Assembly (NCBI GenBank): GCA_017625535.1 | Contig: JAGAKR010000016.1 | Coordinates: 1-40,746, forward strand | Direction: 5' to 3' | DNA length: 40,746 nucleotides | DNA from: Bacteroidales bacterium | Lineage (GTDB): Bacteria; Bacteroidota; Bacteroidia; Bacteroidales; UBA932 | In this document: positions 1 to 40,746 of the stretch, one piece after another | How the letters are laid out: each line of letters begins with the position of its first letter | Numbering within the stretch: the stretch's first letter is position 1 | Made by a program: the position numbers and the translations under genes | The notes under the pieces: generated by a model | The model's database searches: none | The model's input: the letters and a program-made list of their open reading frames with translations, nothing else | Told to the model about the DNA's origin: nothing

Positions 1-1
1 A

Positions 2-586
2 GTTACCGCAGATAAGTTCATACAAATGAGGAATGATGCAACGGGCGACCGTGTTAATTATCGCGTAAAGGAATCTTTCGACATTGCCGGTAAATACACC
101 TATCTGAACTCTGCAGTGAGAGTAGATGCTGAAGCAGGCAAGACCGCTCTTCAACTTCCCGAAGGTATTCTCTTCGACGGTCAGAACTATATTCCAGTAG
201 AAGCATTGCACGGCGACCGCATCGTAGAGCAGATGAAGAAGTTCTTCGCTGATGCTACCTTCGCTGCTGATGGTAAACTCAACCACACGATCGATGGAGA
301 AGCAAAGGTAAAGAACTACACCCTCGATGGCAACAACCTTGTGTTCAATCTCTATGAAGGTAGCGAAGTATATAAGGTAAATGCCACTACCTTCCCGGAC
401 GAGGACGGCGACCGCCTCTTCATCATCATTCCGAAGCAAGCGGCTTGGATGGGTGGTTTTGTAGAACTCATCGAAAAGGAAAACACAGGCCTGAAGATGA
501 CCGAAGCGCAAATCAAGGAGCTGGAAACCGAATTCTTGACTACCTTCGATACCTTCACCGTTATCTTGAGCTTGAGCAAGAAGTGA
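2..586 (+). CDS. Unknown protein, 5' end outside the window
   Basis: The frame is open from base 2, nine codons before the first ATG at 26, so I read this as the last 195 codons of a longer gene. The protein is rich in beta-prone, Asp/Gly/Asn-containing segments and has no membrane segment in the visible part. Near the C-terminus lies a helix (about residues 165-180 of the fragment) followed by a Phe/Thr/Val strand and SLSKK. The pattern resembles exported beta-sandwich or lipocalin-like proteins of Bacteroidales, but no family signature is decisive and I assign no function. A strong hairpin terminator follows 25 nt after the stop, so this gene ends its transcript. Confidence 0.75.
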   Translation, partial: VTADKFIQMRNDATGDRVNYRVKESFDIAGKYTYLNSAVRVDAEAGKTALQLPEGILFDGQNYIPVEALHGDRIVEQMKKFFADATFAADGKLNHTIDGEAKVKNYTLDGNNLVFNLYEGSEVYKVNATTFPDEDGDRLFIIIPKQAAWMGGFVELIEKENTGLKMTEAQIKELETEFLTTFDTFTVILSLSKK

Positions 587-610
587 ATTATTTTTAGCGC
601 ACAGCTATAG

Positions 611-650
611 AAAATCGCTCATTTCTTCGATGAAATGGGCGATTTTTGCA
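611..650 (+). terminator. Rho-independent terminator after the first gene
   Basis: A 15-bp stem (611-625 with 632-646, one T·G pair) closes a TTCGAT loop. The 3' arm ends in GATTTTTGCATTTT, giving the T-tract. Confidence 0.85.
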
Positions 651-807
651 TTTTAGGGGTGTTTTTTTACCCTTGAAGAATGGATGTTTTGTCTGAAATT
701 GTATATCTGCACCATAAACAAACTGCACCCATCGGCTGAAGGAGCAAAAATGAATATTATCGGGAAGAATTTGTATTTTTACAACGGATTGGAATAGATT
801 ATTGCTT

Positions 808-1590
808 ATGAAAACAATTGAGGTTGTTGCGGCAGTTATACGTAAAGGCAGTACTTGCCTGGCCACACAGCGGGGTTATGGTGAGTTTGAGGGGTTGTGG
901 GAGTTTCCAGGCGGAAAGATTGAGCCTGGCGAGACTCACCAGATTGCCCTTAAAAGGGAAATTCAGGAGGAACTGGGTATAGATATAACAATTGGGGAGT
1001 TGCTATGTACAACTGATTATGATTACCCGTCATTCCATTTGAGGATGCATTGCTACCTGTGCAGTTTGGCTACAGACAATATTGAACTCAGAGAGCATAA
1101 GTCTGCCCGCTGGCTTACTGCAGAAACACTTGATACTGTAAAATGGCTCCCTGCAGATAAAGAGGTAATTGATAAATTGAAGGAAATTATGGATAACAGA
1201 AGATACACCCCAGAGATGATTACAGAACTTGGGGAGAATGAGATTTTTGTATTTGGAAGTAATTTGGCTGGTGCACACGGTGGGGGTGCAGCGCGTGTGG
1301 CATACAATAAGTTCGGAGCCGTTTGGGGTCAAGGTGTAGGGCTTCAGGGTCAGTCTTATGCCATTCCAACTATGCATGGCGGCGTAAAGGAGATAAAGCC
1401 ATACGTTGATGAGTTCATAGAGTATGCTTCAAATCATGCGGAATATACTTTCCTTGTAACTAAAATAGGATGCGGTATTGCCGGTTTTGCAATAGAGGAG
1501 ATTGCCCCGCTGTTTGCCGAGGCTGTAAAATTGCAGAATGTTGTTCTGCCGAAGGAGTTTGCAGAAATAATCTTCCCCGTGCAGAAATAG
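808..1590 (+). CDS. Nudix hydrolase fused to a macrodomain-like (A1S_2505-type) domain
   Basis: A 260-residue protein with two parts. Residues 1-125 are a MutT-like Nudix domain with a perfect Nudix box at 36-58 (G-x5-E-x7-REI-x-EE-x-GI), which binds Mg2+ and hydrolyses X-linked nucleoside diphosphates such as 8-oxo-dGTP or ADP-ribose. Residues 133-260 carry ENEIFVFGSNLAGAHGGGAA and GLQGQSYAIPT, the signature of small phage-associated A1S_2505-type proteins; that they resemble macrodomains is my reading. The ATG at 808 is chosen over an in-frame TTG at 802 because the Nudix strand begins immediately after it. The gene converges on the YwqG-family gene with 21 bp between them. A cleanup role for damaged nucleotides or ADP-ribose derivatives is inference. 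Confidence 0.85.
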   Translation: MKTIEVVAAVIRKGSTCLATQRGYGEFEGLWEFPGGKIEPGETHQIALKREIQEELGIDITIGELLCTTDYDYPSFHLRMHCYLCSLATDNIELREHKSARWLTAETLDTVKWLPADKEVIDKLKEIMDNRRYTPEMITELGENEIFVFGSNLAGAHGGGAARVAYNKFGAVWGQGVGLQGQSYAIPTMHGGVKEIKPYVDEFIEYASNHAEYTFLVTKIGCGIAGFAIEEIAPLFAEAVKLQNVVLPKEFAEIIFPVQK

Positions 1591-1611
1591 CCCCTTGGGC
1601 GCACCAACAGC

Positions 1612-2235
1612 CTACCCCAGATGCGCCACAACCTTTTTCCAGTTGCCGTAGCCCAAGTCTGAAGGTTTTATCATCAGATTCAAACAACCCTCAAATTCTA
1701 CAGGGAAGTTTTCTGCCGCAACAAGTTGGAGGAAGTTAATCATATCGGGGTACTTCCCAGCCACCTCTGCAGATGCAGGGGTTCCAAGGAGTTTCAGGCA
1801 TTTTTCGTCGGGAGTACACTCAGAGAAAACCATCTCCATTTCACGTTCTGTAAGGGGCTGGTCATCGTCATCTACCATCATGCAGGTCTGGAAGGTCTCA
1901 AAGTTTATGCTTTTGGCATATTTTACCACAAAGTGCCCTTTGGACCACTCCCCTGCCCCGTTGCAAGTAGGTGAATCATACCCTATCCATTTGTCTATTG
2001 CCGCAAAGAAATAGAGCATCCCCTCGTGGGGCAGCCTGTTCTCAGGGTCAAACGGTGCAATGTCATCGCAGTTAATCTGGCAGATGAAAGTAAGGGGGTA
2101 ATCAAATGTCTCCCCGTCCTGGGTTACCTCAATTGTAGGGTATTGCATATTTTCCGGCATATCCGGATCCCCCCACCATTTGCTGCCGCAGAACAATATC
2201 TTTTCAGTGGGTTGGAGTGTAATTTTAATTGCCAT
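1612..2235 (-). CDS. YwqG-family (DUF1963) protein
   Basis: This 207-residue cytosolic protein matches the DUF1963/YwqG family, of which B. subtilis YwqG is the structural type. Family marks include the N-terminal strand followed by CGSKWWGDPDMP, the segment YPLTFICQINCDDIAPFD and, in the middle, LPHEGMLYFFAAID. No enzymatic activity is established for the family. The ATG at 2235 is used; the longer frame reaches only a TTG at 2259 that lies inside an upstream hairpin. That hairpin and its T-run (2242-2277) end just before the start codon, so expression may depend on read-through from the small exported-protein gene or on a promoter I cannot see. Confidence 0.8.
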   Translation of the reverse strand: MAIKITLQPTEKILFCGSKWWGDPDMPENMQYPTIEVTQDGETFDYPLTFICQINCDDIAPFDPENRLPHEGMLYFFAAIDKWIGYDSPTCNGAGEWSKGHFVVKYAKSINFETFQTCMMVDDDDQPLTEREMEMVFSECTPDEKCLKLLGTPASAEVAGKYPDMINFLQLVAAENFPVEFEGCLNLMIKPSDLGYGNWKKVVAHLG

Positions 2236-2241
2236 AATAAT

Positions 2242-2277
2242 CAAAAAAATCCCACCCAACCCGTAAGGTATGAGTGG
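2242..2277 (-). terminator. Hairpin plus T-run between two leftward genes
   Basis: On the minus strand CCACTCA...ACC pairs with GGTTGGGTGG, with a small internal mismatch, and is followed by GATTTTTTT. It follows the gene ending at 2290, and its T-run sits 7-14 nt before the ATG at 2235, so it could act as a terminator or as an attenuator of the next gene. Confidence 0.5.
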
Positions 2278-2289
2278 AAAAACTGTAAA

Positions 2290-2811
2290 TTATTTTTTCT
2301 TTTTAAAAAGATCCTTTCCTTTGTTCAACAGGGCTTTTCCTTTCTCCTTTGCCTTGTCCACAACATTGCCTTCCTCCGGGCCGCCGTCCGGGCCGCCATT
2401 TTTGGCTCCGGTCATCTTTGAATATAACTTTTGCTGCTCCTCTGTAAGGAATCCATATACAGTGGTAAAATCCGGTCCCTTTTCTGTAGCAGTCTGCGTC
2501 TTCAGGTTCATATCCGGAGTAATCTGCAGATTTGGATCTGTAATTATGGTCATTGTTATATACTTGGTGTTAAGATCATAATTGGGATACAGGTCAAAAG
2601 TCTCCTTGTTGCCCTCCTTCCTGTAGTTCTTCATTATCATTGATCCATCACTGTCTCCATCATAATAGAATATCATAGCCGAACGGTCAATCCAGTTTCT
2701 CATCCTGAATGACATCCCTTCTTCTGTATAAAAATAAATAGGTTCCTTCTGGGCATAAGCGGTAAAACACAAGCCCATCAACATTGCAACTGCAAACAAT
2801 AATTTTTTCAT
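2290..2811 (-). CDS. Small exported protein of unknown function
   Basis: A 173-residue protein starting MKKLLFAVAMLMGLCFTAYAQ, a clear signal peptide cleaved after AYA. The mature part begins with a short beta-rich domain containing FRMRNW and YYDGDSDG, then a segment around LTEEQQKLYSKMTG. It ends in a Gly/Pro/Asp linker and a strongly basic tail, KAKEKGKALLNKGKDLFKKKK. The ATG at 2811 is preferred to a TTG four codons upstream because the signal peptide starts there. No family is recognised. The basic tail may bind nucleic acid, anionic lipid or polysaccharide (speculation). The upstream gene on the same strand ends at 2854, so co-transcription is possible. Confidence 0.7.
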   Translation of the reverse strand: MKKLLFAVAMLMGLCFTAYAQKEPIYFYTEEGMSFRMRNWIDRSAMIFYYDGDSDGSMIMKNYRKEGNKETFDLYPNYDLNTKYITMTIITDPNLQITPDMNLKTQTATEKGPDFTTVYGFLTEEQQKLYSKMTGAKNGGPDGGPEEGNVVDKAKEKGKALLNKGKDLFKKKK

Positions 2812-2853
2812 AGGTCCAATCAATAAAATGTTTATGGAATAAAGGTAAGTAAT

Positions 2854-4413
2854 TTATCGGGAAGAAACCAGATACATACTGAAGAATTTCCATATCTCCC
2901 CCGCAGTATCCATATCCTCATTGAACCAGGAGTGCACCCCATCCACCACCTCATAGAGCCAGACCTGAGGTGCATTTTTCTTCCCGACAAATCTATGGGC
3001 AATCACCTGGTGCGCCCCATCACCCTTTAGCGGCAGATTCTCCACCACCTCATTGCGGCAGCCGTTGCGCCTTACCCAATACTCCACAGCATCAGGGACC
3101 GCAATATAGGCACCCCATCCCCCTTTGTTCTGCAGGTCACCTGTCCACTCGGAAACCTTGTCATTTGTACCGTGTATCTCAAACAGAGGAATCTTCCTGG
3201 TACGCTTGTACTCCTGCGGCATCCACTCCATCGTAAGCCCTGCAATTGGTGCCACAGCCTTGAATGTCTCCTGGCCGCAATATGCCATCAGATAACACAT
3301 CTCTCCGCCGTTCGACATACCTGTACAGAAGGTGTTCTCTGCACTCAATCCATACTCTTTCTGTAGTTGCTCCGCCAGTTTGCACAGGAACGAGACATCA
3401 TCCACCTCCATATTCTCCTGGAAAGGATACCCCACATTCCAGCAAGGGTTTCCCCTCCCGTCCTTTGCCCCCTGAGGGTAACAAACTGCAAAACCATATT
3501 TCTCAGCCGCCTCACTGAACCCTTTGTCATCCACATGCTCTATCCTTGCACCATACCCGTGCAATACAAATACAAGCGGTGCACCCTGCTGCAGGCCTTC
3601 CGGAGCATAGAATTTATAACTCCTCTCCAGTCCGTCAAACACACCGGTAAAAACTTCCCCTTTCTCCTCCTGTATCTCCAGTTCCACCATCACAGGCCTG
3701 TGGTCTGATGCCATAGGCTCCGCAATCACCTCTGCCTTCAAAACCTTATAATCGGGGGCACCTTTTTTCAGAAGGGCAATGTAATCCAGGGTTCTGTCGG
3801 GAAGAGGGGCTGGAAATGTCATCTCTGCAATGTTGTTGAGCAGATGGAAATCCTTCTGTAACCCTTTTATGAATGGGCTGCCAGGAAGATCATTCATATC
3901 TCCTGCCAGGAAGAGGGGCTTTGTGCTCTCTCCTGCAATCTTCTTTATAATTTCCAACGAGGCCATCCTGTCCTCTTCTGTGAGGGAAAGGTGGGTGCAG
4001 GCAAACAGGTAATCCTCAAACTCCGCAACCAGAAGGGCTCTCTGCTCCTCCCTGCCGGGAAGGCTGTACCCTTTGAAACTTAAAGGTTTCTCTTTTGAAA
4101 GAACGCCTATTCCATACTTACCTCCGCCAAACTCAATTGCCGGGAAATAAGTAGGGTGCATATTTACGCGTGACGCAATCTCACCAAGCACATACTTTTT
4201 CCCGTAACGGACGGTCATACTGTCCAACTCCTGCACAGCAACCACATCAGGGGCAGCCTCAAGGATAACTTTTGCAACTCGTCCGAAATCAACGGCATTA
4301 TCCATACCTTTTGCATTGCGGACATTATAACTCATTATTTTAAGCGGACCGGCTGCAAAAACTGCTGTAAGCGAAAGCAGCAGAACAAGCATTAAAGAGA
4401 AAATCTTCTTCAT
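2854..4413 (-). CDS. Exported EEP-fold phosphodiesterase fused to a serine esterase
   Basis: A 519-residue protein with signal peptide (1-20, MKKIFSLM...AVFA). Residues about 23-253 are an endonuclease/exonuclease/phosphatase domain: KIMSYNVRN, VQELDS, CTHLSL, LAGDMNDLPGSP and SDHRPV supply the usual Asn/Glu/Asp/His metal and catalytic residues. Residues about 265-519 are an alpha/beta-hydrolase of the feruloyl esterase/PHB depolymerase (LpqC) type: VFVLHGYGA oxyanion region, nucleophile in GMSNGG, Asp in HGTNDK and His in GVHSW. Both catalytic sets look complete. The start at 4413 is set by the signal peptide; the frame extends to 4512 without one. Substrate unknown; ester-linked carbohydrate or phosphodiester polymers are guesses. 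Confidence 0.87.
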   Translation of the reverse strand: MKKIFSLMLVLLLSLTAVFAAGPLKIMSYNVRNAKGMDNAVDFGRVAKVILEAAPDVVAVQELDSMTVRYGKKYVLGEIASRVNMHPTYFPAIEFGGGKYGIGVLSKEKPLSFKGYSLPGREEQRALLVAEFEDYLFACTHLSLTEEDRMASLEIIKKIAGESTKPLFLAGDMNDLPGSPFIKGLQKDFHLLNNIAEMTFPAPLPDRTLDYIALLKKGAPDYKVLKAEVIAEPMASDHRPVMVELEIQEEKGEVFTGVFDGLERSYKFYAPEGLQQGAPLVFVLHGYGARIEHVDDKGFSEAAEKYGFAVCYPQGAKDGRGNPCWNVGYPFQENMEVDDVSFLCKLAEQLQKEYGLSAENTFCTGMSNGGEMCYLMAYCGQETFKAVAPIAGLTMEWMPQEYKRTRKIPLFEIHGTNDKVSEWTGDLQNKGGWGAYIAVPDAVEYWVRRNGCRNEVVENLPLKGDGAHQVIAHRFVGKKNAPQVWLYEVVDGVHSWFNEDMDTAGEIWKFFSMYLVSSR

Positions 4414-4439
4414 AAAAACAACAATTATAGGGTTACAGG

Positions 4440-4447
4440 CAAATATA
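4440..4447 (-). promoter_or_regulatory. -7 element of the EEP-esterase gene
   Basis: The minus strand reads TATATTTG, an exact TAnnTTTG, giving a start near 4433 and a leader of about 20 nt before the ATG at 4413. No clear -33 element is visible. Confidence 0.45.
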
Positions 4448-4525
4448 GCAATTAAACCGGCCGGAAATTCCCTTTTTTTTCCCAACTTTATAGTTTGTAA
4501 CGAATAACACAATAAATACTATACT

Positions 4526-5731
4526 ATGAAAATTGTAAGAAACATCTCATTATTGCTTCTTGCCGGAGCAATATCAGTGCCTGTATTTGCACAGAAAGGC
4601 AAAAAGGCGGAGGAAAAGCCGCAGGGCTATGTATTTACAACGGTAAAGGCAAATCCTGTAACAGAAGTGAAGGACCAGAACGAAACCGGTACCTGCTGGT
4701 GCTTTGCAGGAATCAGTTTCCTTGAGAGCGAGGCCATAAAAAAAGGTGCCCCACAGGATCTCAACATCTCTGAAATGTTTGTTGTGTCAAAATCCTACAC
4801 AGGAAGGGCAATCAAATATGTAAGGTTGGACGAGCACCTTAAATTTGCATCTGGCAGCGACTTTGGCGATGTGCTTTCTGTATTTGCAGAAGACGGCCTT
4901 GTTCCCGACAGCGTTATGCCAGGCCTCAACTACGGCGAAAAGGCACACATCCACTGGGAACTTACAGAGGTACTGAACGGATATGTAAAGGCAGCAGCCA
5001 AAAACCCCAACAGGAAACTCTCAACAGCGTGGGTGAACGGATTCAACAACATAGTTGCCGCATACCTTGGAGCAACCCCGGAGAAATTCACATTTGAGGG
5101 GAAGGAGTATACCCCAAAAACATACGCACAATCTCTTGGCATCAATCCGGATGACTACATCCTCATCACCTCATACACCCATACCCCATTCTATGAGAAA
5201 ATGGTTCTTGATGTTCCCGACAACTGGAGATGGTCTGAATACTACAATGCACCGCTGGATGAAATGGTGGAGATAATGGACTATGCCATTGAGAACGGCT
5301 ATACAGTAGGCTGGACAGCAGATATGAGCGAGAAGAGTTGGGGCGATGTGCCAACCATCCCTGATGTTGAGGCAAACCAGAAAGCAGCCGGATCAGACGA
5401 GGCAAAATGGATTGGAGTGAGCAGAGAGGAGAAAGAGGCAGCCCTATACAACCGCAACTCACCTGGTCCTGAGAAAAAGATTACCCAGGAGATGCGCCAG
5501 ATTGCATACGACAACAAAGAGACAACAGACGACCACGCAATGCACATCTTTGGAATAGCAAAAGACCAGAACGGCACCAAATACTATATGGTAAAGAACT
5601 CCTGGGGCCCTTCAAACAAATACAACGGCAACAATTATGCATCAGAGTCTTACGTAAGATACAAGACAATGAACATAATGGTTAACAAGGCAGCCGTACC
5701 TGCACACATCCTCAAGAAACTTGGATTGTAA
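4526..5731 (+). CDS. Exported PepC / bleomycin hydrolase-type cysteine aminopeptidase
   Basis: A 401-residue peptidase of family C1B. A signal peptide (MKIVRNISLL...PVFA) precedes the catalytic domain. Q51 and C57 lie in QNETGTCWCFAG, the His is in DDHAMHIFG (about H337) and the Asn in KNSWG (about N358), so the papain-type triad plus oxyanion Gln is complete. The family releases N-terminal amino acids from peptides. Classical PepC is cytosolic and somewhat longer; here export to the periplasm or surface is predicted, fitting the other exported peptidases of the window. It is divergent from the EEP-esterase gene with a 112-bp shared upstream region and ends in its own terminator. Confidence 0.9.
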   Translation: MKIVRNISLLLLAGAISVPVFAQKGKKAEEKPQGYVFTTVKANPVTEVKDQNETGTCWCFAGISFLESEAIKKGAPQDLNISEMFVVSKSYTGRAIKYVRLDEHLKFASGSDFGDVLSVFAEDGLVPDSVMPGLNYGEKAHIHWELTEVLNGYVKAAAKNPNRKLSTAWVNGFNNIVAAYLGATPEKFTFEGKEYTPKTYAQSLGINPDDYILITSYTHTPFYEKMVLDVPDNWRWSEYYNAPLDEMVEIMDYAIENGYTVGWTADMSEKSWGDVPTIPDVEANQKAAGSDEAKWIGVSREEKEAALYNRNSPGPEKKITQEMRQIAYDNKETTDDHAMHIFGIAKDQNGTKYYMVKNSWGPSNKYNGNNYASESYVRYKTMNIMVNKAAVPAHILKKLGL

Positions 5732-5751
5732 TCATACAGCATAGAAAAAGA

Positions 5752-5786
5752 AATGCCGGATCCTCCAAAGGTCCGGCATTCTTTAT
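5752..5786 (+). terminator. Terminator after the PepC-like gene
   Basis: AATGCCGGA (5752-5760) pairs with TCCGGCATT (5772-5780), extended inward by CCT/AGG with a bulge, and is followed by CTTTATTTATT. It lies between convergent genes and may serve both. Confidence 0.75.
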
Positions 5787-5801
5787 TTATTCAATATTAA
5801 T

Positions 5802-6971
5802 CTACCTGGTTGAATTTATCTTCTTCTCATACGTATCGGTTATGAGGGTAAGGGCTCCATCACCGGTAACATTGCAGGCAGTTCCAAAACTGTCCTGAAG
5901 TGCAAAGATGGTAAGGAGAAGGGCTGTACCCGCCTCATCAAAATGAAGCACAGAAATAATAAGGCCCAAAGAAGCCAGCACTGTACCGCCAGGAACGCCA
6001 GGGGCACCAATTGCAAAGAGTCCCAGCATCATTATGAACAATACCAGAGTGAACGGATCCGGCATTGTACCATAAAGCAACTGTGATACAGTCATTACAA
6101 ATACCGTCTCTGTTAGGATGGAACCGCACAGGTGTATGTTTGCAAAGAGCGGAACCGTAACATCACTTATCTCCTTGCGCAGCACAGGGCTTTTGTGGGC
6201 ACAATCCAAAGCCACACCAAGAGTTGCGGCAGAAGACATAGTTCCAAGTGCGGTAAAGTAAGCTGGTCCGTAGAACTTGAGCACCTGCCAACTGTTCTTG
6301 CGTGAATATATTGCTGCAATTCCATAGAGCAATGCAAGCCAGATATAATGGCATACAATTACCACAAGAAGTATTGAAAGGAATACCGGCAACTGAGTTG
6401 TAACGGCACCCTGATAACTCAAAAGACAGAAATTGGCAAAGATGAATACTGGAAGCACCGGCAACAGTATTTTCTTTACAAGTTCAAGCACCATCTTCTG
6501 GAAAATGTCAAGCAGACGGGAGAACTCATCAGATTTTACCCAGGCCACAGCCAGTCCCACCATAACCGCCAGCACAAGGGCTGTCATCACATTCATTACC
6601 GGTGGAATATCTATCTTGAGCATATTCTCAGGCAATTCCTTAAGTGAACTTGCATCAGATACAATGTTCAGATGAGGAATTACACTATACCCTACCGCAG
6701 CCCCAAAGAAAGAGGCTCCAATGGAAGAGAGATACGCAATGCCGAATGCAAACAGCAGCATCTTGGATGCATTGCTGCTCAAATGTGCAATTGAAGGGGC
6801 TATGAAGCCAAGGATAATCAGTGGAACCAGGAAGAAGATTACCTGTCCTGCCAGATGCTTGATGCTTACAATAACACCAAGAGCAGCGCCATCAATGAAC
6901 ATTCCGGCAACAATACCCAAAGCCACGGCTATGAGCAGTTGTACAATAGTGTTTTTAAAGAAGTTTTTCAT
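5802..6971 (-). CDS. Dicarboxylate/amino acid:cation symporter (DAACS family)
   Basis: A 389-residue inner-membrane carrier of the sodium:dicarboxylate symporter family (GltP/DctA/SstT-like). It has about eight hydrophobic segments, an N-terminal MKNFFKNTIVQLLIAVALGIVAGMF helix pair and, in the C-terminal half, the re-entrant-loop regions LGTMSSAATLG and GAPGVPGGTVLASLG. The last conserved block is SFGTACNVTGDGALTLI, where the family coordinates cation and substrate. The substrate could be glutamate, aspartate, a C4 acid or serine/threonine; the sequence alone does not say. It lies 13 bp downstream of the serine-hydrolase gene on the same strand, so the two are probably one transcript. Confidence 0.9.
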   Translation of the reverse strand: MKNFFKNTIVQLLIAVALGIVAGMFIDGAALGVIVSIKHLAGQVIFFLVPLIILGFIAPSIAHLSSNASKMLLFAFGIAYLSSIGASFFGAAVGYSVIPHLNIVSDASSLKELPENMLKIDIPPVMNVMTALVLAVMVGLAVAWVKSDEFSRLLDIFQKMVLELVKKILLPVLPVFIFANFCLLSYQGAVTTQLPVFLSILLVVIVCHYIWLALLYGIAAIYSRKNSWQVLKFYGPAYFTALGTMSSAATLGVALDCAHKSPVLRKEISDVTVPLFANIHLCGSILTETVFVMTVSQLLYGTMPDPFTLVLFIMMLGLFAIGAPGVPGGTVLASLGLIISVLHFDEAGTALLLTIFALQDSFGTACNVTGDGALTLITDTYEKKINSTR

Positions 6972-6984
6972 AGTGTATTACATA

Positions 6985-8151
6985 TTACTCTTTAATGCAG
7001 GAGTTGTATACCGCACGGGTAATGCTCTTAAGGAAGCTCTTGTCTTTAACAGAAGTGAATCCGTTTGTCATTGCCACAATACCCCAGTTGTCTGCAGGGC
7101 TCCATATCATAATGCTGTTGAGGCCGTAGGCACCGCCGGTATGGCCAATGAGGTAATTGCCGGGAACATTGTATTTCTCATCCTCTATATAGTCCTTGAA
7201 CTCTGTAAGGCAAAGTGCGTACTCTGCAGCAGCAGGATCACCTGTTACCCTCACAGGGGTCTGCATCAATTTTGAACTCTCCTCTGAAATAATACGTACA
7301 CCATTGTACTCACCATAGTTCATATGCATCATCATATATTTTGCAAGATCAAGTGCAGAAATCTTAACACCACCTGTAGGTGAGAAAAGTGGTGCCGAAT
7401 AACCCATTACATAACCTGGCATTTCTGCTGCCCTGCTTCTGTATGCACCCTCAGATGCAACATACTCACCGTTCTCTTTGTTGTAGATGAGGGCAAATTT
7501 TGAAGCATCCAGTGAATCTATATTGTGGCCGCCATAAAGGCCAAGTTTCCAGATAACATTCTCCCTTACATAATCATCAAATCTTACACCTGAAACCTTC
7601 TCAAGGATTGTACCTGCAAGGTTAAGGCCCATATTGGAGTAGTTATATCCCTCACCCGGCTTATACTCGTAGTAAGACTCAATGCAATCGCCGTATACTG
7701 CAGGGTTAAGATGGTCCAATGTGAAATAATCCTCTTTGTCCTTAATGCTGGCTGTGTGTGAGAGGACCATTTTTAAAGTGATAGGGATGTCGGGATGATG
7801 AGGGTTCCTTATTTTAAAGCCTATAAGGTCGCTTACATCATCATCAAGAGAGATGATTCCCTTGTCCACCAACTGCAAAAGTGAAGTTGCTGTGAAAGAT
7901 TTTGAGATTGAGGCAATCCTCATTACATCATCATCCTGAAGAGGAGCCTTTGTCTCATAATTCTTGTATCCGAATGAACCGTTGTAAATGATCTTGCCGT
8001 CCTTTACCGCTACAGCAGCAATACCTACATTCTGGAACTCTGCCATAACCTCATTTATTGCCTGTGCAGCCTTCTCTTCCATTGAAGGGGCGCAAGCCTG
8101 CAGCATCAGCAAAGATGCCGCTATTGCAAGGAAAAATCTTGAAATACGCAT
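6985..8151 (-). CDS. Serine hydrolase lipoprotein (class C beta-lactamase/PBP-like fold)
   Basis: A 388-residue member of the beta-lactamase/transpeptidase-like family. A lipobox, LQAC, with Cys20 predicts a lipoprotein. The active-site motifs are present: S81-x-x-K84 in ASISKSF, YSN in YNYSNMG (the Tyr-x-Asn motif) and HTG in GHTGGAYG in place of KTG. This set is typical of the esterase, D-aminopeptidase and PBP4*-like members rather than of true AmpC, so hydrolysis of D-amino-acid peptides or esters in the periplasm is more likely than drug resistance. The downstream symporter gene 13 bp away suggests that released amino acids or peptides may be imported (inference). Confidence 0.87.
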   Translation of the reverse strand: MRISRFFLAIAASLLMLQACAPSMEEKAAQAINEVMAEFQNVGIAAVAVKDGKIIYNGSFGYKNYETKAPLQDDDVMRIASISKSFTATSLLQLVDKGIISLDDDVSDLIGFKIRNPHHPDIPITLKMVLSHTASIKDKEDYFTLDHLNPAVYGDCIESYYEYKPGEGYNYSNMGLNLAGTILEKVSGVRFDDYVRENVIWKLGLYGGHNIDSLDASKFALIYNKENGEYVASEGAYRSRAAEMPGYVMGYSAPLFSPTGGVKISALDLAKYMMMHMNYGEYNGVRIISEESSKLMQTPVRVTGDPAAAEYALCLTEFKDYIEDEKYNVPGNYLIGHTGGAYGLNSIMIWSPADNWGIVAMTNGFTSVKDKSFLKSITRAVYNSCIKE

Positions 8152-8219
8152 AATCTGTTATTGTTTTGGTTAATTTTTGCGTGAATTTAGACAATTATCG
8201 GGAAAACGGATAATTTTAG

Positions 8220-8227
8220 TACATTTG
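8220..8227 (+). promoter_or_regulatory. -7 element of the nitroreductase-like lipoprotein gene
   Basis: TACATTTG matches TAnnTTTG exactly. A transcript starting near 8233 would skip the upstream ATG at 8232, which supports the start at 8247. No -33 TTG is clear; a copy of TCGGGAA lies at 8198-8204. Confidence 0.45.
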
Positions 8228-8246
8228 GAAAATGATTTTTTGCACC

Positions 8247-8870
8247 ATGAAGATTTTTGGAACTATTACTTTGGCACTGTGTGTTGCAGCAGCAGTATCC
8301 TGTGCCCCTCAGAACAATGAAAAGGAGGAAGGAATGAAAAAGACAAATGAAGTTATTGAAACCATTATGGCCCGCCGCAGCATACGCCAGTACAAGGCAG
8401 AGCCGGTGGCAAGGGAGACAATGGATACCATCCTTATGTGCGGAATAAACGCACCTAACGGAATGAACAGGCAATCCTGGGAGGTGAGGGTTGTAGACAA
8501 GCCCGAGTCTGTAGCCAAACTTAAGGAACTTATGGTAAAGGCCAATCCGGAAGCAAAGCCTGAGGCTGTTGAGGGATGTTTCAGGAACGCCCCTACCCTT
8601 GTGTTTGTGGCAAATGACCCTTCATACGATTTTTCTGCAATCGATTGCGGTCTACTTTCAGAGAATGTGATGCTTTCTGCATGGTCTCTTGGAGTTGGTT
8701 CGGTATGCCTGGGCAGCCCTATCCGCTATATAAGGAATTCACCTGAGGCTTTGGAATTGCTCGGTTTCAGCGAGGGTTACAACCCAATAATCTGTATAGG
8801 TTTGGGTTATCCGATGGAGAATCCGGATGCCAAACCAAGGGATGAATCAAAAGTGAAATTTGTAGAGTAA
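8247..8870 (+). CDS. Nitroreductase-family protein with a lipoprotein signal
   Basis: A 207-residue protein. From the ATG at 8247 the N-terminus is a lipoprotein signal with lipobox AVSC (Cys19). The rest is an FMN-dependent nitroreductase-fold domain: MARRSIRQYKAEPV is the FMN-phosphate-binding start, APNGMNRQSWEV the next conserved block, and DCGLLSENVMLSAWSLGVGSVCLG and IGLGYP the later cofactor and dimer regions. The family reduces nitro groups, quinones or flavins with NAD(P)H. Members are normally cytosolic, so a lipid anchor is unusual and raises the question of the periplasmic electron donor. The ATG at 8232 would place extra residues before the signal and is less likely. Confidence 0.83.
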   Translation: MKIFGTITLALCVAAAVSCAPQNNEKEEGMKKTNEVIETIMARRSIRQYKAEPVARETMDTILMCGINAPNGMNRQSWEVRVVDKPESVAKLKELMVKANPEAKPEAVEGCFRNAPTLVFVANDPSYDFSAIDCGLLSENVMLSAWSLGVGSVCLGSPIRYIRNSPEALELLGFSEGYNPIICIGLGYPMENPDAKPRDESKVKFVE

Positions 8871-8904
8871 AAAAAAAGAGAGGGGCTACCCTCTCTTTTT
8901 TTTT
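8871..8904. terminator. Bidirectional terminator, nitroreductase-like gene / proC
   Basis: GAGAGGG (8878-8884) and CCCTCTC (8889-8895) close a GCTA loop, flanked by an A-run and a T-run, so it works on both strands. Its right end overlaps the proC stop codon. Confidence 0.85.
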
Positions 8905-9709
8905 ACTTCACGCACTCCTTTAACCCGCGTATAATCGAGGAGGTGAAGCCTGCGTGCTCCATCTCATTAAGTCCCCGTATTGTAATTCCACCTGGGGTAG
9001 TGACCTTGTCAATCTCGGCAGCCGGATGAGTTCCTTTTTCCAGCAGGAGCTTTGCCGCCCCAATGATGGTATGCTCCATTATCTTCTGCGCATCGGCAGC
9101 CCTTACTCCAATCTCAACGCCTCCCTGGGCAGATGCGTGTATATAGCGCATTGCAAATGCAATTCCGCAGGATGCCAGAGCCGTGCAGGCTGAAATCTGG
9201 CTTTCAGGAACAACCATAGTAGGGCCAAGTTTTGCAAATATGTGGTTTATCAACTGCAGTTGTGGCATCCCCTCCCTTATTGCTGATATAAAGGTCATGC
9301 TCTCCAGCACTTCAACAGCGGTATTTGGGATTACCCTGAATATTGCAGGTAAAAATTCCCCCTTCCATGGCATACCGGTTGAAAGCCACTCCTCTATCTG
9401 GCTGCAAGGTATACCTGCCGCTACAGAAACAATTATCTGCTTCTGAGGATCCAGAGAGAACTTGATTTCCTCAATCAATCCCTGCATAAGCCAAGGTTTT
9501 ACAGCCAATACCACTATATCTGCCCCGTTCACGGCAGCAACATTGTCTGTAAGCAGATTGAACCCGGGATTTGTGCTGCGCAGTTTCTCAAGGGTTCCTG
9601 CAGTTCTGGCAGTACAGGTAATTGCTTCTTCAGCAAAAGTTCCGCTCTTTGCAAGGCCGCGGGCAATTGCACCGCCCATATTACCGGCCCCTATAATAGT
9701 AATCTTCAT
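8903..9709 (-). CDS. proC: Pyrroline-5-carboxylate reductase
   Basis: A 268-residue cytosolic enzyme for the last step of proline synthesis, reducing pyrroline-5-carboxylate with NAD(P)H. The Rossmann motif IGAGNMGGAIARGL is at residues 5-18. VLAVKPW and VSVAAGIP follow, and the C-terminal dimer domain carries SACTALASCGIAF and the family signature GGITIRGLNEME. The length is normal. Its ATG overlaps the stop of the EamA transporter gene by ATGA (9706-9709), so the two are translationally coupled and transcribed leftward together. Confidence 0.95.
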   Translation of the reverse strand: MKITIIGAGNMGGAIARGLAKSGTFAEEAITCTARTAGTLEKLRSTNPGFNLLTDNVAAVNGADIVVLAVKPWLMQGLIEEIKFSLDPQKQIIVSVAAGIPCSQIEEWLSTGMPWKGEFLPAIFRVIPNTAVEVLESMTFISAIREGMPQLQLINHIFAKLGPTMVVPESQISACTALASCGIAFAMRYIHASAQGGVEIGVRAADAQKIMEHTIIGAAKLLLEKGTHPAAEIDKVTTPGGITIRGLNEMEHAGFTSSIIRGLKECVK

Positions 9710-10590
9710 ATCTTATTTGTTTTAGTTTTTATTACACCATATGTCTGTAGGGCTACCGACAATACAATCAGGAATATTCCGGCCCAGAATGAAAAGTTCA
9801 ACTGCTGGAGTTCTCCAAAAAGGATTGCAGCTATTGCTATGCTGTACAACGGTTCCAGATTATAGGCTATGTTTACCGTAAACGCATTCAATTTGCGTAG
9901 GGCCTGGAGCTGGAACAGGAAAGGGACAACTGTAAATACAGACCCCAGAAGCAATAGTGAAATTATATCATTCCCTTGCGGCACAACAGCCTCAGCCGGG
10001 AAAATCAATTGGTACAGAGGAATGCACAGGGCAAGAAACGCTACGCCCCCCATAAGTTCATACAGCAGCATTGTGGAACTGTCCTCACCGGTTTCTGCAG
10101 CAACATTTATATTGAAGATGGAAAACAGCGAATAGAGTGCAGCACAAAGGAGCCCCAATGCTATTCCAAGCCTGTATCTCACATCAAGGCTAAAGATGAG
10201 CAGTATTCCGGCAATTGAAATGAAACTGAGTAAAATCTGCCTCAATGATACTTTTGTTTTGTTTATAAGTGGGTCAAACAAGGCTGTAAAGAAACAGGAA
10301 GTTGCAACGCAGGCAACTCCAATGGAGACATTTGAAGCCTGGATGCTGGCAAAGAAGGCCACCCAATGTACGGCAAGCAGAACGCCACAACCTGCTATCT
10401 TGAGGAAAGGCCTTATCCCCACCCAATGGAGTTTCTTCATTCCTCCCAGAACGGCCAGCAGTACAATTACACTCACAAGAATCCGGTAAGTTACAAGAGG
10501 AAGTCCGCTCAGGGAAATGAGTCTCCCGAAGATGCCTGTCCACCCTGCAAGGAAGACGGCAATATGCAGAATTATAATGGTGCTGTTCAT
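9706..10590 (-). CDS. EamA/DMT-family transporter
   Basis: A 294-residue membrane protein with about ten hydrophobic segments in two repeats, the EamA (RhaT/YdcZ-like) layout of the drug/metabolite transporter superfamily. Marks include the N-terminal helix with AGWTGIFGRLISLSG, a second helix after HWVAFFASIQASNVS, and in the second repeat LLLGSVFTVVPFLFQLQAL plus the closing NLEPLYSIAIAAILFGE, the usual EamA motif. Family members export amino acids or metabolites; coupling to proC makes an amino-acid or proline-related substrate tempting, but that is inference. It is divergent from the GNAT gene with 46 bp between start codons. Confidence 0.88.
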   Translation of the reverse strand: MNSTIIILHIAVFLAGWTGIFGRLISLSGLPLVTYRILVSVIVLLAVLGGMKKLHWVGIRPFLKIAGCGVLLAVHWVAFFASIQASNVSIGVACVATSCFFTALFDPLINKTKVSLRQILLSFISIAGILLIFSLDVRYRLGIALGLLCAALYSLFSIFNINVAAETGEDSSTMLLYELMGGVAFLALCIPLYQLIFPAEAVVPQGNDIISLLLLGSVFTVVPFLFQLQALRKLNAFTVNIAYNLEPLYSIAIAAILFGELQQLNFSFWAGIFLIVLSVALQTYGVIKTKTNKI

Positions 10591-10618
10591 ATGGGATAAA
10601 GGTAAATATAATTTTTAA

Positions 10619-10649
10619 TTTGTCAGATACGGTATTATGAGTAACTTTA
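10619..10649 (+). promoter_or_regulatory. Candidate promoter of the GNAT gene
   Basis: TTTG (10619-10622), 19 nt, then TAACTTTA (10642-10649), one base from TAnnTTTG. If real, transcription starts near 10656 and the start codon would be the ATG at 10664 rather than 10637. Confidence 0.45.
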
Positions 10650-11131
10650 AGAAAAAATTCAGAATGGAACAGAAACAGAAAATCAACTACGGAATATTTG
10701 TAGGAAACGAATCGGACATTGAAGCAATAGCCCAGTTTCAGGTGGATATGGCACTGGAGTCTGAAGGTACAAAACTTAACCACGAACTGGTACTCAAAGG
10801 GGTAACTGCAGCGGTGGCAGATCCTTTCAAGGGAACTTATATTGTAGCAAGGGACGGGGAAAAGACCATAGGGAGCCTGATGCTCACAAAAGAGTGGAGT
10901 GACTGGAACAACCAGTGGTACTGGTGGATACAGAGCGTATATGTTGTACCTGAGTACAGGGGTATGGGTGCTTATAGGGCCATGTATGCAAAGATAAAGG
11001 AGATGGCACGTGAAGAGGGTATCCCTCAGGTAAGGCTATATGTAGACAGGACAAACTTCCCTGCGCAGAAAGTATACCAGAAACTGGGAATGGCCGAGTG
11101 CCACTACCTGATGTACGAGGAGGTACTATAA
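10637..11131 (+). CDS. GNAT-family N-acetyltransferase
   Basis: A 164-residue protein of the GCN5-related acetyltransferase fold, transferring an acetyl group from acetyl-CoA. The acetyl-CoA pyrophosphate-binding motif is VVPEYRGMGAYRAMY (about residues 107-121; R/Q-x-x-G-x-G/A type), preceded by the strand WWIQSVYV. It is followed by RLYVDRTNFPAQKVYQKLGM, the usual fourth-motif region ending in a Tyr-x-Lys-x-Gly. Substrate unknown. The start is uncertain: 10637 gives a short basic extension, 10664 (MEQKQKINYG) fits the candidate promoter better and keeps the whole domain. Confidence 0.85.
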   Translation: MSNFKKKFRMEQKQKINYGIFVGNESDIEAIAQFQVDMALESEGTKLNHELVLKGVTAAVADPFKGTYIVARDGEKTIGSLMLTKEWSDWNNQWYWWIQSVYVVPEYRGMGAYRAMYAKIKEMAREEGIPQVRLYVDRTNFPAQKVYQKLGMAECHYLMYEEVL

Positions 11132-11136
11132 AGAAT

Positions 11137-11168
11137 AAGGCTGTCAGTAACAGACAGCCTTTCTTTCT
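11137..11168. terminator. Terminator after the GNAT gene
   Basis: AAGGCTGTC (11137-11145) pairs with GACAGCCTT (11153-11161) and is followed by TCTTTCT. It lies between convergent genes. Confidence 0.75.
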
Positions 11169-11358
11169 ATCCTTCAACATAAAACCTCCCCTTCTCATCT
11201 TTCAGAATTGTATCCCCCTCATTTACAGTAATGCACCCCTCTTCTGTAATGAGGGAAAGCATTGAGAAGCCCATACAGAAGTATGGGGCCATAACCATAT
11301 CCCCACAGAATTCTTTAACCTGCGGGTAGTTGAGTCCGGTGTAAAGTATCTTTTCCAT
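11167..11358 (-). CDS. Small protein downstream of the putative nuclease gene
   Basis: A 63-residue protein. The C-terminal half, EGCITVNEGDTILKDEKGRFYVEG, resembles the short G-D-x-I-x-x-x-x-x-G-x-F-Y-V module seen in small phage and mobile-element proteins; the N-terminal part has two Cys and a Met-rich stretch. It starts 2 bp after the stop of the gene at 11361-12011, so the two form a tight unit. This spacing and the module are the reasons for accepting such a short frame. No function can be stated; a partner or regulator of the upstream product is possible. Confidence 0.6.
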   Translation of the reverse strand: MEKILYTGLNYPQVKEFCGDMVMAPYFCMGFSMLSLITEEGCITVNEGDTILKDEKGRFYVEG

Positions 11359-11360
11359 AA

Positions 11361-12011
11361 TCAGTATCCTAAAGATTTAAAGAAAAACTCCCGCCTGAGG
11401 TTGTCGGGAATGGCATAAGGGTCTATACGGCTCCTTATTCCTTCATAGAACAGATTATCTGTAAGGCGGCATACATACAATGTGTCTGTCTGGGAGAGGT
11501 ACAGGGTATTGAACCTTATGTCAAGGTTGTCCTGCAGCTGTAGTGTGAAGTTCACAGCCGCCTCTGCCTGGGAAAGATCCAGCAGGTCCCTGCAGAATAC
11601 AAATAGCCCGAACTCCTGAAAATTGCCGTAAAAACCGCGGGCCACCTTCTCCACCTTGCTTGTAATGATCCTCTGCAACGGCTGGGCCAGTTTCCAGTAT
11701 TCATCCTCAAGATAACCGGTATATTGGAGTCCCGGCAAACCATAACCATATCCGCAGTCCACAATCTTCTGCATATCTTCCCTCTGGTCTTCCCGTATCT
11801 GCATTCCGGCCAGTTCCTTAAGGAGCTGGTTGGCATTGTGGCGGTCGGGCTCCATTGCACGGGTAACCTCAATGCCAAGGGATTTGTCGGGAGTCTGGAG
11901 ATCAGGTCTGTCTACATTTACAAGCGAGGCATATCTGCTCCCCAGAATGGTCTGGAGGGTAAGTTGGGCATAACGCTCAAAAAAGCAGGTGTCAAATTTC
12001 CTGTATGCCAT
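11361..12011 (-). CDS. Unknown protein, possible PD-(D/E)XK-type nuclease
   Basis: A 216-residue cytosolic protein that I do not recognise as a named family. Residues about 30-55 read VNVDRPDLQTPDKSLGIEVTRAM: an Asp after a Pro, then a hydrophobic strand with E-V-T. This is the pattern of several PD-(D/E)XK nuclease-like families (active-site Asp, then E-x-T/K), so a DNA-cleaving fold is a weak inference. The remainder is Tyr/Phe-rich, including FGLFVFCRDLLDLSQAEAAV and repeated YLSQTDTLYVC strands. The ATG at 12011 is used; the longer frame starts with a TTG at 12032. It precedes a 63-residue gene by 2 bp on the same strand. Confidence 0.65.
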   Translation of the reverse strand: MAYRKFDTCFFERYAQLTLQTILGSRYASLVNVDRPDLQTPDKSLGIEVTRAMEPDRHNANQLLKELAGMQIREDQREDMQKIVDCGYGYGLPGLQYTGYLEDEYWKLAQPLQRIITSKVEKVARGFYGNFQEFGLFVFCRDLLDLSQAEAAVNFTLQLQDNLDIRFNTLYLSQTDTLYVCRLTDNLFYEGIRSRIDPYAIPDNLRREFFFKSLGY

Positions 12012-12022
12012 ACTGCAGATTG

Positions 12023-12056
12023 TTTGTAACAAAGATAGATATTTTAACTAACTTTA
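12023..12056 (+). promoter_or_regulatory. Candidate promoter of the M28 lipoprotein gene
   Basis: TTTG (12023-12026), 22 nt, then TAACTTTA (12049-12056). The predicted start near 12063 leaves a 24-nt leader before the ATG at 12087. Confidence 0.45.
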
Positions 12057-12086
12057 CACAGACAAGAAACACAACACAACACAACT

Positions 12087-13514
12087 ATGAAAAAACTATT
12101 TGTTCTGGCAATGGGTATCATTATGATGCAAGGGTGTGGAAACGGAGCGCAGACTCCTCCCCCAAGTGAAGAGTACTATGATGCTGTAGTAAAAGAACTC
12201 TCTTCTGAAAAATATTACGGCAGAAGCAATTACAACAACGGAACCATAAAGGCTGCGGAATATATCATTGGACAACTGCAGGAACTGGGAGTTGGCCCTG
12301 TACCTGCAGAAATTATTGAAAAATCCTGGGCAGGGAAACAGAAACCTGAACTCCACAGCCTCCAGCCAGAATTCAAGAGCCTCATAACACCTTGTGATGC
12401 AAGGCGCTGGAGCAATGGCACACCGGAGCAATTGGCCTATATGCAGCACTACAACTTCCCATTGAATGCCCAGAGGGGCCCTGTGGAACTAGCAGTAGAC
12501 GGCAAGCCTCTCCGCCACACAATAGACTACACACTTAAGGAATTCTCCCCTTCATTTGAGGGTGAACTGGAGGTATATTATCTTCCCGACGAATATATCC
12601 ATCCCGACAAATTCAACAAATTCCTCTCTTCACGCGATTTCAGCAAGAAGGCAGTTGTGATTGACTGGGATCTGTTCTGCAGCAGGATGTTCACCTATAA
12701 AGGGATAGAGGTTTACAAGACATACTTTGTGCCTCAGAAGAATGTTGGGGCACTTATCTGCAGGAGCAGCGAACTCCTCCCTTACTTCAAGAGCCGCAAC
12801 CACTTCAACACCCCTATGCCTGTTTTCATAACAGACAACTCATTCCCTATGGATGCCAAGAAGGTATCAATAAAATGCTCCTCTGAAATGATAGACAATG
12901 ATGCCCACAACATCATTGCGTGGATTCCAGGTACAAAAAATCCTGAGAAACACTTCATTATGGCAAGCCATTATGACCACCTGGGCATCTGCGGTGACCA
13001 GATTTTCTACGGTGCAAACGACAACTCGTCGGGAACAGCAATGCTCCTTAACTTAATGAGGCATTACAAACTCAACCCGCCTGAGCATTCAATAATGTTC
13101 ATCTTCTTTGATGCGGAGGAGAACAACCTGCTTGGTTCATTCTTCTATGCAGACAATCCTGTACTGCCGTTGGAGAACATAGAGTTCTTTATGGAACTTG
13201 ATATGATTGGAGACAACGGAAACAACATCAACTGCCAGATTGCAGACAATGCAGAACCGGCACTGGAGTATCTGAACAAGATAAACGGCGGTATGGAGAA
13301 TCCTTTTGCAGAACTTATCCGCAATCCGCTTGATGATTATGCAGACCATTATCCGTTTGCCCTTAAAGGTGTACAGAGTATGTATATGGAGACAGACGGC
13401 GATACCAACAAGAACTACCACTCACCAAGAGACACTTACGAAAACTATTACAGTACAAACTACAACAGAATATTCACTCTTGTAACTGAATTCCTGGATG
13501 GTTACAGGAGATAG
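12087..13514 (+). CDS. M28-family metallopeptidase lipoprotein
   Basis: A 475-residue exported zinc peptidase. A signal with lipobox MQGC (Cys17) predicts lipid anchoring. The C-terminal half (about 270-475) is the M28 domain with the co-catalytic zinc ligands in order: His in MASHYDHLG, bridging Asp in GANDNSSG, the Glu-Glu pair in FFDAEENN, Asp in MELDMIGD and a final His in NYHSPRDT. The N-terminal part probably forms a PA-like or capping region. The family removes N-terminal amino acids from peptides. It may feed the amino-acid oxidation genes near 32-37 kb. A 111-bp palindromic element begins 17 nt after its stop codon. Confidence 0.92.
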   Translation: MKKLFVLAMGIIMMQGCGNGAQTPPPSEEYYDAVVKELSSEKYYGRSNYNNGTIKAAEYIIGQLQELGVGPVPAEIIEKSWAGKQKPELHSLQPEFKSLITPCDARRWSNGTPEQLAYMQHYNFPLNAQRGPVELAVDGKPLRHTIDYTLKEFSPSFEGELEVYYLPDEYIHPDKFNKFLSSRDFSKKAVVIDWDLFCSRMFTYKGIEVYKTYFVPQKNVGALICRSSELLPYFKSRNHFNTPMPVFITDNSFPMDAKKVSIKCSSEMIDNDAHNIIAWIPGTKNPEKHFIMASHYDHLGICGDQIFYGANDNSSGTAMLLNLMRHYKLNPPEHSIMFIFFDAEENNLLGSFFYADNPVLPLENIEFFMELDMIGDNGNNINCQIADNAEPALEYLNKINGGMENPFAELIRNPLDDYADHYPFALKGVQSMYMETDGDTNKNYHSPRDTYENYYSTNYNRIFTLVTEFLDGYRR

Positions 13515-13530
13515 TTCTTTATGGTTACAA

Positions 13531-13641
13531 GAGGTGTAATTCTTAAATTGGTGGACGACGCAGTCTCCTCTGCTTCGTCATTGCACAAGTGCAATAACTC
13601 GCAACCGTCGAATGAGGTCCACCAATTTAAAATTACACCTC
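13531..13641. repeat. 111-bp branched palindromic element
   Basis: Outer arms at 13531-13556 and 13617-13641 are complementary over 25 bp with a single extra base. The 60-nt core continues with GACG/CGTC pairing and holds two further hairpins: GCAG-TCTCCT-CTGC and TTGCA-CAAG-TGCAA. The unit would form a multi-branched cruciform or RNA. It has no ORF and no T-tract, so it is not an ordinary terminator. A REP/MITE-like element or a structured RNA are the alternatives. Confidence 0.75.
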
Positions 13642-13699
13642 CTGGAAAATAAAATACCTGTCAACAGTACACGATTTATCAAAAATTTAAATTAAAGAT

Positions 13700-14470
13700 A
13701 TGGACAGAAGAAGTATGTTGAAGAAAAGTGGTGCTGCAGTATTGGGCGCCTCAATTTTAGGAGTTGACGCTTTCGCATCATCACCAGCCGGAGCAGAGAA
13801 CCCGGCAACTGCAGGAAAAGCGGCAGGGAAAAAAGCAATGATAATAGGTGCCCATCCCGACGACCCTGAAACAGGATGCGGCGGAACAATGGCAGCACTG
13901 AAAGATGCCGGTTGGGAAGTTGTATGCGTATATATGACAAAAGGAGAAGCCGGAATACCGGGCAAAACCCACGATGAAGCGGCACAGATAAGGAAAGCCG
14001 AGGCAACCGAAGCCTGCAAGGTGTTTGGGGTGAGGCCAATATTCATGACCCAGATAGACGGCAGTTCAGAGATAAACAAAGAGCGCTACGATGAAATGAA
14101 ACATCTCATAGACTCCGAAAAACCAGACATAGTCCTTACCCACTGGCCTATAGACTCACACAGGGACCACAGGAACTGCTCCTGCCTTGTGTACGATGCC
14201 TGGAGATACCTTGGCTATCCGTTTGAACTCTTCTACTTTGAGGTAATGAGCGGAATGCAGAGCCAGTTGTTCCACCCAACAGACTATGTGGACATCTCTA
14301 AATATACACAGATAAAACGTGATGCCTCATTCTGCCACAAGAGCCAGGACCCTGAAGGGTGGTACGACAAATGGCACGGGGGAATGCAGACCTTCCGCGG
14401 AATGGAAAGCAACTGCGCCGCTGCAGAAGCCTTCATCCACCTGAGAAGAAGCGGCGGAGATATACTGTAA
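13700..14470 (+). CDS. PIG-L/LmbE-family deacetylase with Tat-like signal
   Basis: A 256-residue zinc-dependent N-deacetylase-like protein. The N-terminus MDRRSMLKKSGAAVLGASILG is a twin-arginine type signal, so folded export is likely. The metal site is complete: AHPDDPE (H52, D54, D55) and THWPIDSHRDH (H148, D152, H154, D156, H157). Relatives deacetylate N-acetylglucosaminyl conjugates (GlcNAc-PI, mycothiol/bacillithiol precursors), but bacterial family members have varied amide substrates. The gene stands between the 111-bp palindrome and a terminator, and is not in an obvious operon. The ATG at 13700 is the only one that retains the signal. Confidence 0.9.
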   Translation: MDRRSMLKKSGAAVLGASILGVDAFASSPAGAENPATAGKAAGKKAMIIGAHPDDPETGCGGTMAALKDAGWEVVCVYMTKGEAGIPGKTHDEAAQIRKAEATEACKVFGVRPIFMTQIDGSSEINKERYDEMKHLIDSEKPDIVLTHWPIDSHRDHRNCSCLVYDAWRYLGYPFELFYFEVMSGMQSQLFHPTDYVDISKYTQIKRDASFCHKSQDPEGWYDKWHGGMQTFRGMESNCAAAEAFIHLRRSGGDIL

Positions 14471-14474
14471 AGAA

Positions 14475-14506
14475 AAATGCCCCTTTTGAGGGGCATTTCT
14501 TTTTAT
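14475..14506. terminator. Bidirectional terminator, PIG-L gene / ppa operon
   Basis: AAATGCCCC (14475-14483) pairs with GGGGCATTT (14490-14498), loop TTTTGA, followed by CTTTTTATT. The A-rich left side lets it end the leftward operon too. Confidence 0.85.
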
Positions 14507-15135
14507 TATTTCAATGTAGGGGCAATCAGATCATCATAATCTTCCAGAGATCTCTGGATAACATCCCTTGCCACATCCGGTCCATAAATTGAAATGAACT
14601 GCATACGGCTTGTATGCTCGCCTGGAATATCCTTGTATGTGCTGAAATAGTGGATAAGACGGCGTATGATGTCAATAGGAACCTGGTCAATATCTGTCAT
14701 ATGGCCATAAACGGCATCACTCCTGAGCACTGCAATGATCTTGTCATCTGCCTGGTTGTGGTCGAGAAGTCTCAAACCGCCAATAGGACGTGCATTTACA
14801 ATAATGTCTCCGTGTGTAACATCCTTCTCTGTAAGGATACATATATCAAGCGGATCACCGTCACCCTCCACATCTGTCCTTACCAACGCCTTATTTGTAA
14901 GTTCTGCCATTTTAGGTCCGCAATAACTCTTTGGAAGGAAGCCATAAAGAGACGGAACAATGTTTGAAAATTTCTGAGGCCTGTCCAATGAAAGGTATCC
15001 CGATTCCTTGTCTACCTCATACTTTACTGTATCAGTAGGGACAATCTCAATGAAAGCCCTTACAACTTCTGGAAAACACTCTCCTTGACTGATTCCGTGC
15101 CACGGATGAGCCTTGTACATTTTATTAGCATTCAT
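14506..15135 (-). CDS. ppa: Family I inorganic pyrophosphatase
   Basis: A 209-residue soluble pyrophosphatase that hydrolyses PPi to two phosphates with Mg2+. The signature DGDPLDICIL (the D-x-D-P-x-D active-site strand) follows VRTDVEG, and the later conserved Asp/Lys/Tyr residues occur in HNQADDKIIAV and IHYFSTYKDIPGE. It is slightly longer than the E. coli enzyme (about 175), as is common in Bacteroidetes. The gene is last in the leftward run of the acyl carrier protein, acyl ligase and condensation-domain genes, 60 bp after the carrier protein gene, with no terminator between. PPi removal would pull the AMP-forming ligase forward. Confidence 0.93.
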   Translation of the reverse strand: MNANKMYKAHPWHGISQGECFPEVVRAFIEIVPTDTVKYEVDKESGYLSLDRPQKFSNIVPSLYGFLPKSYCGPKMAELTNKALVRTDVEGDGDPLDICILTEKDVTHGDIIVNARPIGGLRLLDHNQADDKIIAVLRSDAVYGHMTDIDQVPIDIIRRLIHYFSTYKDIPGEHTSRMQFISIYGPDVARDVIQRSLEDYDDLIAPTLK

Positions 15136-15195
15136 AACGGGAACAAATTTAGGAATAAATCCTTTTCGTTATCATCAAAAAATGGAAAACTTCAA

Positions 15196-15432
15196 CTATG
15201 CGGCAATACGTTTCTCTATATACCCTATCATCTCATCTGCAGTTTTCAGCCCCATAAGGTCCCTGTTTGGAATGGAAATCCCAAAATGGTCTTCAAGTGC
15301 CCCAACCAGTTCCATAAGCATAAATGAATCCACTCCCGATGCCGCCTTGAAAGGGACATCTGTAACAACCTCCTCTACCGGAAAATCCACATAATCCTGC
15401 AGGATACCCAAAAATTCTTTCTTTACATCCAT
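15196..15432 (-). CDS. Acyl/peptidyl carrier protein
   Basis: A 78-residue acidic four-helix carrier protein. Ser36 in SGVDSFMLMELVGAL is the 4'-phosphopantetheine attachment site (D-S-x-x-x-M/V-E-L pattern), and DHFGISIPNRDL is the usual helix III region. It is not the housekeeping AcpP, which has a DSLD motif and lies with fatty-acid genes; here the Ser is followed by Phe. It starts 7 bp after the acyl ligase stop, so it very likely carries the acyl or aminoacyl group that this ligase activates, for delivery to the condensation-domain protein. Confidence 0.92.
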   Translation of the reverse strand: MDVKKEFLGILQDYVDFPVEEVVTDVPFKAASGVDSFMLMELVGALEDHFGISIPNRDLMGLKTADEMIGYIEKRIAA

Positions 15433-15439
15433 ATCAATA

Positions 15440-17164
15440 CTACATCAACAATATACCCTCACCCGAGCAATTCTGCGGAAGATTCTTTCTTATTATCTTT
15501 TTGGAAGAAGTCTTCCGGTACTCTGATAAAGGGAGTTCTACATACTCAATCCTTTTATAATCGGGAAGAAGGGCATTTATCCTCTCCATATCAGCCTCTA
15601 TGGCCCTGCGGTTTCCCCTCTCCTGTTCATCCTTTATAAATATGCCTGCACAGATTACGCTGCGTGAAACATTGCCCACCTTCAGTTCTGCCTGATAAAC
15701 TGCAATCTCATCTGCATACCCCATATTGGTTTCAATTACATTTTCTATCTCCTCCGGACACACATTCTTTCCATTCTCCAGCACTATGGTGTTCTTTTTC
15801 CTGCCCACCAGGAATATCCTCCCCTTTGAATCAATCCTTGCACTGTCTCCGGTATTGAAGAATCCCTCCTCATCAAACACAGCGGCAGTGGCTTCGGGAT
15901 CTTTATAATACTCCTTGAACACACTTTTACCCTTCACACACAAATCCCCTATGCCGTCCGCATCCGGCGATGCAATCTTCACCTGCAGGCCCGGGCAAGG
16001 TTTGCCCACGCTCAGATGCTCAGACAAAGTGTCTCCGTTTATGGAGATAAGCGGTCCGCATTCTGTAATGCCATAGCCGTTCTCCATACGCACACCAAGG
16101 TCATTCATCCCCTTTATCACAACCGGATTGAGCATTGAACCGCCGCATACAATCATATTCAGATTGCCCCCAAACGGTACAAACAGGTCTGCAAACATCT
16201 TATGGGTGCGGTCAATGCCTATCTTGCGGAGCATATTGCTCAGTTTTATTCCCTTCTGCAACTTCTCCTCCATGCCAGCCTTCTTTACCCCTGCCTGTAT
16301 ATTCCTGTAAAATGCATTGGCAATCATAGGGACAACTGTTATCAAGTGAGGCTTGAAAACCTTCATATTCTTCATAAGGTTGCGCATATTGCCGTTCACA
16401 TAGGTGAGCCTTCCGCTCCCTATACGGGTCATAATGTGGGTGTTTATCTCAGTTGCGTGATGCATTGGGAGCACACTCATGGAGGTGGTATCGCCGGCTG
16501 TCATAATGGAATCCATACAATTCACCATATTTGCAGCCAGATTGGCATTTGTAAGGACAACTCCCTTGTTGGCACCGGTTGTGCCGCTGGTAAAGAGAAT
16601 CTTTGCAGGGGCATCCAGATCCAGTTCCACATTCCTGTACTCCCCATCCAAAGTTTTCCCCTTCCCGACAATTTCCTCATAAGACGGGTACCCTGCAACT
16701 TTTCTGTCAAGTGTAATGATCTTCTTCAGGCGGGGACAGCACTGCTGCATCTGCTCCATAAGTTCCACCAGGTCTGCACCGCACAACACTGCATCCGCAT
16801 CACTCTTCTGCAGCAGGGTTGCCATAAGATTGTCGGGAGAATTCACATCTACCGGTACAACAACCCCCACTCCGCTGGAAATTGAAATGTCTGCAATCAC
16901 ATAGCGGCAGCAGTTCTCCGAAACAATGGCAATATGGGCACCTTTGAGCCCCTCTGCAACAAGCCCTTCACCCAGAGCCATCACTTCATTGTATATGTTT
17001 TGTGCCGTATATTCAACCATATTGTTCCCGGCATCAAGTTCTGCCAGGAGCACCTTCTGGGGAATCATTCTGTTTATCCTCCCAAGCATCTCCCTTATGC
17101 TGCGGTAATCCCCCTCCTTAAGGAGAAAATTCTTGTGGAATTCCCTCTCTGTCTTATATTTCAT
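15440..17164 (-). CDS. AMP-forming acyl-CoA/acyl-ACP ligase (ANL superfamily)
   Basis: A 574-residue adenylating enzyme. The core motifs are intact: P-loop-like ILFTSGTTGANKG (189-201), ENGYGITECGP (361-371), NTGDSARID (437-445), GRKKNTIVLENGKN (454-467) and the catalytic C-terminal lysine in KTSSKKIIRKNLP. The overall layout is that of fatty-acyl ligases rather than amino-acid A domains (inference; the pocket was not modelled). The ATG at 17164 is used because the longer frame (to 17281) would overlap the upstream gene by 100 nt. The gene follows the condensation-domain gene by 17 bp and precedes the carrier protein gene by 7 bp, suggesting loading of the carrier protein rather than CoA. Confidence 0.9.
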   Translation of the reverse strand: MKYKTEREFHKNFLLKEGDYRSIREMLGRINRMIPQKVLLAELDAGNNMVEYTAQNIYNEVMALGEGLVAEGLKGAHIAIVSENCCRYVIADISISSGVGVVVPVDVNSPDNLMATLLQKSDADAVLCGADLVELMEQMQQCCPRLKKIITLDRKVAGYPSYEEIVGKGKTLDGEYRNVELDLDAPAKILFTSGTTGANKGVVLTNANLAANMVNCMDSIMTAGDTTSMSVLPMHHATEINTHIMTRIGSGRLTYVNGNMRNLMKNMKVFKPHLITVVPMIANAFYRNIQAGVKKAGMEEKLQKGIKLSNMLRKIGIDRTHKMFADLFVPFGGNLNMIVCGGSMLNPVVIKGMNDLGVRMENGYGITECGPLISINGDTLSEHLSVGKPCPGLQVKIASPDADGIGDLCVKGKSVFKEYYKDPEATAAVFDEEGFFNTGDSARIDSKGRIFLVGRKKNTIVLENGKNVCPEEIENVIETNMGYADEIAVYQAELKVGNVSRSVICAGIFIKDEQERGNRRAIEADMERINALLPDYKRIEYVELPLSEYRKTSSKKIIRKNLPQNCSGEGILLM

Positions 17165-17181
17165 AATCTTGTCTCCAAATT

Positions 17182-18537
17182 TTAAAACAACTCCTCCAAT
17201 GCCTTGTGTGGAGAATCCAATACGCTTTCCACAACACGGATGTATGTATTCTGGAAATCTATCAACTGCTCTGCAGTGCACATTTTTGTCTGCACATCGT
17301 AAATTGCGTGTATCTCATTGCTGCGCAAATCGTGCATAAGGGCAATGTAGGCCGGCAAGGCCCCTTTGCCGTTGGAATGTATCTGCATTGTAACCCCCTC
17401 CGGCATCATTACAGGTATGAACGAGAATGAGAAGTTGGTTATCTGGCTCATCATTGAGTAGTTCCACAACTTGTGCTCAATATCCTGAATCTCAAGGTAA
17501 GAGAGTTTTGTATGCCTGTACAGTTCATTCTGGTCTTCAAAGAGTTCCGCAATGTTTTCGCTGAATGTCTTTTTATAATCCACTGTAGTGTACACGCTCA
17601 AACTCTGTACTTTTGTTCCGGCCGCCTTACGGTCTGCCACAGTTGCCCTGCAGTTGAGCAGTTCCAGAGGCAACTGGTACGGAGCCCTGTTGTTCCTCAA
17701 TGAACAGGAAATGGCACAAGTATAGAAAAAGAACGTGTTCATTGATATGCCGTTCTCATTGCACCACTCTTGAGCCCTCCCTGTAACACTTGCCGGAATT
17801 ACGAACTTGTACCCTTTTGTATCACATTTCACAAAGAAATAAGGCAATGCAAAAGCCCCTTTCTTCTTCAGTTTCATCCATCTGTCACTGGAAGTGCCGT
17901 GCACTCCGCAATACTCCGGATGCTGCTGATGACGCACATTATAGTAATCATTGAAAAACTCCCTGTCCTTTTCAAGGGCCTGGGCATTGTTCCTGTATTG
18001 TGTGTCTTTCTTGAGTATCTCTTCAAACTGTGCCGGTTCCGGTGGAAGAGGATCCCCTTTCAGAAGGGAATCATATACGTCAAAAAGGTCGTTCACCAAT
18101 ACACCTATACCGTATGAATCTGCAACCATATGGCTTATTTTAACAAAAATACGCTCCTGGCCGTCCGGCCCCGAAACAAATGCAACATTCAGGGTTTCAC
18201 CTTTTAGAATGGCAAGGGGTTTCCTGCGGAATTTGAGGATGAACTTCTCCAGTTGCCCGGATGTTCCAACCAGATGTTCAGGAATCTCACCCAAAGGGGC
18301 CTTATCCCTGAAATACTGCAGCATCTCCCCCTTTTCCTTTACAAACTTGAGCCTCAGGCAGTCATTCCTCTCCACAAGAAGGGCAAATGCCTTGCGCATC
18401 TGCACACGGTTGAATCCCTCCTCTACGGTAATGGAGAAAACAATGTTGGCCACACGCTTGAATAAAGAGAATTTTGTCTGGAGGTTTACTATATCCTGTG
18501 AGTAATTGAATCCGTATCTGACTGTTTCCATAATCAT
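17182..18537 (-). CDS. Stand-alone condensation-domain-like acyltransferase
   Basis: A 451-residue protein of the chloramphenicol acetyltransferase-like fold used by NRPS condensation domains and related acyltransferases. The active-site HHxxxDG motif appears as S135-H136-M-V-A-D140-S141 (ISHMVADSYG): the catalytic second His and the structural Asp remain, the first His and the Gly are replaced. The second half carries an N-terminal-like repeat and the region GISMNTFFFYTCAISCSL. There is no attached adenylation or carrier domain. Its ATG overlaps the stop of the exported TPR-like gene (ATGA), so the two are coupled. It could join the carrier-bound acyl group to an amine or alcohol; the product is unknown. 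Confidence 0.82.
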   Translation of the reverse strand: MIMETVRYGFNYSQDIVNLQTKFSLFKRVANIVFSITVEEGFNRVQMRKAFALLVERNDCLRLKFVKEKGEMLQYFRDKAPLGEIPEHLVGTSGQLEKFILKFRRKPLAILKGETLNVAFVSGPDGQERIFVKISHMVADSYGIGVLVNDLFDVYDSLLKGDPLPPEPAQFEEILKKDTQYRNNAQALEKDREFFNDYYNVRHQQHPEYCGVHGTSSDRWMKLKKKGAFALPYFFVKCDTKGYKFVIPASVTGRAQEWCNENGISMNTFFFYTCAISCSLRNNRAPYQLPLELLNCRATVADRKAAGTKVQSLSVYTTVDYKKTFSENIAELFEDQNELYRHTKLSYLEIQDIEHKLWNYSMMSQITNFSFSFIPVMMPEGVTMQIHSNGKGALPAYIALMHDLRSNEIHAIYDVQTKMCTAEQLIDFQNTYIRVVESVLDSPHKALEELF

Positions 18538-19382
18538 TGCTTCATTTTTCCAGAGAACTCTTCAAGTGCCTTGTAATCCTTTTTATCTACTGGGGTAAGG
18601 TCTTTGCTGGAGTTGTAGAGTCCTTTGGCATAACTTACAATCAGTGCCGCCTCCTCTTTGTCTGACATCTGCACAAACGGCTTTATGCTCCAAGGCATAT
18701 ATGTCTGCGCTCCGTCAAAATAGGAGTACTTCTGAATGTTTGAGTCGTGCTGTTTCTTGAACTCCACACCATTTTCAGCTGCAGCAGCCATACGCTTGCG
18801 GGCACTCCATCCCCTCTCATAAAGGATTTGTGCAAGATATGTGTATGTAGAGATTCTAAGTTCACCTGCAGGGATACATACCGCAGCCTTGCGGGCATAG
18901 TTTATTGCACTCTCCTTTGATTTGAACGGATGATGGTAATACAGTTCAGAAAGTGCCTGCCACGCCTCAGAGTACTCTGTGTTTCCAAAACGGTCCAATA
19001 TTGCAGTAAGGTCTTTTGTCATAACCGGCACAGCTGCAGCCTGGTCCATTATTGAATATGTCTGGCATTTGCGCCCCACATTTGCACAGTGCCACATATA
19101 GCACTCCTTGCTGCTTGAATCTTCCTCAAGCCCCTTTTCAGCCCATTCAATGCCCCTGTTGAAATGTTCCCTCTTCTCCTCTTTTGTCTGGGCCTGTTCT
19201 CCCATCATCAGGGATGCTCTGGCAAGACGCCAGCAGACTTCCGCCTTCTCCCTGCCCGGGAATGCAGTCTCAAGCATAACAACAAGTGTATCGTGATTGG
19301 CCTTGTAGTCACACTTATACCTGAAATCCCTGTCTACAGAGATAAAACTTATCAATATTGCCACTGCAAATAATAGCTTCAT
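18534..19382 (-). CDS. Exported TPR-like helical repeat protein
   Basis: A 282-residue protein starting MKLLFAVAILISFISV, a signal peptide or N-terminal anchor. The rest is alpha-helical with TPR-like pairs, for example EVCWRLARASLMMGEQ, HFNRGIEWAEKGLEED, YSEAWQALSELYYHHPFKSKESAINYARKA and RISTYTYLAQILYERG. The order W-R-L-A-R-A ... G-I-E-W-A-E-K-G-L resembles the RMD-type TPR family. It is the first gene of the leftward acyl ligase/carrier operon and overlaps the condensation-domain gene by 4 nt. A scaffold or acceptor on the far side of the membrane is a possibility; it may also link the pathway to the cell envelope. Confidence 0.78.
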   Translation of the reverse strand: MKLLFAVAILISFISVDRDFRYKCDYKANHDTLVVMLETAFPGREKAEVCWRLARASLMMGEQAQTKEEKREHFNRGIEWAEKGLEEDSSSKECYMWHCANVGRKCQTYSIMDQAAAVPVMTKDLTAILDRFGNTEYSEAWQALSELYYHHPFKSKESAINYARKAAVCIPAGELRISTYTYLAQILYERGWSARKRMAAAAENGVEFKKQHDSNIQKYSYFDGAQTYMPWSIKPFVQMSDKEEAALIVSYAKGLYNSSKDLTPVDKKDYKALEEFSGKMKQ

Positions 19383-19398
19383 AAGTCCAATTTTAGGT

Positions 19399-19415
19399 AA
19401 AAGTAGTTACTTTTG
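19399..19415. promoter_or_regulatory. Palindromic divergent promoter region
   Basis: AAAAGTA-GT-TACTTTT (19399-19414) contains back-to-back -7 elements: TACTTTTG on the plus strand (19408-19415) and TACTTTTA on the minus strand. Direct GTCCAA words at 19386, 19416 and 19434 flank it and could be a regulator site. It serves the M28 gene to the right and the TPR/condensation operon to the left. Confidence 0.5.
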
Positions 19416-19444
19416 TCCAAAATACTAATATGTGTCCAAAAATT

Positions 19445-20989
19445 ATGAAAAAAATCACTTTAGTAATTGCAGCAATCGCAGTTTCGGTTTCTGCAATGTT
19501 TGCCCAGACACGCTTGTCTGATGAGACTGCCTACAAAGTGAAGGCAGAGGGCTTTTCAAACTCACAGATTGAGCAGATTGCACAGTTCATGACAGATGAA
19601 CTTGGTCCGCGCCTTGCCGCTTCCCAGATGAAAGTGAGGTCTGAGCAGATGGTAGTTGAAAAACTTAAGGAAATGGGATTCCAGAATGCAAGGATAGAGT
19701 TTGCTTACGATTTCCCTAAAGGAGGCTGGGACAACCAGATGAACTATGTGGCAATGACAGCCCCTTATTACTGCAGTTTTGCTGCAAACCCAAAAGCCTG
19801 GAGCGGAAGTACAGACGGACTTGTAAAAGGTGAGTGTGTTGTACTTGAAGCAAACACAAAAGAGGATCTTGAAAAATATAAAGGCAAACTTGCCGGCAAG
19901 ATTGTTCTTATGCCTGCAACCCAGACATACGAGATGAGCTTTGAGCCACTTGCAACCAGATATACCCAGGAGCAGTTGGATGAAATGGAGAAAGATCCGC
20001 GTCCAAGGGCAATGAGACGCAGGATAAGCGGCGGCAACTGGCTTGCAGCAAGAGAATTGCAGCAGGCAATGGCACAGATGCTCAAAGACGAGAAAGTTCT
20101 TGCAGTAGTAAGCGGTGGCGGCACATTCAATGTACCTTCTTCACGCGGTGTACAGTACAAGGTGGGCGATCCTGAGCCTACACCAGAGATTGTACTCCCA
20201 ATAGAGGACCACGGCCGTATGGCAAGAATGATTGCAAACGGTACAAAAGTGGAGATGGAACTGAACATTAAGAATGTCTTCACCAACAACCAGAAGATAA
20301 ACAACGTAGTTGCCGAGATTCCGGGTACAGACCCTAAACTCAAGAATGAAGTTATCCTCCTTGGTGCACACCTCGACTCTTGGCACGGCGGTACAGGCGG
20401 AGCAGACAACGCATCAGGCTGTATTGTTATGATGGAGGCATTGCGCATAATCAAAGAGATGGGCATCCAGCCTAAACGTACCATCAGAATTGCCCTTTGG
20501 GGCGGTGAGGAGCAGGGCCTTTACGGCTCAAGAGGCTATGCAGAGAACTACCTGTTCGATTCAAAGAAAGGCAAAGTGCTTCCTGGTTATGAGAACTTTG
20601 CACTTTACCTGAATATGGACAACGGTTCAGGCCGTTTCCGCGGAATCTACCTTGAGGAGAATGATATGGCTGTTCCATTCTTCAAAACCTGGATGGAGCC
20701 TATTGAGTCACTCGGTTTCACAACCCTTACACTCCGCAAGACCAGCGGTACAGACCACTTGTCATTCACCCGCTTTGGCCTTCCTGCATACCAGTTCATC
20801 CAGGATGAACTTGAGTACGACCGCACTTACCACACTGTAATGGATACCTTTGAGCGTCTTTCACTTTCAGACCTCCAGGTAGATGCAGTAATGGTTGCAT
20901 GGCTTGCCCTCAACGCAGCAATGGATTCAGAGAGAATCCCTGTACTCCCAGGCTACCCTGAGAAAGCAAAACAGCAGCAAAGAAGATAA
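19445..20989 (+). CDS. Exported M28-family aminopeptidase with PA-like insert
   Basis: A 514-residue zinc peptidase with signal peptide MKKITLVIAAIAVSVSAMFAQ. Residues about 125-270 hold a protease-associated-like region (KGKLAGKIVLMPA, LAVVSGGG). The M28 domain follows with all zinc ligands: GAHLDSWHGGTGGADNASG (His and bridging Asp), WGGEEQGLYGS (Glu-Glu), LNMDNGSG (Asp) and YHTVMDT (final His). Family members act as aminopeptidases or carboxypeptidases. The start at 19445 is preferred to the ATG at 19430, which lies only about 8 nt after the predicted transcription start and would put MCPKI before the signal. A terminator built from two TCGGGAA words follows. Confidence 0.92.
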   Translation: MKKITLVIAAIAVSVSAMFAQTRLSDETAYKVKAEGFSNSQIEQIAQFMTDELGPRLAASQMKVRSEQMVVEKLKEMGFQNARIEFAYDFPKGGWDNQMNYVAMTAPYYCSFAANPKAWSGSTDGLVKGECVVLEANTKEDLEKYKGKLAGKIVLMPATQTYEMSFEPLATRYTQEQLDEMEKDPRPRAMRRRISGGNWLAARELQQAMAQMLKDEKVLAVVSGGGTFNVPSSRGVQYKVGDPEPTPEIVLPIEDHGRMARMIANGTKVEMELNIKNVFTNNQKINNVVAEIPGTDPKLKNEVILLGAHLDSWHGGTGGADNASGCIVMMEALRIIKEMGIQPKRTIRIALWGGEEQGLYGSRGYAENYLFDSKKGKVLPGYENFALYLNMDNGSGRFRGIYLEENDMAVPFFKTWMEPIESLGFTTLTLRKTSGTDHLSFTRFGLPAYQFIQDELEYDRTYHTVMDTFERLSLSDLQVDAVMVAWLALNAAMDSERIPVLPGYPEKAKQQQRR

Positions 20990-21014
20990 TCCCCACAAGG
21001 GGCGGAAAAATGAG

Positions 21015-21052
21015 ACTGTCGGGAAAAAAATTTTCTTCCCGACAGTTTTTTG
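21015..21052. terminator. Terminator whose arms are GTCGGGAA words
   Basis: ACTGTCGGGAA (21015-21025) pairs with TTCCCGACAGT (21036-21046) and is followed by TTTTTG. It separates convergent M28 and nhaC-type genes. Both arms carry the over-represented word described in the findings. Confidence 0.85.
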
Positions 21053-21053
21053 T

Positions 21054-22358
21054 TTAAACCACCTCTTTCCTCTGGGTAAGGAACTGCCACAGCGGCACAA
21101 GGAAAAGGTATAATGCAAAGCAGATTGATGCGGCAGGGGCACCTACAGAGGTAAGGGGCACTCCACTTGCTATGGACCACGGAATCATTGGGGCAATGAG
21201 TACCACACTGTTCTCCAGGAAAATGGCAAACTTTTGCCGGTTTGGAACAATATGTGTGCACAACTGCTCTGCAAGCATTATGGCAAGTGTCTGGTTACAG
21301 GAAATTGCACCGGAAATCACCGAAATCAGGGCCACAGTACCGAATGTGGTGCATTTGGAAACAAGTTTCTCTATAATCCCCTTTACAGAATCAAGCAGTC
21401 CGGTTTTCTGGAAAATGCCGGAATACGATGCTGAAATGCATACAATGCCGGCCACTTTGAGCATAGAGACCACTCCCCCGCCGTTGAGCATTGCCGCTAT
21501 CTCCACATTGGAGGAACTGTACCCCGTAACTGCGCAAACAAACATATCCTTAAAAGGAATCCCCTGATACACAACCGCAACAACCGATGCGGCAATAATG
21601 CTTGCCACCATTGTCCACCTTACACTCACCCTTGCCAGGGCAAAAGCCAGAATTACAATTGCAGGAACCACAGCAACTGCCCCAAGCCTGAACTCAGTTG
21701 CAAAAAGAGCCCCCACATCAGGTATGCCTGCATTGGCAGAAGCATCACCCTGCAGGAACCAGCCAATCACAGCATAAATTGCAACTGCACACAATGAAGG
21801 TACCATTGCACTCTTTATCATAATCTTTATGTTGGTATAAAGGTTTGTACCTGTAACCTCAGAAACCAGCAGGGCACTTGTAGACACAGGCGAGCATCTG
21901 TCCCCCCAGAATACTCCCGACAGAATTGCCCCTCCCATAATCACAGGATCCAGCCCCAGTGCCAGCCCCATTGTCATACAGATTGAACCCATAGTTGCCG
22001 CAGTGCCGAATGCAGTTCCGGTGAGGAACGAAAGGAGGCAATTGAGCAGAAAAGTCATTACAAGAAAAACTGAAGGATGTATAAGGGTGCTGGCATACGC
22101 CACAATTGCAGGGATGGTGCCACCCTGCCTCCATAATGCAGTAAGTATTCCAATGAGTATGAAAGTAATTATTACGTTCCTTGCTGTCCTTATCCCCTCA
22201 ACAGACATCTTTACGAGTTCTTTTACAGAAAATCCGCGTGAGAGTGAATATGCGGCAAAGAGGATATATCCCATAAGGAGGGCATAGAGGACAGATATGC
22301 CGGCTACAACACATACGAGCAGTATGGCAACAAAACCAAGGAGCACTGCAAAATTCAT
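21054..22358 (-). CDS. NhaC-family Na+/H+ antiporter-like transporter
   Basis: A 434-residue integral membrane protein with about eleven hydrophobic segments. The family motif GVFWGDRCSPVSTSALLVSEVTG is present (NhaC proteins carry GDKxSPLSDTT-like sequence), as is LLSFLTGTAFGTAATMG in an earlier helix pair and, towards the end, GAISCNQTLAIMLAEQLC. NhaC proteins exchange Na+ for H+; close relatives move malate/lactate or amino acids (for example MleN), so the substrate is open. It is monocistronic, convergent with the M28 gene and divergent from the FNT gene, 91 bp apart. Confidence 0.88.
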   Translation of the reverse strand: MNFAVLLGFVAILLVCVVAGISVLYALLMGYILFAAYSLSRGFSVKELVKMSVEGIRTARNVIITFILIGILTALWRQGGTIPAIVAYASTLIHPSVFLVMTFLLNCLLSFLTGTAFGTAATMGSICMTMGLALGLDPVIMGGAILSGVFWGDRCSPVSTSALLVSEVTGTNLYTNIKIMIKSAMVPSLCAVAIYAVIGWFLQGDASANAGIPDVGALFATEFRLGAVAVVPAIVILAFALARVSVRWTMVASIIAASVVAVVYQGIPFKDMFVCAVTGYSSSNVEIAAMLNGGGVVSMLKVAGIVCISASYSGIFQKTGLLDSVKGIIEKLVSKCTTFGTVALISVISGAISCNQTLAIMLAEQLCTHIVPNRQKFAIFLENSVVLIAPMIPWSIASGVPLTSVGAPAASICFALYLFLVPLWQFLTQRKEVV

Positions 22359-22394
22359 AATATGGGATTATTTATGCCGTTACAGACAATTTCA

Positions 22395-22426
22395 TTGGCA
22401 AAAATATGAATTATACTTTAACTTTG
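22395..22426 (+). promoter_or_regulatory. Promoter of the FNT gene
   Basis: TTG (22395-22397), 21 nt, then TAACTTTG (22419-22426), an exact -7 element. The start near 22433 excludes the upstream frame and supports the ATG at 22450. Confidence 0.65.
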
Positions 22427-22449
22427 CTCAAGAACATAAATCATTTGCA

Positions 22450-23046
22450 ATGAAAAACTTTCTATCAATGTCTGTATTTGCCGGTCTGCTCATAGGAACC
22501 GGAGGTCTGGTATATCTGCGTGTGGGCGGTATCCCCGGCGCTGTGCTCTTTGCATTCGGCCTGCTGAGTGTGGTTATGTGCAAGGCCCAACTGTATACAG
22601 GAAAATCGGGGTTCCTCCCCTACAGGGAGTTCCCAAAACTGATTCTGATGCTCGCCGGCAATGCTGTGGGCTGCCTCATTGCAGCAGCAATTACCCAATA
22701 TGTTGCAAGTGACGCCGTTATCGGGAATTTGTCGGGAATAATGGCTGCAAGGGAAAAGGCATCCTGGATTGGGCTGCTGGTAACTTCTGCAGGTACAGGT
22801 ATGATTATGACTCTGGCGGTATATGGGGCCAGGAAGGGGCATTACCTCCCTCTGCTGTTTGGTGTGCCGGTATTCATCCTCTGCGGACTCCCCCACTGTG
22901 TTGCTGATGCCTATTACTATTCGGTTGCCGCATTGCAGGGGCAATGGGAATGGTGGATTCTGTGGGCCTGGCTATGGGCAATACTGGGCAATTACATAGG
23001 GTGCAACCTTCCACGCTGGTTTATGGGAAAAGAGTTTGAAAACTAA
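22450..23046 (+). CDS. Formate/nitrite transporter (FNT) family channel
   Basis: A 198-residue membrane protein, shorter than typical FNT proteins (about 270). It has about six hydrophobic segments. VVMCKAQLYTGKSG and ILCGLPHCVADAYYYS correspond to the two conserved re-entrant regions of the family (K-x-Q-L-x-T and H-x-x-A-D; the second contains the central His of the pore). FNT channels pass small monovalent anions such as formate, nitrite, hydrosulfide or lactate. The frame extends 51 codons upstream, but the promoter and protein start support 22450. It is followed after 13 bp by the phosphoesterase gene, possibly in the same transcript. Confidence 0.82.
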   Translation: MKNFLSMSVFAGLLIGTGGLVYLRVGGIPGAVLFAFGLLSVVMCKAQLYTGKSGFLPYREFPKLILMLAGNAVGCLIAAAITQYVASDAVIGNLSGIMAAREKASWIGLLVTSAGTGMIMTLAVYGARKGHYLPLLFGVPVFILCGLPHCVADAYYYSVAALQGQWEWWILWAWLWAILGNYIGCNLPRWFMGKEFEN

Positions 23047-23059
23047 CACTATACAGCAC

Positions 23060-24052
23060 ATGAAAACATTAAGGACATTTCTTGCGGTGCTGCTCTGCAC
23101 AACGGCAGCATTCGTATACGCACAAGAAAAACCTCTAAAATTCAACAAAGACGGCAAATTCAAGATAGTTCAGTTTACGGATACCCATTGGATTGCCAGG
23201 GATCCGAGGTCAGATATTGCCGGAGAGAGGATGAACCAGATTCTTGATGAGGAAAAACCGGATCTTGTAGTATATACCGGAGACATAATTTACGGCGGTA
23301 TTGCTGAAGATGGAATGAAAAAGGCTTTTGAACCTGCTATTTCCAGAGGGATACCATTTGCGGCAACTTTCGGCAATCACGATGATGAGCATAATCTCAA
23401 CCGCAAGGAACTTTATGAATTCATCAAAGATATGCCCGGGAACCTTACCTCCACAACAGAGGGGATAAAAGGTGTTACAAACTACATCCTTACAGTAAAA
23501 GGCTCGCAGGATGACAAGGATGCTGCAGTACTGTATATGTTTGACAGCAATGCATACTCTACAAATAAAAAAGTAAAAGGGTACGGCTGGATAGGACACG
23601 ACCAGATACAATGGTATATAGAGAACAGCCGGAGGTTCAAGGCTGAGAATGGCGGAGATACATTAAATTCACTTGCATTTTTCCATATTCCACTGCCGGA
23701 GTATGACTATGCTGTAAAAGAGGGGAATGTATTTATGTATGGAATACGTATGGAAGGGGTCAGCAGCCCAGATGTAAATACAGGCCTGTTTACAGCAATG
23801 CTTGAGCAGGGTGATATTATTGGAACATTTGTAGGGCATGAGCATGTAAATGATTTTGCTGTTCTATGGAAAGGGATTATGCTTTGCTACGGCCGATATA
23901 CAGGTGGAAGCACTGTATACCACGGAATTCCGGGTGGAAACGGTGCCCGTATAATTGAGCTTACAGAGGGGGTTCGTGGGTTCCGCAGCTGGATAAGGAT
24001 AAAGGATGGGGTAATAAATGATTTCACCTACCCTTCCGAACTTATAAAATAA
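23060..24052 (+). CDS. Exported calcineurin-like metallophosphoesterase
   Basis: A 330-residue phosphoesterase with signal peptide (MKTLRTFLAVLL...FVYAQ). The two-metal site motifs appear in order: QFTDTHW (Asp and His), VYTGDIIYGG (bridging Asp), FGNHDDE (Asn-His), FFHIPLPEY (His) and VGHEHVND (His-x-His). This is the purple-acid-phosphatase/PhoD-like arrangement of Bacteroidetes exported phosphoesterases (Dcr2-like). The natural phosphoester is unknown; phosphate scavenging or sugar-phosphate hydrolysis would be usual. The ATG at 23060 is chosen over 23036, which lies within the preceding gene and lacks a signal at its start. Confidence 0.88.
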   Translation: MKTLRTFLAVLLCTTAAFVYAQEKPLKFNKDGKFKIVQFTDTHWIARDPRSDIAGERMNQILDEEKPDLVVYTGDIIYGGIAEDGMKKAFEPAISRGIPFAATFGNHDDEHNLNRKELYEFIKDMPGNLTSTTEGIKGVTNYILTVKGSQDDKDAAVLYMFDSNAYSTNKKVKGYGWIGHDQIQWYIENSRRFKAENGGDTLNSLAFFHIPLPEYDYAVKEGNVFMYGIRMEGVSSPDVNTGLFTAMLEQGDIIGTFVGHEHVNDFAVLWKGIMLCYGRYTGGSTVYHGIPGGNGARIIELTEGVRGFRSWIRIKDGVINDFTYPSELIK

Positions 24053-24057
24053 ATGTA

Positions 24058-24091
24058 AAAAGGAGTCTTTGCATAAAGACTCCTTTTCTTT
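24058..24091. terminator. Terminator after the phosphoesterase gene
   Basis: AAAAGGAGTCTTT (24058-24070) pairs perfectly with AAAGACTCCTTTT (24075-24087), loop GCAT. It is near-symmetrical, so it can also serve the convergent superoxide reductase gene. Confidence 0.85.
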
Positions 24092-24117
24092 TATATCCAA
24101 CTAACCTGTATTATCTC

Positions 24118-24489
24118 TTATAGTTCTGTTTTCCACAAACCGTGAAGGTTGCAGTACTCATAAACTGCCACTGGTTTGTCTGTTCCAACGCAGAATGTGG
24201 CCTCAGGTTTGTCTTTTAGGGAAATTCTCATTCCACCGTTCTCTGTCTCAACATATATGAATGAAATGTGATGCTCAGGCTGCATTGGGTGTGCTACGCT
24301 TCCAACCTCAACTTTAATTGTGCAGTCATCAATTTTAGTTACAACTGGAACATGTTTCTCTGCACTTGCATCTACAGTGTTTGCTACCAACTCTTCCATT
24401 TTCTCTCCACAGCATACTACTGGAACACCTGAATCAACTACTTTACCGATAACGTTACCGCAGTGGCGGCATTTATAAAATTTAGCCAT
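24118..24489 (-). CDS. dfx: Desulfoferrodoxin (class I superoxide reductase)
   Basis: A 123-residue iron protein that reduces superoxide to hydrogen peroxide without making oxygen, an oxygen-defence enzyme of anaerobes. The N-terminal desulforedoxin domain binds Fe through C7, C10, C26 and C27 (CRHC ... VCC). The catalytic centre II has His ligands H46, H67 and H73 (in HPMQPEHH) and C113/H116 in YCNLHGLW, so all ligands are present. The length is normal for class I. It has an excellent promoter and a 77-nt leader with a hairpin, and reads leftward into the shared terminator. Confidence 0.95.
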   Translation of the reverse strand: MAKFYKCRHCGNVIGKVVDSGVPVVCCGEKMEELVANTVDASAEKHVPVVTKIDDCTIKVEVGSVAHPMQPEHHISFIYVETENGGMRISLKDKPEATFCVGTDKPVAVYEYCNLHGLWKTEL

Positions 24490-24525
24490 AATGTTTATTT
24501 TTTAAATGTTTGTACTTTCTTTTAC

Positions 24526-24552
24526 TGAACAATCCCAGCCTCCTTTTGTTCA
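24526..24552 (-). promoter_or_regulatory. Hairpin in the dfx leader
   Basis: In the transcript TTGTTCA pairs with TGAACAA around a 13-nt loop that contains AGGAGG on the coding side. The loop is about 40 nt before the start codon, too far for an ordinary ribosome site. Confidence 0.35.
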
Positions 24553-24573
24553 ACCGGAACCGTTTATCTGATG

Positions 24574-24604
24574 CAAAGGTAAGAAAAGAATTTTAATTTG
24601 CAAA
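24574..24604 (-). promoter_or_regulatory. Promoter of dfx
   Basis: The minus strand reads TTTG (24604-24601), 19 nt, then TACCTTTG (24581-24574), an exact match to the Bacteroidetes consensus. The predicted start is near 24567. Confidence 0.7.
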
Positions 24605-24710
24605 TATATTTATTAATAATTTTTATAATTTATTTAAAATTTTCTGTTTCTTTTCCCCAAAGTTAATTAAAATAACTTTAAGATGGCATTCCATATATAA
24701 TGTTATTTGT

Positions 24711-24718
24711 TATATTTG
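24711..24718 (+). promoter_or_regulatory. -7 element of the acidic protein gene
   Basis: TATATTTG matches TAnnTTTG; a start near 24725 gives a short leader before the ATG at 24741. A weaker TAACTTTA lies at 24673-24680. The rest of 24605-24710 is AT-rich and shows no gene. Confidence 0.4.
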
Positions 24719-24740
24719 GAACACAAAACACCGCTGCACT

Positions 24741-25121
24741 ATGTCAAACATTAAAAAAGTTGAGGAATTCCTCAAAAAATCTCTTATTCAGGTTACAGAT
24801 GAAAACGGCGAATTTGATGCCGCCCTATTGGACAATCTCTCGGATGAAGAGTATGACTACCCTGAGTTTGAAACAATGCTTCTTGAGATAGAACTCTCAT
24901 TGGCAGACTTTTATCCGGAAACTCCATACTATGTCTATCTGATGGCGATGATTACCAAAATAAAGGAGATCTACGGCATTGATGAGGAGAATATAGATGA
25001 AGACTATCTTCTTCCCGATATGGACTTTGTAATTGACTTCCCTGAAGAGGAGTTTACCCACGAAGACAGGGAGTTTGAAGAGAACGATGACCATTGTCTG
25101 GATTATCTTTTTGAGGCATAG
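24741..25121 (+). CDS. Acidic protein of unknown function
   Basis: A 126-residue strongly acidic protein without signal or membrane segment. It has a helical N-terminus (KKVEEFLKKSLIQVTDENGEFD), a middle amphipathic helix (EFETMLLEIELSLADF), a second helix (YVYLMAMITKIKEIYGI) and an acidic tail with many Glu and Asp and a single DDHCLDYLF near the end. I do not recognise the family. It may be an interaction or inhibitor protein, but there is no direct evidence. The lipocalin-like gene follows after 49 bp on the same strand. Confidence 0.7.
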   Translation: MSNIKKVEEFLKKSLIQVTDENGEFDAALLDNLSDEEYDYPEFETMLLEIELSLADFYPETPYYVYLMAMITKIKEIYGIDEENIDEDYLLPDMDFVIDFPEEEFTHEDREFEENDDHCLDYLFEA

Positions 25122-25170
25122 AGGCTGAACCATTGGGAATCACTGTTGTTTTTACAGAAAACAGCAGACA

Positions 25171-25641
25171 ATGTATACAGGTGACATTACCCCAAAGACC
25201 AGCCACAAAAGAACTGTAGAGAATTTTGACATCAAAAAATATATGGGAGATTGGTACGAGGTTGCCAGATATGACAACATATTTGAGCGCGGCCTTGTAG
25301 ATGTCCATACACATTATTCCCTCCTCCCCGACGGCACTGTAAAGGTGCTCAACAGCGGTACAACGCCACACGGCAAAACAAGAACCATATACGGCAGTGC
25401 ATTCCAGCCCCACCCGGGCACTCCAGGCCACCTGAGGGTGAGTTTCTTCTGGTGGTTTGCCTCAGACTACAACATCATCCTCCTTGCTCCGGACTACTCC
25501 TATTCCGTAGTAAGCGGCAAGAACGGAAAATACCTGTGGATCCTCTCCCGCCAGAAAACCCTCCCCGGCGCCACACTGGACAGCATCTTCACATTCCTCC
25601 GCACCAGGGGCCACAACCCCAGCAAACTTATATTCCAATAG
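25171..25641 (+). CDS. Lipocalin-family protein (Blc-like)
   Basis: A 156-residue lipocalin. The first conserved region, VENFDIKKYMGDWYEVARYDN, contains the G-x-W signature. SGTTPHGKTRTIYGSAF and HLRVSFFWWFASDYNIILLAPDYSYSVVSG are the following strands, with LWILSRQKTLP as the third conserved region. E. coli Blc is an outer-membrane lipoprotein that binds fatty acids and lysophospholipids; this copy has no signal peptide, so it is either cytosolic or has a different start. The first plausible ATG is 25171. Its 3' end abuts an inverted repeat shared with the convergent MBL-fold gene. Confidence 0.85.
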   Translation: MYTGDITPKTSHKRTVENFDIKKYMGDWYEVARYDNIFERGLVDVHTHYSLLPDGTVKVLNSGTTPHGKTRTIYGSAFQPHPGTPGHLRVSFFWWFASDYNIILLAPDYSYSVVSGKNGKYLWILSRQKTLPGATLDSIFTFLRTRGHNPSKLIFQ

Positions 25642-25658
25642 GCAATAATTACACCCTA

Positions 25659-25708
25659 CTGGAAGTCAGTCCCCGGGTTCTTCTTTACACTCGGGTACCG
25701 ACTTCCAG
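25659..25708. repeat. Inverted repeat between convergent genes
   Basis: CTGGAAGTC (25659-25667) and GACTTCCAG (25700-25708) are perfect arms, with partial pairing inside (CCCGGGT / ACTCGGGT). The right arm encodes the last residues (LEVGTR) of the MBL-fold protein. The inner CGGGTACCGA resembles the repeats at 27145 and 28041. Confidence 0.6.
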
Positions 25709-26500
25709 AAAAAATAGTTCCGAGGTGGTTCTGCGGGGGAGACAGGTTATTTTGGTCTGTGAATTTATATCTACACCCAGTGATTTGAGGGCTTTGGCTA
25801 TGCTTGAGTGTGCCAGAGCCGGGGTGTTGTTGTTTTCGCTCAAATGGCACAAAAATATGTGTTTGAGCCCTTTGTGCCAGAACCTCTTTACGGCAGAGGC
25901 GGCCTGTTCGTTGCTCAAATGGCCATGCCCCTGTATAATCCTCACTTTAAGTTCAGGAGGATATGAACCGCCCAGGAGCATATCAAGATCGTAGTTGCTT
26001 TCAAAGACAACATAATCAGAGAGGCTGCAATATTTCACCACATCATCGGTAACCTCCCCCACATCGGTGAGGAAGGTTATTTTCACCCCATAAAAATCTA
26101 TGAAATAACCTACGGTTTCGGTGGCATCGTGTGGAACCACAAAAGGGATGAAGGTCACCCCTTTGTATGAAGATGGCTCACCTGCAACAGTACGGCGTAC
26201 ACATCCGCTCAGGCGGCACCTTGTACAAGGATGATTGTCGAGCGAGGCATGCAGTTTCTCAGTAGCATATACAGGCTTATAGAACTTCTGGGCCACCATA
26301 CCAAGCCCCTTGATGTGGTCTATATGGTCGTGTGTAACCAGGATGAAATCTACAGACTCAATTGCAATGCCGTGCTCCAGAAGCCTTTTCTTTATTGTAC
26401 GGGGGCCTATACCCGCATCAATGAGCAGGCCGGCATCCCCATTGCCAATATAATAGCAGTTTCCGTTGCTTCCGCTTGAAAGGCTGAAAAACTTTACCAT
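25685..26500 (-). CDS. MBL-fold metallo-hydrolase (YycJ/WalJ-like)
   Basis: A 271-residue metallo-beta-lactamase-fold enzyme. The metal motif THDHIDH is at residues 56-62, with a further His in VVPHDATE and Asp in FLTDVGE, followed by GHGHLSNEQAA and FLCHLSENNN. The layout is that of the YycJ/WalJ family of single-strand-specific exonuclease-like proteins. A Cys cluster, C92-x2-C-x4-C100 (HPCTRCRLSGC), inserted after the first third may bind an extra metal. The start codon overlaps the stop of the HAD gene by one base (TAATG), so the two are coupled. The C-terminal six residues are encoded within an inverted repeat. Confidence 0.85.
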   Translation of the reverse strand: MVKFFSLSSGSNGNCYYIGNGDAGLLIDAGIGPRTIKKRLLEHGIAIESVDFILVTHDHIDHIKGLGMVAQKFYKPVYATEKLHASLDNHPCTRCRLSGCVRRTVAGEPSSYKGVTFIPFVVPHDATETVGYFIDFYGVKITFLTDVGEVTDDVVKYCSLSDYVVFESNYDLDMLLGGSYPPELKVRIIQGHGHLSNEQAASAVKRFWHKGLKHIFLCHLSENNNTPALAHSSIAKALKSLGVDINSQTKITCLPRRTTSELFFLEVGTRV

Positions 26501-27135
26501 TACTCTCCCAACTCCTTTAAAGCCCCACGCACTTCATCTTCCAGATTGCTCTCCACATCATACAGAAGCACATTCAACCCCATCTTGCGGCCGGTCTCTA
26601 TGTTTGCGGCCGAATCATCTATAAACAGTGTCTCTGAAGGCTCTACTCCAGAATCCTCCAGCACCTTTTCATATATGGCTGTACCAGGTTTTGAGGCATT
26701 GAGTTCAAACGAGAGATACAGTTTCTCAAACACATCCTCAATATCAACACCCTGGGCCTCAAGGAACAATTCACAACACTTTCTCCACGCAATTGGATTT
26801 ACGTTGCTCAAGAGGAACAGATTATACTTCTCCTTAAGATCCAGCAGCATCTTAACCTTATAAGGAGCAACCTGTGTAAGGAATGTATCCAAAGTGGAAT
26901 CTATCAGTTCATCTGTAATCCCCTCCTTGGTACACCTTGCCCTCACCTCATCCCTGAACTGTGCTGAATCAATGTCACCATTCTCAAACTTTGCAAAAAA
27001 ACCCTTCTGGGCATATGCATTCAAATAATCTCCAAAATCATCAAAACCCAGCAGGGTTGAAAAATTGCCCAGACACTTCTCTCTGTCCAGACTCACCAGC
27101 ACCCCGCCCAAATCAAATATCAAATTCTTAATCAT
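26500..27135 (-). CDS. HAD-superfamily phosphatase (subfamily IA)
   Basis: A 211-residue haloacid dehalogenase-type hydrolase with the four motifs: LIFDLGGVLV (in this family the second Asp is often replaced, here by Gly, as in YihX-like members), LLSNVNP (motif II Ser), KPGTAIYE (motif III Lys) and FIDDSAANIETG (motif IV Asp-Asp). YihX-like enzymes dephosphorylate sugar phosphates or nucleotides; in this purine-salvage neighbourhood a nucleotide or ribose-phosphate substrate is plausible. The start at 27135 is used: the frame extends to 27195 but those codons are only a read-through of the palindromic repeat at 27145-27190. Confidence 0.88.
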   Translation of the reverse strand: MIKNLIFDLGGVLVSLDREKCLGNFSTLLGFDDFGDYLNAYAQKGFFAKFENGDIDSAQFRDEVRARCTKEGITDELIDSTLDTFLTQVAPYKVKMLLDLKEKYNLFLLSNVNPIAWRKCCELFLEAQGVDIEDVFEKLYLSFELNASKPGTAIYEKVLEDSGVEPSETLFIDDSAANIETGRKMGLNVLLYDVESNLEDEVRGALKELGE

Positions 27136-27144
27136 ATCCGTAAC

Positions 27145-27190
27145 TGTACCCGGTCTCCGAGTGTACCTGTACTCGGTGACCGGGTGACAT
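27145..27190. repeat. Palindromic intergenic repeat, copy A
   Basis: ACCCGGTCTCCGAGT (27148-27162) and ACTCGGTGACCGGGT (27171-27185) form a 15-bp stem with one mismatch around GTACCTGT. It lies between punA and the HAD gene. Its reverse complement matches copy B at roughly 80% of positions. Confidence 0.75.
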
Positions 27191-27203
27191 ATCAAATAGT
27201 TAA

Positions 27204-28031
27204 TTATAAGCTGTTTATTATTTTTGTAAAGATGTAAGTCATCTTGTCTGCAGCGGCATCTGCAGCCTTCACAACATCGGCACCGTCATTCACAAAATCG
27301 GGAGCAAAATCATCGTGCGCCTCATTGGTGATTACAGACATTCCAAAAACAGGAATGCTGCTGTGGCGGGCCACAATCACTTCAGGAATGGTTGACATTC
27401 CAACGGCATCTGCCCCAATTCCCCTGAAATACTTGTACTCCGCAGGGGTCTCATATGTAGGACCTGTGCTGGCCAGATAAACACCCTTGTGCAACGGTAT
27501 TCCCGCAGAAGAGGCAATCTTCTCTGCCAAGGCAATGAGGGCTGGCTCATAAGGACGTGTCATATCGGGAAAACGGGGTCCGAATTCCTCCATATTAGGG
27601 CCAATCAGAGGGTTGGGGAGCAGATTTATATGGTCGCGGATAACCATAAGGTCACCCACCTTATAATCAAAATTCACTCCGCCAGCCGCATTGGAAACAA
27701 AAAGATACTCTATTCCAAGCACCTTCATTACCCTTATGGGGAGTGTAACATACTCCATAGGATACCCTTCATAATAATGGAAACGCCCCTGCATTGCCAC
27801 CACAAACTTGCCGCCCAGTTCACCGGCAATGAAATTGCCCTTATGCCCCTGGGCTGTGGAAAGCGGGAAATGTGGAATATCGCTGTACGGCACAACCACC
27901 GGATTTGCAATCCTGTCTGCCAGTTTGCCCAGCCCGCTGCCAAGCACAATACCTGCAAACGGCTTAACTGAACCTATCCTCGCACGTATAAATTCAGCCG
28001 CCTCTTTTATCCTTAAAACTCTCTCATCCAT
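27204..28031 (-). CDS. punA: Purine nucleoside phosphorylase (trimeric type)
   Basis: A 275-residue enzyme that phosphorolyses inosine and guanosine (and possibly methylthio-derivatives) to base and ribose-1-phosphate. Family marks include [12 protein letters not shown] (phosphate-binding), [35 protein letters not shown], and near the C-terminus [12 protein letters not shown] and [11 protein letters not shown], with Asn and Glu of the purine site. The length is normal for the mammalian/PunA class. It is located between two inverted copies of the same palindrome and downstream of a SAH/MTA deaminase gene, so a deaminate-then-cleave salvage route is suggested. Confidence 0.95.
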
Positions 28032-28040
28032 AACTTTAAC

Positions 28041-28088
28041 ATGTCACCCGGTCACCGGGTACAATGTCACTCGGGGACCGAGTGACAT
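28041..28088. repeat. Palindromic intergenic repeat, copy B
   Basis: Two hairpins: ACCCGG-TCA-CCGGGT (28046-28060) and GTCACTCGG-GGA-CCGAGTGAC (28066-28086), bounded by ATGTCAC / GTGACAT (28041-28047, 28082-28088). It fills most of the 73-bp gap before punA and is an inverted relative of copy A. Confidence 0.75.
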
Positions 28089-28104
28089 ATAAAATAATTA
28101 ATAA

Positions 28105-29364
28105 TCAGATATATAGCTTTTTACAAACCCTCCTCACATTCTCCAGAATCTCCTTCTCGCCGGGAACAACCCTGTTCTCCATAACAAATTCACCGTTGCA
28201 GATTACACTCTCCACACAAGATGAATTGGCAGAATAAATGAAGTCTGAAAGGAAATCAAGTCCCGGCACAAATGCATAATTGTCTGTATCCACAATAACA
28301 ATATCTGCCAGGCGCCCCTCTTCCAGCACTCCGCAGTCCAACCCAAGGGCACAGGCACCGTTCAGTGTGGCCATATCCATAAGTTCTCCCAGCGGAAGAG
28401 CCTCAGGATCTCTCCTCCACCCCTTCTGCAACAAGGCTGCAGTCTTCATTGCCTCCCTCATATCCAGATTGTTGGAAGAGCCGCAACCATCTGTACCCAA
28501 GCACACATTCACACCCCTCCCCTTCAGTTCATTATAAAGGAATCTGCTTCCCGACGCCAATTTCAGGTTGGAGTTTATATTATGCACAGCAGTAACCCCA
28601 TTGGCCGCCATAATGTCCATATCATTTTCACTGAGCCACACACAATGGGCAGCAATCACCTCAGGTCCAAGCACCCCCAGCCTCTGCAGATGCTCAAACG
28701 GAGAGCAGCCGTTCAGTGCCAGAGAATCCAGATTCTCCTGCTCGGTCTCCGAAACGTGGATATGCAATGAAAGCCCCCTTTCACGGGCAAAACCGCTGCA
28801 CCACTGGATCATGGAATCTGAAACGGTATAAGGGGCGTGAACCCCCACAGTCATCCTGCACCTCTCACCCCACTCCAAAGACTTTTCATACATTGCCTCC
28901 ATCCCGGCCTTTATTGCAGCATCCTTCCCCTCATCCTTCAAATCAAGGGCCACAAAAGCATGCTCCCCCCTCAAACCCATCTCCTGCACAGCCTGCACAG
29001 CAGAATCAATCATCCAATACTGGTCGTAAAAAGTGGTTGTACCGGTCTTCATCATCTCCAGACAGGCCAACTTTGTACCCCAATAAATGGCCTCCTCATC
29101 CATTCTGGCCTCAACTTTCCAGATATCCTGCAGCCAATCCTGCAATTTTGCATCTTCCCGATAGCCTCTTGTAAGGGTCATTGCAGAGTGGGTATGCATA
29201 TTCACAAAACCCGGTACTGCAGCCTTTCCTGTGCAATCCACAATCTTGCAGGGAGCATCAGGTACAGCAAGGGAAGTGCCTATAGAGGCAATCCTGCTTC
29301 CTTTTATAAGGATATCCTTCACCGCTCCATTCAGGAGAATCCCTTTAAGCAGAATAGTACTCAT
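28105..29364 (-). CDS. Amidohydrolase: S-adenosylhomocysteine/5'-methylthioadenosine deaminase-like
   Basis: A 419-residue metal-dependent deaminase of the MtaD/SAH-deaminase (ATZ/TRZ) group. The metal site is seen as VNMHTHSAM (H57-x-H59), HIHVSETEQEN (His and catalytic Glu region), IAAHCVWL (His) and GTDGCGSSNN (Asp). It is likely to remove the 6-amino group from SAH, methylthioadenosine or adenosine; the product would suit the adjacent purine nucleoside phosphorylase. The start at 29364 is chosen because the short barrel-strand MSTILLKGILLNG begins there and a promoter precedes it; the frame runs 66 codons further but through the promoter. Confidence 0.88.
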   Translation of the reverse strand: MSTILLKGILLNGAVKDILIKGSRIASIGTSLAVPDAPCKIVDCTGKAAVPGFVNMHTHSAMTLTRGYREDAKLQDWLQDIWKVEARMDEEAIYWGTKLACLEMMKTGTTTFYDQYWMIDSAVQAVQEMGLRGEHAFVALDLKDEGKDAAIKAGMEAMYEKSLEWGERCRMTVGVHAPYTVSDSMIQWCSGFARERGLSLHIHVSETEQENLDSLALNGCSPFEHLQRLGVLGPEVIAAHCVWLSENDMDIMAANGVTAVHNINSNLKLASGSRFLYNELKGRGVNVCLGTDGCGSSNNLDMREAMKTAALLQKGWRRDPEALPLGELMDMATLNGACALGLDCGVLEEGRLADIVIVDTDNYAFVPGLDFLSDFIYSANSSCVESVICNGEFVMENRVVPGEKEILENVRRVCKKLYI

Positions 29365-29387
29365 AACGGATAAATTTTCTTGAAGTG

Positions 29388-29419
29388 TAAAGATACTCAA
29401 CAAACTTTTCACAACCAAA
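29388..29419 (-). promoter_or_regulatory. Promoter of the purine-salvage operon
   Basis: The minus strand reads TTTG (29419-29416), 20 nt, then TATCTTTA (29395-29388), one base from the -7 consensus. The predicted start near 29381 gives a 17-nt leader. Confidence 0.6.
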
Positions 29420-29493
29420 ATAATGATTCCACACACGCTATTTGGGGTATTTTTTGTAATTTGGCAATTTATTGCAGAAAAACCGCACGCACG

Positions 29494-31281
29494 ATGAACT
29501 TTGTCTGGCTTGATATAAACGCTTCCTGGTCGCACTCTTCGCTGGCCCTTCCTGCCCTTCACGCAAATCTTGCAAAACAGACACAGGATGAGTGCAATAT
29601 GCAGGTTGTAAGCGGAACCATAAAGAGCGGAATTCCACAGATTCTGGAAGAACTCCAGGCAAAGGAGCCGCAGTATATATTTGCCACAGCCTGGCTTTTC
29701 AATATAGACTATCTAAATCAGACACTCAGCCGCATAAGCAGCCTGTGCCCCATTAAGGGGATATTCCTTGGCGGTCCCGAATTCCTTGGCAACAACAGGG
29801 AGTTCCTGGAGAGCCACAGATACGTTACGGCAGTATTCAAAGGTGAAGGGGAAGAGACTTTTGAGCCTTTTATCCGCTCATTGCTCAATGAAGACAACAA
29901 CTGGAAACAGCTTCCGGGATTTGAATGGGTTGAAAACGGCAGTTACTTCAGCAGCAAAAGCATAACTGTAAAGGAATTTACAGCACTGCAACCTCCTGAG
30001 ATCTCCCCTATGTTCAGGTGGGACAAACAGTTCGTACAACTTGAAACCTCAAGGGGATGCTTCAACAATTGCCGTTTCTGCGTTAGCGGAATAGAGAAAG
30101 CGGCGCAACAGAACATACCCATAGCGGAACTGCGCCGGAGGTTGCAGAACATAGCATCAAAAGGGATCCGCCAGGTAAGGGTCCTGGACCGCACATTCAA
30201 CGGCAACCCCGGGAGGGCCCTGGAACTGCTGGAACTCTTCAATGAGTTTGCCGGCAGGCTCAACTTCCATCTGGAGGTGCACCCTGCCCTGCTTTTTCCT
30301 CCCGACAAATCTTCCCCTGCCCCTGTACAGGCAGACAACACCCTGAAATCCTGCTCATCTGGAGAGGTTTCTTCCGCACAGGCAGGAGAATCACCTGTCG
30401 GGAACACAGAATCACCTGCAAATATAACAGAATCACCTGTCGGGAAACTGAGAAGAAGGCTTGCAGAGATGCCCAAGGGGCTGCTGCATATAGAGGCAGG
30501 GATACAGTCGCTCAGGCAACAGGTGCTGGACAATTGCTCCAGGGCAGGCTCATCAGACTCCGCAATCAAGGGGTTGGAATACCTTGCAGGGATAAGTTCA
30601 TTTGATGTGCACGCAGACCTTATTGCAGGGCTTCCGGGGTATACCTGGGAGGAACTTCTGCAGGATGCTGCAAGCCTTATGGAAATTGGGCCGGCTGAGA
30701 TTCAGCTGGAGAGCCTGAAACTCCTCCCCGGAACATATTTCAGGAACAATGCAACTGAACTTGGAATAAAATACTCCCCTGCGCCCCCTTATGAGGTACT
30801 CTCCACTCCACACATATCATATAAGGAACTGGGCAGGGCAATGACCCTCTCAAAAATCATAGACCTGTGGTACAACGATCCCAAATGGAGGGAGACATTC
30901 AGAGAGATTATAACCGCAGAGAAAGGGGTGCTGGAGAGGCTTGTGGAAGAACTTGCCGGAACTGAAATACTCACCCAGCCGCTGAGCCTTGAGAGCAAGG
31001 GAATCCTGCTCTACAGGTTCTGCAAAACCCACACGCCGGAAAAGGCTCCCCTCATCTCCCTTCAATGGGTACGCAACGGCCTCTCAATTAAAAAAGAGCC
31101 GGCAGAAAGGTTCATAAGGTGGGATATGAACGGCAACGGGCCTGCAAATCCTCTTTTTATAGAGAATGACCCGCGCTACAAATATTGGTACATTGAAATT
31201 GGAAAGACCCGCCACTGGTTCTCTTTCAACAAAGAGGTGGAAAGGGTTGCCCCATGCAATTACATTACAGAAGAAATCTGA
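29494..31281 (+). CDS. B12-binding radical SAM protein (DUF4080-type) with repeat insert
   Basis: A 595-residue protein. Residues 1-150 are a cobalamin-binding-like Rossmann domain (WLDINASWSHSS, GIFLGGPEF, VFKGEGEETF). The radical SAM cluster is C189-x3-C193-x2-C196 in RGCFNNCRFC, and GLLHIEAGIQSL and DVHADLIAGLPGYTWE are later barrel strands. The C-terminal third is the region found with DUF4080 proteins. A roughly 50-residue low-complexity insert (270-319) interrupts the barrel and ends in three 7-residue repeats (ESPVGNT, ESPANIT, ESPVGKL). The substrate is unknown. The ATG at 29494 begins the first strand; the frame continues upstream without a plausible start. Confidence 0.88.
   Translation: MNFVWLDINASWSHSSLALPALHANLAKQTQDECNMQVVSGTIKSGIPQILEELQAKEPQYIFATAWLFNIDYLNQTLSRISSLCPIKGIFLGGPEFLGNNREFLESHRYVTAVFKGEGEETFEPFIRSLLNEDNNWKQLPGFEWVENGSYFSSKSITVKEFTALQPPEISPMFRWDKQFVQLETSRGCFNNCRFCVSGIEKAAQQNIPIAELRRRLQNIASKGIRQVRVLDRTFNGNPGRALELLELFNEFAGRLNFHLEVHPALLFPPDKSSPAPVQADNTLKSCSSGEVSSAQAGESPVGNTESPANITESPVGKLRRRLAEMPKGLLHIEAGIQSLRQQVLDNCSRAGSSDSAIKGLEYLAGISSFDVHADLIAGLPGYTWEELLQDAASLMEIGPAEIQLESLKLLPGTYFRNNATELGIKYSPAPPYEVLSTPHISYKELGRAMTLSKIIDLWYNDPKWRETFREIITAEKGVLERLVEELAGTEILTQPLSLESKGILLYRFCKTHTPEKAPLISLQWVRNGLSIKKEPAERFIRWDMNGNGPANPLFIENDPRYKYWYIEIGKTRHWFSFNKEVERVAPCNYITEEI
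30387..30449 (+). repeat. Three 21-bp in-frame tandem repeats
   Basis: AGAATCACCTG recurs at 30387, 30408 and 30429, exactly 21 nt apart; copies 1 and 3 continue with TCGGGAA. They encode the 7-residue repeat in the radical SAM protein's insert. Confidence 0.85.
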
Positions 31282-31282
31282 T

Positions 31283-31320
31283 AAAAAAAGGGGGAGATTA
31301 CAGAAACATCTCCCCTTTTG
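31283..31320. terminator. Bidirectional terminator, radical SAM gene / PhzF gene
   Basis: AAAAGGGGGAGAT (31286-31298) pairs with ATCTCCCCTTTT (31308-31319) with one bulged G. A- and T-rich flanks allow use on both strands; it overlaps the PhzF stop codon. Confidence 0.75.
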
Positions 31321-32167
31321 CCAAAATATAACTGTTGCCCCCTACATAAACGCTTCCATTGGTGCGCATCTCCGTGGCAACAACCGAAGGGCGCCGCATT
31401 GCCTCACCCTGCATAAAGCGGCACCGGGCTCCCTCTCCAATTACTCCATTTTTCAAAAGATAATATGTAAGGGCTGCATTTGCAGTACCGGTAGCAGACT
31501 CCTCAGGAATATCGTACAAAGGGGCAAAATTGCGCACGTGGGCAGTATAGCCGTCATCAGAAAGGGCAAACGCGTGCACACCCACCACCTCCAGTTCCTT
31601 GCTCAGGGCAGAAAGGGCCGGCATATCAGGTTCAAGTGCCTCCAGTTCCCCAAGGGAAGCCACAGGCATAATTATATCGGGAAGACCTGTTGAAACAATT
31701 TCAGGCACCAGCACCCCTCCCCCTCCGGCCACCTCATTCTGTGGAGCATAACCTGCAGGGAACATCACTTTGCGGAGCATTTCAACATCCATCCCCTTCC
31801 CGACAACCTCCGGCGGGGCCATCTGCATCATAACCTCCTCCCACACAGCAACCTCCAGGTCCCCAGCCAAAGTGTGGTTCATGCACACAGTACCCTGAGG
31901 CACAATCCCCTCATCCCTCAGCACACAGAAAGTTGCAATTGTAGCGTGCCCGCACAGATCCACCTCCGCAGCAGGGGTAAAATACCTTACAGTAAACTCT
32001 GCAGGGCCGTTCTGCTGCACAAAGGCCGTCTCCGAATAGCGGAGTTCCGCCGCAACCTTTACCATAAGACTGTCGGGAGGAAAACTTTCCCCTCCCAAAA
32101 GTACCACTCCGGCAGGATTCCCCCCAAACGGGGCATTTGCAAATGCATCAACTACAAAATATTTCAT
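31298..32167 (-). CDS. PhzF-family isomerase/epimerase
   Basis: A 289-residue protein of the PhzF family (diaminopimelate-epimerase fold, two similar halves). Marks are the N-terminal VDAFANAPFGGNPAGVVL, the catalytic Glu in LRYSETAFVQ, DLCGHATIATFCVL at the start of the second strand set, and VRNFAPLYDIPEESATGTANAALTYYL in the second half. PhzF isomerises trans-2,3-dihydro-3-hydroxyanthranilate in phenazine synthesis, but most family members, including this one with no phenazine genes nearby, have unknown substrates. The ATG at 32167 begins the conserved first strand; upstream codons in frame run through the divergent promoter and the acyl-CoA synthetase start. Confidence 0.88.
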   Translation of the reverse strand: MKYFVVDAFANAPFGGNPAGVVLLGGESFPPDSLMVKVAAELRYSETAFVQQNGPAEFTVRYFTPAAEVDLCGHATIATFCVLRDEGIVPQGTVCMNHTLAGDLEVAVWEEVMMQMAPPEVVGKGMDVEMLRKVMFPAGYAPQNEVAGGGGVLVPEIVSTGLPDIIMPVASLGELEALEPDMPALSALSKELEVVGVHAFALSDDGYTAHVRNFAPLYDIPEESATGTANAALTYYLLKNGVIGEGARCRFMQGEAMRRPSVVATEMRTNGSVYVGGNSYILAKGEMFL

Positions 32168-32190
32168 AGGACAAAGAATTAATGTATTTA

Positions 32191-32229
32191 CAAATATACA
32201 CGTTCTTTGCCCAAAATTCATTATATTTG
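32191..32229. promoter_or_regulatory. Divergent -7 elements, PhzF gene and acyl-CoA synthetase gene
   Basis: CAAATATA (32191-32198; TATATTTG on the minus strand) and TATATTTG (32222-32229) are inverted copies of a consensus -7 element pointing outward. RNA polymerase could not occupy both at once, so the two transcription units may exclude each other. Confidence 0.5.
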
Positions 32230-32254
32230 TTAGAATCAAAACCAGAGGAAAAGA

Positions 32255-34309
32255 ATGATTACAAAAGAACTCATATCTCCGCGCAGCATTGTGGTTGTGG
32301 GTGGCTCTGATGACACTACAAAACCGGGGGGAAATGCCCTTAGGAATCTGATTGTTACAGGCTACAAAGGAGAACTGCGTGTGGTTAATCCTAAGAATGA
32401 TACCGTACAGGGAATTAAGGCATACAGGAGCGTGGAAGATCTTCCGCAAACAGATTGCGCAATACTTGCAATCCCGGCAAAGCTATGCCCCGGTACTGTT
32501 GAAACTCTGTGCAGGGAGAAGGGGTGCAGGGCTGTAATCATTTTCTCTGCCGGTTTCCACGAAGACGGCCCTGAGGGTGCTGAACTTGAGAGGCAGATTA
32601 CAGAAACTGTGAACAGATACGGTGCATCACTCATTGGGCCTAACTGCATTGGGGCAATCACAAACCATTATGCAGGTGTATTCACACACCCCATTTCCAA
32701 TCTTTCTCCCGATGGAGTTGACATCATCTCAGGCTCAGGTGCCACTGTGGTGTTCATTATGGAGGCGGCAGTGAAGCACGGCATTAAATTCTCGCACGTA
32801 TTTTCTGTGGGGAACAGTGCCCAGATTGGCGTGGAGGATGTGCTGAAATATCTGGATGAGACATATGAACCTGGGGTGAGTTCCCCAGTGAAACTGCTAT
32901 ATATAGAGAGCATAAACAATCCGCAGATGCTCCTCAAACACGCAAGTTCGCTTGTAAGGAAAGGGGCCCGGATTGCAGCCATAAAGGCCGGTTACAGCGA
33001 GGCTGGAAGCCGTGCAGCATCATCACATACCGGTGCACTTGCATCGCCTGATGCTGCTGTGAGCGCCCTGTTCCGCAAGGCCGGCATCATAAGGGTATAC
33101 AGCCGTACCGAACTTGTGAATATGGCCTCTATCCTCTCTATGCCAAGGCCAAAGGGGAAAAACATTGCCATCATAACCCATGCAGGCGGTCCTGCTGTGA
33201 TGCTTACAGATGTTTTGAGCAGCAATGGGATAAACATACCACATCTGTCGGGAAGAAAGGCGGATGAACTCCTTGCAAAACTCTTCCCCGGCTCATCTGT
33301 TGCCAACCCAATTGATTTCCTTGCCACAGGCACTGCGGCCCAACTTGGGGAGATTATTGATGCCTGCAACAATGATTTTGACGAGGTTGATGCAATGGCG
33401 GTAATTTTCGGCAGTCCGGGACTTACAGATGTAACGGATGTATACAAACTGATGCTGGAGAAGATAAAGACCACCAGGAAACCTATATACCCTATCCTCA
33501 CCTCTGTTGTAAATGCAGAGGAGGCAATTGCCATATTCCAGCAGATGGGTGGAATCTCTTTCAGCGAAGAGGCGGCGTTCGGCAAGGCATTTGTGGAGAT
33601 GCTGGGCACACCTGCCCCGGAAGAGGACCCGCAACTCCCGGAAATTGACACGGAACAGATACGCAGTATAATTGATTCGGCAGAGGATGGTTATCTTCAA
33701 CCTTGTAAAGTTTCGCTGCTCCTTGATGCGGCAGGAATCCCAAGGGCAAAGGAGTTTGTGGCAGCAACCCCTCAGGAGGCACTTTCTGCAGCAAAAGAGA
33801 TAGGATATCCTATAGTTATGAAAGTGATAGGACCGGTACACAAGACCGATGTGGGGGGCGTATCCCTGGATATTAAGGATGATGCAAGGCTGGTGGCTGA
33901 ACTGGAGAGGATGATGCAGATTCCGCAGGCAACATCTGTGCTCCTGCAGCCTATGCTCAAAGGTACAGAGGTTTTCATAGGTGCAAAGAGGGAAGGCGGA
34001 TTCGGGCATATGGTACTATGCGGACTTGGCGGCATCTTCATTGAGGCCCTTAAGGATGTGGCATCTGAACTTGCCCCGGTAAGTACACACACGGCCGGCA
34101 GGATGATTTCCGGACTCAGAAGTTACAAAATCATACAGGGTACACGCGGAACCGGAGGTGTGAATGAGGAACTTTTCGCCCAGGCTGTTGCCAAAGTATC
34201 CGCCCTCTGTATGGCAGCACCGGAGATTGCAGAGATGGATATAAATCCGCTTCTGGGCAACAAAAACTCCCTTACGGCTGTTGATGCAAGGATAAGGATA
34301 GAGAAATAA
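32255..34309 (+). CDS. ADP-forming acetate/acyl-CoA synthetase, fused alpha-beta
   Basis: A 684-residue fused NDP-forming acyl-CoA synthetase that makes ATP from an acyl-CoA, releasing the free acid. Residues 5-130 are the CoA-binding Rossmann domain (SIVVVGGSDD), 140-460 the two ligase-CoA flavodoxin-like domains with the phospho-His H258 in SSHTGALA, and 470-684 an ATP-grasp_5 domain (YPIVMKVIGPVHKTDVGGV, GGIFIEALKDVA, EMDINPLL). All parts are complete. It is the first gene of a run into the 2-oxoacid:ferredoxin oxidoreductase genes, so it probably conserves energy from the acyl-CoA that complex forms. Confidence 0.93.
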   Translation: MITKELISPRSIVVVGGSDDTTKPGGNALRNLIVTGYKGELRVVNPKNDTVQGIKAYRSVEDLPQTDCAILAIPAKLCPGTVETLCREKGCRAVIIFSAGFHEDGPEGAELERQITETVNRYGASLIGPNCIGAITNHYAGVFTHPISNLSPDGVDIISGSGATVVFIMEAAVKHGIKFSHVFSVGNSAQIGVEDVLKYLDETYEPGVSSPVKLLYIESINNPQMLLKHASSLVRKGARIAAIKAGYSEAGSRAASSHTGALASPDAAVSALFRKAGIIRVYSRTELVNMASILSMPRPKGKNIAIITHAGGPAVMLTDVLSSNGINIPHLSGRKADELLAKLFPGSSVANPIDFLATGTAAQLGEIIDACNNDFDEVDAMAVIFGSPGLTDVTDVYKLMLEKIKTTRKPIYPILTSVVNAEEAIAIFQQMGGISFSEEAAFGKAFVEMLGTPAPEEDPQLPEIDTEQIRSIIDSAEDGYLQPCKVSLLLDAAGIPRAKEFVAATPQEALSAAKEIGYPIVMKVIGPVHKTDVGGVSLDIKDDARLVAELERMMQIPQATSVLLQPMLKGTEVFIGAKREGGFGHMVLCGLGGIFIEALKDVASELAPVSTHTAGRMISGLRSYKIIQGTRGTGGVNEELFAQAVAKVSALCMAAPEIAEMDINPLLGNKNSLTAVDARIRIEK

Positions 34310-34344
34310 TTATGATTTATTAACAATATACAGATTTTTCATTA

Positions 34345-34512
34345 ATGATTAAAAGAAAAATTGCTAATTTAGTAGCCGATTTCAAAGAAATGACTCCAAC
34401 AGCAAAAGCAATGGTTGTCCTGTGCATACTGCTTGTTATTGGAATCCTCCTCAGATGGGATGCCACAATTGAGGGTATAAAAAGGGGCTTCGGGTTCTTT
34501 GGAATTGATTGA
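34345..34512 (+). CDS. 55-residue single-pass membrane protein in the oxidoreductase operon
   Basis: A short frame between the acyl-CoA synthetase and ferredoxin genes (gaps 35 and 31 bp). It encodes a basic N-terminus (MIKRKIANLVADFKEM), one hydrophobic helix (AMVVLCILLVIGILL, about residues 23-37) and a tail RWDATIEGIKRGFGFFGID. The basic side before the helix predicts an N-in orientation. Its location in the middle of a tight rightward operon and its coherent one-helix design argue that it is translated. It may tether the ferredoxin oxidoreductase complex to the membrane; this is inference only. No family is recognised. Confidence 0.72.
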   Translation: MIKRKIANLVADFKEMTPTAKAMVVLCILLVIGILLRWDATIEGIKRGFGFFGID

Positions 34513-34543
34513 AAGTAAGTATAAACAATTAAATATTAATGCA

Positions 34544-34765
34544 ATGGCAGTAAAAGGAGCAATAGTAGTTGATACTGAAAAATGCAAGGGATGCAGCGTT
34601 TGCATAGCAAATTGCCCAACCCAGACAATTGCATTGTCAAAAGAGGTAAACGGCAAAGGATACAACTTTGCGTATATGGAGAATCCGGATAATTGTATAG
34701 GTTGTACCAATTGTGCAACAGTTTGCCCGGATGCGGTAATTACAGTTTACAGGGTGAAAATATAA
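34544..34765 (+). CDS. 2x[4Fe-4S] ferredoxin-type delta subunit of 2-oxoacid oxidoreductase
   Basis: A 73-residue protein with two classical ferredoxin motifs, CKGCSVCIANCP and CIGCTNCATVCP, each binding a [4Fe-4S] cluster. This is the delta (KorD/VorC/PorD-like) subunit of four-subunit 2-oxoacid:ferredoxin oxidoreductases, passing electrons from the thiamine-diphosphate subunit to soluble ferredoxin. The ATG at 34544 (MAVKGAIVVD) is used; an in-frame ATG at 34499 lies inside the preceding small gene. The alpha subunit gene begins 13 bp downstream. Confidence 0.92.
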   Translation: MAVKGAIVVDTEKCKGCSVCIANCPTQTIALSKEVNGKGYNFAYMENPDNCIGCTNCATVCPDAVITVYRVKI

Positions 34766-34778
34766 AAACATAAAGGAT

Positions 34779-35858
34779 ATGGCTGAAAAGATTCTTATGA
34801 AGGGTAACGAGGCTATTGCATACGGCGCCATCAGGTGCGGTGCAGACGGTTATTTCGGCTACCCTATCACTCCACAGTCCGAGGTTATGGAGACTCTTAT
34901 GGAGGAGAAACCTTGGGAAACAACAGGAATGGTTGTATTGCAGGCAGAGAGCGAGACATCATCCATCAATATGGTTTACGGCGGAGCCTGTACAGGAAAA
35001 AAAGTTATGACCTCTTCCAGCAGTTTGGGAATAAGCCTTATGGCGGAGGGCTTGAGTTACCTTGCAGGAGCGGAACTCCCTTGCGTTATTGTAAACGTGA
35101 TGAGGGGCGGTCCTGGTCTGGGTACAATCCAGCCAAGCCAGGCAGACTATTTCCAGGCAGTAAAAGGTGGCGGACACGGCGACTACAAGATGATTGTACT
35201 TGCACCGGCATCTGCACAGGATATGTATGATTTTGTAGGTCTTGGCTTTGACCTTGCCTTCAAATACAGGACTCCTGCAATGATCCTCTCAGACGGCGTT
35301 ATTGGCCAGATGATGGAGAAAGTGGAACTTGGAGAGCAGAAACCGCGCAGGACAGATGCCGAGATTGCTGAGCAGTGCCCTTGGGCAGTTGTAGGAAAAC
35401 CTGCAGACAGAAAACGCAATGTGATAACCTCACTTGCACTTGAATCACCTGTACAGGAGGCCCACAACATAAAATTGCAGGCAAAATACAAGGAGATTGA
35501 GGAAAAGGAGGTACTTTACAGCACCTACAGGACAGAGGATGCAGAGCACCTGTTTGTAGCATACGGAAGTATTGCACGTATCTGTGAAACCGCAGTTGAC
35601 ATTGCCCGCGAAAACGGATATAAAGTTGGTCTTCTAAGACCTATTACCCTATACCCATACCCTACAAAACAGATTCAGGAGCTTTTGCCTCAGTTGAAGA
35701 GCGTAATGGCTGTTGAGATGAGTGCAGGCCAGATGGTAGAAGATGTAAGACTTGCCGTAGAGGGCAAGGTACCTGTAAACTTCCACGGAAGAATGGGCGG
35801 TATGATCCCTTCTCCTGACGAAATTTACGAAGCATTTGTAAAATCTATTAATAAATAG
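34779..35858 (+). CDS. vorB: 2-oxoacid:ferredoxin oxidoreductase alpha subunit (VorB-type)
   Basis: A 359-residue alpha subunit, similar to 3-methyl-2-oxobutanoate dehydrogenase subunit VorB and to KorA. The N-terminal pyrimidine-binding domain includes KGNEAIAYGAIRCGADGYFGYPITPQSE and the following EKPWETTG. MTSSSSLGISLMAEGL and VNVMRGGPGLGTIQPSQADY are the core motifs, and the C-terminal domain II has HLFVAYGSIARICE and KVGLLRPITLYPYP. The complex oxidises a 2-oxoacid (branched-chain or 2-oxoglutarate) to an acyl-CoA, CO2 and reduced ferredoxin. Which substrate is used cannot be told from sequence alone. It is in the middle of the operon, 6 bp before the beta gene. Confidence 0.92.
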   Translation: MAEKILMKGNEAIAYGAIRCGADGYFGYPITPQSEVMETLMEEKPWETTGMVVLQAESETSSINMVYGGACTGKKVMTSSSSLGISLMAEGLSYLAGAELPCVIVNVMRGGPGLGTIQPSQADYFQAVKGGGHGDYKMIVLAPASAQDMYDFVGLGFDLAFKYRTPAMILSDGVIGQMMEKVELGEQKPRRTDAEIAEQCPWAVVGKPADRKRNVITSLALESPVQEAHNIKLQAKYKEIEEKEVLYSTYRTEDAEHLFVAYGSIARICETAVDIARENGYKVGLLRPITLYPYPTKQIQELLPQLKSVMAVEMSAGQMVEDVRLAVEGKVPVNFHGRMGGMIPSPDEIYEAFVKSINK

Positions 35859-35864
35859 CGGGTT

Positions 35865-36626
35865 ATGGATATAAAAGATATAATTAAACCGGAAAACAAG
35901 GTATATGCCAAGACTCCTGTCCTTACAGACAACATACTCCACTATTGCCCTGGCTGTACACACGGAACAGTGCACAAGATAATTGCAGAGGTTATTGAGG
36001 AGATGGGAATCCAGGACAAGACCATAGGCATTTCACCTGTAGGATGTTCTGTATTTGCATATAACTACATAGATATAGACTGGGAGCAGGCAGCACACGG
36101 AAGGGCCCCTGCCCTTGCAACTGCAACAAAACGCCTTAATCCAAGCAAATATGTATTCACATACCAGGGAGACGGCGACCTTGCTTCAATAGGTACAGCA
36201 GAGGTAATGCACGCCTGCAACAGAGGAGAGAACATTGTAATTATCTTCATCAACAATGCAATCTACGGTATGACAGGCGGCCAGATGGCCCCTACCACCC
36301 TACTTGGCCAGGTGACTGCAACCACACCTTACGGAAGGGATGCAAAACTGAACGGATTCCCAATGAAGATTACCGAACTTCTTGCACAACTGGAGGGAAC
36401 CTGCTACGTTACAAGACAGTCTGCACAGAACCCTGCAGCAGTGAGGAAAACCAAGAAAGCCATCAGAAAAGCATTTGAGAATTCAATGATGGGCAAGGGA
36501 ACCTCATTTGTAGAGGTGGTTGGAACCTGCAACTCAGGCTGGAAACTCTCTCCTGTAAAGGCAAACAAATGGATGGAGGAGAATATGTTCCCATTCTATC
36601 CGCTTGGAGATATGAAAGACAGATAA
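35865..36626 (+). CDS. 2-oxoacid:ferredoxin oxidoreductase beta subunit (TPP-binding)
   Basis: A 253-residue thiamine-diphosphate subunit. The TPP/Mg2+ motif is YQGDGDLASIGTAEVMHACNRGENIVIIFINNAIYGMTGGQM (split here over residues about 102-143: GDGD ... NN). Cys residues in HYCPGCTHG and GISPVGCSVFAYNY are those conserved in the KorB/VorA group, near the TPP and the proximal Fe-S cluster. The length is typical of Kor/Vor beta subunits and shorter than PorB. It follows the alpha gene by 6 bp and precedes the gamma gene by 26 bp. Confidence 0.93.
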   Translation: MDIKDIIKPENKVYAKTPVLTDNILHYCPGCTHGTVHKIIAEVIEEMGIQDKTIGISPVGCSVFAYNYIDIDWEQAAHGRAPALATATKRLNPSKYVFTYQGDGDLASIGTAEVMHACNRGENIVIIFINNAIYGMTGGQMAPTTLLGQVTATTPYGRDAKLNGFPMKITELLAQLEGTCYVTRQSAQNPAAVRKTKKAIRKAFENSMMGKGTSFVEVVGTCNSGWKLSPVKANKWMEENMFPFYPLGDMKDR

Positions 36627-36652
36627 ACCATTAACGCATAAAAAGAATTGAT

Positions 36653-37204
36653 ATGAAAGAAGAATTGATTATAGCAGGTTTTGGAGGACAGGGAGTGCTC
36701 TCAATGGGTAAAATTCTTGCCTATTCCGGAATTATGCAGGGACAGGAGGTTACCTGGATGCCATCATACGGTCCTGAGATGCGTGGTGGTACAGCCAATG
36801 TTACCGTTATCCTTAGCGACAACAAGATTAGTTCACCAATCCTCAGCAAATACGACACTGCAATCATACTCAACCAGCAGTCTATGGACAAATTTGAGAA
36901 TCTGGTCAAACCGGGCGGTCTGCTTATCTATGACCCTAACGGAATTACCAGACACCCTGAAAGGAAGGACATAAACATCTGCTCAATTGAGGCTGCAGAG
37001 GAGAGTGCAAGGATGGGCAACCTTAAGGCTTTCAATATGATTGTGCTTGGTGCATTCCTGCAGAAAAAGCCTGTGGTATCTATGGAAAGTGTTGTAAAAG
37101 GATTGAAAAAATCACTTCCTGAGAGACACCATCACCTTATTCCAATGAATGAGGAAGCAATTAAGGTGGGAATGGATAAACTTGTTGACATCAACGTTTT
37201 ATAA
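36653..37204 (+). CDS. 2-oxoacid:ferredoxin oxidoreductase gamma subunit
   Basis: A 183-residue subunit of the pyruvate/ketoisovalerate oxidoreductase catalytic-domain family. IAGFGGQGVLSMGKILAYSG (residues 7-26) is the dinucleotide-like, CoA-site domain signature, followed by SYGPEMRGGTANVTVILSD and DTAIILNQQS. It completes the alpha-beta-gamma-delta set of the complex and is followed by a clear terminator, so the operon ends here. Confidence 0.93.
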   Translation: MKEELIIAGFGGQGVLSMGKILAYSGIMQGQEVTWMPSYGPEMRGGTANVTVILSDNKISSPILSKYDTAIILNQQSMDKFENLVKPGGLLIYDPNGITRHPERKDINICSIEAAEESARMGNLKAFNMIVLGAFLQKKPVVSMESVVKGLKKSLPERHHHLIPMNEEAIKVGMDKLVDINVL

Positions 37205-37226
37205 GAACTCACCAATAATAAGGGAT

Positions 37227-37258
37227 AAAGCCTCTGCAAATTTGCAGGGGCTTTTTTC
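37227..37258 (+). terminator. Terminator of the oxidoreductase operon
   Basis: AAAGCCTCTGCA (from 37227) pairs with TGCAGGGGCTTT (to 37254), one T·G, and is followed by TTTCC; the 3' arm ends within a run of six T. Confidence 0.8.
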
Positions 37259-37277
37259 CATTATCAAAAAATATTTT

Positions 37278-37285
37278 TAAATTTG
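37278..37285 (+). promoter_or_regulatory. -7 element before the coiled-coil/zapA genes
   Basis: TAAATTTG is an exact TAnnTTTG; the start near 37292 leaves a leader of about 13 nt before the ATG at 37305. Confidence 0.5.
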
Positions 37286-37304
37286 CTGTGGAAAATTTCT
37301 TAAA

Positions 37305-37598
37305 ATGAGCGTAGAAAGTCAAATAGTAATCCAGAAACTGAAAGGACATATAGAGCAGATAATCTCAAAATATGAACTTGCACTTTCTGAAAACATCTCA
37401 TTGAAAGAAGAATTGGAGAAACATAAAACTGATTTAGAGGAGAAAAACAACAAAATAAAGGAGTTAGAGCAGAAAGTAGAGCTGATGCAGTTGGGTGATG
37501 CCTTCAAGGCTTCATCCGAGGATGTGAAGGAGGCAAAGAAAAAGATTGCAAGGATTGTGCGGGAGATTGACAAGTGTATATCAATGTTAAACGACTGA
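37305..37598 (+). CDS. Small coiled-coil protein upstream of zapA
   Basis: A 97-residue, highly charged protein that is nearly all coiled coil: heptads of Leu/Ile run through IVIQKLKGHIEQIISKYELAL, then LKEELEKHKTDLEEKNNKIKELEQKVELM, and a final helix EAKKKIARIVREIDKCISML. It sits 2 bp before zapA on the same strand. In Bacteroidetes a short coiled-coil gene of this kind precedes zapA; it resembles ZapB in size and design but homology is unproven, so a role at the division ring is inference. Confidence 0.8.
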   Translation: MSVESQIVIQKLKGHIEQIISKYELALSENISLKEELEKHKTDLEEKNNKIKELEQKVELMQLGDAFKASSEDVKEAKKKIARIVREIDKCISMLND

Positions 37599-37600
37599 TA

Positions 37601-37897
37601 ATGGAAGAAGAAAAACTCAGGATAAAGGTAACTATAGCCGAAAGGCAGTACCCGCTTACCATACAACCGTCTGAAGAGGAGAGTCTTAGAATTGCAGTGG
37701 GCAAGATTAGGGAGATGGTGGAGTTTTACAAGAGCAAGTTCAAGGACAGGGATTTGCAGGATGCATTATCAATGTCTGTATTGCAATTTGCCGTAAAAGT
37801 TGTGAGACTTGAACAAAATAGGGAGTTTGAGGGTTTGTTGGATGACCTTAAGGTTTTGGACAAACAGTTGGGAGAGTACATAACTGGCAACAATTAG
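37601..37897 (+). CDS. zapA: Cell division protein ZapA
   Basis: A 98-residue ZapA-like protein: an N-terminal beta-alpha domain (LRIKVTIAERQYPLTI, SLRIAVGKIREMVEFYKSKF) and a long C-terminal coiled-coil helix (DALSMSVLQFAVKVVRLEQN ... LLDDLKVLDKQLGEYI). ZapA bundles FtsZ filaments at the division ring. The ATG at 37601 is used; the longer frame at 37574 overlaps the previous gene. It is followed by the 6S-like RNA and rny, an order known from other Bacteroidetes. Confidence 0.92.
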   Translation: MEEEKLRIKVTIAERQYPLTIQPSEEESLRIAVGKIREMVEFYKSKFKDRDLQDALSMSVLQFAVKVVRLEQNREFEGLLDDLKVLDKQLGEYITGNN

Positions 37898-37936
37898 ACT
37901 TTTTTGACATATTACATATTGGCAAAATTATCATTT

Positions 37937-38127
37937 AGCCGTTGGATTACAGCTCTTTGCGAAAATCAACACTATAAACAGAACCGAGTGACCAGCAGAT
38001 AAAGACAGGCCTGGGTGACCCTTAGGGGGATTCCGTTTTTACGGGACGTTGGAAGTCTGCGTCTACAACTGGAGCTCAAATCTTATTTTTTAAGATTTTT
38101 CTGAAAACAGCGGATCCAGCGGCTTTT
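37937..38127 (+). ncRNA. ssrS: 6S-like (SsrS) regulatory RNA
   Basis: The 291-bp gap between zapA and rny holds no ORF but a large rod-like fold. AGCCGTTGGAT (37937-37947) pairs with ATCCAGCGGCT (38114-38124) over 11 bp with one G·U; inward, AGCTC/GAGCT and GCAGAT (37995-38000)/GTCTGC (38055-38060) pair, with a 6-bp apical hairpin TTCCGT-TTTT-ACGGGA. An 8-bp side hairpin, AAATCTTA/TAAGATTT (38078-38098), lies in the 3' half, and the transcript ends in TTTTATT. A closing stem, an open central region with a 3'-strand hairpin, about 190 nt, and the zapA neighbourhood (as in proteobacterial zapA-ssrS) all fit 6S RNA, which binds sigma-70-type RNA polymerase. The exact ends are estimates. Confidence 0.72.
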
Positions 38128-38188
38128 ATTATGCTCATAACCGAAGAAACTTAAACCTAAAAAACATACATAACTAAAGATAGAAGAG

Positions 38189-39733
38189 ATGGACATACTT
38201 ACAATTGTAATTTTATCGCTATGTGGAGCTCTCGCCGGATTTTTAGCGGCATACTATATGGTTAACAATGTAGTGCTGAAGAAAAAGAAGGAACAGATAC
38301 TCAAGGAGGCTGAAACTGAGGGAGAGAACATAAAGAAGGAGAAGATTTTCCAGGCAAAGGAGAAATTCCTGCAGCTCAAAAGTGAGCACGAGCAGTTCAT
38401 AAATGAAAAGAACAGCCAGATACAGCAGATTGAGAACAAGATTAAACAGAAGGAGATTGTTATCAACCAGCAGAATTCTGAGCTTTCAAAGAAACAGAAA
38501 GAGGTTGACCTTATTAAGGAAAACCTGAAAAACCAGGTGGAGATTGTAAACAGGAAGAGCGACGAGTATGAGAAACTAAAACAGGAGGCCATTGAAAGGA
38601 TTGAGAGCCTTGCTGGAATGACAGCCGCTGAGGCAAAAGCCCAGTTGGTAGAAACAATGAAGGATGAGGCCAAGACACAGGCAATGTCTTATATCAATGA
38701 CGTGATGGATGAGGCCAGACTTACCGCTTCCAAAGAGGCAAAAAGGATTGTAATCAATACAATCCAGAGGACAGCCCCTGAGACTGCAATTGAGAATGCA
38801 GTTACAGTGTTCAACATAGAGAGTGATGAGATAAAGGGACGCATCATTGGACGCGAGGGAAGGAATATCCGCGCACTTGAGGCGGCTACAGGTGTGGAGA
38901 TTGTAGTTGATGACACCCCTGAGGCAATCCTCCTCTCTGCATTTGACCCTGTAAGAAGGGAGGTTGCAAGGCTTGCACTCCACCAGTTGGTTACAGACGG
39001 CCGTATCCACCCTGCAAGAATTGAGGAGGTTGTAGCCAAAGTACAGAAACAGCTGGAAGAGGAGATTCTTGAAACAGGTAAAAGAACATGTATAGATTTG
39101 GGTATCCACGGCCTTCATATAGAGCTTATCAAACTTATAGGAAGGATGAAGTACCGTTCATCATACGGCCAGAACCTGTTGCAGCACGCAAGAGAGGTTG
39201 CAAACATCTGTGCAATCATGGCATCCGAGCTTGGACTTAATCCAAAAGCTGCAAAAAGGGCAGGTCTGCTGCACGATATTGGAAAAGTATCTGATGAGGA
39301 TCCTGAACTTCCACACGCAATCCTGGGTATGAAACTGGCAGAGAAATACAAGGAGAAACCAGAAATATGCAATGCCATAGGTGCCCACCACGAGGAGGTT
39401 GAGATGAGCTCTTTGCTTTCACCGCTTGTACTTGTAGGTGATGCCATTTCAGGCGCAAGACCTGGCGCAAGACGAGAGGTTATTGAGTCTTACATAAAGA
39501 GGCTTCAGGATATGGAGAACATTGCCCTCTCCTACCCTGGCGTTACCAAGACCTACGCAATCCAGGCAGGCCGCGAGCTCCGCGTAATTGTAGGAAGCGA
39601 GCAGGTAACAGACCAGCAGGCAGAGCAGCTTTCAATGGATATTGCAAAGAAGATCCAGGACGAGATGGTTTATCCGGGCCAGGTAAAGATTACCGTAATC
39701 CGCGAAACCCGCTCTGTAAGTTTTGCAAAATAA
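38189..39733 (+). CDS. rny: Ribonuclease Y
   Basis: A 514-residue membrane-anchored endoribonuclease that initiates mRNA decay. Residues 3-25 are a transmembrane helix ([21 protein letters not shown]). About 28-140 is a charged coiled coil, 205-265 a KH RNA-binding domain ([16 protein letters not shown], about 216-231) and the C-terminal half an HD metal-dependent phosphodiesterase domain with H362-D363 in LLHDIGK and [13 protein letters not shown] following. The length matches the family (about 520). It is preceded by the 6S-like RNA and ends at a strong terminator. Confidence 0.96.
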
Positions 39734-39755
39734 ACTGCACAACCGCATACAAAAG

Positions 39756-39787
39756 AAAGGCAGCCTCACCGCTGCCTTTTTTATTTT
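39756..39787 (+). terminator. Terminator of rny
   Basis: AAAGGCAGC (39756-39764) pairs with GCTGCCTTT (39771-39779), loop CTCACC, followed by TTTATTTTG. Confidence 0.85.
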
Positions 39788-40052
39788 GTTTGCCACCAGA
39801 AAATGAGTTTTATTCCTAAATGGCTATATATCTTTGCGTTAAAGAATCGCAACAAACGTAATCTCCCGCTATTGCTCCACCTAAATTCTGCACTATTTTG
39901 CAGTGTCTCGCAGAGTCGAGTTCCTACTTTGATGTAAAGGTGGTGAAATTTGAAACAGAAATAGGTACGCTAAAATTTTGCTCCACCAAAGTTCGGAATC
40001 CCTAATATTCAAATTTTATCAGTTATAAAATTGCCATCTTTGATCGAATATT

Positions 40053-40123
40053 GTGCTCGTCTTAACCTATCATATAATATGCAAAAACCGCACTTTTTCT
40101 TTATTTTATGATAGGTTGAGCAC
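40053..40123. repeat. Bipartite inverted repeat
   Basis: GTGCTC (40053-40058) and AACCTATCATA (40064-40074) are matched by TATGATAGGTT (40107-40117) and GAGCAC (40118-40123): 17 bp of pairing with a 5-nt bulge around a 32-nt AT-rich loop. Confidence 0.7.
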
Positions 40124-40156
40124 TTGCATGGTGACTTGCATAGTCACTTGCATGGT
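40121..40156. repeat. Three 12-bp tandem repeats
   Basis: CACTTGCATGGT, GACTTGCATAGT, CACTTGCATGGT lie end to end; the first and third are identical. Confidence 0.85.
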
Positions 40157-40214
40157 AGTATCATTAAATTAGCTTATACACAACTTTTGCACTAACTTGT
40201 ACACCCTTATATCA

Positions 40215-40324
40215 ACTAGGTGCCGACTAGGTGCCGACTGGGTGCCAACTTAGTTCTATCTTAGTGCCTACTTGGTGCCATCATGGGCACTATCATGAGC
40301 AGTTCATGAGCACTTATAGTGCAA
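40215..40324. repeat. Ten degenerate 11-bp tandem repeats
   Basis: Ten units in exact 11-bp phase with consensus near ACTTAGTGCCA. Units 1 and 2 are identical (ACTAGGTGCCG), and G at position 6 is invariant in all ten. Units 7-10 drift but keep the phase. Looser 11-mers continue leftward to about 40183. Confidence 0.8.
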
Positions 40325-40476
40325 CGATAAGGCTGTTTGTAAGATAGAAACCATTATCAACATATGCTCACAAAATATTAGAAATGCTTCTTCCAATATC
40401 CAAACTCTTAGGTCAACACTCTTTTATATTCGGTGTTTAATTTTAGTCGTATATAAGCATTATTTAGAATTCCTAA

Positions 40477-40746
40477 TTATAACATAAATCTTTCTAATTT
40501 ATTCTTCCATCTCTCCCAATCGGGCATTTCCTTTTGTAGTAGATCCCAAAATGCTTTTGTGTGGTCAGGGTGCAATAAATGACAAAGTTCGTGAGTAATC
40601 ACGTACTCAATACAAGGTCGAGGAGCCATAATCAATCTAGTATTAAGAATTATTTTTCCTTTGGGGGTACAGCTTCCCCAACGATTTTCCATCTCCTGTA
40701 TATGTAAAGATGTTGGTGTAACACCATATTTTTCAAAGCGTGCAAC
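40477..40746 (-). CDS. YgjP-type (DUF45, SprT-like) metallopeptidase, 5' end outside the window
   Basis: The last 89 codons of a leftward gene, open to the window edge, so the ATG at 40692 is internal. The visible part has the family core: MENRWGSCTPKGKIILNTRLIMAPRPCIEYVI (W-G-S-C and L-N-x-x-L strands), the zinc site HELCHLLHPDH (HExxH plus a third His) and the closing FWDLLQKEMPDWERWKNKLE helix. Family members often end type I restriction-modification operons; whether that is so here lies beyond the window. The composition is poorer in G+C than the core genes. Confidence 0.85.
   Translation of the reverse strand, partial: VARFEKYGVTPTSLHIQEMENRWGSCTPKGKIILNTRLIMAPRPCIEYVITHELCHLLHPDHTKAFWDLLQKEMPDWERWKNKLERFML

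Follow-up and report, generated by a model that had tools for sequence, protein, structure and literature searches.

Five consecutive genes on the minus strand of a 40,746-nucleotide stretch of a Bacteroidales genome (contig JAGAKR010000016.1, hereafter the window) encode an exported TPR-like protein, a free-standing condensation (C) protein, an AMP-forming ligase (A), a free acyl carrier protein (ACP) and an inorganic pyrophosphatase, raising the question of whether they form a single pathway and what it would produce. A sequence-only reading had proposed that all five constitute the operon of a new conjugation pathway. Our analysis agrees with that reading on the coordinates and strand of the five open reading frames (Table 1) and on the gaps between them (-4, 17, 7 and 60 bp).

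Machines made of similarly separate parts are known from gut Clostridia. In published fatty acid amide (FAA) systems, one operon provides C, A and ACP as separate proteins, with no thioesterase, and the Clostridia amides, which are hormone-like lipids, act on human receptors, including GPR119 and GPR132 (PMC13142362, PMC13060934). For instance, the Oaa system of Coprococcus eutactus (OaaA, OaaACP and OaaC) makes fatty acid amides via a free ligase and ACP, with a free amine releasing the acyl chain in systems of this type; FAA C domains, of which 127 have been published, contain D or H as the first motif residue (PMC13142362). In Lachnospiraceae, for example Blautia wexlerae, the CTA operons of all the isolates found place the carrier between C and A, and a survey of 7,781 isolate genomes, with thresholds of 70% identity and 80% protein coverage, retrieved no homologues outside Clostridia (PMC13060934).

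Four of the five genes form a conserved cassette

The conserved unit comprises four genes, coding for the exported TPR-like protein, C, A and ACP, and this cassette was found in 19 out of 398 genomes of the family, spread over five genera. Among the 19 relatives with the C gene, the four genes occur in the same order and on one strand in 18, the exception being G1099, where the A gene is at a separate locus; in the window and in these 18 relatives, the free-standing C, A and ACP proteins are encoded together without a thioesterase. Identity to the window proteins is 49–63% for C and 56–70% for A. Because some relatives are near copies (L077 and L078; L021, L066 and L067), they do not amount to 19 independent events; the conservation of gene order and strand in 18 of them is more than chance. 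The pyrophosphatase, in contrast, was not matched by tblastn (E 0.01) in any of the 19 relative stretches, so that the conserved order covers four genes, but not the fifth.

Table 1. Cassette features and flanking genes, with positions in the window.
Feature	Position	Strand	Basis
Inorganic pyrophosphatase, resident neighbour outside the cassette	14506..15135	-	NF001886, 296.9 bits (cut-off 247)
Inserted stretch, outer limits	15181..19431		blastn against the empty site of G942
Free acyl carrier protein, 78 aa	15196..15432	-	PF00550, 2.2e-14
AMP-forming acyl ligase, 574 aa	15440..17164	-	PF00501, 6.8e-54; ATG start
Free-standing condensation protein, OaaC-like, 451 aa	17182..18537	-	PF00668, 2.4e-23; profile match to OaaC; tree
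Active-site motif SHMVADS (His136, Asp140)	18115..18135	-	His and Asp in 20/20 cassette C proteins
First cassette gene, exported TPR/RMD-like protein, 282 aa	18534..19382	-	Adjoins C-A-ACP in 18/19 relatives
M28 peptidase, resident gene on the opposite flank of the insertion	19430..20989	+	Pfam; empty-site genomes

A single-protein search of 393 genomes of the order matched 12, including its own, the other 11 showing only partial stretches (1e-7 to 8e-4). Likewise, profile A5 matched 35 of 395 genomes of the phylum, its own included; best E values in the other 34 ranged from 3e-20 to 6e-9, over partial stretches, nearly all of them falling in open frames longer than 900 aa (two of the frames listed were shorter, in G810, 557 aa, and G852, 458 aa). 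The window C protein had no tblastn match in plasmids. OaaC as a query retrieved eight plasmid records; from three that we examined, one match was within an annotated NRPS gene and the other two coincided with no annotated feature. Neither the C alignment nor OaaC retrieved a relative from IMG/VR, and no part of the window reached the gathering score of an Rfam family. A promoter scan produced 10 hits versus 8.5 expected, and was therefore given no weight. The literature searched contained no report of the four-gene system in Bacteroidales, and the term "Bacteroid" is absent from the main text of PMC13142362.

The pyrophosphatase is a resident neighbour of the cassette

Comparison with four genomes of the genus lacking the cassette (G942, G1037, G978 and G999) indicated that the pyrophosphatase gene directly adjoins a divergent M28 peptidase gene, at a distance of ca. 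100–124 bp; in the window, the cassette sits between these two genes. In blastn, the window resembles the G942 empty site up to position 15180 and again from 19432, and by eye the right edge shows like sequence from around 19399. From these comparisons, the cassette seems to have been placed as one block between two ordinary genes. Base composition, examined as a sign of foreign origin, gave no signal, with a GC content of 46.0% for the cassette and 45.6% for the window.

Since the pyrophosphatase and M28 genes are direct neighbours in four cassette-free genomes, the adjacency of the pyrophosphatase to the cassette is most simply explained by insertion. That the five genes form one operon, with the pyrophosphatase driving adenylation, is suggested in the window by its same-strand location 60 bp downstream; however, the lack of a match to it in the 19 relative stretches and its position next to the M28 gene in the four empty-site genomes refute it as a conserved feature and make a five-gene operon hardly credible. 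Co-transcription of the cassette and the pyrophosphatase in this one strain is possible.

The ligase and the ACP retain their key residues

The list of open reading frames gives the ligase a longer frame, with a GTG start, to position 17281; we preferred the later ATG because six aligned ligases begin near there. Its top-scoring NCBIfam models are acyl-CoA ligases, far below their cut-offs, and it scores 190 bits with a long-chain acyl-CoA ligase model versus 118 bits with an amino-acid adenylation model, both below the cut-off. Among solved structures, the ligase comes closest to luciferases, a succinylbenzoate ligase and 4-coumarate ligase. The P-loop motif is present in all 20 ligases and NGYGITE in 19, while the lysine of the C-terminal motif KK/RK-[IV]-x-R, as read from the C-terminal tails, is kept in all 20. 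Likewise, all 20 ACPs contain the attachment Ser, in the context DSF (18) or NSF (2), as counted from the listed sequences. Neither a thioesterase nor a PPTase had been noticed near these genes; a PPTase-family gene is nevertheless present at another place in the genome, and a thioesterase is not expected in such systems. A Pfam scan of 27 open reading frames of the window, covering the cassette and the genes directly beside it, found no ketosynthase, dehydratase, ammonia-lyase or lipoate genes, which speaks against assignment to flexirubin, aryl polyene or lipoate synthesis.

The product of the first cassette gene is probably periplasmic, judging its signal peptide by eye. It scores 26.1 bits with Pfam RMD1-3, just below the cut-off of 26.7, a family matched by two of six aligned members, and it has a weak profile match to 7cc7, "Regulator of microtubule dynamics protein 3" (E 2.6e-6). 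Additionally, a divergent LytTR regulator accompanies the cassette in 13 of the 19 relatives.

The condensation protein groups with OaaC in our tree

The altered motif SHMVADS, already spotted in the sequence-only reading, is present in the condensation protein, and its His and Asp are kept in all 20 cassette C proteins. The first motif residue is S in 19 of them and C in one, and the last is T (16), S (2), D (1) or L (1), but never G, so that the predominant form is SHxxxDT. Because the first residue is S or C, instead of the D or H of FAA C domains, we classify the cassette as a variant and not as a plain FAA member. For the C protein, profile searches ranked OaaC (PDB 12KH), matched over its full length, first among solved structures (E 1.4e-30), ahead of chains of PvdL, matched over ca. 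145 residues (2e-17). Pairwise identity to OaaC is 21% over 439 aa (E 4e-23), which would miss the cut-off of 70% identity and 80% coverage used in the CTA survey.

When half of the cassette C proteins (10 of 20) were placed with OaaC and 22 NRPS rows in a careful tree, the cassette proteins and OaaC fell on one side of a branch with support 99/98, and a quick tree with all 20 gave an SH-aLRT of 97.9 for the same grouping; both partners are long branches with a single FAA reference at ca. 21% identity, and such joins may be false. This grouping sits beside rows L045 and L007, and when the cassette proteins were left out OaaC was nearest by path to these two rows, but with no branch starred. 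AU tests rejected the groupings of OaaC with L045 (p 0.0008) and with L045 plus L007 (p 0.0099), rows that were picked after the first tree had been seen. OaaC also shares 27 of 99 residues typical of cassette C proteins (kept in at least 18 of the 20 and in at most 25% of the NRPS rows); among the 22 NRPS rows, the best count was 17 of 100, for L045, and the others ranged from 4 to 14. A crude frame rule served to cut the NRPS C domains out of 32 loci; 13 of these ran into stop codons in that frame and were left out, and three plasmid rows were added for the total of 22, a set that does not include L033. We take L045 to be the Bacillus C domain located beside dacB, a plipastatin/fengycin starter domain, and both L045 and PvdL presumably represent the starter condensation domains of lipopeptide NRPS. 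Starter domains, which are the next nearest to the cassette proteins in the profile search and in the tree, are parts of large NRPS proteins and use a carrier-bound acceptor, whereas the cassette C protein stands alone; additionally, the motif of L045 is HHIIMDG.

A probable N-acyl-amide synthase distant from those of Clostridia

Like the Oaa system, the cassette combines a free ligase and ACP with a stand-alone C protein and lacks a thioesterase; the C proteins of the two lie on one branch of our tree and retain the second His and the Asp of an altered HHxxxDG. The cassette differs from the Oaa system in the motif (DHxxxDS in Oaa; S/C-H-xxx-D, mostly with Thr after, in the cassette), in the low identity of ca. 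21%, in the extra gene for an exported TPR-like protein, in its Bacteroidales host and in the divergent LytTR regulator of 13 of the 19 relatives. Likewise, it shares with CTA a three-gene acyl-amine machine of C, carrier and ligase, although its genes run C-A-ACP, both in the window and in 18 of the 19 relatives, and not C-T-A with a central carrier. The term "new conjugation pathway" is too strong, because layout and likely chemistry match those of the Oaa and CTA systems of gut Clostridia. The original idea of a dissociated one-module NRPS-like machine for acyl conjugation, with an N-acyl amine among the candidate products, is well supported.

Together, these features make it likely that the four genes encode an N-acyl-amide (fatty acid amide, "CTA"-like) synthase, distant from the Clostridia type. 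With ATP, the ligase would activate a carboxylic acid, which is most likely a fatty acid, and would transfer the acyl group to the phosphopantetheine arm carried by the free ACP. By analogy with OaaC, the ACP would hand the acyl group to the C protein, which would move it to a free small amine, a transfer that would also release the product and hence dispense with a thioesterase. The proposal that the altered motif hints at an unusual acceptor fits a C-protein branch predicted to use free small-molecule acceptors. The exported TPR-like protein may act, speculatively, in the periplasm on the product, on the fatty acid or on the way in which the envelope responds to them.

The same layout could also serve to make a structural lipid instead of a diffusible amide, if the donor were not a free fatty acid (e.g. 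an aryl or short acid) or if the acceptor were a lipid head group or an envelope amine. The lack of a specific family match for the ligase, whose nearest solved chains are the luciferases, succinylbenzoate ligase and 4-coumarate ligase mentioned above, the difference from the OaaC motif and the exported first gene, which points towards the envelope, agree with this; nevertheless, the C proteins group with the fatty-acyl-using OaaC, beside rows including Bacillus L045, and presence in only 19 of 398 family genomes is unlike a core membrane lipid, so we consider a structural lipid rather unlikely. Decay is a further explanation, in which the genes would be a functionless fragment of a larger NRPS, as the C domain without partner domains, its low identity to known C domains and the separate ligase locus of G1099 might suggest. 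However, the genes are full-length with intact key residues, their order is kept across five genera, the C motif shows no active-site loss in 20 proteins and free-standing C proteins of this kind are a known working class (PMC13142362); a decayed fragment is thus very improbable.

Returning to the N-acyl-amide synthase, we tentatively envisage a Gram-negative FAA branch that might combine cytoplasmic synthesis with a periplasmic lipid-binding TPR protein that takes the fatty acid or the product across the envelope, often under control of a membrane LytTR sensor, in a mobile 4.2-kb cassette that could serve for fatty acid tolerance, host signalling or both. As far as the accessible literature goes, FAA operons have been described from Clostridia, and a Bacteroidales version would be a distant addition. 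If correct, our proposal would add two candidate partners, the exported TPR protein and the LytTR regulator, to the three genes already described, would provide a far comparison for the choice of free amines by C proteins, and would increase the number of gut bacteria to test for host-active lipids.

Organization and conservation of the cassette

A sequence-only reading had described five leftward genes as a single operon, and the spacings that it gave (-4, 17, 7 and 60 bp) are correct. The window is the entire contig 10 of a source genome of 2.18 Mb in 31 contigs, 88.6% complete.

Features of the window and of stretches from related genomes
Feature	Stretch	Position	Strand	Remarks
Exported TPR-like protein, 282 aa	window	18534-19382	-	first in reading order
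Condensation protein (C), 451 aa	window	17182-18537	-	second
AMP-forming ligase (A), 574 aa	window	15440-17164	-	third
Carrier protein (ACP), 78 aa	window	15196-15432	-	fourth
Inorganic pyrophosphatase, 209 aa	window	14506-15135	-	fifth
PIG-L deacetylase	window	13700-14470		likeness to BshB1 below cut-off
M28-family peptidases	window	12087-13514, 19430-20989		one on either side of the region
Near-palindrome AAAAGTAGTTACTTTTG	window	19399-19415		between the cassette and the M28 gene
LytTR regulator	L006	5648-6439		divergent
Ligase of G1099	L095	6652-8376		
C and ACP of G1099	L076	6606-8190		
Efflux row of G1146	L121	6282-12786		

Profile searches matched the C protein in 19 of 398 genomes of the same family, including the source genome, and in 5 of 25 genera. 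The other family genomes with a C match, plus one named record from a roe deer rectum Bacteroidales MAG (L006), make up 19 relatives, which include near copies and do not amount to 19 independent events. The genes for the exported protein, C, A and ACP appear in identical order, on a single strand and over ca. 4.0–4.2 kb, in 18 of these 19; in the other, from genome G1099, C and ACP adjoin and the ligase is at a separate locus of the same genome. At the C and ACP locus of G1099 there is also the LytTR gene, and ACP is followed by an HD-domain gene. Beyond the source genome, only weak or partial matches were retrieved from 393 genomes of the order (single-protein search) and 395 of the phylum (profile including OaaC), most of them sitting in long NRPS-like frames.

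Probable insertion site and regulator

The pyrophosphatase, previously counted as part of the operon, is instead a bystander: it has no tblastn match (E 0.01) in the 19 relative stretches and adjoins an M28 peptidase gene in four cassette-free genomes. With the cut-offs used, 39 genomes of the genus, including the source genome, contained a pyrophosphatase match in 10 cases and an M28 match in seven. In G942, G1037, G978 and G999, none of which belongs to the 19 in which C was matched, both genes are direct divergent neighbours with 100–124 bp between their extrapolated starts, and the cassette in the window occupies exactly this intergenic position. Similarity between the window and G942 in blastn runs up to 15180 and starts again from 19432. 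The simplest history is thus the insertion of a block of ca. 4.2 kb between the pyrophosphatase and M28 genes; formally, the cassette could instead have been lost from these four genomes. No integrase adjoins the cassette among the genes scanned, and base composition does not shift at the cassette. The near-palindrome AAAAGTAGTTACTTTTG resembles a back-to-back pair of Bacteroidetes-type -7 elements (TAnnTTTG). Since the empty site of G942 contains a like sequence, a resident promoter may serve the inserted cassette.

A divergent LytTR regulator adjoins the cassette in 13 of the 19 relatives; all seven of these regulators that were scanned contain the LytTR domain (Pfam), and their N-terminal part is, as judged by eye, probably membrane-bound. 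The regulator was found neither in the window nor in the fetched stretches of the remaining six relatives, and in two of these (L023 and L074) the contig extends for under 0.9 kb on the regulator side. Among genomes in which no regulator adjoins the cassette, G000 and G026 lack any match at E 1e-10; G044, G080, G964, G1094 and G1019 contain a match at another locus, which may be a paralogue.

A probable grouping of the condensation protein with OaaC

Among all solved chains, the best match of the C profile was 12kh_A (full length, E 1.4e-30), followed by PvdL chains (ca. 145 residues, 2e-17). Entry 12KH is OaaC of Coprococcus eutactus, which shows 21% identity with the window C over 439 residues. 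PMC13142362 describes OaaC as the free-standing C protein in a pathway for fatty acid amides (FAA), with free ligase and ACP, and reports that such amides were made in vitro.

In a careful tree built from OaaC, 10 of the cassette C proteins and 22 C domains from NRPSs, OaaC joined the cassette proteins with 99 bootstrap/98 SH-aLRT support. This tree has long branches meeting and a single reference from the FAA class, and 13 of the 32 NRPS loci had been removed before it was built. A quick tree with all 20 cassette C proteins supported the grouping at 97.9. When OaaC was left out, a starred branch placed the cassette proteins next to rows L045 and L007; when the cassette proteins were left out, these two rows were the closest to OaaC by path, with no starred branch. 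Row L045, from Bacillus, is a domain that follows dacB, presumably the plipastatin/fengycin starter domain. The alternative that OaaC groups with L045 was rejected (p 0.0008; this test was chosen once the first tree was known), and OaaC has 27 of 99 cassette-typical residues, compared to 17 of 100 in the best of the 22 NRPS rows. The placement beside L045 and L007 agrees with the report in PMC13142362 that FAA domains are nearest to starter domains.

That paper gives the FAA motif as (D/H)HxxxDS, with the second His in >99% and a variable last position (Ser 42%, Ala 36%, Gly 17%). In all 20 cassette proteins the motif begins with S (19) or C (1), followed by H, three residues and D, and ends in T (16), S (2), D (1) or L (1), never in Gly. 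The odd motif already flagged from the sequence thus matches a C protein whose acceptor is free, in the cassette's own variant.

Partner proteins

The P-loop motif and C-terminal lysine of the ligase are kept in 20 of 20 proteins, as is the attachment serine of ACP. The ligase scored highest with acyl-CoA ligase models, well under cut-off (190 bits vs 476); the amino-acid adenylation model gave less (118 bits, cut-off 317). This makes an acyl acid likelier than an amino acid as the predicted substrate; by analogy with OaaA, the C. eutactus ligase, that acid would be a fatty acid. A PPTase-family gene is located on contig 11 of the source genome.

The exported protein was matched in 20 of the 398 family genomes, its gene adjoining C in 18. 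In G987 the match is cut off at the contig end, and in G1146 a relative with 40% identity is the first of a row with HlyD, an AcrB-type RND pump and an outer-membrane efflux gene in place of C-A-ACP. Its weak profile match was 7cc7 (regulator of microtubule dynamics protein 3, E 2.6e-6), which we take to be the TPR domain of PTPIP51. Phospholipid binding and transfer are reported for it in PMC9239997 and PMC11881430. Together with the efflux neighbours, this suggests, as a guess, a role at the envelope, in handling lipids or in export.

A probable Bacteroidales variant of fatty acid amide machines

We read the cassette as a Bacteroidales variant of FAA machines, in which the ligase would charge ACP with a fatty acid, C would transfer it from ACP to a free amine and the amide product would depart. 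The observation made from the sequence holds, and its interpretation was half right; a new kind of pathway is not borne out, and what is new is the host, the gene order, the motif and the partner genes. Two FAA family traits differ: the first motif residue (D/H) is S or C in the cassette proteins, and the order C-T-A, with T the carrier, is replaced by C-A-ACP. Hence, we consider it a variant working like FAA machines and not a member.

In PMC13060934, a survey of 7,781 isolate genomes is reported to have yielded no homologues outside Clostridia; its threshold was 70% identity over 80% of the protein, and the window C compared with OaaC would fall short of this. The paper also connects acyl-amine synthesis in Blautia with surviving free fatty acids and describes its products as acting on GPR119; either role, fatty acid survival or a GPR119-type action, could apply to the Bacteroidales cassette.
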